DNA of 36,697 nucleotides. Origin: Candidatus Saganbacteria bacterium CG08_land_8_20_14_0_20_45_16. GTDB taxonomy: Bacteria > Margulisbacteria > WOR-1 > O2-12-FULL-45-9. Below are positions 1 through 36,697 of this stretch, piece after piece. Both the position numbers and the translations under genes were made by a program. Positions within the stretch are counted from its first letter, which is position 1, and each line of letters starts with the position of its first letter. The notes below the pieces were generated by a model. That model worked only from the letters and a program-made list of their open reading frames with translations. It searched no databases and had not been told where the DNA came from. The DNA is taken from assembly GCA_002774365.1 (NCBI GenBank), contig PEYM01000048.1:1-36697 (forward strand), in the 5' to 3' direction.

Positions 1-42
1 GATAAGTTTTGGAAAAAATTTCAGTTAGCCAGCAAATTATTT

Positions 43-762
43 TTAAGGGGCGAGGCGATCAATTAAGCCTTGGGGTAATTGCGCGGCGCGCATCTTAGCC
101 TGAACAGAGGCAATGTCATAAACCACTCGCTGAAGACTAAAAATCCGCAAACTGTCATCATAAATCCCAAAAGCCGCCCGACTGTCGCTGTCCCTGGGCT
201 GGCCAACAGAACCAGGGTTAATGATCACCCTATCAAAATTATCAATTAAGACCTCATCCCCTGCCCGCAAAGTCTGGGTGTCATAAAACCCGTCTTTTTT
301 TCTAGCAAAATAACCTGGCCGGTGAGTGTGGCCAACAAAACAAAAGCTAGACTTCATGAGCTCAAAACTAGGCAGTGCTTCTGACAGGCTCAAAATATAT
401 TCATTGACCGGATCACGCAAACTCCCGTGGACATAGACAAAATCAGCCAGCGCAGCCAAAGCTGGCAAGCTTTTTAAAAATTCCTGATTTTCAGGGCTGA
501 TAACTTGCCTAGTCCAATCAATTGCTGCCTTGGCATTCTTGTTGAACCATTCAGTAGATAGTTCTCCCAACAAGGCCTTTTCATGATTGCCAGCTAGCAT
601 TGGTATCCCTAACGCTCTAAGCCTTTCCACGCACTCGTTGGGACTCGGGCCATAACCAACTACATCTCCTAAGCAAATAATCTGGTCAACTTTTAAGCTG
701 GCCAAAACAGCCTCCAGTGCCTCCAAGTTACTATGAATATCTGATATAATCCCATATAACAT
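43..762 (-). CDS. Calcineurin-like metallophosphoesterase (YfcE/MJ0936-type)
   Basis: A protein of 239 residues from the ATG at 762. It carries the metallophosphoesterase motif series in order: SDIHSN near the N-terminus, GDVVGYG, GNHEKAL, VHGSLRDP and VGHTHRPGYF, followed by INPGSVGQPRD, which is typical of the small stand-alone YfcE/MJ0936 group. The His and Asp residues of these motifs bind two metal ions in the family. The substrate cannot be read from sequence; related proteins hydrolyse phosphodiesters or phosphoprotein-like substrates in the cytosol. I chose this start because the open frame continues 36 codons upstream into the divergent gene but homology begins at MLYGIISDIHSN. No Shine-Dalgarno is visible and the ATG lies 6 bp from the ATG of the divergent UPF0280 gene, so the promoter must lie within that gene's first codons. 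Confidence 0.9.
   Translation of the reverse strand: MLYGIISDIHSNLEALEAVLASLKVDQIICLGDVVGYGPSPNECVERLRALGIPMLAGNHEKALLGELSTEWFNKNAKAAIDWTRQVISPENQEFLKSLPALAALADFVYVHGSLRDPVNEYILSLSEALPSFELMKSSFCFVGHTHRPGYFARKKDGFYDTQTLRAGDEVLIDNFDRVIINPGSVGQPRDSDSRAAFGIYDDSLRIFSLQRVVYDIASVQAKMRAAQLPQGLIDRLAP
745..750 (+). promoter_or_regulatory. -10 box of the UPF0280 gene
   Basis: A perfect TATAAT lies 18 bp upstream of the ATG at 769, inside the first codons of the divergent phosphoesterase gene. I see no good -35 hexamer at 16-18 bp. The predicted transcript would start around 757, leaving a leader of about 12 nt without a Shine-Dalgarno. Confidence 0.45.
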
Positions 763-768
763 AAAACA

Positions 769-1494
769 ATGATATATCAGCAGCGGGCTTACCGCAACTA
801 TGTCAAAGCTAATGATTTGATCAAATTTGAGGTGATTGAAGAAGAATCTGACCTGCTGATCCTGGCCCAAAAGAATCTTTATGAGAAAGCCCTGGGCTTG
901 ATCCTAAAATACCGCACTGAGATCAAAGATTATTTTAAGCTTGACCCGCAGTTTGAAAAAAGTTTCTCACCCCTGCGGCCCAAACGCCAAGCCCCAGCTA
1001 TTGTTAAAGCAATGGCCCAAGCTGCCAAAAGGGTTGGCGTTGGTCCCATGGCCGCAGTAGCGGGGACGCTGGCCGAGTTTGTGGGCCAGGCGCTTTTACC
1101 TGACAGCGAAGAATTAATTGTGGAAAACGGTGGGGATATTTTTTTGAAGATCAAGCAAGTCCGCCAGGTCAGGGTTTTTGCTGGGACCTCACCCCTTTCT
1201 GGAAAAATCGCCCTTGAGCTTGAACCGCAAGCTAAACCTTTTTCTGTTTGCACTTCTTCCGGCACAGCTGGCCGCGCCTTAAGCTTTGGCAAGGCTGATG
1301 CAGTGGTGGTGATTGCCGACCAGGCAAGTCTAGCCGATGCCGCAGCTACTGCCATTGGCAATGTGGTCAAAGATATTTCTGACCTTGAACAAGGGTTGCA
1401 ATTAGCCAAAAAAATCCGCGGACTTAATGGCGTTTTGATCATTAAAGATGATCAATTAGGCGCATTGGGAAAAATAAAGATCGTGCCACGTTAA
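769..1494 (+). CDS. UPF0280 family protein (ApbE-like fold)
   Basis: A 241-residue protein with the N-terminal signature of the UPF0280 family (YRNYVK followed by a beta-strand-rich segment with SDLLILA) and the central segment GPMAAVAGTLAEFVG followed by NGGDIFLK. The latter resembles the flavin-binding segment of the ApbE FAD:protein FMN transferase fold, to which UPF0280 is related. The biochemical function of the family is not established, although members occur with one-carbon or thiamine-type genes in archaea. The gene stands alone between a divergent gene and a convergent one: its TAA abuts the TAA of the secretin gene, forming TTAATTAA. No Shine-Dalgarno is visible before the ATG. Confidence 0.85.
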   Translation: MIYQQRAYRNYVKANDLIKFEVIEEESDLLILAQKNLYEKALGLILKYRTEIKDYFKLDPQFEKSFSPLRPKRQAPAIVKAMAQAAKRVGVGPMAAVAGTLAEFVGQALLPDSEELIVENGGDIFLKIKQVRQVRVFAGTSPLSGKIALELEPQAKPFSVCTSSGTAGRALSFGKADAVVVIADQASLADAAATAIGNVVKDISDLEQGLQLAKKIRGLNGVLIIKDDQLGALGKIKIVPR

Positions 1495-2637
1495 TTAAAT
1501 TATGTGCGGAGTAATAATAAAAACAATCTCGGTCTTAGTTTTTTCTACGGTGGTATTTTGGAATAGGTAACCCAAGAGCGGCAAATCCCCAAGGAGCGGC
1601 AGTTTAGCCAGGTTGTTCCGGTCAGATTCAGAGATCAAGCCTCCCACCACAATGCTTTCGCCATCTTTGACCCGCAAGGTCGACTGGGCATTGCGCGTGG
1701 TAATCACTGGAAAATCACCGGCTGAAGTTGTCCGCCATTCAGAGATAGAAGAAACCTCGGGCTGGATGTGGGCAGTGATCAAACCGTTCTCAACCATCAG
1801 CGGCGTAATTTTTAATTTGACCCCGGCATCAAGATAGTCAACTGTCCACTGCGTGGCCGACGAACCAGAGGTGACCGGCACAGCATAAGGGATACGGCTG
1901 CCGATATTAATTTCAGCCTCATGGCCATCAAGCGCAGCGATTTTTGGCGCGGCCACAACTTTAGCCTGGCCGCTACTAATCAATCCATTTAAGGTTGTGA
2001 TTAGATCATTGGCTAAGTTGGTCCGTCCGGTATTTTTGTCAGTTAAAAAGCCAAAGGTCCCAGCTGGGCTGCCAAGGCTTAGTCCAAGTTTTAAAGAGTC
2101 GCTCTGGGCAATCTCCACCACCTTAGTCTCTATAAGCACCTGGGGCTCTGGTTGGTCAATTGAAACGAGAAGCTTCTCTGCCTCAAGCAAAGCCCGCTCA
2201 TCACCTTGCAGAACCAAAGAGCTGGCAGCCTGGCCAGCGCTGGTCTTAATGGTTGGCAGGACTTTGCTAAAGATCAAGCTGGCTTTTTCCGCAGTCAAGA
2301 ATTTAAGCTGCCATGTTTCTGTTTTGCCTAATTGAACCATTTCTGGCAAACAAGAAATATACAGGATCTTCCCTCGGCGTTCATAAGCAATCCCGTTGCT
2401 GATCAAAAGCTGATCAATCGTTGTATCTAGCTCAGCATTTTTCAGATGCAGGGAGGCCCGTCGGCTTTGCAAGCTGCCCTTGTCCCCACTGACCACCACG
2501 TCGCAACCAGCTTCTTGCGCCAGGGCCTCCACCACATCCATGACTGCTGCTTCTTTAAAATTAATTTCCGCCACGACTTTAGCCAAAACAGCTAAACTCA
2601 AAGACCAAGAAAGCATTAGACAAATCAATAATCTCAT
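1495..2637 (-). CDS. Compact secretin (GspD/PilQ-type outer-membrane channel)
   Basis: A 380-residue protein with a signal peptide (MRLLICLMLSWSLSLAVLA). A secretin/TonB short N-terminal domain covers roughly residues 24-95, and an N1-like ring domain roughly 105-165 ends at SIDQPEPQVLIETKVVEI. The secretin C-domain follows, with the SRIPYAVPV gate region, RVKDGESIVVGGL and the closing LPLLGDLPLLGYLF. Such proteins form gated outer-membrane rings in type II secretion or type IV pili. It is much shorter than PilQ or GspD (about 600-700 residues), lacking AMIN domains and extra N-domains, although the terminal ITPHII ending is intact. Its ATG overlaps the stop of the upstream lipoprotein gene by 4 nt (ATGA), which implies translational coupling. 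No ATPase or pilin gene lies in this window, so the specific system is unknown. Confidence 0.88.
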   Translation of the reverse strand: MRLLICLMLSWSLSLAVLAKVVAEINFKEAAVMDVVEALAQEAGCDVVVSGDKGSLQSRRASLHLKNAELDTTIDQLLISNGIAYERRGKILYISCLPEMVQLGKTETWQLKFLTAEKASLIFSKVLPTIKTSAGQAASSLVLQGDERALLEAEKLLVSIDQPEPQVLIETKVVEIAQSDSLKLGLSLGSPAGTFGFLTDKNTGRTNLANDLITTLNGLISSGQAKVVAAPKIAALDGHEAEINIGSRIPYAVPVTSGSSATQWTVDYLDAGVKLKITPLMVENGLITAHIQPEVSSISEWRTTSAGDFPVITTRNAQSTLRVKDGESIVVGGLISESDRNNLAKLPLLGDLPLLGYLFQNTTVEKTKTEIVFIITPHII

Positions 2638-3011
2638 TTGCTTGACTCCTTTTTCGCTAAAACAACCTGCTCTGGCAGAATAGCCACAATTTCATAGCCC
2701 AGTAAAACATCATGAATCTTGGCGCAAAGCCCTTGGCCAGCCAGATCAAATAATACCCGCTGACGACCGATAATCCCTGACACTGACAAGTATTTACCAG
2801 CCAAAAGACACGGCTCTGCCCCTAGCAATAACAACAGTTGCCCTGGCTCCTTGTCATAAACATAAACAGCTTCAGGAGAAACACTGGCTGACACTTCTTC
2901 AGTTGGTTCTGGTTCAATTGGAGCGGTAACAATTGGCGCTGGTTTTTGCGGCGCGCACGCGGTAGTAATCAAGGTAAGAAAACTTAACAAGAAGATGATT
3001 TTAAGGTTCAT
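2634..3011 (-). CDS. Small lipoprotein, possible PilP/GspC-like secretin partner
   Basis: A 125-residue predicted lipoprotein: hydrophobic signal followed by the lipobox LITTAC, with Cys19 as the acylation site. A Pro/Glu-rich linker (about 20-45) leads to a small beta-rich domain. That C-terminal domain (SVSGIIGRQRVLFDL, then DVLLGYEIVAILPEQVVLAKK) has the strand spacing of the HR domain in PilP/GspC proteins, which dock onto the periplasmic N-domains of secretins. Two further cysteines (in EPCLLAG and GLCAKI) could form a disulfide. Seen: lipobox, size and 4-nt overlap with the secretin start. Inferred: a PilP-like or pilotin-like role. A plain lipoprotein of unknown function is the alternative. 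Confidence 0.7.
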   Translation of the reverse strand: MNLKIIFLLSFLTLITTACAPQKPAPIVTAPIEPEPTEEVSASVSPEAVYVYDKEPGQLLLLLGAEPCLLAGKYLSVSGIIGRQRVLFDLAGQGLCAKIHDVLLGYEIVAILPEQVVLAKKESSK

Positions 3012-3190
3012 GCAATTGAAACAGCAAGGTTATTGCCATCTTAACTGACAACTGACAACCAACAATACGCTCGCTGCGCTCGCTCCAACTTTTTGTTGTA
3101 ATTATTATAAATAGTAGTTGTAAGTTGTAGTCCCGCCAGAAACGGGGCGTGTTGCTAGTTAAGATGTCGTAATTACGACACTAGACCAAC
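3012..3190. repeat. Structured intergenic region with nested inverted and direct repeats
   Basis: These 179 bp lie between the antiporter 3' end and the lipoprotein start, both on the minus strand. A 10-bp inverted repeat pairs 3037-3046 (CATCTTAACT) with 3157-3166 (AGTTAAGATG). Inside it are AACTGAC repeated with period 7 (3043-3059), a CGCTCGCTGCGCTCGCT block (3069-3085) and several GTTGTA words that could pair with the AACTGACAAC tract. A 16-bp perfect palindrome, TGTCGTAA/TTACGACA, occupies 3165-3180, just past the antiporter stop. A minus-strand -10-like TATAAT lies at 3104-3109. It may be a terminator/promoter region or a decayed miniature repeat. Confidence 0.5.
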
Positions 3191-4165
3191 TTAAAAAAGC
3201 CAAAAAAGCGAAAAGAGGTAAATTACAATAATAAGTACAGCTGGCAACTGGCTGCGCGAGCCTTTTCTCATGGCTAGATAAAAAATCCCCATTAGCAATG
3301 CCCCTATCAGCGCAACATAAAGCATGGCTGGGCTAACCGCAGAATATAACGAGCCCTGACGATAAAGAACATCGACTAAGAAGATCAGGGAAACATCAAA
3401 AACATTGCTCCCGACTAAATTTCCAATGCTCATGCCAACCTGTCCCAGCCTTAACGCAGAAAAAGAGACAGTTAGCTCAGGCAAAGTCGTGGCAATCGCC
3501 AAAAATAAGACCGCAACAAAGGTCTTGCCCCAGCCCATCACCGTTACAATCTCCGCGCCAATAAAAGGGAGCCAACAACCAGCAAGGACCACTACCCCAG
3601 CCGCCACTCCAAGTACAACATATATCCTGGTCAAACTAAGGTCAGCATAAATTTTCTCCGCTCCCCCATCATCCCCATCACGGTGTTGCTGCAAGAGATA
3701 AAGAGAGACAAGATAAACCACTAAGATAATTACCGAGAAGACAGAAATCCCCCAAAGAGAAAAATCAAGACCGAGCCGGCCAGCAAAAAACGCGGCAGCC
3801 ACTAGCAGTAAGATGATCGTCCCAAACAAGGTTGAGTAAAGGTTCCCCTTTTTAGGCGCTGAAAAAAACGTGTCTTTTTTGAAAAACCCCCAAATCAAGC
3901 CGAGCAGGGCCAGGCTAAACATATTCATCATGCACGCGCCCAGCAAATCACCAATTGCCAGGTCAGGCAAATGGGTCAGCGTAACTGCGGAAATACTATT
4001 GGCCAGCTCAGGCAAAGAGGTGACAGCTGCTAAAAGGACCAAGCCAACCCAGGCCCGGCACAGGCCGGTTTTTTCAGCTAGCGCGTCACCATACTTGGTC
4101 AGCTTGTAACCTGCCCCAAAAATTGCTAAAGCACAGATCAGAAATTTTAGCCAAACCAGCAGCAT
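3191..4165 (-). CDS. Sodium/calcium exchanger family antiporter (CaCA, YrbG-like)
   Basis: A 324-residue polytopic membrane protein of the cation/Ca2+ antiporter superfamily. The two alpha-repeats that form the ion path are visible: TSLPELANSISAV around residues 50-62, followed by GDLLGACMMNMF, and TTLPELTVSFSAL in the second half, followed by GNLVGSNVFD. About ten hydrophobic helices flank them, with a charged cytosolic loop (HRDGDDGGAE) between the halves. It probably exchanges Ca2+ or another cation for Na+ or H+ across the inner membrane. The ATG at 4165 is preferred to an in-frame TTG one codon upstream because it forms a 1-nt TGATG junction with the stop of the preceding lipoprotein gene. 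It is the last gene of the rnc-pyrC-lipoprotein-antiporter run. The first repeat has GACMMN where GSNxxN is usual, so selectivity may differ. Confidence 0.9.
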   Translation of the reverse strand: MLLVWLKFLICALAIFGAGYKLTKYGDALAEKTGLCRAWVGLVLLAAVTSLPELANSISAVTLTHLPDLAIGDLLGACMMNMFSLALLGLIWGFFKKDTFFSAPKKGNLYSTLFGTIILLLVAAAFFAGRLGLDFSLWGISVFSVIILVVYLVSLYLLQQHRDGDDGGAEKIYADLSLTRIYVVLGVAAGVVVLAGCWLPFIGAEIVTVMGWGKTFVAVLFLAIATTLPELTVSFSALRLGQVGMSIGNLVGSNVFDVSLIFLVDVLYRQGSLYSAVSPAMLYVALIGALLMGIFYLAMRKGSRSQLPAVLIIVIYLFSLFWLF

Positions 4166-4872
4166 CAATTTGTTTCCTGACCCGAAAATCCCGCAAATAT
4201 AGTGGTGGTTGGGATCTCAGGCACGCCAGCCCGTACGGTCAAAAGAAAATAATGGGTCGTTGTCTCACCACTGGCCACAGTTACTTCAGCAGAAGCAGAC
4301 TCGTAAATTGGGGTCACATCAGTATAGATCTCATAATCGCCAGGTGGCACATTGGCAATTGAATAATGGCCAGTGGGATCAGTACTGTCAACATAACTGG
4401 TCCCTCGCACTCGCACGGCAACACTGTCAACCCCAGAGGTGTCTCTTTCGCCAGTAACCTTGCCGGCAATCCAACCATTAGCAGTCACAGTCACAGCTGC
4501 CTGACCAGTAACAGTCCCAGCAGTGGCAATAACATAACCTGTCCCAGCAGTGGACCCAGCAACATACAAGCCGGTTGAAACCGAAATAGTCCCAATATTA
4601 CCGGAAACACTCCAAGTAGGGCTGGCCTGGGACAACGTACCCGAGGAACTCTGGAACACAGCAGTAAAGGCCTGGCTCTGTCTAACACCTACGGTCACAC
4701 TAGCCGGAGAAAGAGACAAACCACCCAAACTGCTGGTAATATCACCACAACCCGCCAGCAATAACAGATTAAAGAAGATAAATAATGGGATTACAATAAA
4801 ATGGCGCGGCCAGATATTCTTTGAACATCTTACGCCTGAGGCGCATCCGCCTTTGGTGGAGTCATTTGTCAT
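4165..4872 (-). CDS. Lipoprotein with bacterial Ig-like and carboxypeptidase-regulatory-like domains
   Basis: About 235 residues from the ATG at 4872. A hydrophobic segment ending in LLLLAGC gives a lipobox, followed by LSLSPASVTVGVRQSQAF, characteristic of a Big2/invasin-type Ig-like domain, and then GWIAGKVTGERDTSGV with DPTGHYSIANVPPGDYEIY, the hallmark of a carboxypeptidase regulatory-like beta-sandwich. Such lipoproteins are surface or periplasmic binding/adhesive modules; no catalytic residues are seen. The start overlaps the 3' end of pyrC by 11 nt. The signal peptide would have an unusually long charged n-region (about 25 residues), so an undetected downstream non-ATG start is possible. 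The start overlaps a TCATTTG heptamer repeat, which may have created or shifted this junction. Confidence 0.75.
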   Translation of the reverse strand: MTNDSTKGGCASGVRCSKNIWPRHFIVIPLFIFFNLLLLAGCGDITSSLGGLSLSPASVTVGVRQSQAFTAVFQSSSGTLSQASPTWSVSGNIGTISVSTGLYVAGSTAGTGYVIATAGTVTGQAAVTVTANGWIAGKVTGERDTSGVDSVAVRVRGTSYVDSTDPTGHYSIANVPPGDYEIYTDVTPIYESASAEVTVASGETTTHYFLLTVRAGVPEIPTTTIFAGFSGQETN

Positions 4873-6163
4873 TTGACACCAACTGCCCATTGGTGACCAC
4901 AAATTTACCGCCAACAACGGTAAACAACACCTTGCCATAAAGTGCCCTTCCAGCAAACGGGGTATTATGACTCTTCGAAGCAAACTCACTAGGCTCAACC
5001 TTAATCTGGACCCGTGGGTCAACAATCACAACATCAGCCTCTGCCCCAACCATAAGCGTGCCTTTGTCTAATTTTAAGCGGCGAGCCGGAACCAGGGTCA
5101 ATTTCTCGATGGCCTGGGACAAGCTCAATATCTTAGTATTCACTAATTCTGTTAAAACAAGCGGCAAGGCTGTTTCTAAACCAACCATACCAAAGGCAGC
5201 TGAGTTAAACTCAATGTCCTTTAATTCAATATTATGAGGGGCATGGTCAGTGGCAATAATATCAATTGTCCCGTCTTTCAACCCTCTTTTGATCGCTTTA
5301 ACATCAGCCTCAGTGCGCAGTGGCGGATTGACTTTGGCATTGGTATTATAATTGTTTACCGCTGCTTCAGTTAAGGTAAAATAATGTGGGCAGGTTTCGC
5401 AAGTAACAGAGATCCCCTGCTTTTTAGCCTGACGGACCAAATCAACAGAACGGGCGGTGGAAATATGCGCAATATGAAGGCTGCCGCCATATTCTTTGAC
5501 CAGCCTAATATCTCGCGCCACCATTAACTCTTCTGCCAAAGCAGGGATCCCTGGCAATCCCATTGCCGTGGACAAAGCTCCTTCGTTCATCACCCCATCC
5601 TTAGCCAAATTCGCCTCTTCGCAATGAGCAATAATCGGTACGCCAAACTGCCGACTATACTCAAGGGCCAGGCGCATTATCCTGGCATCCATGATTGGCC
5701 GGCCATCATCAGAAAAAGCAACTGCCCCAGCCTGTAAATTAAGCCCCATCTCTGCAAGCAACTCGCCGCGCAATCCCTTAGTAACCGCGGCAATAGGATA
5801 AACATTGACCACGCCTTGGGAAGCTGCTTTGTCTTTTATGTAGCGCACAACCGCTGGGGAATCGGCTGGCGGGTTAGTATTAGCCATGCAACAGATTGAG
5901 GTAAAACCACCCTTGGCCGCAGCCTTTGTCCCAGTAGCAATAGTTTCTTTTTCTGACTGGCCTGGATCCCTTAAGTGAGTATGCAAATCAACCAAACCAG
6001 GCAAGACCAAAAGCCCAATGGCATTGATAATTTTAGCCCCGGAAACCCTGATCGTTTTCGCAATCTTGGCAATTTTTCCATCAACAATTAAAATATCCAT
6101 GATTGCTGAAATTTTCTGCGCTGGATCAACCACCAAGCCATTTTTTATAATAATTTTAGCCAT
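4862..6163 (-). CDS. pyrC: Dihydroorotase, class I
   Basis: A 433-residue amidohydrolase that would interconvert carbamoyl-aspartate and dihydroorotate in pyrimidine synthesis. HTHLRDPG at residues 61-68 supplies the first two metal-binding His. FSDDGRP supplies the Asp loop, AHCEE and HIAHIST the later His ligands, and ATDHAPH the catalytic Asp. MANTNPP is the class I substrate-region signature. The length is typical of the long class I (AllB-like) enzymes, and the motif set argues for dihydroorotase over allantoinase or hydantoinase. Its ATG overlaps the rnc stop by one base (TAATG). No other pyr gene is nearby. Confidence 0.95.
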   Translation of the reverse strand: MAKIIIKNGLVVDPAQKISAIMDILIVDGKIAKIAKTIRVSGAKIINAIGLLVLPGLVDLHTHLRDPGQSEKETIATGTKAAAKGGFTSICCMANTNPPADSPAVVRYIKDKAASQGVVNVYPIAAVTKGLRGELLAEMGLNLQAGAVAFSDDGRPIMDARIMRLALEYSRQFGVPIIAHCEEANLAKDGVMNEGALSTAMGLPGIPALAEELMVARDIRLVKEYGGSLHIAHISTARSVDLVRQAKKQGISVTCETCPHYFTLTEAAVNNYNTNAKVNPPLRTEADVKAIKRGLKDGTIDIIATDHAPHNIELKDIEFNSAAFGMVGLETALPLVLTELVNTKILSLSQAIEKLTLVPARRLKLDKGTLMVGAEADVVIVDPRVQIKVEPSEFASKSHNTPFAGRALYGKVLFTVVGGKFVVTNGQLVSNDK

Positions 6164-6939
6164 TAAATTTTAATCTTTTTTCTAACCTGGGTTAATATAC
6201 CCCTAAGGCCCCGGCTTTTGACCTTGTTTTTGTCTTCGGTCTGGATATGACTTAAGGCTTGCATGGCTGCCCGCTGTTCAGCCTCTTTCTTATTTCCACC
6301 CCGGCCGCGGCCGTAAATCTGGCCCTTGATCTTAACCTCCATCCAAAAAACGCGGCGGTGCCTGGGACCAGTCTCTTTTGCTACCCGATAGCAAGGCAGC
6401 TCGCGACAATGCTTTTGCGCATATTCTTGCAAGGCAGATTTATAATCACTAATATAACCTTCTTTTGAGGTCTTTTCGATTTCCGAGTTCAATAAGCCCA
6501 AGATCATTTCTCGGGATTTGCCCAGGCCAGCATCCAAGAAAACCGCGCCAATCAAGGCCTCAAAAACATTGGCCAGATTGGACTTGCGCCGCATCCCGCC
6601 GGTTTTTTTCTCATTAACGCTTAGCAAAAGATAACGGCCCAACATAAGCTTGCGACTAATCGTAGCCAAGGTGTCGTCGGAAATAACCGAAGCCCTGATC
6701 TTAGTTAACTCGCCTTCCGCTCGACTTGGAAATTTATGGTATAAATACTCACTAACCACTAATTTCAAGATCGCATCGCCTAAGAATTCTAAACGCTCAT
6801 TGTCCGGCACTTTTTGCTCATTACCGTACGAACTGTGAGTTAAGGCTTGATTAAGCAAAGGCTTATTTATAAATGAGGTGCCAACCTTGGCTTCGCACTC
6901 TTTGAGCTCTATTTCTCGTTGGGGAGATATATCTACCAT
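6163..6939 (-). CDS. rnc: Ribonuclease III
   Basis: A 258-residue enzyme that cleaves double-stranded RNA in rRNA and mRNA maturation. The catalytic signature ERLEFLGDA spans residues 48-56, and the second acidic site lies in VFEALIGAVFLDAG. A C-terminal double-stranded RNA binding domain begins at DYKSALQEYAQK and ends with GGNKKEAEQRAAMQAL. About 28 basic residues (HIQTEDKNKVKSRG and onward) extend beyond the usual end. It is first in a tight minus-strand run with pyrC. A TATAAT box at 6957-6962 lies only 17 bp before the ATG and no Shine-Dalgarno is seen. Confidence 0.96.
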   Translation of the reverse strand: MVDISPQREIELKECEAKVGTSFINKPLLNQALTHSSYGNEQKVPDNERLEFLGDAILKLVVSEYLYHKFPSRAEGELTKIRASVISDDTLATISRKLMLGRYLLLSVNEKKTGGMRRKSNLANVFEALIGAVFLDAGLGKSREMILGLLNSEIEKTSKEGYISDYKSALQEYAQKHCRELPCYRVAKETGPRHRRVFWMEVKIKGQIYGRGRGGNKKEAEQRAAMQALSHIQTEDKNKVKSRGLRGILTQVRKKIKI

Positions 6940-6968
6940 TTGACAATGTATTTTACATTATATAGAAT
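6940..6968 (+). promoter_or_regulatory. Near-consensus sigma-70 promoter of the helical-repeat/leuC operon
   Basis: TTGACA (6940-6945), exactly 17 bp, then TAGAAT (6963-6968), one mismatch from consensus. A strong Shine-Dalgarno AGGAGGT at 6986-6992 sits 5 bp before the ATG at 6998. The minus-strand rnc -10 (TATAAT, 6957-6962) lies between these hexamers, so the two divergent promoters physically overlap. Confidence 0.8.
6957..6962 (-). promoter_or_regulatory. -10 box of the rnc-pyrC operon
   Basis: A perfect TATAAT on the minus strand, 17 bp before the rnc ATG. No convincing -35 is present. It is nested between the -35 and -10 of the divergent promoter, so polymerase binding should be mutually exclusive. 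Confidence 0.5.
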
Positions 6969-6997
6969 ACAAATTCAAGCAAAACAGGAGGTAAAAA

Positions 6998-7987
6998 ATG
7001 GCCATTCTCTCACCGATCATGAACTTTATTGTTGATCGAGAGGTCGGATTTCCTACCCCGTCTGAAAAAGAAAAACTAAGCACAGCCCTAAGACGTTACC
7101 GCTACTTGCTCTCACAACACCCCAAACGCTCCGATGCCCCAGAGATCATGTTTGGCATTGCCGACCTATTGGTTGGGCAGGGCAACCCAGGAGATCACCT
7201 CGAGGCCATGAAACTTTATGATCAGATCCTGCTCCGCAATATTCCCGAGTATTTAAAGGGGCGAGCAATTATCGGCAAGGCTGAACTGCTGATCGGCCAG
7301 CCCGAAGAATTTGATAATGCTATCTCCCTGTGCGACCAGGCCCGCAAGCTGCTAGGCAAGGACGTCTCTGATTTCTTTGCCGCCAAGACCTTTGTGGTTG
7401 AGGCCGAGCTGCTACTAGCCCGCGGCCACAAAGGAGATTGGGCCCAAGCCCTGGGCCTGATCAATAAGATTGTCAATGAAAAAGATGTACACTGGTACTT
7501 TAAAGGCCGGGCTTTGTTAGCCAAGTCTGAAATGCTTCTGTACCGCAGCCCCGAAGACCTGGGCGCTAGCCTTAAATTGTGCAACTTTGCCTTGGTCCAG
7601 TTAAAAAACCGTCCTGATGACTATTTTACGAATAAAGGCGAGGTCTTAAGGGGAGAGATCCTGATTCGGCGCGCTAATTTGGGGGATTTTAAACGGGCGC
7701 AGGACTGTTTCTCCCAAGTCATTAAAATGTCGCTGGCCTTTCAAGATTTATTAGTGCGCGCCAAGCTTGACTTGGCTGACCTTGTTCCAACTGTTAAGGC
7801 CGAAAAATTAATCCAAGAGGTTAAACTGATGGGAGAGCTGCCCAGCTACTTGAGCGAAAAAGCTAAGATTTTAGCCGAGGCAGTCAAGAACAAGACAACT
7901 CTACGTTCAACTGCAGCCGCTAAAATGAAAGCTAAAAAACAGGCGCAAAAAATAGCTAGAAAAGGAAAGCGTAAAAAAAGAAAATGA
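6998..7987 (+). CDS. TPR-like alpha-helical repeat protein with lysine-rich tail
   Basis: A 329-residue soluble protein without signal peptide or membrane helix. Degenerate helical repeats of about 45-50 residues run through the middle, for example KGRAIIGKAELLIG, AKTFVVEAELLLARG, KGRALLAKSEMLLYR and KGEVLRGEILIRRAN, each followed by a second helix. This pattern fits TPR or SEL1-like scaffolds. The last 30 residues are almost wholly Lys/Arg/Ala (KMKAKKQAQKIARKGK and onward), suggesting nucleic-acid or ribosome contact. No catalytic motif is seen. It has the strongest promoter and Shine-Dalgarno in the window and is translationally coupled to leuC through a 4-nt ATGA overlap. I do not recognise a named family, and the function is unknown. 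Confidence 0.8.
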   Translation: MAILSPIMNFIVDREVGFPTPSEKEKLSTALRRYRYLLSQHPKRSDAPEIMFGIADLLVGQGNPGDHLEAMKLYDQILLRNIPEYLKGRAIIGKAELLIGQPEEFDNAISLCDQARKLLGKDVSDFFAAKTFVVEAELLLARGHKGDWAQALGLINKIVNEKDVHWYFKGRALLAKSEMLLYRSPEDLGASLKLCNFALVQLKNRPDDYFTNKGEVLRGEILIRRANLGDFKRAQDCFSQVIKMSLAFQDLLVRAKLDLADLVPTVKAEKLIQEVKLMGELPSYLSEKAKILAEAVKNKTTLRSTAAAKMKAKKQAQKIARKGKRKKRK

Positions 7988-9258
7988 TTACTTCTCCTAA
8001 TGTTCCCCAGCAAACTATCGCTGAAAAAATTCTCTCTACTCATGCAGGAAAACTTGCCCGGGCAGGCGACATTGTTATTGCCAACCTTGATTATCTGATC
8101 GGCCAAGACGGCACCTCCGGCGTAGCCATTGACTCATTTCGCAAGTTGGGGGTTAAAAAGGTCTTTGATCCAAACAAGATCGCAATTATTATTGACCACA
8201 GCTCGCCCTCTCCTAACAAAGGGGTCAGCGATATCCACCAAAAGATCCGTGAGTTCCAAAAAGAGCAAGGGTTCAAGCTCTACGATATCGGCTGCGGGGT
8301 TTGCCACCAAATTACCCCAGAACAAGGGCACGCAGTCCCAGGTGATTTAATTATCGGCGCGGATTCTCACACCTGTACTTACGGCGCGATCAATGTTTTT
8401 TCAACTGGGATTGGCTCAACTGACCTAGCCGCAGGTTGGGCCAGTGGTAAGCTTTGGTTTAAAGTGCCAGAAACATTAAAAGTTATTTACAATGGCAAAT
8501 TGCCCAAGGGTGTCTTTTCAAAAGATTTAATTTTAAAGCTGATTGGGGATATCACGGCCGACGGCGCTACCTACCTGACCCTGGAAATCTATGGCGACGC
8601 TATTTCCGCCATGCCTGTTGACGCCCGTTTTACAATTTCCAACATGGCGATCGAGTGCGGGGCCAAAGCCGGGTTGATGGAGGCTGATAAAAAGGCTTTA
8701 GACTGGGTCAAGCAACATGCCAAAAGAACACCAAAGCCTGTGAGCGCTGATAAAGAGGCTAAATACGCTAAAACAGTTGAGATTGATATTACCAAGCTAG
8801 AACCACAGATTGCTAAACCGCACACCGTTGATAATGTGGCGTCAGTCTCACAAATTGGTGATATTCCTGTTGCGCAAGGTTTGATCGGCACTTGCACCAA
8901 TGGCCGGTTAGAAGATTTCCAAATCTCGGCCAAGATCTTAAAAGGCAAAAAAGTCAAAGAGGGCTGCCGCTTGATCATTGCCCCTGCTTCGAAAACCATT
9001 TTACTCGACATGATCAAAGATGGTACTTATCAAACACTATTAGAAGCTGGCGCGATTGCGGTTACCCCTGGCTGCGGGCCATGCGTAGGCACTCACAACG
9101 GTGTTCCCTCTGATGGCGAAAACGTCATCTCAACTGCTAACCGCAACTTTAAAGGGAGGATGGGTAACCCCAACTCCTTTATTTACCTTGGCTCCCCAGC
9201 GACTGTGGCTGCCTCGATGATCGAAGGCAAAATTGCGGATGCGAGGAAATATTGTTAG
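7984..9258 (+). CDS. leuC: 3-isopropylmalate dehydratase large subunit family (LeuC/homoaconitase-type)
   Basis: A 424-residue aconitase-superfamily protein of the short bacterial/archaeal LeuC type. The three [4Fe-4S] ligands are Cys304 (IGTCTNG) and Cys364/Cys367 (TPGCGPC). GADSHTCTYGA (residues 125-135) and NRNFKGRMG are family signatures. In leucine synthesis it isomerises 2- and 3-isopropylmalate with the small subunit LeuD, but homoaconitase and related enzymes share these motifs. No leuD or other leu gene lies within the window, so the substrate is not fixed by context. It overlaps the helical-repeat gene by 4 nt (ATGA). A hairpin-prone repeat region follows the stop. Confidence 0.88.
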   Translation: MITSPNVPQQTIAEKILSTHAGKLARAGDIVIANLDYLIGQDGTSGVAIDSFRKLGVKKVFDPNKIAIIIDHSSPSPNKGVSDIHQKIREFQKEQGFKLYDIGCGVCHQITPEQGHAVPGDLIIGADSHTCTYGAINVFSTGIGSTDLAAGWASGKLWFKVPETLKVIYNGKLPKGVFSKDLILKLIGDITADGATYLTLEIYGDAISAMPVDARFTISNMAIECGAKAGLMEADKKALDWVKQHAKRTPKPVSADKEAKYAKTVEIDITKLEPQIAKPHTVDNVASVSQIGDIPVAQGLIGTCTNGRLEDFQISAKILKGKKVKEGCRLIIAPASKTILLDMIKDGTYQTLLEAGAIAVTPGCGPCVGTHNGVPSDGENVISTANRNFKGRMGNPNSFIYLGSPATVAASMIEGKIADARKYC

Positions 9259-9261
9259 GAA

Positions 9262-9328
9262 AGAAAAGCCGATAGCCGATTCCCAAAAACAGCTTTTCTG
9301 CTTTTCGGCTTTTCGGATATCGGATATC
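9262..9328 (+). terminator. Repeat-rich hairpin region downstream of leuC
   Basis: AAAAGCCGA (9264-9272) can pair with TCGGCTTTT (9305-9313). The loop and flanks are built of short tandem repeats: AGCCGAT twice (9267-9280), GCTTTTCK three times with period 8 (9292-9315) and CGGATAT twice (9314-9327). It may terminate leuC transcription, but there is no clean U-tract, so it could be only a repeat expansion. Confidence 0.4.
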
Positions 9329-9341
9329 TTCCCAAAAAAAA

Positions 9342-9369
9342 TGAAATTTCAGTCAAAATGTAACGATAG
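9342..9369 (+). promoter_or_regulatory. Sigma-28-like promoter, copy A
   Basis: TGAAATTT (9342-9349), 11 bp, then TAACGATA (9361-9368). The octamer, spacing and CGATA core recur at 19703 and 33118 and, more loosely, at 14601. The layout resembles the FliA/sigma-28 promoter (TAAAGTTT-N11-GCCGATAA). A Shine-Dalgarno AGGAAGG (9376-9382) and the ATG at 9390 follow directly. Confidence 0.55.
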
Positions 9370-9389
9370 ATATATAGGAAGGTCAAGTT

Positions 9390-9650
9390 ATGCGTTTTGG
9401 TTCCATACTACGAACTAATATAGAGCTTAAACAATTAGTGCCAAGGCCAGTCAGTGCCTTTTTTAAAAAAGAGGAAGATCTGGTTTACAAAATCCCAATC
9501 TCAATTTTCAGTCTGCTCTTTGTCGTTGGGGCATTTGCTTTTAATGAACAAGATCATCAACTCGAGGGTATTATATCTGGGGCAGCAGCCCTGTTCCTGA
9601 TTTCAATAACTCAAGGTTTGATTAAAAACGAGCCAAAACCTCCCTTATAG
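9390..9650 (+). CDS. Small two-helix membrane protein, unknown
   Basis: An 86-residue orphan with two predicted transmembrane helices: IPISIFSLLFVVGAFAF around residues 35-51 and GIISGAAALFLISITQG around 61-77, joined by a short charged loop (NEQDHQLE). The N-terminal 33 residues are basic and probably cytosolic. It has a good Shine-Dalgarno and its own sigma-28-like promoter, which argues that it is a real, separately regulated gene rather than part of the leuC operon. Its last 29 bp overlap the 3' end of the convergent radA gene. I recognise no family. Confidence 0.7.
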   Translation: MRFGSILRTNIELKQLVPRPVSAFFKKEEDLVYKIPISIFSLLFVVGAFAFNEQDHQLEGIISGAAALFLISITQGLIKNEPKPPL

Positions 9651-10974
9651 AATGAGCAAAAATTGTCTTGATCCCTGGTTGGTTTAGTTTTGACCTTGGC
9701 ATAATTATTTCATTAAAGCCGAGCTTCTCAGCCTCTCTCACCCGCTGCTCCACTTGAGTAACAGACCGGACCTCGCCAGCTAATCCAATCTCGCCAAAGG
9801 CAAGGGTTTTTGAATCAATTGGTTTATTTTTAAAACAAGAAGCAATGGCCAAGGCAATTGGTAAGTCCATTGCCGGCTCAAAAACCTTGACCCCACCAGC
9901 TGCACTAATATAGATATCAGCATTAGCCAGTTTTAAGCCGCACTGACGCTCAAGGACAGCAATAATCATGACTGCCCGATTGTAGTCTACCCCAGAAGTT
10001 TTGCGGGTTGGGTATGGCATTTTAGTTGGGACAACCAAGGCTTGAATTTCAACTAAAAGCGGCCTGGTCCCCTCAATCGCAGCAGAGACAACAGAGCCCG
10101 GAGCATCAATAGGCCGCTCAGACAAAAAGACCTCTGAAGGATTTGCCACTTCAATCAACCCTTTATCTTTCATCTCAAAGATACCAACCTCATCAGTTGA
10201 GCCAAAACGGTTTTTATTGGCCCGCAAGATCCGATATTGCCGGTGGCGCTCCCCCTCAAAATATAAAACCGTGTCCACCATATGTTCTAATATTCTTGGG
10301 CCAGCAATATTCCCCTCTTTGGTAACGTGGCCAACAATAAAGATCGGAATGCCCAAGGACTTCGCGATCCCGACCAAATAATTGGCACTCTCCCTGACCT
10401 GGGCCACAGAACCAGGAGCTGAAGAGAGATCTTCGCGTGACATGGTTTGGATTGAATCAATCACCACAAACTCTGGCCGGCTCTCAGCAATCGCTTTTTC
10501 AATGGCAAATATATTAGTCTCTGGATAGAGTAAGAGGTTTTCAGAAAGCGTCCCTAGCCTTTCTGCCCGCAGTCTAATTTGTTTGGCAGATTCTTCGCCA
10601 CTAACGTAGAGGACTTTTTCTTTTTTGGAGAGGCTCTCCGCAATCTGGAGCATCAGCGTAGACTTGCCAATCCCAGGCTCACCTGAAACTAACACTACTG
10701 ACCCAGCCACAATCCCACCACCCAGCACTCTGTCAACCTCAGCAATATTTGAGCTCACCCGCGCCTCACTCTTGTAATCAACCTTAGTAATCGAAATTGG
10801 AGATTTGATATTCGAGATTCGAGATTCGGATTTATTTCGAATTTCGGTTTTTGAATTTTGAATCTCTTCTTCAACTAGGCTGTTCCACTCTTCACACGAC
10901 GGACACTGGCCGCTCCAGCGCGGAAAACTCTGGCCACAAGAGGAGCAAACAAAAATGGTTTCAGCTTTAACCAT
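9622..10974 (-). CDS. radA: DNA repair protein RadA/Sms
   Basis: A 450-residue RecA-like ATPase that assists branch migration in recombinational repair. A C4 zinc finger (Cys10, Cys13, Cys24, Cys27) opens the protein. The RecA core has Walker A GEPGIGKST at 98-106, a Walker B-like VVIDSIQTM, and the RadA-specific KNRFGS motif. A C-terminal Lon-protease-like domain (from about SVVSAAIEGTRPLLVEIQAL) lacks an obvious Ser-Lys dyad, as usual in RadA. Residues 39-62 form a low-complexity linker encoded by short tandem DNA repeats and look like an in-frame insertion. It starts 9 bp after the rluB-like gene stop and is probably cotranscribed with it; its 3' end overlaps the convergent small membrane gene by 29 bp. 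Confidence 0.96.
   Translation of the reverse strand: MVKAETIFVCSSCGQSFPRWSGQCPSCEEWNSLVEEEIQNSKTEIRNKSESRISNIKSPISITKVDYKSEARVSSNIAEVDRVLGGGIVAGSVVLVSGEPGIGKSTLMLQIAESLSKKEKVLYVSGEESAKQIRLRAERLGTLSENLLLYPETNIFAIEKAIAESRPEFVVIDSIQTMSREDLSSAPGSVAQVRESANYLVGIAKSLGIPIFIVGHVTKEGNIAGPRILEHMVDTVLYFEGERHRQYRILRANKNRFGSTDEVGIFEMKDKGLIEVANPSEVFLSERPIDAPGSVVSAAIEGTRPLLVEIQALVVPTKMPYPTRKTSGVDYNRAVMIIAVLERQCGLKLANADIYISAAGGVKVFEPAMDLPIALAIASCFKNKPIDSKTLAFGEIGLAGEVRSVTQVEQRVREAEKLGFNEIIMPRSKLNQPGIKTIFAHSIREVLARF
10789..10860. repeat. In-frame short tandem repeat insert in radA
   Basis: On the plus strand ATTCGAG recurs with period 7 (10810-10828), followed by related ATTTCGAATTTCGG words, giving an A/T-rich stretch that encodes residues 39-62 of RadA between its zinc finger and ATPase core. 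The encoded peptide is hydrophilic (S, N, K, E, I) and probably a flexible linker. RadA homologues usually have a short linker here. Confidence 0.6.
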
Positions 10975-10983
10975 AACGCAATT

Positions 10984-11682
10984 CTAGCGCAAGAGCAAGG
11001 CGCGTTCAATCTCTGAAAGCTCGCGACAGCTGCCAACCTTAAGGGCCCCGAGTTCTAAACTGGCTAGCCTGACCCTTTTAAGACGATAAACCTTATAACC
11101 AAAATTTTCAAGCATCCGCCTGATTTGGCGGTTTTTCCCTTCGCGCAAAATAAAACGGTAAGTTTTACCTTTGATCAACTCCACCTTAACTGGCTTGGCC
11201 CTCTCCCCTAGAATAACCACCCCACCCTGGTAGCGGTCAATGATCGCCCGGGTAATTGGTCGATCAATTAAAACCTCATACTCTTTCTCGTGGTCAAATT
11301 TTGGAGCGGTTAAACGATGGGCCAACACCCCATCATTAGTAAAGAAGAGCAACCCCTCTGACTCTTTATCAAGTCGGCCAACTGGATTTAAATGTTTAAA
11401 CTCTGGCGGCAAAAGGACTCGCCCCTCTTTTTCACCTTTTTGCGGTAAATTGGTGACATAACCAGCTGGTTTATTCAGCATTACATAGAGAAAGCCAGCT
11501 TGTTCCTGCTGAGCTTGAGGTGTTAGTTCAACCTGATCTGTCACTGGATCGATTTTGGTCCCCAGCTCAGTCACCACCTGACCATTAACCATGATCCAAC
11601 CGTTCTTAATATATTCCTCAGCCTTGTGGCGGGAGGCTATCCCTTTTTCAGAGCAGTATTTTTGCAGACGGATTTTGGGCAT
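10984..11682 (-). CDS. rluB: 16S/23S rRNA pseudouridine synthase, RsuA/RluB family
   Basis: A 232-residue protein with an N-terminal S4 RNA-binding domain (residues 1-65, KIRLQKYCSEKGIASRHKAEEYI) and a pseudouridine synthase domain. The catalytic Asp lies in VGRLDKESEGLLFFTNDG, and GKNRQIRRM is the family's C-terminal signature. It would isomerise specific uridines in rRNA; RluB, RluE, RluF and RsuA cannot be separated safely by eye, so the symbol is tentative. It is first in a two-gene unit with radA. A TATAAT at 11689-11694, 6 bp before the ATG, with no Shine-Dalgarno, suggests a leaderless transcript. Confidence 0.92.
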   Translation of the reverse strand: MPKIRLQKYCSEKGIASRHKAEEYIKNGWIMVNGQVVTELGTKIDPVTDQVELTPQAQQEQAGFLYVMLNKPAGYVTNLPQKGEKEGRVLLPPEFKHLNPVGRLDKESEGLLFFTNDGVLAHRLTAPKFDHEKEYEVLIDRPITRAIIDRYQGGVVILGERAKPVKVELIKGKTYRFILREGKNRQIRRMLENFGYKVYRLKRVRLASLELGALKVGSCRELSEIERALLLR

Positions 11683-11688
11683 GGAAAG

Positions 11689-11716
11689 ATTATAACACTT
11701 TTCTCCCTTCTGCCAC
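11689..11716 (-). promoter_or_regulatory. Short-leader promoter of rluB-radA
   Basis: On the minus strand GTGGCA (11711-11716), 16 bp, then TATAAT (11689-11694). The -10 ends 6 bp from the ATG, so transcription should begin at or next to the start codon. Confidence 0.5.
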
Positions 11717-11746
11717 GCGGGTTTGATTGTTTGTTTGAAGTTTATT

Positions 11747-11818
11747 CGCTAACACCCCCTCTGCCTCTCCGTCTGTGGCGGATCGGCATCTCCCCCTTAG
11801 TAAGGGGGAGAAAAGGGA
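11747..11818. repeat. Palindromic C/G-rich intergenic element next to DUF559 remnant
   Basis: The block begins with ACACCCCCTCTGCCTCTCC and contains a 10-bp perfect stem CTCCCCCTTA (11790-11799)/TAAGGGGGAG (11801-11810). A similar layout, CACCCCCTGTCTCCCTC plus a CCCTCT/AGAGGG hairpin, occurs in reverse at 19647-19682. The stem could also act as terminator for clpC, which runs leftward into this region. The 390 bp between rluB and clpC hold only this element and the nuclease remnant. Confidence 0.5.
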
Positions 11819-11827
11819 AAGACATAA

Positions 11828-12087
11828 ATGACAAAACTATATAATCGTAGAAAAGATACATTAAAGAGGCAGCTGCTGTGAGCCAGGGCAACAAAAGCTG
11901 AAAAGATATTGTAGGAGCGGATCAGGCAAAAGCAGATCAAAGGGATAAAATTCAGGCGGCAATACAAGCATTATGGGCTTTGTGCTTGATTTTTACTCTC
12001 CAGATATTAGGCTAGCCATTGAAATTGACGGCGGCTATCATCAAAATCCAGATCAAATTGATTACGACAAAGCTAGGCAGAAGCGTC
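11828..12087 (+). pseudogene. Decayed DUF559 (Vsr/PD-(D/E)XK-like) endonuclease remnant
   Basis: Reading from ATG 11828, the peptide MTKLYNRRKDTLKRQLL, then ARATKAEKIL, then ERIRQKQIKGIKFRRQ follows the DUF559 pattern, but it is interrupted by TGA at 11879-11881 and TAG at 11912-11914. A frameshift near 11962-11973 moves the continuation to another frame, SIMGFVLDFYSPDIRLAIE followed by IDGGYH and DYDKARQ. The stop positions look like CGA>TGA and TGG>TAG transitions (the latter in AEKILW). The domain's C-terminal third is missing and the remnant runs into the convergent 3' end of clpC. DUF559 proteins have a Vsr-like nuclease fold and often occur in mobile contexts. Confidence 0.8.
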
Positions 12088-14565
12088 AGCCGACTTCTTC
12101 ACACTCACAGTTTTCTTTACAGCAACCTTTCCTTTCGCCCCAGAAAAAACAATCTTATCCTTATCAACCTTCAAAGTGATCTTGCTGCCAAAACCAAAGC
12201 GGCCCCGCAAAACCTCTTCAGAAAGTGGGTCCTCGATAAATTCCTGGATCGCGCGGCGCAATGGCCGAGCACCTAATTTCGGATCATAGCCCTGGTCAAC
12301 CAAAAACTCCCTGACCTTATCATTGGTCTTAAGCACGATCCCCTTTTCTGTTAGCCGCTTGTTGATATCAACCAACATGATCTCAACAATCGACACCAGG
12401 TCTTCTTTGGAAAGCGGCCGAAACACAACCTTTTCATCGACCCGGTTCAAGAATTCAGGCTTGAAATGTTTTTTAAGCTCGTCCATCACCGTATCCTTCA
12501 TCCGGGCATACGTGGCCTTGGCATCATTGCTGGTTACAAAGCCCATAGAGGTCTCTTTTTGGATAAACTCAGCTCCCACATTGCTGGTCATGATCACCAC
12601 AGTGTTTTTAAAATCTATCTTGCGGCCTTGAGAATCAGTAATATGGCCTTCTTCTAAGATTTGCAGCATAATGTTCATCACATTGTGATGAGCTTTTTCA
12701 ATTTCATCAAATAAGACCACAGAATGGGGCTTGCGCCTGATCTGCTCTGTCAATTGACCTCCCTCGCCAAACCCAACGTATCCAGGCGGTGAACCCACTA
12801 ACCTAGACACGCTGTGCTGCTCTAAGAACTCTGACATATCCACCCGCACCATTGCCTCAATATCGCCAAACATAAATTCAGCGACCCGCTTGGCCAGCTC
12901 GGTCTTGCCCACGCCTGACGGGCCCAAGAAAATAAAAGAGCCAATCGGCCGATTGGGATCTTTGAGTCCAGCCCTGGCGCGACGGATTGATTTTGCCAGC
13001 ACAGCCACGGCCTCATCTTGGCCAATGATCCGCTGTTTTAGCTCGCCTTCCATTTTGAGCAAACGCTCAGTCTCTGCCGCTGTCAGCTGGGTCACCGGCA
13101 CCCCGGTCCAAACAGAAACAACCTGCGCAATAACCTCTGAATTAACCTCTGGATAGCCCTCACGCGAGATCAGCCCGCTCATCTTTTTTGAAATAGCTTC
13201 GTATTGCACCAGCAAAGTCTCTTCTTTGTCACGCAACTCTGCCGCCAGTTCAAACTCTTGCTTTTCCGCAGCTTTGTTCTTATCACCCTTAACCTGCTCG
13301 ATCTGCTTCATGATCTCAACCAGCTCTGGCGGGGCAACCGAGGAGCGCAGCATTACTTTTGAGGCTGCCTCATCAATCAAATCAATCGCCTTATCAGGTA
13401 GCTGCCGGTCAGCAATATAACGGGCTGACAGCCTAGCGGCCGACACTAAAGCATCATCAGTAATCTTAACTTTGTGAAAGTCTTCGTAACGTTCCCTTAA
13501 TCCTTTTAGTATTTCAATAGTATCCTGGGTCGAGGGCTCGTCCACCATCACAGACTGAAAACGGCGCTCGAGTGCCGGGTCAGACTCGATCTTTTTACGG
13601 AACTCATCAATGGTCGTCGCGCCAATGCACTGCAGCTCACCGCGAGCCAGCACTGGTTTTAGAATATTAGCCGCGTCCATGGCGCCTTCGGCTGCCCCAG
13701 CCCCAATCAAGGTATGAAGTTCATCTATGAATAAGATCAACTCGCCGTCTTGCATGACCTCAGTCACAACCTTTTTCATCCGTTCTTCAAACTCACCGCG
13801 ATAACGAGTGCCTGCGATCATAAGGCCCAAATCAAGGGTGACCAAGCGCTTGCGCAGCAAGGGCGGCGGGACATTGCCAATCACGATCCGCTGGGCCAAG
13901 CCCTCAACCACCGCAGTTTTGCCAACGCCAGCCTCACCGATTAAAACAGGGTTGTTCTTTTTGCGACGCGACAAGACCTGAGTCACCCGCTCAATCTCTT
14001 TGGCCCGGCCAATCACTGGATCAAGACGTTTCTCCCTAGCCATGGCAGTCAGATCACGACTAAAAGAATCAAGGACCGGGGTTTGACTAGCACGCGGTCC
14101 CCTTTTTTGAAAAGAGCTTACCTCGCCCAAAATTGTAATAATCCTATCCTTCACCGTGGCTGGACTTATCCCTAAAACTTCAAAAACCTCGCCAACAACG
14201 CCACCACTGTCCTTTAACATCCCCAGGAACAGGTGCTCTACCCCCACATAACTATGGCCCAGACTGCGGGCCTCATCCCAAGCCAGTTCAATCACGCGTT
14301 TGACTTGATTATTAAACGGAATCTCTAGTCCCAAACTCTTTTCAGCCCCTAAATTGATCAACTGTTCCTCAATCTCTTGCTTAATGGCCAAAGGATCAAC
14401 CTTGAAAAATTCAAGGGTCCTGATAACCGTGACCTCTTTTTCCGCCAGCATACCCAATAACAAGTGTTCGGCCCCAACAAAAGAAGTTCCCAAACGCTTG
14501 GCCTCTTCTTGAGCCGCCATAATGACCCGAACAGCTTTTTCTGTAAATCTTTCAAACATTGCCAT
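12073..14565 (-). CDS. clpC: ATP-dependent Clp protease ATP-binding subunit ClpC
   Basis: An 830-residue AAA+ unfoldase. The Clp N-domain repeats cover about 1-145 ([20 protein letters not shown] and [10 protein letters not shown]). NBD1 has Walker A GEAGVGKT (210-217) and Walker [15 protein letters not shown]-type middle segment ([13 protein letters not shown]) marks it as ClpC rather than ClpA or ClpB. NBD2 has [20 protein letters not shown] and the pore loop GYVGFGEGG. It would deliver substrates to ClpP, which is not in this window. Translation may start at 14565 or two codons later at MFERF; a TATAAT at 14576-14581 lies 10 or 16 bp from these ATGs and no Shine-Dalgarno is seen. Its last codons overlap the nuclease remnant. 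Confidence 0.97.
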
Positions 14566-14575
14566 CTTAACAGCT

Positions 14576-14604
14576 ATTATAGCAATTCGTTATTAGCGAC
14601 GCAA
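14576..14604 (-). promoter_or_regulatory. Short-leader promoter of clpC
   Basis: On the minus strand TTGCGT (14599-14604), 17 bp, then TATAAT (14576-14581). The predicted start site falls within a few bases of the ATG at 14565. It overlaps the divergent sigma-28-like element at 14601-14628. Confidence 0.65.
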
Positions 14605-14628
14605 GTTTTGGGCTGATTGGCCCGATAA
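14601..14628 (+). promoter_or_regulatory. Sigma-28-like promoter, copy D (divergent)
   Basis: GCAAGTTT (14601-14608), 12 bp, then CCCGATAA (14621-14628). The CGATA core lies at the same distance from the upstream octamer as in copies A-C, and the -10 matches the FliA -10 GCCGATAA at 7 of 8 positions. The Shine-Dalgarno GGAG and the ATG at 14646 follow. Confidence 0.5.
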
Positions 14629-14645
14629 TACTAGTGGAGAAACGC

Positions 14646-14840
14646 ATGGACAGTGACAACTCAAACAAAATCTTCAACAGCTTAGAGCTCGACGGTCTGA
14701 TCTTTACGACCAATGGCAATATTTCTTTTACTGGGATAGAAGAAAACCCTTTTTATCTGGCCCAAAGCCCACTCTTGAAAAATATGGACGGGCTGTTAGA
14801 AGACGGAATGTCTCACCTCTTAAAGAAACTTAAAGGCTAA
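14646..14840 (+). CDS. 64-residue orphan protein
   Basis: A small acidic-to-neutral soluble protein with no signal peptide or membrane helix. The N-terminal half is Asn/Asp/Ser-rich and beta-prone (LDGLIFTTNGNISFTGIEE); the C-terminal half is a probable amphipathic helix (LLEDGMSHLLKKLKG). The ATG at 14646 was chosen over a GTG at 14634 because GGAG at 14636-14639 sits 6 bp before it. It lies downstream of a sigma-28-like promoter and diverges from clpC. Its last 4 bp overlap the convergent histidine kinase gene. No family recognised. Confidence 0.6.
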   Translation: MDSDNSNKIFNSLELDGLIFTTNGNISFTGIEENPFYLAQSPLLKNMDGLLEDGMSHLLKKLKG

Positions 14841-17029
14841 TCATACGGTAGCGTAATAATAAAGGTCGTACCCTTGCCCCGCTGGCTTCTGACTTTGATC
14901 GAACCATTATGTTCTTCAACAATCCTTAAGGTAATGGGCAGCCCCATACCAGTCCCAGTCATTTTGGTCGTAAAGAAAGGGTCAAACAAACTTTTAAGGT
15001 TTTCCTCAGCAATTCCCTCCCCAGTATCTGTGACCTCAACAAAGACCACCTGAATTGGCTTATCTAACGCTCGTTCCTCGCCCCAAACCATTTCTTCGCC
15101 AACCTTGCGACCTTCCCGTTGCATCCGGCCCAAACGGATTACTTGGCCAACATCACTTTTAACAATCAGCTCGCCACCGCTTTGTCCCATGGCTTCAATG
15201 GCATTCTTAACAATATTGACCAACACTTGCTGGAGTTGACCGGCATCACCTTTGACCTTAGGTAGGGACGTGAGGTTTTTCGTGACCCGAACATTGTTTT
15301 TTTTGCACTCGCTCTCAAAAAGCAGCAAGACCTCGTCCAGCAAAGTATTAAGGTCAACCCTGCTTAACTCCGGCTTCATTGGCCGGCCAAACTTTAGTAG
15401 GCTCCCGGCAATGCGATTGATCCGTTCAATCTCATGCGGGACAATGGCTGAAAATTTCTTGCGGTATTCCGGGTCCTCCCACTTCTGTTCCAAGACCTGG
15501 GTAAAGGTCCGCACTGAAACCAAAGGGTTTTTTATCTCGTGGGCCATGCCAGCCGCCATTGTGCCAAGCGAGGCTAATTTTTCTGACAAGACCAAGCGCT
15601 CCTGGCTTTCACACAAGTCCTTGGTCATGGAATTAAAAGCTTTGGCTAGTTTTCCCATTTCGTCCAGGGAATCAACGGTTACGCGAGCTTTCAAATTTCC
15701 GCAGGCCAGCGCCTCAGTACCCTGGATCAGTTCTTTGATCGGCCGTTCAATTGAGTGGGCAAAAAATATTCCAACCAATGACGTGAGAATAATCCCCATA
15801 ATAACAAATAGCAAGGAATTAGTTTCTAGCCGTCGCAGTTCAGCGTAAGCAGAAAAAAGCGGTTCCTGGACAACCATACCCCCAATCCCCTTAAGCGGCA
15901 AATAAGCACCAACCACCCAGTCCCCTAGTTCATCCTTAAATTGACCGTTGCCAGCTCGGCCAGCTAAAATTTGCCGCACCGCCTCGTTGGCCAACATTGA
16001 CTCTCGCTGCAGCGCCCGTTTTTTGTCAGGATGCGCGATCAACTCCCCCTTGTCATTAACAAAGTAAGCTAGCCCCCCACTACCTACTCGCGACTCTTGA
16101 GCTAACTGCTGCAAACCAGCGGGCAATTGCTCTGCTGGCAACTTGCGTACATTGAAGGCCAGGTTGCTTGCCATTTGGGAATAGCCAGAAAAAATTGATT
16201 TTGACAGGGCTTGCTTGCTAATATTGATCGTGGCCAAGGTAGTTGTTTCAAAAAGAATCACAACTAAAAGCACAAAGATCAAAATCAATTTAAACAACAT
16301 CCTAGTCCTAAAAAAACTCAAAGGGTGCTCGGCTTCAGGGGCAGTTGGCGGGATAAGCTCAGAGAGCAAAAATCCAACAAAGCTTAGCAAGACGCATAAC
16401 CACGATAACATTAGACAGCTAGCTTGCGCCAAGCACAAATAGTAATAAGAAAAAAGCAGAGCCAAAAGGAGCAGCCCCGCTGAAGCCGCCAAATAAAAGG
16501 CTAAGACTCGCTGGCCTTGCTTGTTTTTCAAGGCTGACAAAAAAGCCGCTACCACTAAGGCAAAAACAATCAGCGAGAAAAAAGGCTTTAAGGGCAGATA
16601 ACTGGCAAAGGAAACAATTGATTCGCTGACTCCTTCGCGATAGATCAAGCTGACAGGGGACTGGGCAATACAATAAATAAACCAACCACTGAGCAACGCC
16701 ACGACCACATTAGTCAGCCGCAGTTTTTTAAGCTCGAACCTTTCAATTAAAAAGACCCAAAACAAAAACGCTGACACAGCTAAACTAAGATAAATACCCT
16801 TATGAACAAAGATCCTTTGCGAAAGATCAAACCCTGAATTAAACATCATTTGGGAAACGATCGTGGCCGCGACATAAACAAAGAAATTAACAAAGATGAA
16901 CCCTAAGATGGCGTCCTTATTTTTTCTGGCAACAAAATACTGCTTTAAGAAGCCAATCCCGCCACCCAACATGATCCCGGCGGCAAAAATCTCAGTAAAA
17001 ATACTAATAATCGTTAACGTACTCAGCAT
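14837..17029 (-). CDS. Membrane sensor histidine kinase (7TM-like + extracytoplasmic sensor + HAMP)
   Basis: A 730-residue multi-part kinase. Seven or so N-terminal helices (1-225) are followed by another helix (246-266), a periplasmic single-Cache-like sensor (about 270-400, with GGLAYFVNDKGELIAHPDK), a helix (404-424), HAMP (425-480), a HisKA domain with phospho-acceptor His497 in AHEIKNPL, and an HATPase domain with N-box NIVKNAIEAM (605-614), DTGEGIA and GTGMGLP. The catalytic part resembles NtrB/AtoS-type kinases. No response regulator lies beside it, so its partner is encoded elsewhere. It shares a TAATG junction with the upstream Ig-like exported protein and probably an operon with the barrel-SLH gene, suggesting a link to envelope sensing. 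Confidence 0.93.
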   Translation of the reverse strand: MLSTLTIISIFTEIFAAGIMLGGGIGFLKQYFVARKNKDAILGFIFVNFFVYVAATIVSQMMFNSGFDLSQRIFVHKGIYLSLAVSAFLFWVFLIERFELKKLRLTNVVVALLSGWFIYCIAQSPVSLIYREGVSESIVSFASYLPLKPFFSLIVFALVVAAFLSALKNKQGQRVLAFYLAASAGLLLLALLFSYYYLCLAQASCLMLSWLCVLLSFVGFLLSELIPPTAPEAEHPLSFFRTRMLFKLILIFVLLVVILFETTTLATINISKQALSKSIFSGYSQMASNLAFNVRKLPAEQLPAGLQQLAQESRVGSGGLAYFVNDKGELIAHPDKKRALQRESMLANEAVRQILAGRAGNGQFKDELGDWVVGAYLPLKGIGGMVVQEPLFSAYAELRRLETNSLLFVIMGIILTSLVGIFFAHSIERPIKELIQGTEALACGNLKARVTVDSLDEMGKLAKAFNSMTKDLCESQERLVLSEKLASLGTMAAGMAHEIKNPLVSVRTFTQVLEQKWEDPEYRKKFSAIVPHEIERINRIAGSLLKFGRPMKPELSRVDLNTLLDEVLLLFESECKKNNVRVTKNLTSLPKVKGDAGQLQQVLVNIVKNAIEAMGQSGGELIVKSDVGQVIRLGRMQREGRKVGEEMVWGEERALDKPIQVVFVEVTDTGEGIAEENLKSLFDPFFTTKMTGTGMGLPITLRIVEEHNGSIKVRSQRGKGTTFIITLPYD

Positions 17030-17919
17030 TAGTCAGCTACCTGCAATACTAAATCTTTATAAGTATACCCTCCCACATCATTGCTCACGCCCAAACGCGC
17101 TTTGTAAGCCCCGGGGTTAACAAAGTCTCCTAAGACAAATTGTAAGGAAAAAATATCATCGTTAGCAAAAAGATCGCCACCTAAGCCATCATTCCTTAAA
17201 GCAAGCAGGTCAACAAAGCCCAAGGCCCTTAGATCAATGGTTACGCTAACAACCCCAGCTGGCCCACCTGGATTATCGATTTTCACCTGCAAGGTGACCG
17301 TTTCATTATTTTGACTTTTAATCTTTTCTGGCAAAAATTTTGCCTCGCTAATTACCGGGACTTTGTCAATATCCACATTAGCCTTGGCTAACGCTAGCCA
17401 ACCATCTTTATTCGCTACTGCCACCTGGATCTCTTTTGGCCCTAAGGAGATATCAGACGCAACCGTAGTCTGCAAAGTGTAAATACCATCTTCAGCCTTA
17501 GAATCGCCATAAAGGCCACTATCAATTAATCGCGCATCAGGCAAATTGCCAATCGCGGACAAATCCGCCCGTACCCCGGAAATATTTTTTAAACCGCTGG
17601 GGTCGTCAACAGAAGCAAAAATGCCCAGCACTGTCTTACCATCAGGCGGGACTCGATATGGCCGCGCCTGCACATAATTAATGGTTGGTGTCAGGTTACC
17701 GCGATTAACTTTAGAAATATCATAGCCAACTGTCCAAGAAAAAAGATCGCCCAGTTTTTTCTTCACAAAATCAGTCGCAGAAATAAACAAGACTGCGTCT
17801 TTCTTAGAAAGCTGTTTTGGCGTGGCCACGCTATTAGCCTCGGCCCTGGCCGCTGGACCAGTCAGCACCAAGCAACCTAAAAGGCTGCTTAACAAAAAGG
17901 TTTTTACGCACTGCTGCAT
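17029..17919 (-). CDS. Exported protein with two Ig-like domains
   Basis: A 296-residue protein with a cleavable signal peptide (FLLSSLLGCLVLTGPAARAEA). Two similar beta-sandwich modules follow: one at about 85-185, ending in GLYGDSKAEDGIYTLQTTV, and one at about 190-295, ending in GLGGDLFANDDIFSLQFVL. The shared G-GGD-x-A-xDDxxxLQ pattern suggests an internal duplication with an acidic, possibly Ca2+-binding loop. The N-terminal 30-80 region (ATDFVKKKLGDLFSW) is helical. It lies 2 bp after the barrel-SLH gene and overlaps the kinase start by one base, so the three are probably one operon. It may be a periplasmic ligand or scaffold for the sensor, but that is inference only. Confidence 0.75.
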   Translation of the reverse strand: MQQCVKTFLLSSLLGCLVLTGPAARAEANSVATPKQLSKKDAVLFISATDFVKKKLGDLFSWTVGYDISKVNRGNLTPTINYVQARPYRVPPDGKTVLGIFASVDDPSGLKNISGVRADLSAIGNLPDARLIDSGLYGDSKAEDGIYTLQTTVASDISLGPKEIQVAVANKDGWLALAKANVDIDKVPVISEAKFLPEKIKSQNNETVTLQVKIDNPGGPAGVVSVTIDLRALGFVDLLALRNDGLGGDLFANDDIFSLQFVLGDFVNPGAYKARLGVSNDVGGYTYKDLVLQVAD

Positions 17920-17921
17920 AT

Positions 17922-19535
17922 TTATTTTCTACCTTCCATCATTTTAAAGATTTGCTCGCCTTCAACCCGAGAGACAATCGCCTCGGGCCTAAAAGTCCCA
18001 TCAGGAAAAGGTCGAAGCAAATTAAGTTGGCCCACTACTTTTATGTATGCTGCCAAGGGATGATCTTTGGGTACATCCGCGTAAACATCTCGGTCAACTG
18101 GCGGCAATTTGACCCCGGCCGCCTTTACAATCCAAGTTGCCAGCTCGCCGCGAGTAATCCCCGCATCCATCACTAAATCTTGGCCTGGCTTGATCTCAAT
18201 CACGCCCATGGTCACTAGCTCTTCAACTTTTTCTTTGACCGGCCGCGGAGCCGCTAGCGCAACTTTGGCCTTACGTAAAACCTTGTATTTCCACATCTTC
18301 TTGTCGCCTTTGTATCGCGCCTCAGCCACAATCAAATTTTTGCCTAAATTAAGCGGGACAGTTGCCTTAAAATTCCCTGCCTCGTCAATATACGCCAGGG
18401 CATCATTGATATAAATTGCCACCCCAGGTTTGGCCTTGCCAAAAATTTCAATTTTGTCATCGTAGACTACAACTTCATCTTCGCCCAGAGAAATCTTTTC
18501 AATTGCGTTCTCTAAAATAAATTGTGGTTTTTGCAATTCTAACTTGCGTAGCAAGACCCAATCAGTTGGGAAATAAAGCAGTGACAAAGAAACGTAATGA
18601 TCACCGCGTATCGGTTCACGGTAGCCAGCCAAATCAATCCCCCAGTTTTGGGCCCGCCAGCCTAAGCCAAAATTAAAATCACTGGTAACACCATTGAGCT
18701 GGAACTGCTGCATCAAACCAGCCCGCACAAAAAATTGCCGGTTCAGCCCGAGTTCGCCGCCAGCCCGCAACAAGGATCCTTTGCTAGCTGCACAAATTTC
18801 ACCTGCCAAGAGCAGCTCCTTACCTTCCATAAAGATTGGCGAATCAATGTCCCCAATAACTTTGGCTGATCCGCCAAGTCTAAGCAGATCAGGTAATGGC
18901 TCGTCTCCCCCCACATCCCAATGGACCACGCCGCCACCCAAGGCACCCTGTTCGAGCAAGCTCTGCCAGGAAAGCCCAACTGTTGACCAATCTGTTGGCC
19001 GATACAAAACTCCCAAATCCAGGTCCCAACCAGCCGCGGAGCGATCAATCTGGCCCGTTTGCTGTAAGGTTTCGGTTAAGACTCCTTTAACGTTCAACCC
19101 CACGCCAACCCGTTGCCAAAAAGGCTTGTCGTACAAAGCAGGCAAAAAGGTTAATTTGGTCCCATAAGAAAGATAAACTACCCGACTGGTCGAAGTCGCC
19201 AGCCCTCCTGTGATCGGGATATCATTAATCTTGCGCGCCACTACTGCCAAACCAAGCGAGGCTCCATCACCATTGGGAAAGGCTTGGACAATGCTTAAAT
19301 TCTCTGTATTGCGAAAAGACAAAGAAATCCCTTTGGTCCAAGCCAAGCCAGCTGGGTTATAAAAAGCAACATTAACATCATTCGTCAGACCAGAAAGCGC
19401 CCCACCCATGGCCACAGAGCGGCCACCACTTTCCACCAAAAGAGGATCAAGCCCCAGTTCAGCTAGATACGCTTGCGCCACTTGAGGAATAGCAAAAAAA
19501 GCAGCCAAAAAAAAGGCTGCGAAGATCTTTCTCAT
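17922..19535 (-). CDS. PorV/UPF0164-like outer-membrane barrel with C-terminal SLH domain
   Basis: A 537-residue protein from ATG 19535, chosen because it begins a signal peptide (MRKIFAAFFLAAFFAIPQVAQA); an in-frame codon 12 residues upstream would precede the promoter. The N-terminal part carries GGRSVAMGGALSGLTND and VAFYNPAGLA, the signature of PorV/UPF0164/FadL-like barrels, followed by repeated beta-strands to about residue 330. A small Ig/PEGA-like segment (about 345-420, DKIEIFGKAKPGVAIYIN) leads to SLH-like motifs at the C-terminus (RGELATWIVKAAG, DVPKDHPLAAYIK, FPDGTFRPEAIVSRVE). SLH domains usually bind peptidoglycan-linked polymers. Having SLH at the C-terminus of a barrel is the reverse of the cyanobacterial/Deinococcus porin order. 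First gene of the operon. Confidence 0.85.
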   Translation of the reverse strand: MRKIFAAFFLAAFFAIPQVAQAYLAELGLDPLLVESGGRSVAMGGALSGLTNDVNVAFYNPAGLAWTKGISLSFRNTENLSIVQAFPNGDGASLGLAVVARKINDIPITGGLATSTSRVVYLSYGTKLTFLPALYDKPFWQRVGVGLNVKGVLTETLQQTGQIDRSAAGWDLDLGVLYRPTDWSTVGLSWQSLLEQGALGGGVVHWDVGGDEPLPDLLRLGGSAKVIGDIDSPIFMEGKELLLAGEICAASKGSLLRAGGELGLNRQFFVRAGLMQQFQLNGVTSDFNFGLGWRAQNWGIDLAGYREPIRGDHYVSLSLLYFPTDWVLLRKLELQKPQFILENAIEKISLGEDEVVVYDDKIEIFGKAKPGVAIYINDALAYIDEAGNFKATVPLNLGKNLIVAEARYKGDKKMWKYKVLRKAKVALAAPRPVKEKVEELVTMGVIEIKPGQDLVMDAGITRGELATWIVKAAGVKLPPVDRDVYADVPKDHPLAAYIKVVGQLNLLRPFPDGTFRPEAIVSRVEGEQIFKMMEGRK

Positions 19536-19543
19536 TTGTCGAT

Positions 19544-19571
19544 ATTTTAGCACACCATAAGGACAATGCAA
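19544..19571 (-). promoter_or_regulatory. Short-leader promoter of barrel-SLH operon
   Basis: On the minus strand TTGCAT (19566-19571), 16 bp, then TAAAAT (19544-19549), which ends 8 bp before the ATG at 19535. No Shine-Dalgarno. Confidence 0.5.
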
Positions 19572-19646
19572 TATGATTTAAAATTCAAAGAACAACTATT
19601 TAGCCCTCACTCATTAAGCTTAGAAATCTCACCTGCTTTGCAAACT

Positions 19647-19682
19647 TCCCCTCGCCCTCTGAAAGAGGGAGACAGGGGGTGC
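19647..19682. repeat. Palindromic C/G-rich element, second copy
   Basis: On the minus strand it reads CACCCCCTGTCTCCCTC, then a hairpin CCCTCT-TTC-AGAGGG and GAGGGGAAG. It shares the CACCCCCT start and a C-stem hairpin with the element at 11747-11818. Confidence 0.45.
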
Positions 19683-19702
19683 CTAAACAGTTGCCTAAAC
19701 AG

Positions 19703-19730
19703 TGAAATTTTTCTCTGTTTTTATCGATAA
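19703..19730 (+). promoter_or_regulatory. Sigma-28-like promoter, copy C
   Basis: TGAAATTT (19703-19710), 11 bp, then TATCGATA (19722-19729), followed by an A/T run. The octamer is identical to copies A and B with the same spacing. The HEAT-repeat gene starts about 150 bp downstream and the leader frame about 50 bp downstream. Confidence 0.5.
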
Positions 19731-19777
19731 TATTATATATAGTCAGAACCTCAAAAAAGACAAATTAAAAACCAAAC

Positions 19778-19957
19778 ATGGTAACTCTAGTTAAACTAAC
19801 TAAACCCAAACAACCCAATCAGACCAGAGGGACCAAGAAACCTCTCTCCAAGGTCCCTCCATCGCCCTTCTCCCTTACCAATTATGTCAGTCCACCTCAA
19901 AAACCAAATTCTGACTATGGCCAGAGAGGTTCTCTCCTCTGCGGTATTGGAAGGTAA
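19778..19957 (+). CDS. Possible leader ORF or frameshifted N-terminus of the HEAT-repeat gene
   Basis: A 59-codon frame from ATG 19778 encodes a Lys/Pro/Thr-rich peptide (MVTLVKLTKPKQPNQTR and onward). It overlaps the first 74 bp of the HEAT-repeat gene in another frame, and the HEAT frame itself is open back to 19800. It could be a regulatory leader peptide, the true N-terminus joined by a frameshift (natural or sequencing), or chance. No Shine-Dalgarno is visible before either start. I give it low confidence. Confidence 0.25.
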   Translation: MVTLVKLTKPKQPNQTRGTKKPLSKVPPSPFSLTNYVSPPQKPNSDYGQRGSLLCGIGR

Positions 19958-20861
19958 AAGGCTAGCACAGATTCGACTTTTAGGGGTGATTGGCCGTTTG
20001 GGAAATATGGACCTGTGTCTTAAGGAGTTTGAAAGAATTTTAAAATTTCATACTCATCATTCTGATTTTACAGCCCATGCTACGCAGCTGGGGGTGAAGC
20101 TAAAAACTTTTAAGGATCCTGTTTATCATTTTTCTGAGGCTGAGATCAAAAGAAGGATAGCCGAGGCAATCGGCATAACAGGAAACGTTCGTGGGAGTCG
20201 GCTCATTGCCTTGATGCTCGACGATAAAGAGGCCTCTGTTCGCCAAGCTGCGGCTGAAGCAGCTGGCAAGATTGGGGCCCGCCACCTGATTGATAAACTA
20301 AAGCAACTTACCATTCTCACTACTCAAGAATACCCTGAGGGAAGAGATCAATCTTTTGTCAGAAGTGCGGCAATTGAGGCCCTGATCCGAATGGGCCAAC
20401 TGGATTATGTAATTGAGCGCTTCACCCAAGATGAGATTAATTATCAGACTAGTCATGAGCTCGAAATGTTAGCCCCTTTAGGTGAACCAAGGTTCATCCC
20501 TTCCCTCATTTCACTCTTGCGATTTGGGCTTGAAATTATCCCCACTCTACCAGCAACGCCACCCAAGACAGAAACACCACCCAGGGCGCCAGTCATTGAA
20601 CTGCTCGCTGCTCTGCCACCAATTGAAAGGGCTAGGTTCTATGACTTTCTGTATAACCAAGGGATTACCAGACAAAGATGGGCTGGCGTTGCATCAGTGG
20701 ATGAAATTATTACCCATTGGCTGACCAAAAAAAGACTAGACAAAACCCCTTCGCCAATCAACCTTGAGACCGGCAGACGAATCCTTGAAGCTTGCGAGCG
20801 CGACGTTGACCCAGCCACCATTGACCTGATCCTTAAAAAATGGGGCGAGCTGATTTCCTGA
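19884..20861 (+). CDS. HEAT/PBS-lyase-like repeat protein
   Basis: A 325-residue soluble, largely helical protein. HEAT-type repeats are clearest at about 88-130 (RRIAEAIGITGNVRGSRLI, then DDKEASVRQAAAEAAGKIGA) and again near SAAIEALIRMGQLDYVIERF and APLGEPRFIPSLISLLRFG. A Pro/Thr-rich linker (TLPATPPKTETPPRAPV, about 217-233) leads to a C-terminal helical segment. No catalytic motif is present, so a scaffold or regulatory partner role is likely. It lies 39 bp before smc and is preceded by a sigma-28-like promoter, but no Shine-Dalgarno marks its ATG, so the N-terminus is uncertain. Confidence 0.72.
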   Translation: MSVHLKNQILTMAREVLSSAVLEGKRLAQIRLLGVIGRLGNMDLCLKEFERILKFHTHHSDFTAHATQLGVKLKTFKDPVYHFSEAEIKRRIAEAIGITGNVRGSRLIALMLDDKEASVRQAAAEAAGKIGARHLIDKLKQLTILTTQEYPEGRDQSFVRSAAIEALIRMGQLDYVIERFTQDEINYQTSHELEMLAPLGEPRFIPSLISLLRFGLEIIPTLPATPPKTETPPRAPVIELLAALPPIERARFYDFLYNQGITRQRWAGVASVDEIITHWLTKKRLDKTPSPINLETGRRILEACERDVDPATIDLILKKWGELIS

Positions 20862-20900
20862 TTTCTTGCTCACCTTTTAGCTTTATGATATATTTACAAT

Positions 20901-23141
20901 ATGTTTTTGAAATCTCTTATCCTGCGTGGCTTTAAAACTTTTGCCGACCAAACAGAAATTGTTTTTGCCGATGACTCAAGGATCACTGCCGTTGTTGGCC
21001 CTAACGGCTGTGGCAAGAGCAATTTAATGGATGCGACCCGCTGGGTTTTGGCAGAAGATAATCCGCGTGAGCTGCGGGTCGCCAACCTCTCCAATATAAT
21101 TTTTGCCGGCACAGCCAGCCGCAAAGCCTTGTCCTTAGCCGAAGTTACCATGACCTTTGACAATTCAACCAATAAGTTCCCCCTGCCCTTTTCCGAGGTC
21201 GCAATCAAACGCCGCACTTTTCGCGAAGGTGAGAGCGAATTTTTTATCAATAAAAACTCCTGCCGGCTCAAAGACATTAAAGACTTGCTTTTGGATACCG
21301 GCCTAGGAGAAAGCACCTATTCCATCATTACCCAAGGCCAGGTTGACGCAATCCTTTCTAGTAAAGGCGAAGAGCGACGGGCAGTCTTTGAAGAGGCCGC
21401 CGGCATCAACAAATATAAGACCAGAAAAGAATCAGCCAAGAGAAAGCTCATCGCGGCCGAACAAAATATCTTACGCATTAGTGACCTTAAGGTTGAAGTG
21501 GCTGAGCACATCACTGTGCTTGAAGAACAAGCTAAGACCGCCCGGCACTATCTTGAAGTGCAAAATCAGGTCAAAGGGCTTGATCTGGGCCTTAGTAAAC
21601 GGCTCTTGACCACTATCTTTGAAAAAAGGGACCACTTGACCGCAGAGCTGGAAAAGGCTAGGTCAAGCTCCCTGACCAAAAAACAAGCTGAGGACCAAGA
21701 CCTAACTGAGCTAGACAACCTAAAAAATTCTCACCGAAAACTAGAGCAAGAAATTGACGTTTTGTTTCTCCAAATTAACGACGAAAAAAACGCGCGGCGC
21801 GATCTTGAGCTAGACCGCCGCTTTACTGAAAGCGAGCTGGGACGCAGCGAAAAATCGTTGGCCGTAGAACAAGCCAAGCTGGGCCAGCTCAAGGATAAGG
21901 TCGAGCTGCTGCAAAAAGAGCTGACCCAAGAAAAACAGGGTGTGGATTTGTCTGACACCCCCTTTGCCAAAACAGTTGAGGCTATTTTAGCCCAATTCTC
22001 TCAGCTAGTCACAGCTTTCTCAAAATACCTTAACGCCCTGGGCAAGAATATTCAGCTCAACCTTGTCATCGGCCGCTCACCAGAGAAAGAAGAAACGCTT
22101 AAGCTTAAGGTTGAAATGGTTCAAGAAGAGATCAAACGCACCCAACAGAACAAAGCACAGCTTGAAACAGCATTAAATGAACAGCGCCAGGGACTCGCTG
22201 ACCTAAACGAAAAACTTAAAACAACCCAGCTCTCCGAAGAACACGATAAAACACTGCAACAAAAACGGCAGGACAAAGAAGCCTTGGTCAAAACCATTGC
22301 TGGGCTAGAAACTAAGATTAGAAAGCAAGACCAGCTGAAAAAAGAAGCACTAAGCACCGAGTCATCACTGGAAATTGCCTTGGCTAAACTGGACGGGGAG
22401 CTAGGCGGCATCAGGGAACGCTTATTTTTAGAATACAACCTTTCTTTGGAAGAGGTCGCAGCAACCAATTACGAAATCCCCAACATTGCTAAGGCCAAGA
22501 AAGAGATTGAGGAAGGCAAAGAAAAGCTGCGCTCGCTAGAACCAGTCAACCTGCTGGCCATTGATGAATTTGACAAAGCCAAAGAACGCCTCTCCTTTAT
22601 CGACGCCCAGCTTAATGACCTCAGTTCAGCCCGCATCCATTTAGAGTCCTTGATCACAGAGCTTGACTCCAAAGCCGAGCAAACCTTTGTTGCTACTATG
22701 GCCCAGCTTTCGCAGGTTTTTTCAGAGACCTTTGCTAAATTATTTGTTGGTGGCGAAGCCAAGATCTCTCTGGCACCAGACGCCCCACCACTCGAAGCAG
22801 AGATTGATATTTCAGTTAGGCCCTCTGGCCGCAAATGGCTGCCCTTGCCCCTGCTGTCTGGCGGCGAGCGGTCCTTGTCAGCCATTGCCATCTTGTTTTC
22901 ATTGTTAAAAATCCGGCCCAGTCCCTTTGTCTTTATGGATGAGGTGGACGCAGCCCTTGATGACGCTAACATCGGCCGATTTACTGAAATGCTTAAGGAA
23001 TTTTCCAATCACAGCCAGATTATCGTCATCTCCCACAACAAAAGAACCATGGCGGTCGCAGATAATATTTACGGCGTAACCATGGAAGAGCCAGGAATCT
23101 CAAGGATTATCTCCATGAGGCTGGCTGAAACAACCAAATAA
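20901..23141 (+). CDS. smc: SMC-family ATPase, short form lacking a recognisable hinge
   Basis: A 746-residue protein with both SMC head halves. The N-terminal head has MFLKSLILRGFKTFAD, Walker A GPNGCGKS (33-40) and the Q-loop region ITQGQVD (143-149). The C-terminal head has the signature LSGGERSLSA (652-661), Walker B FVFMDEVDAALDD (676-688) and ISHNKRTM. EPVNLLAIDEFDKAKERL (547-564) is the usual bacterial Smc segment before the C-head. Coiled coils run from about 175-345 and 395-545. Bacterial Smc is normally about 1,150-1,190 residues with a 150-residue globular hinge; here only about 50 residues (347-397) separate the coils and no hinge motif is visible. The gene is intact. A weak -10 (TATGAT, 20884-20889) lies 11 bp before the ATG. 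Confidence 0.9.
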   Translation: MFLKSLILRGFKTFADQTEIVFADDSRITAVVGPNGCGKSNLMDATRWVLAEDNPRELRVANLSNIIFAGTASRKALSLAEVTMTFDNSTNKFPLPFSEVAIKRRTFREGESEFFINKNSCRLKDIKDLLLDTGLGESTYSIITQGQVDAILSSKGEERRAVFEEAAGINKYKTRKESAKRKLIAAEQNILRISDLKVEVAEHITVLEEQAKTARHYLEVQNQVKGLDLGLSKRLLTTIFEKRDHLTAELEKARSSSLTKKQAEDQDLTELDNLKNSHRKLEQEIDVLFLQINDEKNARRDLELDRRFTESELGRSEKSLAVEQAKLGQLKDKVELLQKELTQEKQGVDLSDTPFAKTVEAILAQFSQLVTAFSKYLNALGKNIQLNLVIGRSPEKEETLKLKVEMVQEEIKRTQQNKAQLETALNEQRQGLADLNEKLKTTQLSEEHDKTLQQKRQDKEALVKTIAGLETKIRKQDQLKKEALSTESSLEIALAKLDGELGGIRERLFLEYNLSLEEVAATNYEIPNIAKAKKEIEEGKEKLRSLEPVNLLAIDEFDKAKERLSFIDAQLNDLSSARIHLESLITELDSKAEQTFVATMAQLSQVFSETFAKLFVGGEAKISLAPDAPPLEAEIDISVRPSGRKWLPLPLLSGGERSLSAIAILFSLLKIRPSPFVFMDEVDAALDDANIGRFTEMLKEFSNHSQIIVISHNKRTMAVADNIYGVTMEEPGISRIISMRLAETTK

Positions 23142-23148
23142 ATTAAAA

Positions 23149-25884
23149 ATGTCACATGATACGACAAAAAGGTTTCAAGGCTTCAAGGTTTCAAGGCTTC
23201 AAGGCAAACAAGTTTTACTGCTTTGCTTCTTGTCATTTGTCATTTGTACTAATGTTAAAGCAGATCCCCAACCCCTTTGGCCAAGCTTTGGCCTAGAAAT
23301 CAATGATGCTATTGGTAATACCTCTCAGCAAAAGCCTCAAATTATTAATGCTGGCGATTCCAGTTATCTTGTTGTTTGGGAAGACGGCCGGGCTGGCTAT
23401 GATGACCTTTACCTCCAAAAACTTGGGGCCAGCGGCCAGCCGCTCTGGCAAAAGGACGGGGTGGTGGTTTGTGACCAATCTGGCAATCAAAATTTTGCCC
23501 AGCTGATAAGTGACAACGCAGGCGGGGCAATTGTTGTTTGGCAAGACTATCGCAATGGCAATGCCGATATCCTGGCCCAACGCTTTGATCAAAGCGGCAA
23601 TGCCCTTTGGGCAAACGGTGGCGTTTACGTTTGTTCTGCTTCGGCCGGCCAGTTTAACCCGCAAATCACTTCCGATGGCCAAGGTGGCGCGATCATTACC
23701 TGGCATGACTACCGCAATGCCATTGGCGAAGACATTTACGCTCAACGCCTTAATAGTGACGGCCAAATTTTATGGGAAAAAGATGGCGTGTCCATCGTGT
23801 CTGTCGCTGGCACCCAATGGTACCCTAAAATTGCTTCAGATAATGCTGGCGGGGCAATTATTGTTTGGTCAGACAGCCGGACCAGCTCAAGCGACAAGAA
23901 CATTTTTGCCCAAAGGATCAATAGCCAAGGAATATCCCTGTGGCAAAAAGACGGCCTGCCTGTTTGCTCGACTGCTAATAACCAAGAGTCACCAAATCTT
24001 ATTGTGGCCGACGACCAAATTATAATCGCTTGGAATGACGCCCGCTCTGGCAACAATGATGTTTACGCCCAGAAACTTGACCTTAACGGCTCTGTCCAAT
24101 GGGCAGCTGATGGTGTGGCTTTGTGTTCTTTCCCCTATCCTCAAGAGAACCCAGCCATTGCTAGCGATGGCAACGGCGGGGCCATTGCGGTTTGGACTGA
24201 TAGCCGCACAGAAAAGGCTAATCTCTATGCCCAACGCATCTCTGATAGTGGCAATATCCTTTGGGCCGAGAACGGGATTCCTGTGGCTGCTTCGCTAAAC
24301 CAACAAGGCGCACCGCTCATAAAAAAAGCCAGCCCAGATGACTGGCTCATTGTTTGGGAAGAAGATCACCCCTGGCGGCAAAAAAAAGATCTCCTCGGAC
24401 AAAAGATCAACAGCGCTGGCACGCGCCTTTGGGGCAGTGGCCAGCCAATTGTTGAGGCTAATCAAAACCAAGAATCGCCCTCCCTGACCGCCTCAGCCTC
24501 AGGGGAATTAGTCGTAGTCTGGCAAGATAAGCGTTTTGGCAATACTGATCTGTATGCCCAAAAAATCAACCTTAACGGCAACCGACTCTGGGGCAAAGAC
24601 GGGCAACTTGTTTGCAATGCCCAGGGCTCGGTCTTTCAGCAAAAAATCACGCCTTGTTTTAACAATAAGGGTCGGGTCTTGTTGGCTTTTGAGGATGGGC
24701 GTTTTGGGTTTTCTAATATCTACCTCCAACAAATCACGCCGCTCGGCCAGCTTGTTTGGGGCCCTGCTGGTCTGGCCGTAGCCAAAGTTGAGGCTGATCA
24801 AATTGACCCTTGCCTGGTCGCTGACAGCAAAGGCGGGACAATTATTGCTTGGACTGACTTTCGACAGGTTGGATATCCTTTGATTAGGGCTCAACGCATT
24901 ACTGCGCAAGGCAAAAACGCCTGGACAAGTAGTTTGCCTGTCGCGCCAAGCACAGCCAGCCAGGAAAAACCTCAGATTATTTCCGACTCAGCTGGCGGAG
25001 CAATCATTGCCTGGCAAGACGAACGTGATGTTTTAAGCCAAATAGATTTATATGCGCAACGCATCTCTGAGCAGGGAAAATTGCTGTGGGGGCCAAAAGG
25101 CAAGATCATTATCTCAGAAAACGGCCAACAAGTTGATTTTGCCATGATACCAGATAACAACAACGGGGCGTTTTTTATCTGGACCGATTACCGGCTTGGC
25201 GATCGCAACCCAGATATTTACGCGCAGCGAATTAACTCTAAAGGCGATCCCCTGTGGGCGAAAGACGGCGTCATAGTCTGCGGAGCCCCGGACATTCAGC
25301 GTTTGCCGCGGCTCGTGGCTGACGGCTCAGGCGGCATTATTGTTTCTTGGACCGATAAGGGTGGCGGCAGCTATGACATTTACGCCCAACGGCTGGATAG
25401 CAGAGGCCAATTTATTTGGGCCAAAGACGGGATTGCCATTAATCAGCTAAGCCGCACCCAACAAAATTCGTTCTTTGGCAATAAAAAGATCTTGGTCTGG
25501 GAAGACTACCGCCTGGGCAATTGGGACCTTTATGCCGCCGCAGTTTCAAGTGCCGGAAAACTCCTGTGGGGAGAGGATGGCGTCCCAATTGTTACTGCTA
25601 CCCAAACGCAATACGCCCCGCAGTTGGCCCCTCTTAATGACGGCAGCGTTATTGTTGCCTGGGAAGATTATCGCTGTGGTAAATACTATGAGCTGTATTT
25701 TCAAAAGATCAACCTTCAAGGCGAAGTCAGTTGGACAGAAAACGGCCGGAAAAACAAGAGCCGTGATGGCGGCAGAGCCCCTAGGGTCCTAGCCCCAAAT
25801 AGTGATCATACTTTTTATCTTTTCTGGGAAGACTACACCAACGGCGGCCGCGCCATCTACGGCCAGCGTTATTTAATTAATTAA
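23149..25884 (+). CDS. Secreted protein of sixteen tandem W-D-R/LW repeats (beta-propeller-like)
   Basis: A 911-residue exported protein. The signal peptide ([18 protein letters not shown], likely cut before DPQ) is preceded by a 20-residue n-region encoded by a period-8 DNA repeat. The rest is about 16 copies of a 50-55-residue unit of the form [20 protein letters not shown], then D-x-x-G-x-x-LW, K-DG and V-x-V-C. Conserved W, D, R, YAQ and LW positions and the short strands suggest beta-propeller blades or an elongated beta structure. The last unit ends at the C-terminus with no sorting or anchor domain. Function unknown; probably surface or secreted. It starts 7 bp after smc, and its 3' end overlaps metK by 4 bp. 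Confidence 0.85.
23171..23202 (+). repeat. Period-8 repeat at the 5' end of the repeat-protein gene
   Basis: GGTTTCAA and GGCTTCAA alternate, four units in all, encoding the residues [11 protein letters not shown] ahead of the signal peptide core. The 23231-23247 tract just downstream contains TCATTTG repeated with period 7, within the signal peptide. Confidence 0.75.
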
Positions 25885-27077
25885 GCTTTACCCGCTTTTT
25901 TCTTTAGCTCTTTCGCCTTATCTATATTTTCCCACGGTAGGTCAAGATCTAATCTGCCAAAATGGCCATAAGCAGCCACTTGTTTATAAAGCGGTCGACG
26001 CAATTCTAAGTGCTTAATGATCATCCCTGGCCGCAGGTCAAAAGTTTCTTCAATAAGATTGGCGATGGCCAGCTCGTCCATCTTGCCTGTGCCAAAGGTG
26101 TCAACCATAACAGATGTTGGCCGAGCAATGCCAATGGCGTAAGAGATCTGGATCTCACATTTACTAGCTAACCCCGCGGCAACTACGTTTTTTGCTACCC
26201 ACCTAGCAGCATAGGTACCGGAACGGTCAACCTTGGTCGGGTCTTTGCCAGAAAAAGCGCCACCACCATGGCGCGAGTAGCCACCGTAAGTATCAACAAT
26301 TATTTTTCTGCCAGTCACTCCGGAATCACCTTGCGGCCCGCCAATCACAAATCGGCCAGTTGGATTAACATAATACTTAATTTTGTCAGTCACCATCTCT
26401 GGCGGCAGAGTTGGCAAAATAACCCTTTCCACAATATCAGCATGGATCTGTTCCATCTTAACCTCTGGGGCATGCTGCGTAGAGATCAAGACCGTATCCA
26501 GACCAACCGGCTTGCCTTTTTCATAAACAACAGTTACTTGAGACTTGCCATCTGGCCGCAGGTATGACAGCTCGCTAGTCTTTCTGACTTCAGCTAGCTT
26601 CTTAACTAATTTGTGGGCCAAAACAATCGGCATTGGCATTAACTCTTCTGTTTCATCACAAGCATAACCAAACATCAAGCCCTGATCCCCAGCCCCTAAC
26701 CCCTCTAAGTCTTCTTTGATAACTTCGCCACCTTTTATTTCTAAGGCTTTGTCAACCCCGCGGGCAATATCTTTTGATTGCTCCTTAATTGCTACCAAGA
26801 CACCACAGGTTTCATAGTCAAAACCATATTTCGCCCTGGTATAACCTATATCCTTGATCGTTTGGCGGACAATTTTGGGGATATCAACATAACAACCAGT
26901 GGACACCTCGCCTGCCACCACACACAACCCGTTGGTAACAAGGGTTTCAATTGCAACTCGGCCAGGGGGGTCTTTTTCCATAATCTCGTCAAGGATCGCG
27001 TCAGAAACCTGGTCGCAGACTTTATCAGGATGGCCTTCAGTCACAGACTCGGACGTAAACACATGCTTTGTTTCCAT
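25881..27077 (-). CDS. metK: S-adenosylmethionine synthetase
   Basis: A 398-residue enzyme that makes S-adenosylmethionine from ATP and methionine. It has [13 protein letters not shown] (7-19), the loop [12 protein letters not shown], and [17 protein letters not shown], all diagnostic. Its length is typical. A strong Shine-Dalgarno (GGGAGGAG, 27084-27091) and an approximately 65-nt leader distinguish it from the short-leader genes nearby. I looked for a SAM-responsive riboswitch in the leader and found none I recognise. It overlaps the convergent repeat-protein gene by 4 bp. Confidence 0.97.
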
Positions 27078-27149
27078 TTTTTTCTCCTCCCTCGTAATGA
27101 GCGAACCGGAAATTCAAAATGAATTACAGACCACTATTTAATTAAGATC

Positions 27150-27178
27150 AGAATAACAACTTACCTCAGGTTTGTCAA
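27150..27178 (-). promoter_or_regulatory. Promoter of metK
   Basis: On the minus strand TTGACA (27173-27178), 17 bp, then TATTCT (27150-27155). Transcription would start around 27143, giving a leader of about 65 nt before the ATG at 27077. It lies immediately beside the start of the divergent DUF2723 gene. Confidence 0.6.
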
Positions 27179-27197
27179 CTTGTGCTAAAATAGCCTC

Positions 27198-29045
27198 ATG
27201 AAAAACAAGCACCTGGCTGGGGCAATAATCTTTGTCTTAACCTTTGCCCTCTACCTCCAAACCCTCTGTCCGACAGTAGCGCCACGAGATTCTGGCGAAT
27301 TAATAACTGCAGCCGCCACCCTGGGCATTGCTCACCCACCAGGCTACCCTTTATATGTCATGCTTGGTAAACTCTTTACCTTTATCCCTTTTGGCTCAAT
27401 GGCTTGGCGAGTCAACCTGCTGTCGGCTTTTTTTGCCGCTGTTACAATCGCCCTTGTTTACTATATTATATTAATACTGACCCAAAGCTTGCTCGCCAGT
27501 ATTATTGCCCCGCTTTTTTTGGCCCTGACCCCGATTTTTTGGTCCATGGCAACGGTAGCAGAAGTTTTTCAACTTAACGCCTTTTTTGTCGCCTTAACCT
27601 TGCTCCTGCTTTTAGTCTGGAGGCAAAGTCATAAATTTGCTTTCCTGCTACTTTTTGCTTTTTGCTTTGGTCTTAGCCTTTCGCACCATCACAGCATGCT
27701 CCTTTTAGCCCCAGGCTATCTTTTCTTTATTTGGTCACAGGAAAAAAAGCTCTACCTTAAGCCCCAAAAGTTGGCCTGGCTAGGTCTCTCTTTGCTCGCT
27801 GGCTTGCTACCGTATGCTTTCCTGCCTTGGCGCTCAAGACAAAATCCCTACCTTGATTGGGGTGATCCAGAAACAATTGGGAGATTTTTTGCCACAATCA
27901 CGCGCGCTCAATACGGTTCGCTTGAGCTGGATAACGGGCTCTCAACCAGTGGCCTCTCACTTAGCTTGCTGTTGGCACAATTTAAAACATTTTTTCTCTG
28001 GATTGTGAACCAATTCACAATCTTTGGTTTGGCTCTAGGTTTAATCGGCAGCTGGGCCAGCCTTAAACAAAACAAATCGCTGTTTTTTCTTTTGCTCTGG
28101 CTCTTTCTTTCCTCTGGCCTTGGTTTTATTATCCTGTCCCGCTACCCACTCGACCTCCCTACCACTTTTGCTTTTTGCCAAGCCAACTTAAGCAAATTCA
28201 TGCTCCCTGCCTTCCTGTTTTTTACTCTCTGGTTCGGTTTAGGCCTAGCCAAACTTACTCAATATTTAAAAGGCCCGACCCAAAAGGCGGGACTCTGGTT
28301 GGCGATGATAGCGCTCCTTTTCTTTTCTTTCACCATTCACTATTCCACTTGTAATAAAAATAATTATTACTATGCCGCTGACCTGGCTGAAAACATCCTC
28401 ACCTCACTGCCTGCTGACGCAATTATCTTTACTGGCACAGACACCACTGCTTTTACTCTTTGGTATTTTCAAGGGGTTGAGTACAAAAGAAAAGATGTCA
28501 AGATCATCAGCACTACGCAACATCAATGGCGAGCCTATCAAATGCTGAAAGCCTGGCCCGAGCTGTTGCGCTTGCCCAATAATGCTGACGCTACCATCGA
28601 AAAAAAGATCGCGGCCTATCCCTCTGGACAGGCTTTTCTTGAGGATATTGTGACCACCAATTTTGGCCAAGTCCCGATCTATATTGATATTGACCAATGT
28701 CCAGAGCTGGCAAAATTTTCTAGCTACCTTGACCCAGCCGGCATCTTATACAAAATTGGCCCAGAGACATCACCCCAAACCAAGCTCAAGCACCTCTCAA
28801 GCAGTGAAGCCCTCTGGCAAAAGTATTCTTTCAGATCAAAATTAATTGGGGCTGATCTTGATTACCAAACCAGTGAGATTCTTGGCCTATATGCGGAAGC
28901 GCGAAATTTTGCCGGCATTATTCTGGCCTTAAACCAAAGGTTCCCTGCAGCAAAACAAGAATTTCAAAAAGCCCTGGCCATTGCCCCCAACTCTGGCCCG
29001 GCCCAGCAAAATCTTGCCCGGCTTAACCGCTTATGGCCCAATTGA
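27198..29045 (+). CDS. DUF2723 membrane protein (GT-C glycosyltransferase-like)
   Basis: A 615-residue polytopic membrane protein. PTVAPRDSGELITAAATLG followed by HPPGYPLY, near residues 26-52, is the DUF2723 signature and includes the conserved acidic residues of GT-C-type mannosyltransferase folds. About ten transmembrane helices follow to residue 385. The C-terminal 200 residues are soluble and end in a TPR-like helix pair (FPAAKQEFQKALAIAPNSG). Members are predicted to transfer sugars from lipid carriers to extracytoplasmic acceptors, but activity is unproven. It has a TAAAAT at 27186-27191, only 6 bp before the ATG, and no Shine-Dalgarno. Confidence 0.85.
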   Translation: MKNKHLAGAIIFVLTFALYLQTLCPTVAPRDSGELITAAATLGIAHPPGYPLYVMLGKLFTFIPFGSMAWRVNLLSAFFAAVTIALVYYIILILTQSLLASIIAPLFLALTPIFWSMATVAEVFQLNAFFVALTLLLLLVWRQSHKFAFLLLFAFCFGLSLSHHHSMLLLAPGYLFFIWSQEKKLYLKPQKLAWLGLSLLAGLLPYAFLPWRSRQNPYLDWGDPETIGRFFATITRAQYGSLELDNGLSTSGLSLSLLLAQFKTFFLWIVNQFTIFGLALGLIGSWASLKQNKSLFFLLLWLFLSSGLGFIILSRYPLDLPTTFAFCQANLSKFMLPAFLFFTLWFGLGLAKLTQYLKGPTQKAGLWLAMIALLFFSFTIHYSTCNKNNYYYAADLAENILTSLPADAIIFTGTDTTAFTLWYFQGVEYKRKDVKIISTTQHQWRAYQMLKAWPELLRLPNNADATIEKKIAAYPSGQAFLEDIVTTNFGQVPIYIDIDQCPELAKFSSYLDPAGILYKIGPETSPQTKLKHLSSSEALWQKYSFRSKLIGADLDYQTSEILGLYAEARNFAGIILALNQRFPAAKQEFQKALAIAPNSGPAQQNLARLNRLWPN

Positions 29046-29068
29046 GCTAGCAATAATTTTGCCAAGAT

Positions 29069-29097
29069 TTGCCTTAGCTCAAAGAAAATAATATAAT
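29069..29097 (+). promoter_or_regulatory. Short-leader promoter of M15 peptidase-xer unit
   Basis: TTGCCT (29069-29074), 17 bp, then TATAAT (29092-29097), 8 bp before the ATG at 29106. An inverted repeat TTGAGCTA (29042-29049)/TAGCTCAA (29075-29082) overlaps the -35 and may end transcription of the preceding gene. Confidence 0.6.
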
Positions 29098-29105
29098 GGG
29101 TCATT

Positions 29106-29528
29106 ATGGGAAATCTAAGCGAACACTTTAACAACAAAGATTTTGCCTGCAACTGCCCAGAATGTAGGGGTGAGTACAAAATCCATCTTGGCCTGGTTGG
29201 GGCCTTGGAGCAAATTGGTTCTCATTTCAAAAAAAAGGTCAGGATTGTTTCTGCTTATTGGTGCGATGCTTTTCACGAAAAGCAAAACAAGCCCAAACGC
29301 AGCTTTCACACCAAGGGTAAAGCCGCCCACATTATTATCGACGGCACCTCACCCCAGGAACTATTTAAATTTGCTGAAACCGTAACTGAATTAAGGGGGC
29401 TAGTTTATTATCCCAAAGAGCCATACATCCATGTTGACACTCGGCCTGAAAACCAAGCCCGGCTCGTCAAAGAAGGCAGTGACTACTTGGCTCTGACCCC
29501 TGACAAAAGAGAAAAGTACGGACTCTAA
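29106..29528 (+). CDS. Peptidase M15-like (DD-carboxypeptidase) protein with altered zinc site
   Basis: A 140-residue protein resembling the M15A/Peptidase_M15_3 domain that cleaves D-Ala-D-Ala-type peptidoglycan bonds. The opening EHFNNKDFACNCPEC, the RIVSAYWCDAFHEKQN segment and SFHTKGKAA match the family layout. The usual zinc ligands are H-x6-D and a later His. Here His68 and His109 (in YIHVDTRP) remain, but the Asp is His75. No signal peptide is seen, so it may act in the cytosol or be phage-derived. The Cys-rich N-terminus (CNCPEC) could bind metal. It shares a TAATG junction with xer. Confidence 0.75.
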   Translation: MGNLSEHFNNKDFACNCPECRGEYKIHLGLVGALEQIGSHFKKKVRIVSAYWCDAFHEKQNKPKRSFHTKGKAAHIIIDGTSPQELFKFAETVTELRGLVYYPKEPYIHVDTRPENQARLVKEGSDYLALTPDKREKYGL

Positions 29529-30427
29529 TGATGGCTAAAGAGCAAAGCCGTGCCTCTCCGCTGATTGCCCGGTTCACTAATTACTTGACCACTGAACGCA
29601 ATTACTCTGGCCACACTATTTCCAACTATCGCCGAGATTTGACTTTTCTCATGAGTTTCTTAAAGACCAAGAAGATCGACCGGAGCACCGCCAGGGATTA
29701 CTTGCAAGAGCTAGAAAACCGGCATTACTCAAGGAGGTCGATTGCCAGAAAGCTTTCGTCAGCCCGTTCTTTTTTCCGTTTTCTGCTGCGTGAGAAGCTC
29801 ACAGCCAAAAACCCCTTTGAAACCCTGCTCACGCCCAAGCTGCCTAAAAAGCTGCCCAATTTTCTTTATTTAGAGGAGCTCAACAAGCTATTGAGCTCGC
29901 CAGATGAAAAAAGCCTGGCCGGCAGCCGCGACCGGGCTATCCTGGAGCTTCTTTACGGTTCCGGAGTGCGGGTGGCAGAGGCGATCCACCTCAACCAGGG
30001 AGACATTAATTTTGAAGAAGGTGAGCTGCGGGTCTTGGGCAAGGGAGCAAAAGAGCGGATCGTCCTGTTTGGCTCGGAAGCCAAACAGGCCCTGCAAAAA
30101 TATCTTGGGTCCAGCCGGCCCAAATTAAGCGTTAACAATCACCTGGCCGCGGTTTTCTTAAACCTGCGAGGCGGGAGGCTCACTTGCCGTTCAGTTGAAA
30201 GAATGTTGACTAAATACGCCAAGCTCGCTGGCATTACGAAAAAGGTTACACCGCATACCTTGCGCCACTCCTTTGCCACCCACCTTTTAGCTGGCGGTGC
30301 GGACTTAAGAGTGGTCCAAGAGTTATTAGGCCACGTCTCTCTCTCAACTACCCAAGTCTACACCCACATCACCAAAGAGCGGCTGAAAGAAGTTTACGAC
30401 GCCGCGCACCCTAGGGCCACAAGATAA
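29528..30427 (+). CDS. xerD: Tyrosine recombinase XerC/XerD
   Basis: A 299-residue site-specific recombinase. The N-terminal SAM-like core-binding domain covers about 10-95 and the catalytic domain about 110-295. Catalytic residues are Arg148 (GSGVRVAEA), Lys172 (GKGAKER), His243 and Arg246 (HTLRHSFATH), His269 (LLGHVSLSTTQVY) and the nucleophile Tyr278. Size and motifs fit the chromosomal-dimer resolvase rather than a phage integrase; XerC, XerD or the single XerH-like type cannot be told apart by eye, so the symbol is tentative. It overlaps the M15 stop by one base; a second ATG follows immediately at 29531. Confidence 0.93.
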   Translation: MMAKEQSRASPLIARFTNYLTTERNYSGHTISNYRRDLTFLMSFLKTKKIDRSTARDYLQELENRHYSRRSIARKLSSARSFFRFLLREKLTAKNPFETLLTPKLPKKLPNFLYLEELNKLLSSPDEKSLAGSRDRAILELLYGSGVRVAEAIHLNQGDINFEEGELRVLGKGAKERIVLFGSEAKQALQKYLGSSRPKLSVNNHLAAVFLNLRGGRLTCRSVERMLTKYAKLAGITKKVTPHTLRHSFATHLLAGGADLRVVQELLGHVSLSTTQVYTHITKERLKEVYDAAHPRATR

Positions 30428-30428
30428 A

Positions 30429-30457
30429 TTGAAATCCAGCTGACATTCCAGTATAAT
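30429..30457 (+). promoter_or_regulatory. Promoter of yceD-rpmF-plsX-fabH operon
   Basis: TTGAAA (30429-30434), 17 bp, then TATAAT (30452-30457). The -10 ends 12 bp before the ATG at 30470, so the mRNA leader is about 6 nt, with no Shine-Dalgarno. Confidence 0.75.
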
Positions 30458-30469
30458 TAATAAATCGGG

Positions 30470-30910
30470 ATGAAAATTGACCTGACAGAAGTATTACAAA
30501 GCATTGGCAACGAGGCTGATATTGACGAATCGCTGCCAGTTGATTTTGCAGCAGACGGATTAAAGCTAACCGGGCCGGTCAAGGTGGCGCTCCACCTAAC
30601 CAATACTGGCGGCTCTATCCTTTTGGCTGGCAAAGTTACAACCGAGGTAGAGCTGGAATGCTCAAGATGCTTAAAACCTTTTACAACCAAACTTGAGGCT
30701 GAGATTGCCGAAGAATTCAGCCACTCTGTCCAAACATCACAGGCCAGAAAAGAGTTGGAACTAAAAGAAGATGATTTTGTCTATCCGATTGACCAAGACA
30801 ATACAATTGACTTAACAGAGCTGGTCCGGCAGGAGCTTTTGCTTAGCCTGCCTTTTAAGCCTCTCTGTTTAAACCAATGCCCAGGGATTAATAAGGAGGG
30901 AGAAAAATAA
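30470..30910 (+). CDS. yceD: YceD/DUF177 family, 23S rRNA accumulation protein
   Basis: A 146-residue protein with the DUF177 pattern: beta-rich middle, ELECSRCLKPF (Cys64, Cys67) and the C-terminal CLNQCPG (Cys133, Cys137), which could form a zinc site. The family affects 23S rRNA accumulation and is nearly always encoded before rpmF, as here (3 bp gap). First gene of the operon. Confidence 0.9.
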   Translation: MKIDLTEVLQSIGNEADIDESLPVDFAADGLKLTGPVKVALHLTNTGGSILLAGKVTTEVELECSRCLKPFTTKLEAEIAEEFSHSVQTSQARKELELKEDDFVYPIDQDNTIDLTELVRQELLLSLPFKPLCLNQCPGINKEGEK

Positions 30911-30913
30911 ATC

Positions 30914-31132
30914 ATGCCAGTACCAAAGAAACGACACAGCAACTGCCGCCAGGGAAAAAGACGCGCTTCCAACTATCGTCTCACCCCGCTAGCCAGCACC
31001 CGTTGCCCAGCTTGTGGCGCCGCAACCCTGCCCCATCATGTTTGTTCAGCTTGTGGCAGTTATAAAGACCGTCAAGTCAAAAAGATCAAAGATAAAAGCG
31101 CTAAAAAAGCTAAAGGCAAGGAGAAAGAATAG
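30914..31132 (+). CDS. rpmF: 50S ribosomal protein L32
   Basis: A 72-residue ribosomal protein beginning MPVPKKRHSNCRQGKRRA. It has a zinc ribbon of Cys31/Cys34 and Cys44/Cys47 and a Lys-rich tail that is longer than usual. A Shine-Dalgarno (AAGGAGG, 30893-30899) lies inside the end of yceD. plsX follows with zero spacing. Confidence 0.96.
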   Translation: MPVPKKRHSNCRQGKRRASNYRLTPLASTRCPACGAATLPHHVCSACGSYKDRQVKKIKDKSAKKAKGKEKE

Positions 31133-32113
31133 GTGATCCGCATCGCAGTTGATGCGATGGGTGGAGATCATGCCCCTGCTGAAATTGTCAAAGGGGCAAT
31201 CGCTGCTAGTCAGGTGTTAGACGCAGAGATAATATTAGTTGGTACTCCAGCTAAATTGGAAAAAGAGTTGCGTCTTCGCAACGCCAACCTTTCCATAGTC
31301 GCGGCTGCTGAAGTAATTGGGATGAACGAGCCGCCAGCCCAAGCCGTGCGGCAAAAAAAAGACGCCTCAGTCAATGTTGCTATCCAATTAGTTAAAGATG
31401 GCAAGGCTGACGCGATTGTTTCAGCCGGCAGCACCGGCGCCCTGATGGCCGCGGCCCTATTTAAGCTCGGCCGGATCCAAGAGATTGAGCGGCCAGCCAT
31501 TGCCACAGAATTTCCACTACCATCAGGCAAGGTCTTATTGCTTGACATGGGGGCCAATGTTGACTGCAAACCAATCCACCTTAAGCAGTTTGCGATCATG
31601 GGCAGTCTTTACGCTGAACACGTCCTTCATATCAAAAATCCCAGGGTTGGCCTGCTCAACATTGGCGAAGAAAAAGAAAAAGGCAACGAGCTGGTCAGAG
31701 AAACCTGGCCTTTGCTCAAAGCAGCCCCAATTAATTTTATTGGCAATGTTGAGTCAAAGGAGATCCTGCGAGGTAAAGCTGATGTTATAGTCTGCGACGG
31801 CTTTGTCGGCAACTTAATCCTAAAATTTGCGGAAAGCCTAGCCGGTTCAGTCTTTAAACTGTTTAAGGAAGAGCTAACCCGCGGTTTATTGAGCAAGGTT
31901 GGCTTAGCGTTTCTAATGCCGGCGATCCAGCGTCTGCGCAAAAAGATCACTTATGATGAGCATGGGGGCGCGCCGCTCCTGGGCATTCAAGGGGTTGTTT
32001 ATAAAGCTCATGGCCGAGCTAAAGCCCAAGCCATTAAAAATGCAATTATTCAAACATATGAAGCCGCCTCTAAAAAAGTCCCAGAAAAAATCAATACAGG
32101 AACATTTAACTAA
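31133..32113 (+). CDS. plsX: Phosphate acyltransferase PlsX
   Basis: A 326-residue soluble enzyme that converts acyl-ACP to acyl-phosphate for phospholipid synthesis. IRIAVDAMGGDHAP at the N-terminus, SAGSTGALMAAALFKLGRI and CDGFVGNLILK are diagnostic. It starts with GTG directly after the rpmF stop; translation probably relies on coupling. The order rpmF-plsX-fabH is the classic one. Confidence 0.95.
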   Translation: MIRIAVDAMGGDHAPAEIVKGAIAASQVLDAEIILVGTPAKLEKELRLRNANLSIVAAAEVIGMNEPPAQAVRQKKDASVNVAIQLVKDGKADAIVSAGSTGALMAAALFKLGRIQEIERPAIATEFPLPSGKVLLLDMGANVDCKPIHLKQFAIMGSLYAEHVLHIKNPRVGLLNIGEEKEKGNELVRETWPLLKAAPINFIGNVESKEILRGKADVIVCDGFVGNLILKFAESLAGSVFKLFKEELTRGLLSKVGLAFLMPAIQRLRKKITYDEHGGAPLLGIQGVVYKAHGRAKAQAIKNAIIQTYEAASKKVPEKINTGTFN

Positions 32114-33075
32114 TGAAAGCCAAGATCATCGGGGTCGGCTCAAACCTACCGAAAAAAGTTGTAACCAACGCAGATCTAGAAAAAATAGTTGAAACCAACG
32201 ACGAGTGGATCAAGACCCGCACTGGTATCTGTGAACGTCGGGTAACAGATTATGACACCTCAACTTCTGATCTGGCAATTAAAGCAGCAGAAAAAGCACT
32301 GCAAGCAGCTAAACTTGACCCGGAAAAACTTGACCTTATAATAGTAGGCACCACCTCGTCAGATTATCTTTTCCCTTCAACAGCCTGCATCCTGCAAAGC
32401 AAGCTTGGCGCGAAAAATGCCGCGGCTTTTGATGTCTCGGCCGCTTGCGCCGGCTTTAATTTTGCCCTGACCACGGCCACGCAATACATTGAGAACGGGA
32501 CTTACCAAAACGTTTTAGTTGTCGGCGCAGATACACTAACTAAATATCTGGATTGGACCGACCGCGGCACTTGCATTTTGTTTGGCGACGCGGCAGGCGC
32601 CGTGGTTTTAACCCAAAGCTCAGATGATTCAGGTGTTTTAGCCAGCTGGCTTAAGGCTGAAGGCCAGCTCGGAGATAATTTGATTATGCCAGGCGGCGGC
32701 TCACGCGATCCAGAGCAGCGACATGGCCGCTTTATCACCATGAACGGCAAAGAGGTCTTTAAATTCGCTGTCAGGGTGCTCGAAGAGTCAATTAAAGCTG
32801 TCCTGCAAAAAGCAAACTTAGAGATTAAGGATGTTAATTTGTTGATACCTCATCAAGCCAATACTCGGATCATTGACCACGTCAGCAAAAAGATGGGACT
32901 GGCTAAAGAAAAAGTTTTTGTTAACTTACACAAATACGGTAACACCTCAGCCGCCTCTATCCCGCTCGCCTTAGACGAAGCCCTGGCTGCCGGCCAGATA
33001 AAAAAAGGCGACCTTGTGATCCTCTCTGGCTTTGGCGCTGGTTTAACTTGCGGGGCAAACGCTATCCGCTGGTAA
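32113..33075 (+). CDS. fabH: 3-oxoacyl-ACP synthase III
   Basis: A 320-residue enzyme that starts fatty acid synthesis by condensing acetyl-CoA with malonyl-ACP. The triad is visible: Cys112 (AACAGFNFAL), His247 (LIPHQANTRI) and Asn277 (HKYGNTSAASIP). It shares a TAATG junction with plsX. No fabD, fabG or acpP follows, so the operon ends here; no clear terminator hairpin is present in the following A/C-rich 40 bp. Confidence 0.96.
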   Translation: MKAKIIGVGSNLPKKVVTNADLEKIVETNDEWIKTRTGICERRVTDYDTSTSDLAIKAAEKALQAAKLDPEKLDLIIVGTTSSDYLFPSTACILQSKLGAKNAAAFDVSAACAGFNFALTTATQYIENGTYQNVLVVGADTLTKYLDWTDRGTCILFGDAAGAVVLTQSSDDSGVLASWLKAEGQLGDNLIMPGGGSRDPEQRHGRFITMNGKEVFKFAVRVLEESIKAVLQKANLEIKDVNLLIPHQANTRIIDHVSKKMGLAKEKVFVNLHKYGNTSAASIPLALDEALAAGQIKKGDLVILSGFGAGLTCGANAIRW

Positions 33076-33117
33076 GCCCCCGCTTAACCCCACACCAAAC
33101 CACAACCAAAAATAAAG

Positions 33118-33145
33118 TGAAATTTATTGAAAAAGGTAACGATAT
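33118..33145 (+). promoter_or_regulatory. Sigma-28-like promoter, copy B
   Basis: TGAAATTT (33118-33125), 11 bp, then TAACGATA (33137-33144). Both octamers and the spacing are identical to copy A at 9342. A Shine-Dalgarno-like GAGGG (33154-33158) and the ATG at 33166 follow. Confidence 0.6.
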
Positions 33146-33165
33146 ATATATGAGAGGGAAAGACA

Positions 33166-33357
33166 ATGAGCGAAAGCGCAGACAAAAACAATTATGATGT
33201 TGCCTCAATCAGCCGACCAGGCCAGGATAAGCGCGCTAATTATGTGCAGTTTGCTTTAGAATATGATTACACCAAAGTTACTCGGCCAGGCCAATTTATT
33301 AAGGTTTTCGCGGATATGTTCTTGCGCAAAGAAGGCAGCAATAGAGGTTGTTTTTAA
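33166..33357 (+). CDS. 63-residue orphan protein ending in GCF
   Basis: A small soluble protein with no signal peptide or helix long enough to span a membrane. It contains two similar words, SRPGQDK and TRPGQFI, about 27 residues apart, and ends NRGCF. The preceding sigma-28-like promoter and GAGGG Shine-Dalgarno support a real gene. It lies 19 bp before another small gene that ends in SGCFAN, so the two are probably cotranscribed. No family recognised. Confidence 0.6.
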   Translation: MSESADKNNYDVASISRPGQDKRANYVQFALEYDYTKVTRPGQFIKVFADMFLRKEGSNRGCF

Positions 33358-33376
33358 TTAGAAGGGGTGAGTATCA

Positions 33377-33595
33377 ATGAATACTATGGACAATACCCAA
33401 GTCATTAAGACCCTAGAAAAGTTTGCCCTGCAAAAATACCTGCATAATCTGACTGAAGCTAAAATGCACAAGGTGACTCTCTTTACGGCTTTTGCTCAGA
33501 CCGGCGCCCTTAACCGTTCTGACGCGGTTAATTTTATTATGGTGGATGACCTAATGAAGTTGATCGGCTTAAACAGTGGCTGTTTTGCTAATTAG
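33377..33595 (+). CDS. 72-residue orphan protein ending in GCFAN
   Basis: A small, mostly helical protein (LEKFALQKYLHNLTEAKMHKV, then SDAVNFIMVDDLMKLIGL) with the single Cys in the C-terminal SGCFAN. A Shine-Dalgarno AAGGGGTG (33362-33369) precedes the ATG. The stop abuts the stop of the convergent nadK gene. The shared GCF ending with the previous gene may be a modification or anchoring site, or coincidence. Confidence 0.6.
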   Translation: MNTMDNTQVIKTLEKFALQKYLHNLTEAKMHKVTLFTAFAQTGALNRSDAVNFIMVDDLMKLIGLNSGCFAN

Positions 33596-34357
33596 TTAAA
33601 AAGTCGGGCCAAAGCCAAACGCCTCGCGGATCCGCGCGAAAAACTGATCCCCGCTCAACCGAATAAATCTCGTCTTATTTTTTGACTGTTGAATTCTAAT
33701 TTTTTCGCCTTTTTTTACAGCTACAAACTGCTGGCCATCCGCGGTCAAGATCACTTTTTCACCCCGTCGAATGATCACACTAACTGGCTTTTCAACAATC
33801 AATGGCCTGGTGGAAATACTATGGGGACAAATTGCGGTAATCACCAAGCTTGACGAGTGTGGGGTTAAAAGCGGCCCCCCAGCCGATAGATTGTAGGCCG
33901 TGGAACCAGTCGCTGTCGCAAAGATAATCCCATCTGAAATGTATTCAGCCACGCCTTCAATCTCAAGTCGAATGACCCGCGCAATCCCGCTATTACTAAT
34001 CACAATATCATTAAGCGCTTCAAAGCGTTTGCCAGCTACCGTCGCCTCAACCCTTGTCCGCTCGTCAATTTCATAACTGCCAGCTTTTATCTTTTCTAAG
34101 GCCTCCCGCAGGTCAACTAAGCTAAGCTCTGACAAAAAGCCCAAGCCGCCTAAATGTACCCCTAGGATCGGCACTTTTCGTTTTAGCAAAAGTCTGGCTG
34201 CCCGCAGAATCGTGCCATCACCGCCCAGCACAATCACAAAATCAGCCCTGGCCAAGTTAACCTTATAGCCAAGTTTTTTTAAGTCCTGGCTAACTTGAGC
34301 TGCTATCCCAGCAATTAGCTTGTCTTCGTTTTTATAAATTACGCCAACCGTTGTCAT
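33596..34357 (-). CDS. nadK: NAD kinase
   Basis: A 253-residue cytosolic enzyme that phosphorylates NAD to NADP. The GGDGT motif at residues 45-49 (Asp47 catalytic), LGGLGFLSEL and the glycine-rich TGSTAYNLSAGGPL are diagnostic. It has a Shine-Dalgarno (AAGGGGG, 34361-34367) and follows the membrane-protein gene by 13 bp, so it is probably in its operon. Confidence 0.96.
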   Translation of the reverse strand: MTTVGVIYKNEDKLIAGIAAQVSQDLKKLGYKVNLARADFVIVLGGDGTILRAARLLLKRKVPILGVHLGGLGFLSELSLVDLREALEKIKAGSYEIDERTRVEATVAGKRFEALNDIVISNSGIARVIRLEIEGVAEYISDGIIFATATGSTAYNLSAGGPLLTPHSSSLVITAICPHSISTRPLIVEKPVSVIIRRGEKVILTADGQQFVAVKKGEKIRIQQSKNKTRFIRLSGDQFFARIREAFGFGPTF

Positions 34358-34370
34358 GCATCCCCCTTAC

Positions 34371-34907
34371 TTAATAAAGCTTAAGCGTCACTAGTAGCCA
34401 AATTATACCAACAATCACGAGAAGAATAAACATTGCCAGCACAAAACGAAAATAAAAGTCAAGATTACGCTCATGCGGGAAACGAAAAGCCGTCTGATAG
34501 ATCTCCATTTTATTGAGGTCAAGACAGACCACCCTGTCCAGGCAAAAGGCCCGGTCAAGCTCGATCAAGCGGCGTCGAAAGTTTTCCTCATTAAGGTCTG
34601 GACTGCCTTCGCCCGCATAAACCAGGACGGGAGCACGTTTTTTTAATTTTTCAACCAGATAATCTGCTTTAATATAACCCAAGTGGTCCTTGCCATTAAT
34701 ATTAGTGATAACTGTTTCACGAAGTTTTTTACCCAGAATACTAAAGCCTTGTTTTTTCAAAAGCGTCTCAGCTACTTTCTCATCAAAAAGTGGCTTTTCA
34801 GTCTGGGCCACATATTTACCGCGGATCATTAAACGATGAAAAATAAAAAACAAAAATGCCCCGCACAATAATCCAACAAAAACAGCTAAAGTAATTTGGG
34901 CTGGCAT
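34371..34907 (-). CDS. Membrane protein with decayed nuclease-fold-like domain
   Basis: A 178-residue protein from ATG 34907 (the upstream TTG would precede the promoter). One N-terminal helix (ITLAVFVGLLCGAFLFFIF) and one C-terminal helix (FRFVLAMFILLVIVGIIWLL) enclose a soluble domain. That domain has the layout of PD-(D/E)XK-type modules in this type of protein: GYIKADYLVEKLKKRAPVL followed by VYAGEG where an EVKTG-type motif would be expected, then RRRLIELDRAFCLDRVVCLD. The catalytic Glu-x-Lys is thus absent, suggesting a non-catalytic or binding role if the fold is right. Function unknown. Likely cotranscribed with nadK. Confidence 0.65.
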   Translation of the reverse strand: MPAQITLAVFVGLLCGAFLFFIFHRLMIRGKYVAQTEKPLFDEKVAETLLKKQGFSILGKKLRETVITNINGKDHLGYIKADYLVEKLKKRAPVLVYAGEGSPDLNEENFRRRLIELDRAFCLDRVVCLDLNKMEIYQTAFRFPHERNLDFYFRFVLAMFILLVIVGIIWLLVTLKLY

Positions 34908-34917
34908 GGTTAAGCGA

Positions 34918-34947
34918 ATTATATAATAAGGCAAGGAGTTAAGGCAA
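34918..34947 (-). promoter_or_regulatory. Short-leader promoter of membrane protein-nadK unit
   Basis: On the minus strand TTGCCT (34942-34947), 18 bp, then TATAAT (34918-34923), 10 bp before the ATG at 34907. Confidence 0.55.
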
Positions 34948-34950
34948 ATT

Positions 34951-36270
34951 TTAAGGGTTTTTAGGCAAGGCGCTTCTGCCTCGAGTAAAAATACCAGCTA
35001 AGCTTGGAATATGAAACAAGGGAGCTAATATACCCCAATACTTGGGGCCCAGTTGCTCTTCAAACCATTGATTGCGCCGCGCTCTCCTTTGTTTCGCACG
35101 TTGGCTGCGTACCTTTTCCGCTTCATCATTGATCTCATAATCTTGACCTGGTTCGCTCTGTTTTTGCCTGGGCAGATCATCAACAACACAGCTCGCTGTT
35201 TCATGAACAGATGACAAATACTTATAAAGTCTAGCCTGTGCTTGGAGTGATAAGTTTTCAAAGGCCTTAGTTGGCGAGTAACCTGAATTATTGATGCCTC
35301 TAACCGCTAACTGTTGGCCAACAAAGCGCGCGGCTAGTCCCACGCTAGCCCCGGCCAGCGCCACCGCTGTGGCCAGCACAAAAGATTCCCCAAATGCGCC
35401 TATGAAAATCCCATGCTGAACAAAAATGTAAGGGTCAAATCCCTCTACAAACGAAAACGAATGGCCCCTTTCGAAAAAAATCGGGACGTGCCAAGCAGCC
35501 AGCCCAGCGGTTGCGGCCAACGGGATGGTTGTCACTAAATGCGACCAAGGGCCTAATAAAAAAATGGCTCGGTTCAGCAGACGTTTACTCTCTGGCGCGA
35601 GGCTTTTGTTTGATTCCTCTCTTAAGATGGTTTTTTCTTGACTATTTTCACAAAAATGCGCTAGTCTAACTAACCTCGTTACCTGGCTATAATATTTCAA
35701 AGCAATTCCCAAACCAGCAATGATTATCTCAGCCCCAAAGAAGCTCGCCGAAAGAATAGTTAATGACCCACCAACCACAAAAGCCGCTAGCGCACCCATA
35801 GAGATACTAACAGATAGTAAAGTTGCAAAGATAACACCAAAACTAATTTTTCTCGCAAAAAGCGCACGTTGAATCGTTCGCGCTATATGCACAGCAAGAT
35901 CTTTTTGGGGTGGCGGGATATTTGGCATAAGATCATAGATTCTTTCCTGGGCTCGACAAGATAGGCCATGAACAGCCAGCGTCCTTGCCCGCTCGTTAAG
36001 CACTTTAACCTGATTGCTCGAAACCCATTTGCCGACAAAGCGCGTAGCCAAACCTACCCCGGCCCCAGCCAAGGCAACAGTCGCAGTTAATACTTTCGCC
36101 TCTTCATAAGGTGTTATAAAGATTCCATGATTGACAAAAAAATACGGGTCAAACCAATCAACAAATGATTGGTACCCGCCTCCAAAAATCCACGCAGACC
36201 AGGCTGTCACTCCAGCGGTTGCGGCTAAAGGAATGGTCGTTGCTAGGTGTGGGACAATGGCCCGTGCCAA
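34951..36270 (-). CDS. Duplicated membrane protein, 3' part of a frameshifted gene
   Basis: The 439-codon frame (nominal TTG start at 36270) encodes a protein with an internal duplication. Residues 8-117 and 244-355 align, e.g. TTIPLAATAGVTAW with TTIPLAATAGLAAW, FDPYFFVNHGIFI with FDPYIFVQHGIFI, and VALAGAGVGLATRFVG with VALAGASVGLAARFVG. Each unit has two or three hydrophobic segments, and a further pair of helices (143-195) lies between them. The last 90 residues are basic and soluble. It appears to be the continuation of the frame ending at 36243: the sequence before repeat 1 matches repeat 2 only in that upstream frame (GPLSH versus GPWSH), so a frameshift within 36246-36252 separates them. 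Family unknown. Confidence 0.65.
   Translation of the reverse strand: MARAIVPHLATTIPLAATAGVTAWSAWIFGGGYQSFVDWFDPYFFVNHGIFITPYEEAKVLTATVALAGAGVGLATRFVGKWVSSNQVKVLNERARTLAVHGLSCRAQERIYDLMPNIPPPQKDLAVHIARTIQRALFARKISFGVIFATLLSVSISMGALAAFVVGGSLTILSASFFGAEIIIAGLGIALKYYSQVTRLVRLAHFCENSQEKTILREESNKSLAPESKRLLNRAIFLLGPWSHLVTTIPLAATAGLAAWHVPIFFERGHSFSFVEGFDPYIFVQHGIFIGAFGESFVLATAVALAGASVGLAARFVGQQLAVRGINNSGYSPTKAFENLSLQAQARLYKYLSSVHETASCVVDDLPRQKQSEPGQDYEINDEAEKVRSQRAKQRRARRNQWFEEQLGPKYWGILAPLFHIPSLAGIFTRGRSALPKNP
35206..36249 (-). repeat. Intragenic tandem duplication (two units of about 110 codons)
   Basis: Unit 1 spans 35920-36249 and unit 2 spans 35206-35541. The encoded proteins share long near-identical words, but the DNA has diverged, so the duplication is old. 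A 378-bp segment coding for additional helices separates them. Confidence 0.75.
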
Positions 36271-36584
36271 AACAGCATTGATTTAATTGTTTTGTTTGCT
36301 TCGGCTGACCCTTTTCCCTGGACTCCGTTGAAATCGCTTTTAAGGTGGCTCACTTCAGGGGCGGCATCTCCATCCTTTTTTGCCCCCATCATGAGGGGGC
36401 GAAGACACAATTGTTCAATGTTTAAAGAGCCGCGACCAGTTGCAGGACCAGCTAAACTTAATTCAGGACAAAAGGGAGCTAAAAAGGCAACTACTGGCCT
36501 TTCTACCTTTTGCTGAAAAGTCTGCCGTAATTCTACCGCCATAAAGGTATTCCATACTGAACGTGCTATTCGTCTAAGTTCCAT
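36243..36584 (-). CDS. 5' part of the frameshifted duplicated membrane protein gene
   Basis: A 113-codon frame from ATG 36584, with a Shine-Dalgarno (GGAGG, 36596-36600) 11 bp upstream. It begins MELRRIARSVWNTFMAVELR, has a Pro/Ala-rich hydrophobic stretch and ends IKSMLFWHGPLSHT. The ending matches the lead-in to the second repeat of the downstream frame (NRAIFLLGPWSHLVTT), so the true protein likely continues as GPLSHLATTIPL in the frame of the next entry. The break is a CACAC on the minus strand, consistent with a 2-nt slip or a sequencing error. Confidence 0.5.
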   Translation of the reverse strand: MELRRIARSVWNTFMAVELRQTFQQKVERPVVAFLAPFCPELSLAGPATGRGSLNIEQLCLRPLMMGAKKDGDAAPEVSHLKSDFNGVQGKGSAEANKTIKSMLFWHGPLSHT

Positions 36585-36697
36585 TTCTTAAAATGCCTCC
36601 AGTGAGAGCTCCGAAGAATTAGCAAGCAGTGATTTTGCGGGGTTTCGAGGTTGTCGTCGGTAGAATTTTAATCTACTTTTCTGTCATCTTTTATCTT

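Follow-up and report, generated by a model that had tools for sequence, protein, structure and literature searches.

The window, the whole stretch of 36,697 nucleotides analysed here, carries an smc gene whose frame of 746 codons starts with ATG and is open throughout, confirming the predicted total length of 746 residues. The gene, its parts and its immediate neighbour are as follows.

20901..23141, + strand: smc, encoding a hinge-less Smc of 746 aa (TIGR02168, 699 bits; PF02463; orthologues in 30 of 31 class genomes)
20997..21020, + strand: Walker A motif GPNGCGKS (residues 33-40; conserved in the SMC alignment)
21408..21935, + strand: N-terminal coiled-coil arm (residues 170-345; AlphaFold helix)
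21936..22079, + strand: arm tip in the hinge's place, loop-helix-loop (residues 346-393; AlphaFold, no hinge by HMM, no CXXC)
21960..22037, + strand: amphipathic tip helix, proposed dimer contact (residues 354-379; fragment model, pLDDT about 68-78)
22080..22610, + strand: C-terminal coiled-coil arm and head-proximal joint (residues 394-570; AlphaFold helices 394-441 and 445-512, breaks 513-551)
22854..22868, + strand: ABC signature LSGGE (residues 652-656; conserved in the SMC alignment)
22926..22949, + strand: Walker B motif FVFMDEVD (residues 676-683, with D680/E681; conserved in the SMC alignment)
23149-25884, + strand: secreted beta-propeller-like protein of 911 aa, directly downstream of smc

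The encoded protein matched TIGR02168 at 699.4 bits (9e-210), exceeding the equivalog cut-off of 567.35, and PF02463 matched both of its ends (4.5e-67). Among solved structures, its closest relatives by sequence are heads of bacterial Smc, the best being 3zgx. In an alignment of the window Smc with eight further SMCs (six hinged), Walker A, Q145 of the Q-loop, LSGGE, D680/E681 and the switch histidine H712 were all invariant columns. These family matches and invariant motifs bear out the original prediction that both halves of the ATPase head are intact. By sequence criteria, the ORF is a chromosomal Smc that has kept all of its ABC-ATPase motifs and whose hinge is gone.

The SMC hinge is regarded as the dimerisation part of these proteins and, in some models, also as a DNA-entry or DNA-binding part. 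The hinge model PF06470 had no match anywhere in the host genome, nor in any of 31 genomes of the WOR-1 class in a six-frame search. Since PF06470 also missed Caulobacter among the controls, it was insufficient on its own, and a diverged hinge was considered. A hinge HMM that we built from hinged SMCs gave -0.1 bits for the window Smc and at most 4.8 bits for all 28 extracted WOR-1 Smc proteins, compared with 52-155 bits for hinged SMCs, a range that includes the HMM's own training rows. A diverged hinge overlooked by Pfam was rejected because our HMM split the two groups cleanly and the AlphaFold model was without a hinge fold, with none predicted in residues 345-400, where one would have spoken against the original prediction. 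When composition was used to look for a concealed hinge, the groups overlapped at the margin (0.35 vs 0.34), which makes this a weak test. Neither a separate hinge domain nor a stand-alone hinge gene was found in the host genome, and no CXXC zinc hook motif occurred in any hinge-less protein examined. Thus, with no central hinge found in this chromosomal Smc, we class it as a hinge-less variant rather than as a canonical Smc, and the claim that no recognisable dimerisation hinge lies between the coils held with PF06470, our own HMM and AlphaFold alike.

In the full-length AlphaFold2 model (nine-row alignment, mean pLDDT 75), a helix at residues 170-345 is followed by a loop, a helix at 355-378, a second loop, and helices from 394, while a model of the fragment 285-456 (mean pLDDT 82) placed helices at 286-345, 354-379 and 394-455. 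Confidence was lowest at the tip (pLDDT 36-51 in the full model and 51-78 in the fragment), which was covered by three rows at most of the alignments used for modelling, these being drawn from the window and its related loci. In these models the arm tip is a single helix of ~26 residues (354-379) flanked by loops, in keeping with the suggestion that the middle segment is helical and, having no CXXC, unlike a zinc hook. A fold search of the 285-456 fragment against the PDB returned nothing below an E of 0.001, so no known dimerisation tip was recognised. The arms were estimated at ~176 aa per side, a figure that assumes the B. subtilis head size, versus 344 aa in B. subtilis, indicating that, besides the hinge, both arms have lost their distal halves. 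The flanking coiled coils had been described as intact; coils are indeed present on both sides, but each arm is only about half the B. subtilis length and lacks its distal half. Prokaryotic SMC arm lengths have modes at 238, 341 and 515 aa, with 163 and 423 aa as possible minor ones (PMC5344682).

Across 16 close relatives, no other arm segment was as hydrophobic as the tip (mean Kyte-Doolittle +0.16, with the remaining segments between -0.55 and -1.15). Residues 359, 362, 363, 369, 370, 373, 376, 377 and 380 were hydrophobic in 94% or more of the relatives, and the stripe was regular at a spacing of 3-4. Letter conservation at the tip averaged 0.43, below the 0.51-0.81 of the arms. In 20 of 28 WOR-1 proteins, the most hydrophobic 25-aa arm window was no more than 35 aa away from the midpoint of the arm, compared with 6.3 expected if placed randomly, although these rows are related and therefore not independent, so that the count implies no probability. 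No hydrophobic tip peak was seen in the long basal form G019. Glycine/proline density was uninformative as a tip finder.

The short Smc frame was found in 30 of the 31 class genomes (families f1-f9) and a hinge match in none of the 31; the one genome without an Smc frame (G017) is 69% complete. Leaving aside frames truncated by a contig edge, class Smc lengths were 716-905 aa. Among the 30 is RIFOXYB2_FULL_45_9 (MEUD01000001.1), a single-contig WOR-1 genome titled curated and complete. The 30 class genomes, this curated one included, answer in the affirmative the question, raised with the original prediction, of whether the short form is lineage-wide. Within the same phylum, family f10 has a hinged Smc of 1190-1193 aa, and no Smc was found in most other families, ScpA and ScpB being missing from nearly all of those. 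Many families of this phylum (genomes G032, G034, G035, G037, G039, G040, G042, G045 and others) encode ParB, yet no Smc, ScpA or ScpB was found in them, and one genome (G053) has ScpA and ScpB and no Smc match at the threshold used.

Head-domain trees, which were quick trees with SH-aLRT support and without bootstrap, placed the short WOR-1 Smc proteins in one clade (SH-aLRT 99) that was sister to the hinged f10 Smc (SH-aLRT 96) and apart from Patescibacteria. Since the WOR-1 proteins form a single clade next to a hinged one, a single hinge loss in the ancestor of WOR-1 is the most parsimonious account. Proteins on the earliest WOR-1 branches are the longest (905, 844 and at least 828 aa; branching-order support 80-98), as if the arms had been shortened stepwise within WOR-1. 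A transfer of smc from Patescibacteria was unsupported by these trees.

A second full-length smc was sought in the host genome, a draft of 148 contigs, and none was found, leaving the window Smc as the sole one. Both scpA and scpB turned up in the same genome as adjacent, overlapping and intact genes (ScpA, 255 aa; ScpB, 205 aa; at G000:C50) that adjoin a trpS-like gene, and one ParB is encoded as well. At the smc locus, a homologue of the beta-propeller protein, predicted to be secreted, lies 3' of smc in nearly all WOR-1 loci read, across the class. With intact heads and with ScpA, ScpB and ParB all present, a working Smc-ScpAB is the best reading of this system.

We compared the WOR-1 protein with known systems. 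It shares with canonical B. subtilis Smc the head sequence and motifs, the head-proximal joint, single copy, and ScpA, ScpB and ParB in the genome, but has no hinge, arms of ~176 rather than 344 aa, and a tip made of a single helix. Hinge-less SMC proteins have been known since 2025 from marine Actinobacteria, and the WOR-1 form is a further variant. The main text of Sussfeld et al. (2025, PMC12153180) describes an abundant marine actinobacterial 'hinge-less' SMC cluster, for which a different function or DNA-binding mode was suggested, and does not mention WOR-1. As described there, that cluster resembles the WOR-1 proteins in its Smc heads, antiparallel arms, absence of hinge and CXXC, and in that no second Smc was found, but it belongs to another phylum and comes from ocean gene catalogues. 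The grouping of WOR-1 Smc with the Smc of its own phylum argues against membership in the marine actinobacterial clade. Rad50/SbcC likewise have ABC heads and an antiparallel coiled coil without an SMC hinge, but differ in their zinc hook, their Mre11/SbcD partner, and heads of another family. Among open-licence PMC papers, no paper was found that deals with the SMC hinge in Patescibacteria, Parcubacteria or Margulisbacteria.

Taking these data together, we consider it probable that the protein, as the only chromosomal Smc, powers an Smc-ScpAB condensin in which the arms would pair via the hydrophobic helical tip. The WOR-1 ancestor would have lost the hinge together with the distal part of both arms; ParB would presumably load the resulting Smc-ScpAB. 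Two protomers would meet at their arm tips via the hydrophobic tip helix, forming a small helical bundle that may do the job performed elsewhere by the hinge or the Rad50 hook, and ScpA would close the ring at the head end. Head engagement driven by ATP would then move DNA as in other Smc-ScpAB complexes, only that the lever would be shorter and the hinge DNA channel missing. A precedent for hinge replacement that supports tip pairing is B. subtilis Smc(Zh), in which the P. furiosus Rad50 zinc hook replaces the hinge and growth is normal (Burmann et al. 2017, PMC5344682); like the WOR-1 protein it is without the Smc hinge, but it is engineered and carries a zinc hook, whereas the WOR-1 form is natural and has no CXXC. 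Between a minimal new hinge and another dimer mode, the two options put forward originally, the modelled tip helix, being hydrophobic, speaks more for a minimal dimer contact of helical type.

The main rival to tip pairing is that the tips do not dimerise at all and the protomers are held together at the heads alone, through ScpA/ScpB and ATP-dependent engagement, with arms zipped side by side or apart, such that an open clamp rather than a ring is formed. Poorly conserved tip letters, the variation in class Smc length (716-905 aa), the long basal G019 protein without a hydrophobic peak, and the retention of ScpA and ScpB would all fit such a clamp, but an unused solvent-exposed loop would not need the extra-hydrophobic tip that is kept in most lineages, and we regard this alternative as unlikely. 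A hinge supplied in trans by a partner protein bridging the two arm tips, a split architecture that could keep function without a covalent hinge, is quite improbable given that PF06470 was absent from the 31 class genomes and that the sole conserved neighbour found is the predicted secreted beta-propeller gene. We give very little credence to a Rad50/SbcC-like or RecN-like repair ATPase: the hinge-less coiled-coil layout is like that of Rad50/SbcC and both the sbcC and Rad50 models match weakly (42-44 bits, below the family cut-offs of 478.5-700), but TIGR02168 scores 699 bits, the CXXC hook is missing, the heads nest among bacterial Smc, and the ScpA/ScpB partners are present. Finally, collapse of a full-length smc by deletion in a draft of 148 contigs can be dismissed almost entirely, because the short gene is stop-free in 30 separately assembled genomes of nine families with the same downstream neighbour across loci, and its presence in the curated single-contig MEUD01000001.1 rules out a local assembly deletion.

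Short Smc proteins also occur in Patescibacteria, and one relative came from an Uhrbacteria genome (L129). Smc was found at E <= 1e-30 in 42 of 116 Patescibacteria genomes, with no detectable hinge in 39 of the 42 Smc-bearing genomes sampled. Most Smc proteins of this group (L129, L135-L154, L162-L177) are thus without a detectable hinge. The PF06470 hinge exceeded its cut-off in the other three (3/42), and a weak match in a fourth genome lay on a contig other than that of its smc. Of the frames extracted, 36 distinct ones scored no more than 6.2 bits with our hinge HMM and measured 624-1071 aa, a few being over 950 aa. These proteins resemble the WOR-1 form in their Smc heads, shortened arms and lack of a detectable hinge, and ScpA was present in the one genome checked, but they fall in another clade of the head tree. 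Given this separate placement, Patescibacteria apparently lost the hinge independently of WOR-1. The hinged Patescibacteria proteins (L159-L161) form one clade nested inside the hinge-less ones, so losses there may be several. This distribution suggests that hinge loss is common in small-genome lineages.

A broader proposal, to which we assign slightly less than an even chance, is that Smc-ScpAB shed its hinge several times independently (in WOR-1, in most Smc-bearing Patescibacteria, and in marine Actinobacteria), that a small helical tip took over arm pairing each time, and that a working natural condensin can do without the hinge fold and the DNA channel it forms. A class that keeps Smc, ScpA, ScpB and ParB without a hinge amounts to a natural deletion experiment, and the WOR-1 case would test where in DNA loading and loop extrusion a hinge is needed and where heads, kleisin and arms of suitable length are enough. 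Domain searches that demand a hinge model would miss such hinge-less proteins.

Elsewhere in the window, the downstream side of smc looks like ordinary chromosome: on the + strand, 29528-30427 and 31133-33075 encode a XerC/D-like tyrosine recombinase of the phage-integrase family and, after it, plsX and fabH. On the - strand, 17922-19571 encodes an outer-membrane protein resembling the PorV family, whose C-terminal end gave a weak match to S-layer homology.
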